From assembly GCA_016188625.1 (NCBI GenBank), contig JACPHL010000336.1, positions 1-6,368 on the forward strand: a DNA stretch of 6,368 nucleotides, read 5' to 3'. Positions 1 to 6,368 of the stretch are shown piece after piece (within the stretch, counting starts at the first letter, position 1; every line of letters begins with the position of its first letter). Source of the DNA: Candidatus Rokuibacteriota bacterium. GTDB taxonomy: Bacteria; Methylomirabilota; Methylomirabilia; Rokubacteriales; JACPHL01. The translations under genes and the position numbers were made by a program. The notes below the pieces were generated by a model, which worked only from the letters and a program-made list of their open reading frames with translations, was not told the DNA's origin and did not search any database.

Positions 1-2
1 AC

Positions 3-185
3 CCCCGAAGAGCTCATGTCGCGCGTCCAGCCCCGGTCGAGACCCACCTCGACGGGCAAGCGGACCTTCCGACGGGGAGCCCGGCGCCGCTCGGGGAATT
101 CGCTGTCTTTCTCACTCGGCATTGGGACCGTTACCAACACCGCGCGACGGCCATATACGCACCCTCATTACCTCAAGGTAAATAG
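3..185 (+). other. Left-edge region without a convincing gene; weak open frame
   Basis: The first 274 bases hold no gene I can defend. One frame is open from the window edge to a TAG at 183-185 (about 60 residues, no start visible). It contains a stretch reading FAVFLTRHWDRYQHR followed by AIYAP, which faintly recalls the C-terminal end of DUF2071/YqjF-like proteins, but this is memory-based and weak. A second frame is open from position 1 up to 318 but runs into the tRNA, so its 3' part cannot be a gene. G/C at third positions is high in both frames, so composition does not decide. If anything is real here it is the C-terminal tail of a gene starting outside the window. The bases from about 150 to 215 are richer in A/T, as expected of an intergenic stretch. 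Confidence 0.12.
168..181. promoter_or_regulatory. Short dyad TTACCT-N2-AGGTAA
   Basis: The arms TTACCT (168-173) and AGGTAA (176-181) are perfect reverse complements around a 2-nt centre. They lie in a locally A/T-rich stretch between the left-edge frame and the tRNA terminator hairpin. A small regulator's operator is possible. A near-consensus -10 (CATAAT, 186-191) lies just to the right, but I see no properly spaced -35. A 14-bp dyad can occur by chance, so this is a weak call. Confidence 0.2.
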
Positions 186-230
186 CATAATCCGCCGCAT
201 GGCACAAGGAATTTCCCGCCGAGAACCGAA

Positions 231-260
231 GAACCGGAGGGCCCCGAAACCCTCCGGTTC
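231..260 (-). terminator. Stem-loop downstream of tRNA-Val, probable terminator
   Basis: An 11-bp perfect stem is formed by 231-241 and 250-260, closing an 8-nt loop (242-249). It lies 14 nt past the 3' end of the tRNA in the direction of tRNA transcription, the expected place for a terminator. On the minus strand the stem is followed by TTCGGTTCTCGG, so the T-tract is interrupted. Termination could be imperfect, or the hairpin could protect the 3' end during processing. No gene is seen immediately beyond it. Confidence 0.5.
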
Positions 261-274
261 TATGAAGCTTTTCC

Positions 275-350
275 TGGTGGACGATGCAGGACTCGAACCT
301 GCGACCTCTGGCATGTGAGGCCAGCGCTCTGCCAACTGAGCTAATCGTCC
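275..350 (-). tRNA. tRNA-Val (anticodon CAC)
   Basis: This is a complete 76-nt tRNA including an encoded 3' CCA (275-277). The acceptor arms are GGACGAT and ATCGTCC with discriminator A. The D stem is GCTC/GAGC around an AGTTGGCA loop. The anticodon stem is CTGGC/GCCAG around the loop CTCACAT, giving anticodon CAC (plus-strand 315-317), which reads GUG valine codons. The T stem is GCAGG/CCTGC around TTCGAGT. All arms pair without mismatch. It lies 58 bp past the stop codon of the sensor kinase on the same strand, so it may be reached by read-through from that gene as well as from its own promoter. No integrase or attachment-site duplication is visible next to it. Confidence 0.97.
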
Positions 351-408
351 ATGGCTTCCAATCTAACCAGTTGCCCGACGCGAGTCAAGCCCTTGGCCCC
401 CGCGGGCC

Positions 409-2499
409 TCAGGCCGCCAGGTCGCGCTCGAGGATCTGCTGGGTCACCCGGCGGACCTCCGCGGGCGCAAACGGCTTCCCCAGGCTCGGCACCCCGGTCC
501 GCTCCAGCAGGGCGCTGGTCTCGGGACTCAGCGCGTCGCCCGTGACGAAGCCGAACCGCCGGAGCATCCGGGGATAACGTGCCCCCAGCTCGCGGTAGAG
601 CCCCGGACCGTCGAGCCCCGGCATCCTGATGTCGCTCACGATCAGGTCGTAGGCCCCCTCCGCGAGCTTGGTGAGCGCCCGGACGCCGTTGGCCGCCGTC
701 TCGACCCGGTGGCCGTCGGCCGCCAGCATCTCCGCCAGCACGCCCGCCACCTCGGGCTCGTCGTCCACGACCAGGATCGTCTTCCCCTTGACGGGCAGCG
801 GCGCCTCGGCTAGCTGGGCCTCGGGGACCACCCCGCCCGGCTCCTCCACGGGCAACTCGATCCGGAAGAGGGCGCCCTGACCGGGCGAGCTCTCCACCTG
901 GATCGTTCCGCCGTGGCGCTCGACGACGCCCTGGCAGAGGGCCAGCCCCAGCCCGGTCCCCTGCCCGGGCGCCTTGGTGGTGAAGAACGGCTCGAAGATC
1001 CGCCGCTGGATCTCCGGTGGGATGCCGGGGCCCGTGTCCCTGACCTCGAGGATGGCCCGGCCCCGCGCGGGGTCGTGGCGCGTGGAGAGGGTAAGCCGGC
1101 GCGGCGAGGACGTCTCCCGCATCGCCTGATGCGCGTTGGTCGCGAGATTGACCAGGACCTGGTGGAGCTGGTGCGGGTCGGCCCAGAGCCGGGGGAGGTC
1201 CTCGGCCAGGTCCATCTCCACCTCCACGCTATCCACCCGGAGGGAGTAGGCCAGGAGCTCCACCGCCTCCTGGACGATCTGATTGAGCCGGACCTCCCCG
1301 CGCTCGGGCGGGCGCTGGCGCGCCAGGGCGAGGAAGTTCCGCACGATGCGCGCGCACCGCTCCGCCGACTGGGCGATCTTCTCGGCCCGCTGCCCCAGCG
1401 GCCCGCCCCCGACCACCTGGCGAAGCAGCGCGGTCTGGCCGACGACGACCGAGAGCGGGTTGTTCAGCTCGTGGGCCACCCCGGCCAGGAGCTGCCCCAT
1501 CGCCGAGAGCTTCTCGGCCTGGAGCATCTGCTGCTGGGCCTCGGTCAGCCGGAGCTGCTGGGCCTCGACCACCTGCTGGAGCCTCCGGGCCGAGCGCCGG
1601 GCCTCCTCCAGCAGGCGGGCGTTGTCCACCGCGTAGGCGATGTAGGTGATGAGGGTATTCAGGAACTGGAGATCCGTGGTACTGAAGGGGCGGGCCTCGG
1701 CCCCCACCACGCCGGCCTTCTTGGCCAGGTTGACCACGCCGATGACCCGCTCCCCCGCGCGCACGGGCAGGGAGATGAACGAGCGGCTGCCGTACCGGAG
1801 ATCGTTGGAGCGGGCGAACCGCGGGTCCGTCTCGATATCGTCCACCAGGACCGGCTCCCCGATCTCCGCCACCTTCCCCGCGATCCCCTCGCCCACCTTC
1901 ACCTCGCTGTTTGCGACGACATCCTCCGGCAACCCGTGGGCCACGGCGATCCGGAGGGTCTGCCGCTCCTCGTCCAGGAGCATGATCGAGCCGATGCTCG
2001 CCCTGACGGTGCGCATCGTCCGATCCAGGACCAGCCCGAGGAGATCCTGGATCCTGGGGATCTTCGCCGCCACCTCGGCCATCTCGTTCAGCGTGCCGAG
2101 CTTGAAGACCAGATCCTCAAGGCGCTCGGTGGAGGTCCTGAGGTCCTCGACCATCCGGCCGAGGGCCGCGGCGAGCTGGCCGACCTCGGTGACGGGGCCG
2201 AGGCCCGGCACCGTGAGCGCCTCGGCGGTGAGCGGCTTCGCCACATGCTCTTCGGGGGCGCCCAGGGCCCGGGCGAGCGTGGAGACCTGACCGACGAGCC
2301 GCTGAGAGAGGATGAACCCCAGGAGCGAGACCAGGATGGCCACCAGCAGCCCGCCCTGGATGATCGTCTCCTTGAGCAGATCGTAGCGCACGAGCAGGAA
2401 CACGAACACCAGCAGAGGGAGCGCCGCGCTCATGGCAAAGATGGTCGCGGACGCCTCCCGGAGGCTCAGGCATCTCGAGAACAGGGATCCGAGCTTCAT
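409..2499 (-). CDS. Membrane-anchored GAF hybrid sensor histidine kinase with C-terminal receiver
   Basis: A 696-residue hybrid two-component kinase of the inner membrane. Two closely spaced hydrophobic helices (about residues 18-38 and 47-66) leave almost no periplasmic loop. A HAMP-like linker follows (to about 125, with [13 protein letters not shown]), then a GAF domain (about 150-295) as the likely cytoplasmic sensor. A Q/E-rich coiled coil (295-330) leads to HisKA with phospho-acceptor H343 in [11 protein letters not shown]. The HATPase_c domain has an N box ([11 protein letters not shown]451/N455), G1 (DTGPGIP, 488-494), F box (FEPFFTTK) and G2 (GTGLGL). A receiver domain (574-690) has acidic D579/D580, phospho-acceptor D623 (SDIRMPG), T653 and K675. 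All catalytic residues are present. The ATG at 2499 is preferred because GGAGGAGGAG ends 2 nt before it; the frame opens further upstream (to 2790), but that part is proline/arginine-rich and overlaps the next gene. The signal and the downstream output partner are unknown. No DNA-binding domain is attached, so phosphate probably passes to another protein. Confidence 0.94.
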
Positions 2500-2654
2500 G
2501 GCTCCTCCTCCATATACCTCATTAATGTTATCGCGGGACCGGATGTAAGCATCGCAACGGATCTCTGCAGGGAGGATGCCAGAGGGAACCTCAGAGGGAT
2601 CTCTTATAAACCGGAAGGTTAGCTCAAGGCGGACGGCGAGGGGCGACGAGCAGG

Positions 2655-2689
2655 TGCCAGGGTGGCACCCCAGTCGTGCCATCCTGGCA
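2655..2689. promoter_or_regulatory. Tandem dyad TGCCA-N3-TGGCA, two copies 22 bp apart (operator or stem-loop)
   Basis: Two short dyads sit side by side: TGCCA-GGG-TGGCA (2655-2667) and TGCCA-TCC-TGGCA (2677-2689). Their start-to-start spacing is 22 bp, two helical turns, so a dimeric regulator could bind both on one DNA face. The two also form one large inverted repeat with 14-bp arms (2655-2668 and 2676-2689, one mismatch) and a 7-nt centre. The element lies 16 nt past the stop codon of the Mut7-C gene and about 155 bp upstream of the kinase start. As an RNA hairpin it could end the Mut7-C transcript, but no T-tract follows on the minus strand (CCTGCTCGTC). I favour a regulator-binding site controlling the kinase, with the terminator as the alternative. 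Confidence 0.45.
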
Positions 2690-2705
2690 TGGCTGGAGAG
2701 ACTGG

Positions 2706-3170
2706 CTATCGAGGCGGGTCCTCGACGAGGGGGCGGAGGCGGGCGAGGATCCGGTCGGCGTGGCTCCCCGGCCAGAAGACCTTCCCGCACCCGGGACAGC
2801 CGTAGAACTCCGACTGGGTCTCCAGGGTGTAGGCCGGAACCAGCCCCACGACCTCCTCCCGCGCGCGGGCCTCGAGGGGGGTGTTGCAGTCGAGGCAGCG
2901 GCTCAGGAGCTCGCCCCCGGAGGGGCCGAGGGCGGCCACGACCTCGCGGAGCTGGGCGTCGAGCCCCTCGGTCTGGATCAGGAGACCCTGCGCCCGCGCC
3001 GTCCGGGCGAGCCGCGTGTCGCGGGTCAGCAGGACGCGCCCTTCCTGGCGCGCGATCCGGAGGAGCTCGACGTCACGGGCGTGGCGGAGATAGACGGTGT
3101 CGTAGCCCAGGGCCCGGAGCCAGCGGGCCAGCCTCCCCAGCATGGAATCCACCACGAAGCGCGCGCTCAC
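2706..3170 (-). CDS. Mut7-C family PIN-like RNase-domain protein with zinc ribbon
   Basis: A 154-residue soluble protein matching the Mut7-C family (formerly DUF82): a PIN-like nuclease half followed by a zinc ribbon. The N-terminus FVVDSMLGRLARWLRALGYD carries the hallmark Asp (D8) and the LGRLARWLR signature. The second acidic motif is LLTRD (D51). The zinc ribbon uses C92-x2-C95 (RCLDC) and C125-x2-C128 (GCPGC). Family members are predicted metal-dependent RNases, but bacterial stand-alone copies have little direct functional work, so no substrate is claimed. The start is GTG at 3170, chosen because the ATG at codon 10 would cut off the conserved D8; the Shine-Dalgarno is poor. The gene is divergent from the dihydroorotate dehydrogenase (48 bp between starts) and ends 16 nt before the tandem dyad. 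Confidence 0.88.
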   Translation of the reverse strand: MSARFVVDSMLGRLARWLRALGYDTVYLRHARDVELLRIARQEGRVLLTRDTRLARTARAQGLLIQTEGLDAQLREVVAALGPSGGELLSRCLDCNTPLEARAREEVVGLVPAYTLETQSEFYGCPGCGKVFWPGSHADRILARLRPLVEDPPR

Positions 3171-3218
3171 CGGGTTGCGCCCCTTCGGGGCCTATTGTAT
3201 CCTGACCCGAGGCCCGCC

Positions 3219-4253
3219 ATGCCTTCTGCCCTGATCGATCGGGTCTACGCGCTCTTCTACGGCGGGCTTCTCTCCCGCCTCCCCGAGGCCCGGGCGGTCC
3301 GACTCGGCCAGGCCCTCCTCCGCCTCCTCCCCGTCGAGGGGATCCCGGCCTTCCGGCGCGAGGACCCGCGGCTCGCCGTCACGCTCGGCGGGGTTCGGCT
3401 CCCGAACCCCGTGATCCTCTCCTCGATGTACTACGACCTCCGGATCCTCGGGAAGGCGCTGGCCCTCGGGTTCGGCGCGGTAACGACCAAGAGCATCACC
3501 CCGGCCCCGCGCCCCGGCCACCCCGAGCCCACCCTCGTCCGCCGGTCGAGCGCCCTCGGGCCCGGCTTCGTGAACTGCAACGGCTTCAAGAACCCCGGGC
3601 TCGCGGCCTACCGCGACGCCCTCGCGGGCTTCCGGCGGACCCGCCCGCTCATCGTAAGCGTGGCGGGGGAGTCCGTCGAGGAGTACCGGGCGATGGTGGA
3701 GGGGCTCGAGCGGTACGCGGACCTGGTGGAGGTGAATATCTCCTCCCCCAACACCCGGCTGGTCTACCAGCTCTCGGCCTCGCCGGAGCGGGTCCGGGGG
3801 CTCCTGAAGGAGGTCCGGGCGACGACGACGAGACCGCTGGTCGTGAAGCTCTCGCCCGACTACCTGGAGGAGAACTTCCGCGCCATCGTCCCCGCGGCGC
3901 TCGAGGTGGGGGTCGAGGCCGTGAACTTCGGGAACACGCGCCGGGTGGAGGAGCCCGGGCTCTCCCAGGGGGCCGGGGGGCTCTCGGGGCCGGAGCTGTT
4001 CGAGACGGTCCTCGAGACGGTTCGGCGCCTCCGCGAGACCTTCGGGCAGGGGTTAGGGCTGATCGCGACCGGGGGGATCGACTCGCCGGCCAAGGCCCTC
4101 CGGGCCCTGGAGGCCGGGGCGGACGCGGTCGGCTACTTCACCGGGTTCGTCACCCGCGGCCCCGGCCTGGCCCGCCGGATCCTTGACGCCCTCCTCGAGA
4201 CCGTGGACCACCGCGGCCTCCCGGGCGTCTCGGCCCTCCGCGCCGCGCACTGA
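3219..4253 (+). CDS. pyrD: Dihydroorotate dehydrogenase, probably class 2 (quinone-linked)
   Basis: A 344-residue FMN TIM-barrel enzyme of the dihydroorotate dehydrogenase family, which oxidises dihydroorotate to orotate in pyrimidine synthesis. The N-terminal 40 residues (LIDRVYALFYGGLLSRLPEA and onward) resemble the amphipathic helices with which class 2 enzymes touch the membrane and quinone. Recognisable motifs are TTKSITPAPRPGHPEP with FMN Lys K91, NISSPNT (173-179) with the class 2-type catalytic Ser at S176, VVKLSPD (K210), the phosphate-binding ATGGI (283-287) and YFTGFVTRGPG. Two stretches look more like class 1B enzymes: the K-S-I-T-x-x-P-R-x-G loop and the NGFKNPG segment. Class 2 is therefore likely but not certain, and a non-pyrimidine paralogue is conceivable. 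No other pyr gene is in the window. The ATG at 3219 has GAGG 6 nt upstream; the frame stays open further upstream only as antisense of the Mut7-C gene. Confidence 0.85.
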   Translation: MPSALIDRVYALFYGGLLSRLPEARAVRLGQALLRLLPVEGIPAFRREDPRLAVTLGGVRLPNPVILSSMYYDLRILGKALALGFGAVTTKSITPAPRPGHPEPTLVRRSSALGPGFVNCNGFKNPGLAAYRDALAGFRRTRPLIVSVAGESVEEYRAMVEGLERYADLVEVNISSPNTRLVYQLSASPERVRGLLKEVRATTTRPLVVKLSPDYLEENFRAIVPAALEVGVEAVNFGNTRRVEEPGLSQGAGGLSGPELFETVLETVRRLRETFGQGLGLIATGGIDSPAKALRALEAGADAVGYFTGFVTRGPGLARRILDALLETVDHRGLPGVSALRAAH

Positions 4254-4292
4254 GCCGCCGCTCGATGTCCGGGCGAGGGGTCTGCCGGCTCC

Positions 4293-4514
4293 CTATGCTC
4301 GCAGATCCTGACGCTGGACCTCGTACTCCTCGCGGCTGAGCTCCCCCCTGGTGTAGCGCCGCTTCAGGATCTCAAGCGGCTCATCGGCCTTCTCCCCTCG
4401 GACGCCCGTGGTGACCAGCCAGTGGATCGTCAGGATGATGGGCACGAGGACCATGCTCCCGAAGACGAGCATCAGGGCCGTGGTGCCCCACGCCCCCCAC
4501 ATCCAGTGCAGCAT
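4293..4514 (-). CDS. Small one-helix membrane protein with SHOCT domain, nirK partner
   Basis: A 73-residue protein. The N-terminal half is one hydrophobic helix (about residues 9-34, ALMLVFGSMVLVPIILTIHW) preceded by the Trp-rich start MLHWMWG. The C-terminal half is a SHOCT motif: EPLEILKRRYTRGELSREEY (45-64), followed by a short tail. SHOCT segments occur at the ends of many small membrane proteins and are thought to help assembly; their exact job is not settled. It starts 17 nt after the nirK stop codon, with AGGGGG 7 nt before the ATG, so the two are very likely co-transcribed and the small protein may help anchor or assemble the nitrite reductase or a nearby electron donor (inference). 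The gene faces the dihydroorotate dehydrogenase gene convergently with only 39 bp between them, and no clear terminator is seen there. Confidence 0.85.
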   Translation of the reverse strand: MLHWMWGAWGTTALMLVFGSMVLVPIILTIHWLVTTGVRGEKADEPLEILKRRYTRGELSREEYEVQRQDLRA

Positions 4515-4531
4515 GGCAACCCCCTCTCGGC

Positions 4532-5545
4532 CTACGGCCGGGGCGCGAAGATCCCGGGGGCGTCGGGGCCGGTGACGACCAGCTCGGCCATCGCGCCCTT
4601 CTCGACCGCCCGGAAGATGCTGTGGTCCACGAGCCGGTAGGTCCCCGGCACCTCCACGCGGAACTCCACGATCGCCGCGCCGCCCGCCGGGATGAGCGTC
4701 GTCTGGACGTTCCGCTGGGGGCCGCTGCCCACCGCGCCCTCGGGGTACACGGCGTCGAAGATCTCCCCGATCACGTGGAAGGAGGAGACCAGGTTGGGGC
4801 CGCCGTTGCCGACGTAGAGCCGGACGGTCTCGCCGACCTTGGCCTGGAGGGCCCGCTCCCCTTCCAGCGCGCCGACCCGGCCGTTGAAGACGACGTAGTC
4901 CGGCTGCTCGGCCCGGGCCTTCTCGTACGAGAAGAGACGGAGCGCGCCGGCCCCGGCCATCGTGTAGAACTCCCCCTGCATGACGTAGTACTCGCGGTCC
5001 ACCGGCGGCAGCCCCCCCTCGGGCTCGACCAGGATCAGCCCGTACATCCCGTTGGCGACGTGGGCCCCGATGTGCGGGGTCGCGCAGTGGTAGACGTAGA
5101 GGCCGGGGTTGAGGGCCTTCCAGGTGAAGCCGCCGGTCTGGCCCGGCCCCACCTGGGTGGCCACCGCGCCGCCGCCCGGCCCGGTCACCGCGTGGAGGTC
5201 GATGGAGTGGGGGAACTCGCTGTCCGCCCGGTTGGTGAGCTGCAGCTCGATGGTGTCGCCGACCCGGACCCGGATGAACGGGCCGGGGACCGAGCCGTCG
5301 AAGGTCCAGAAGCGGTACTCGGCGTCGTCGGCCAGCCGCCCCCGGACCTCGACCGTCTCCAGCTCTACCAGCACGGTCGCCGGAGCGGTTCGCGCGATCG
5401 GCGGCGGGACCGCCGGCGGCGCCGTGAGCGCCGCGGGGACGGGCTCGGACGGCGGGAGCGGACGGGCGCCGGTGAGGGTCAGGAACGCCCCCGCGCCGGC
5501 CAGGGCGAAAGCGAGCACGGTCAGTCGGAGCCAGCGGCTCTTCAT
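4532..5545 (-). CDS. nirK: Copper-containing nitrite reductase, class II (AniA-like)
   Basis: A 337-residue periplasmic two-cupredoxin-domain enzyme reducing nitrite to nitric oxide, full length for the family. After a hydrophobic signal or anchor (about 1-28, no lipobox Cys) comes an Ala/Pro linker (29-55). The type 1 copper ligands are H113 (FPHS), C154, H162 and M167 in [18 protein letters not shown]. The type 2 ligands are H118, H153 and H308 (VDHS). The catalytic Asp is D116 (HSIDLH) and the second catalytic His is H257 (SSFHVIG). Eight residues between C154 and H162, plus [12 protein letters not shown] and [10 protein letters not shown], match the AniA-type class II enzymes rather than the Alcaligenes-type class I. 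No haem or extra cupredoxin domain is fused. The ATG at 5545 has AAAGGAG 6 nt upstream. It heads an operon with the SHOCT gene. A sigma-54 promoter match lies about 100 bp upstream, suggesting control by an enhancer-binding activator, perhaps NO-responsive (inference). Confidence 0.96.
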
Positions 5546-5646
5546 CGGTTTCTCCTTTACGGTGTTGGCCTTCGGGGTCGCCTCGCGCTACCCCTGGGCG
5601 CTGGGTGATCCCCGGAAAACATTGTCGAATTCCTTGTGAAAGAAGG

Positions 5647-5662
5647 TGCAAGCTCCTTGCCA
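5647..5662 (-). promoter_or_regulatory. Sigma-54 (-24/-12) promoter of nirK
   Basis: Read on the minus strand from 5662 the sequence is TGGCAAG-GAGC-TTGCA, against the sigma-54 consensus TGGCACG-N4-TTGCW. Eleven of the twelve informative positions match, and the essential GG (5661-5660) and GC (5649-5648) are exactly 12 bp apart. The predicted transcript start is near 5636, giving a nirK leader of about 90 nt. Sigma-54 promoters need an AAA+ activator bound upstream, and symmetric sites are found at suitable distances (5737-5758 and 5798-5852). The core GCAAG-CTC-CTTGC is also a small palindrome, so a repressor site is an alternative reading. Confidence 0.62.
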
Positions 5663-5736
5663 ACCCGGACCGGAGAGGCAAGTCACCTTAGATAATGGAT
5701 AATCTCAGTCTGCCGAGGACCGGGCTCCTGGCGAGA

Positions 5737-5758
5737 AGTGGGGCACCCCTGCCCCACT
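5737..5758. promoter_or_regulatory. 22-bp dyad, candidate activator site for nirK
   Basis: Arms AGTGGGGCA (5737-5745) and TGCCCCACT (5750-5758) are perfect 9-bp reverse complements around CCCC. The centre lies about 112 bp upstream of the predicted nirK transcript start, the usual distance for an enhancer-binding protein of the sigma-54 system. The sequence does not match the NtrC (TGCACC...GGTGCA) or NorR patterns I know, so the binding protein is unnamed. In RNA it would form a stable hairpin, and a terminator for an unseen transcript is a weaker alternative since no T-tract follows on either strand. Confidence 0.4.
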
Positions 5759-5797
5759 GTCCCCCCCTATGGGCCAGGAAGATGCCCGACGGCACTC

Positions 5798-5852
5798 TTC
5801 GCCTTTCTGGAAGGATAAATCTGGTTGATTTTCGCCTTCCAGGAAGGCTAAA
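5798..5852. repeat. Two 22-bp dyadic direct repeats 33 bp apart, candidate enhancer sites
   Basis: Copy 1 (5798-5819) and copy 2 (5831-5852) agree at 19 of 22 positions, starting TTCGCCTT and ending in TAAA. Each is itself symmetric: copy 2 contains the perfect 15-bp dyad GCCTTCC-A-GGAAGGC (5834-5848), and copy 1 a slightly degenerate version. Their centres (5808 and 5841) are 33 bp apart, about three helical turns. A half-copy CCAGGAAG (5774-5781) lies a further 32 bp towards nirK, and a left half CCTTCC is at 5871-5876. Tandem sites about 32 bp apart are known for NtrC at glnAp2. The copies sit about 170 and 205 bp upstream of the predicted nirK start, and 35-70 bp upstream of the higB -35, so either operon could be the target. 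Confidence 0.5.
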
Positions 5853-5876
5853 AGGCCCCCCGGGGAAAAACCTTCC

Positions 5877-5905
5877 TTGCGATAGCATGATATCCGTGAT
5901 ATCGT
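5877..5905 (+). promoter_or_regulatory. Candidate promoter of higBA
   Basis: A -35-like TTGCGA (5877-5882) and a -10-like TATCGT (5900-5905) are separated by 17 bp, each matching the sigma-70 consensus at four of six positions. A start 6-7 nt downstream falls on or beside the higB ATG at 5912, so the transcript would be leaderless. The -10 lies inside the GATATC dyad, as expected for an autoregulated toxin-antitoxin promoter. Confidence 0.35.
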
Positions 5906-5906
5906 G
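5886..5906. promoter_or_regulatory. Candidate HigA operator (GATATC-CGT-GATATC dyad)
   Basis: Two GATATC hexamers (5889-5894 and 5898-5903) flank CGT. With the outer bases the arms extend to 9 bp (CATGATATC and GATATCGTG, one G/T mismatch). The site covers the spacer and -10 of the candidate higBA promoter and ends 5 bp before the higB start. HigA antitoxins of the XRE type normally repress their own operon through such a palindrome. The assignment rests on position and symmetry alone. Confidence 0.45.
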
Positions 5907-5911
5907 TCTCG

Positions 5912-6217
5912 ATGATCCGGTCCTTTGCGGACCAGGGGACAGAAGACGTGTTTAACGGCCTGAACAGCAAGACGGCCCGTCGAAGCTGCCCCCGTGAACT
6001 GTGGGCTGTGGCCAGCCGGAAGCTGGACCAGCTCGATTCCATGGAAAGCTTGGAAGAGCTTCGGATCCCCCCGGGGAATCACCTCGAAGCATTGGTGGGT
6101 GACCGGAGAGGCCAGCACAGCATCCGGATCAACGAGAGGTACCGGATCTGCTTCCGCTGGACGACGGAGGGTCCATCGAACGTGGAGATCGTGGATTACC
6201 ACCAGCGGCGGACGTAA
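5912..6217 (+). CDS. higB: HigB toxin, RelE/ParE-superfamily mRNA interferase
   Basis: A 101-residue toxin of the HigB (RelE/ParE) fold, which in characterised members enters the ribosome and cleaves mRNA during translation. The signature segments are the start MIRSFADQGTEDVFNG, the LEELRIPPGNHLEALVGDR loop (48-65), GQHSIRINERYRICFRW (67-83) and the C-terminal VEIVDYH (91-97), with H97 at the position of the usual active-site tail. Length is normal, with a small extra tail QRRT. The toxin precedes its antitoxin, which is the higBA order. No Shine-Dalgarno stands before the ATG (GATATCGTGTCTCG), so translation may be leaderless. This start is fixed by the conserved MI-SF N-terminus. G/C at third positions is somewhat lower than in the nirK and kinase genes, which would suit a transferable module. 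It is divergent from nirK. Confidence 0.94.
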   Translation: MIRSFADQGTEDVFNGLNSKTARRSCPRELWAVASRKLDQLDSMESLEELRIPPGNHLEALVGDRRGQHSIRINERYRICFRWTTEGPSNVEIVDYHQRRT

Positions 6218-6228
6218 GGAGATCGGTT

Positions 6229-6368
6229 ATGGTTCGAGTACCGATGCACCGAGAACCCACCCACCCCGGGGAAATGCTGCTTGAGGAGTTCCTAAAGCCG
6301 ATGGGGCTTTCCCAGCGGGACCTTGCCCGTGGCATTCGGGTTCCCTATCAAAGGGTGAACGAGCTGAT
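6229..6368 (+). CDS. higA: HigA antitoxin, XRE-family HTH protein (3' end outside window)
   Basis: The first 46 codons are visible and the frame is open at the right edge. The N-terminus MVRVPMHREPTHPGEMLLEE, followed by FLKPMGLSQRDLARGIRVPY and QRVNEL, is typical of HigA/VapI-type antitoxins: the HPGE-x-L-x-E-E motif (12-20) leads into the helix-turn-helix (about 28-46). It binds and silences HigB and represses the shared promoter. The ATG at 6229 has AAGGAG ending 7 nt upstream, overlapping the higB stop codon, and the intergenic gap is only 11 nt, so the pair is translated from one message. An internal ATG at 6244 would give a start closer to that of many homologues, but it has no ribosome-binding site of its own as good as the first. 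Confidence 0.93.
   Translation, partial: MVRVPMHREPTHPGEMLLEEFLKPMGLSQRDLARGIRVPYQRVNEL

Follow-up and report, generated by a model that had tools for sequence, protein, structure and literature searches.

Predicted sigma-54 promoter and NtrC-type enhancer upstream of nirK in a Candidatus Rokuibacteriota genome

The window, a stretch of 6,368 nucleotides from a Candidatus Rokuibacteriota bacterium, carries nirK on the minus strand (4532-5545). The product of this gene scores 357 bits against the copper-containing nitrite reductase model TIGR02376 (cut-off 296) and matches relatives of known structure; the residues at what we take to be the copper-ligand positions are invariant among relatives. 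Judged by its sequence, this nirK is a true copper nitrite reductase gene. A Shine-Dalgarno sequence, AAAGGAG (5552-5558, minus strand), is located just ahead of the ATG, and the open reading frame directly downstream of nirK (4293-4514, minus strand) encodes a small membrane protein with a SHOCT domain, possibly co-transcribed with nirK. Divergent from nirK, on the opposite strand, is a gene encoding a HigB-like toxin (5912-6217); behind it, a probable HigA-type antitoxin gene begins but is truncated where the contig ends (region 5912-6368). Two similar palindromes, CCTTTCTGGAAGG and CCTTCCAGGAAGG, are found at 5800-5855 between nirK and the higB-like gene and are perhaps the operator of this toxin-antitoxin pair. 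The window also encodes a tRNA-Val (anticodon CAC; 275-350, minus strand).

Pattern searches, a matrix score and shuffles identified a predicted sigma-54 (-24/-12) promoter, TTGGCAAG-GAGC-TTGCA, upstream of nirK at 5663-5647 (minus strand; TTGGCAAGGAGCTTGCA). The GG at 5661-5660 and the GC at 5649-5648 show canonical spacing and 101 bp separate the motif from the nirK ATG, which confirms an earlier note that had placed TGGCAAG-N4-TTGCA about 100 bp before nirK, in the right orientation and with exact GG/GC spacing. Counting 12 bases on from the GC element places the predicted start of transcription at about 5636 (minus strand), where that note had also expected it. The promoter differs from TTGGCAYG-N4-TTGCW by one mismatch and was the sole match to this pattern with up to two mismatches in the whole window (chance expectation 0.14). 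On a hand-made sigma-54 matrix based on the known consensus it scores 19.3 of 22.5, a score reached by one of 3000 Markov shuffles of the nirK upstream region. Genome-wide, the pattern TTGGCAHG-N4-TTGCW, in which H allows the A present at the nirK site, yielded nine matches with at most one mismatch and none when reversed, and the nirK site is one of only two exact matches in the genome. Taken with these scores, the presence of rpoN in the same genome (208 bits), for which the note had proposed to look, bears out its proposal of a sigma-54 promoter at nirK.

The motif could also have arisen by chance, with nirK transcribed from another promoter, such as one of the FNR/NnrR type or a divergent sigma-70 promoter. 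Such a reading would fit the absence of the motif from most nirK genes of the order and the control of nirK by FNR/NnrR/DNR, NsrR and NarP elsewhere (PMC1274295). It is, however, very improbable: the shuffle, genome-wide and class-wide controls speak against it, a promoter scan found no sigma-70 promoter upstream of nirK, and the search of this region for an FNR-type box, TTGAT-N4-ATCAA, found none within three mismatches, the best match having four. Sigma-54 control of nirK is thus strongly supported by the quality of the site, the presence of rpoN and, as described below, a conserved promoter-enhancer architecture and NtrC-type regulators adjacent to nirK in relatives.

Further upstream, 75 bp from the sigma-54 motif, is a perfect palindrome, TGGGGC-N6-GCCCCA (5739-5756). 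Approximately 111 bp separate its centre from the predicted nirK start, and the palindrome is the predicted site of an NtrC-family regulator of the type encoded on contig C41 of the same genome. Similar dyads are found on C41 and in the relative G076 (window, TGGGGCAGGGGTGCCCCA; C41, TGGGGCGGGGCTGCCCCA; G076, TGGGGCGCCGCTGCCCCA). The exact dyad occurs four times in the 2.6-Mb genome, as compared to once for the reversed control, and three of the four occurrences are followed, 63-94 bp further downstream, by a sigma-54 site: those at nirK, at the C41 stress-protein gene and on contig C78. The fourth (contig C271) falls inside a protease-like gene and is probably a chance occurrence. On a matrix built from 32 dyads, all from outside the window's genome, the window dyad scores 20.3, which none of 3000 shuffles reached, and it also agrees with these dyads at positions left free in the search (T or C at position 1, C at 6, a purine at 7 and G at 13). 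The dyad is likely to be the enhancer at which a conserved response regulator of the NtrC family acts. The palindromes near 5800-5855 (CCTTYCNGGAAGG) were also considered as the enhancer and rejected, as they were not seen in the promoters examined in relatives.

Whichever strand is taken, the palindrome at 5739-5756 can fold into a stable hairpin of 9 bp (46-nt stretches, -27.3 and -19.8 kcal/mol; z, -4.7 and -3.4), and the HigB-like toxin gene begins at 5912 on the other strand. The palindrome might thus have nothing to do with nirK and be an RNA hairpin or terminator, or else serve the divergent higB-like gene as an operator. This is hardly credible. The palindrome is not followed by a T-run, was not listed by the terminator scan and is located upstream of the predicted nirK start; the hairpin or terminator reading was rejected for want of a T-run and because of this misplacement. 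As to an operator, the GGGG-N8-YCCC element of the relatives precedes sigma-54 sites, where no higB gene was seen.

The pairing of dyad and sigma-54 site was found to recur across the genome. A composite pattern (GGGG-N8-YCCCA, 45-105 bases, TGGCA-N6-YTGC) gave five matches in the window's own genome and none for the reversed control; this pattern had been widened to allow the A of the nirK promoter plus one more base, a change that gained nirK alone while the reversed control stayed at zero. Besides nirK, the composite promoters belong to the C41 stress protein, a thiolase-like protein and a pyruvate:ferredoxin oxidoreductase, both on C78, and an NtrC-type regulator on contig C258. With a narrower composite ending in TGGCAY-N5-TTGC, which does not match nirK, 81 matches (some being tandem dyads that share one promoter) were obtained in 30 of the 95 genomes of the class and none in the controls. 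The two C78 promoters lie within 1707-4317 (L217), and the dyad and sigma-54 site at 1684-1892 of C258 (L253) precede the gene of another NtrC-type regulator, which suggests a regulatory cascade. The genome's other exact match to TTGGCAHG-N4-TTGCW, on contig C247 (L194, 7617-7706), is found before a small glycine-rich lipoprotein-like gene; as there is no such dyad nearby, this site is probably served by another activator.

Orthologues of nirK were drawn from 59 related genomes and 95 genomes of the class, with gene starts in these relatives called by a simple, untrained script. In G007, the site TTGGCAGG-CCCG-TTGCT begins 64 bp before nirK, and directly upstream of this promoter are the genes for a PAS histidine kinase and for a regulator of the NtrC type (REC, AAA+, Fis-type HTH). 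The G007 nirK dyad is imperfect, with two mismatches, and nirK is the first gene of a stress-protein cluster. In G076, which represents another family of the class, the kinase gene, the regulator gene, GTGGCACC-GCTC-TTGCT and nirK are consecutive and a stress-protein gene comes after nirK. A plausible sigma-54 site heads an apparent operon with nirK as its last gene in G071, and a weak candidate is present at nirK in G036; no sigma-54 site was found at the other nirK genes of the order. The expectation that the motif would be conserved upstream of orthologous nirK genes thus held for some of them (G007 and G076) and failed for most of the order. Universal conservation of the sigma-54 site before nirK was accordingly rejected, as the site is clear within the class only in the window, G007 and G076. 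Among named genomes, whose 80 best-matching nirK loci come almost entirely from other phyla, no locus carried both dyad and sigma-54 site. Since the sigma-54 label is scattered on the NirK tree, this mode of nirK control probably arose or was lost on several occasions. The same tree showed that the NirK sequence of G070 is identical to that of a named Candidatus Methylomirabilota genome (L094), and the class is thereby assigned to this phylum. Directly upstream of nirK, G070 carries a gene that looks Rrf2-like (NsrR type) by eye (L198, 8516-9001) and has no sigma-54 site; in G014 (L009), where nirK likewise lacks the sigma-54 site, the palindromes TATGACCTAGGTCATA and TATGATTTAGCTCATA, possibly CRP/FNR-type operators, precede the gene.

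Orthologues of the G007 regulator, with 50-60% identity, were found in about 18 relatives. At most of the regulator loci examined, the kinase gene comes first, then the regulator gene, with a sigma-54 site and a universal-stress-protein gene close behind, and the adjacent stress-protein clusters also encode further stress proteins as well as CBS-domain and adenylylsulfate-kinase-like proteins. The element GGGG-N8-YCCC is kept ahead of the sigma-54 sites in these relatives, often imperfect and in tandem. Contig C41 of the window's genome has the same arrangement, with genes for a PAS/GAF kinase and a regulator, CTGGCATT-CTCG-TTGCA and, at the contig end, the first part of a universal-stress-protein gene. 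The C41 regulator combines a REC domain with a sigma-54-interacting AAA+ domain carrying GAFTGA, and its Fis-type HTH (GGNVSQAARAAGIDRKTFHRLLNKY) matches the G007/G076 regulator family, which no other readable activator HTH in the genome does. In this assembly, the HTH and the AAA+ domain are in different reading frames; they are intact in the relatives examined, and the frameshift may have been introduced during assembly or may be a true lesion. The sensory part of the C41 kinase is unlike that of relatives. C41 and the window are joined by binning only, in a bin of 344 contigs that is 84% complete.

Taking into consideration that this genome carries about 17 sigma-54 activator genes or fragments and is incomplete, nirK could be sigma-54 dependent and yet be served by a different NtrC-type protein recognizing the same dyad, either the C258 regulator, whose gene carries a dyad and sigma-54 site of its own, or one encoded on a missing contig. 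The frameshift in the C41 regulator would also favor a substitute. This reading is unlikely, although less so than a chance motif, as the C258 HTH is of another type and the C41 HTH alone matches the family that adjoins dyad-bearing promoters in relatives. The earlier note had offered either a NorR-like, NO-sensing activator or a two-component AAA+ protein. The second option agrees with the C41 pair, to which the dyad points; NorR was rejected, as none of the 17 matches to the NorR equivalog among the genome's proteins was above the cut-off and the dyad is unlike the NorR site, GT-N7-AC (PMC1274295). The suggestion that the hybrid kinase of the window may feed the activator has likewise fallen away: the dyad points to a kinase/NtrC-type pair on another contig, in which the C41 regulator is encoded next to a kinase of its own and shows no tie to the hybrid kinase, which is therefore not a likely regulator.

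With the C41 regulator as the preferred activator, nirK would be transcribed from the sigma-54 promoter at 5663-5647, with a start at about 5636. The closed promoter would need an AAA+ activator at the dyad (5739-5756) for opening, most likely the C41 NtrC-family response regulator (REC, sigma-54-interacting AAA+, Fis-type HTH), which would be phosphorylated by the PAS/GAF histidine kinase encoded beside it. This conserved Methylomirabilota pair would govern a stress, probably low-oxygen, regulon. Its members would be universal stress proteins, pyruvate:ferredoxin oxidoreductase, a thiolase and a further NtrC-type activator, joined in some lineages by nirK. That the nirK promoter is opened from the dyad by a C41-type regulator of a stress/low-oxygen regulon is, on balance, a good probability. 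The promoter and dyad motifs, their co-occurrence across genome and class, rpoN and the location of regulator genes of this family beside such promoters and beside nirK are present in the sequences themselves; binding of the C41 regulator to the nirK dyad, and activation by this binding, would be the steps added to them. The genes that would be co-regulated, for universal stress proteins, pyruvate:ferredoxin oxidoreductase and thiolase, look like hypoxia or energy-stress regulons, and this likeness, together with the NmpRSTU system as an analogue, suggests that the pair responds to low oxygen or to energy limitation.

As a standard denitrification marker gene, nirK normally has its expression interpreted through FNR/NnrR/NsrR logic. 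Denitrification in this organism is probably under an NtrC-type two-component stress/low-oxygen circuit rather than the usual FNR- or NO-sensing regulators. Because no transcription proceeds from a sigma-54 promoter unless its activator is present, NO production in these uncultured bacteria would follow a two-component stress signal. The broader proposal, in which we place even confidence, is an undescribed Methylomirabilota sigma-54/NtrC-type regulon with the site TGGGGC-N6-GCCCCA, which would turn on universal stress proteins, pyruvate:ferredoxin oxidoreductase and further genes of low-oxygen or energy-stress metabolism and into which nirK was wired more than once, so that nitrite reduction would be strictly activator-dependent and tied to general stress, not to NO or nitrite sensing. 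The finding at nirK also offers a defined, testable regulon, together with its binding motif, in a phylum where few regulators have been studied.

No report of a sigma-54-dependent nirK was found in the open-access literature, to which the search was confined. The known DNR/NnrR/FNR, NsrR and NarP control of nirK (PMC1274295) involves the same target gene, but other regulator families and another promoter class. NorR, a sigma-54-dependent NO sensor that targets NO reductase and NO-detoxification genes (PMC1274295), resembles the proposed regulator as a sigma-54 activator of nitrogen-oxide genes but differs in its targets and dyad. In Bradyrhizobium, NifA, also a sigma-54-type activator, affects nirK expression (PMC4064962, PMC3916325), but this effect is RpoN-independent according to the passage of PMC3916325 that cites Bueno 2010, whereas nirK of the window has a promoter that is itself of sigma-54 type. 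Of the studied systems found, the closest is NmpRSTU of Myxococcus xanthus, a hypoxia-induced oxygen-limitation system described, in the passages of PMC11841059 consulted, as having an NtrC-like response regulator, dyad enhancers before sigma-54 promoters, and universal stress and CBS-domain proteins among its targets. As described there, NmpRSTU differs in its dyad (GCGCA-N5-TGCGC, as compared to the TGGGGC-N6-GCCCCA shared by the promoters studied here), in its protoglobin-kinase phosphorelay and in its named targets, which include cbb3 oxidase and HemN and, in those passages, not nirK.
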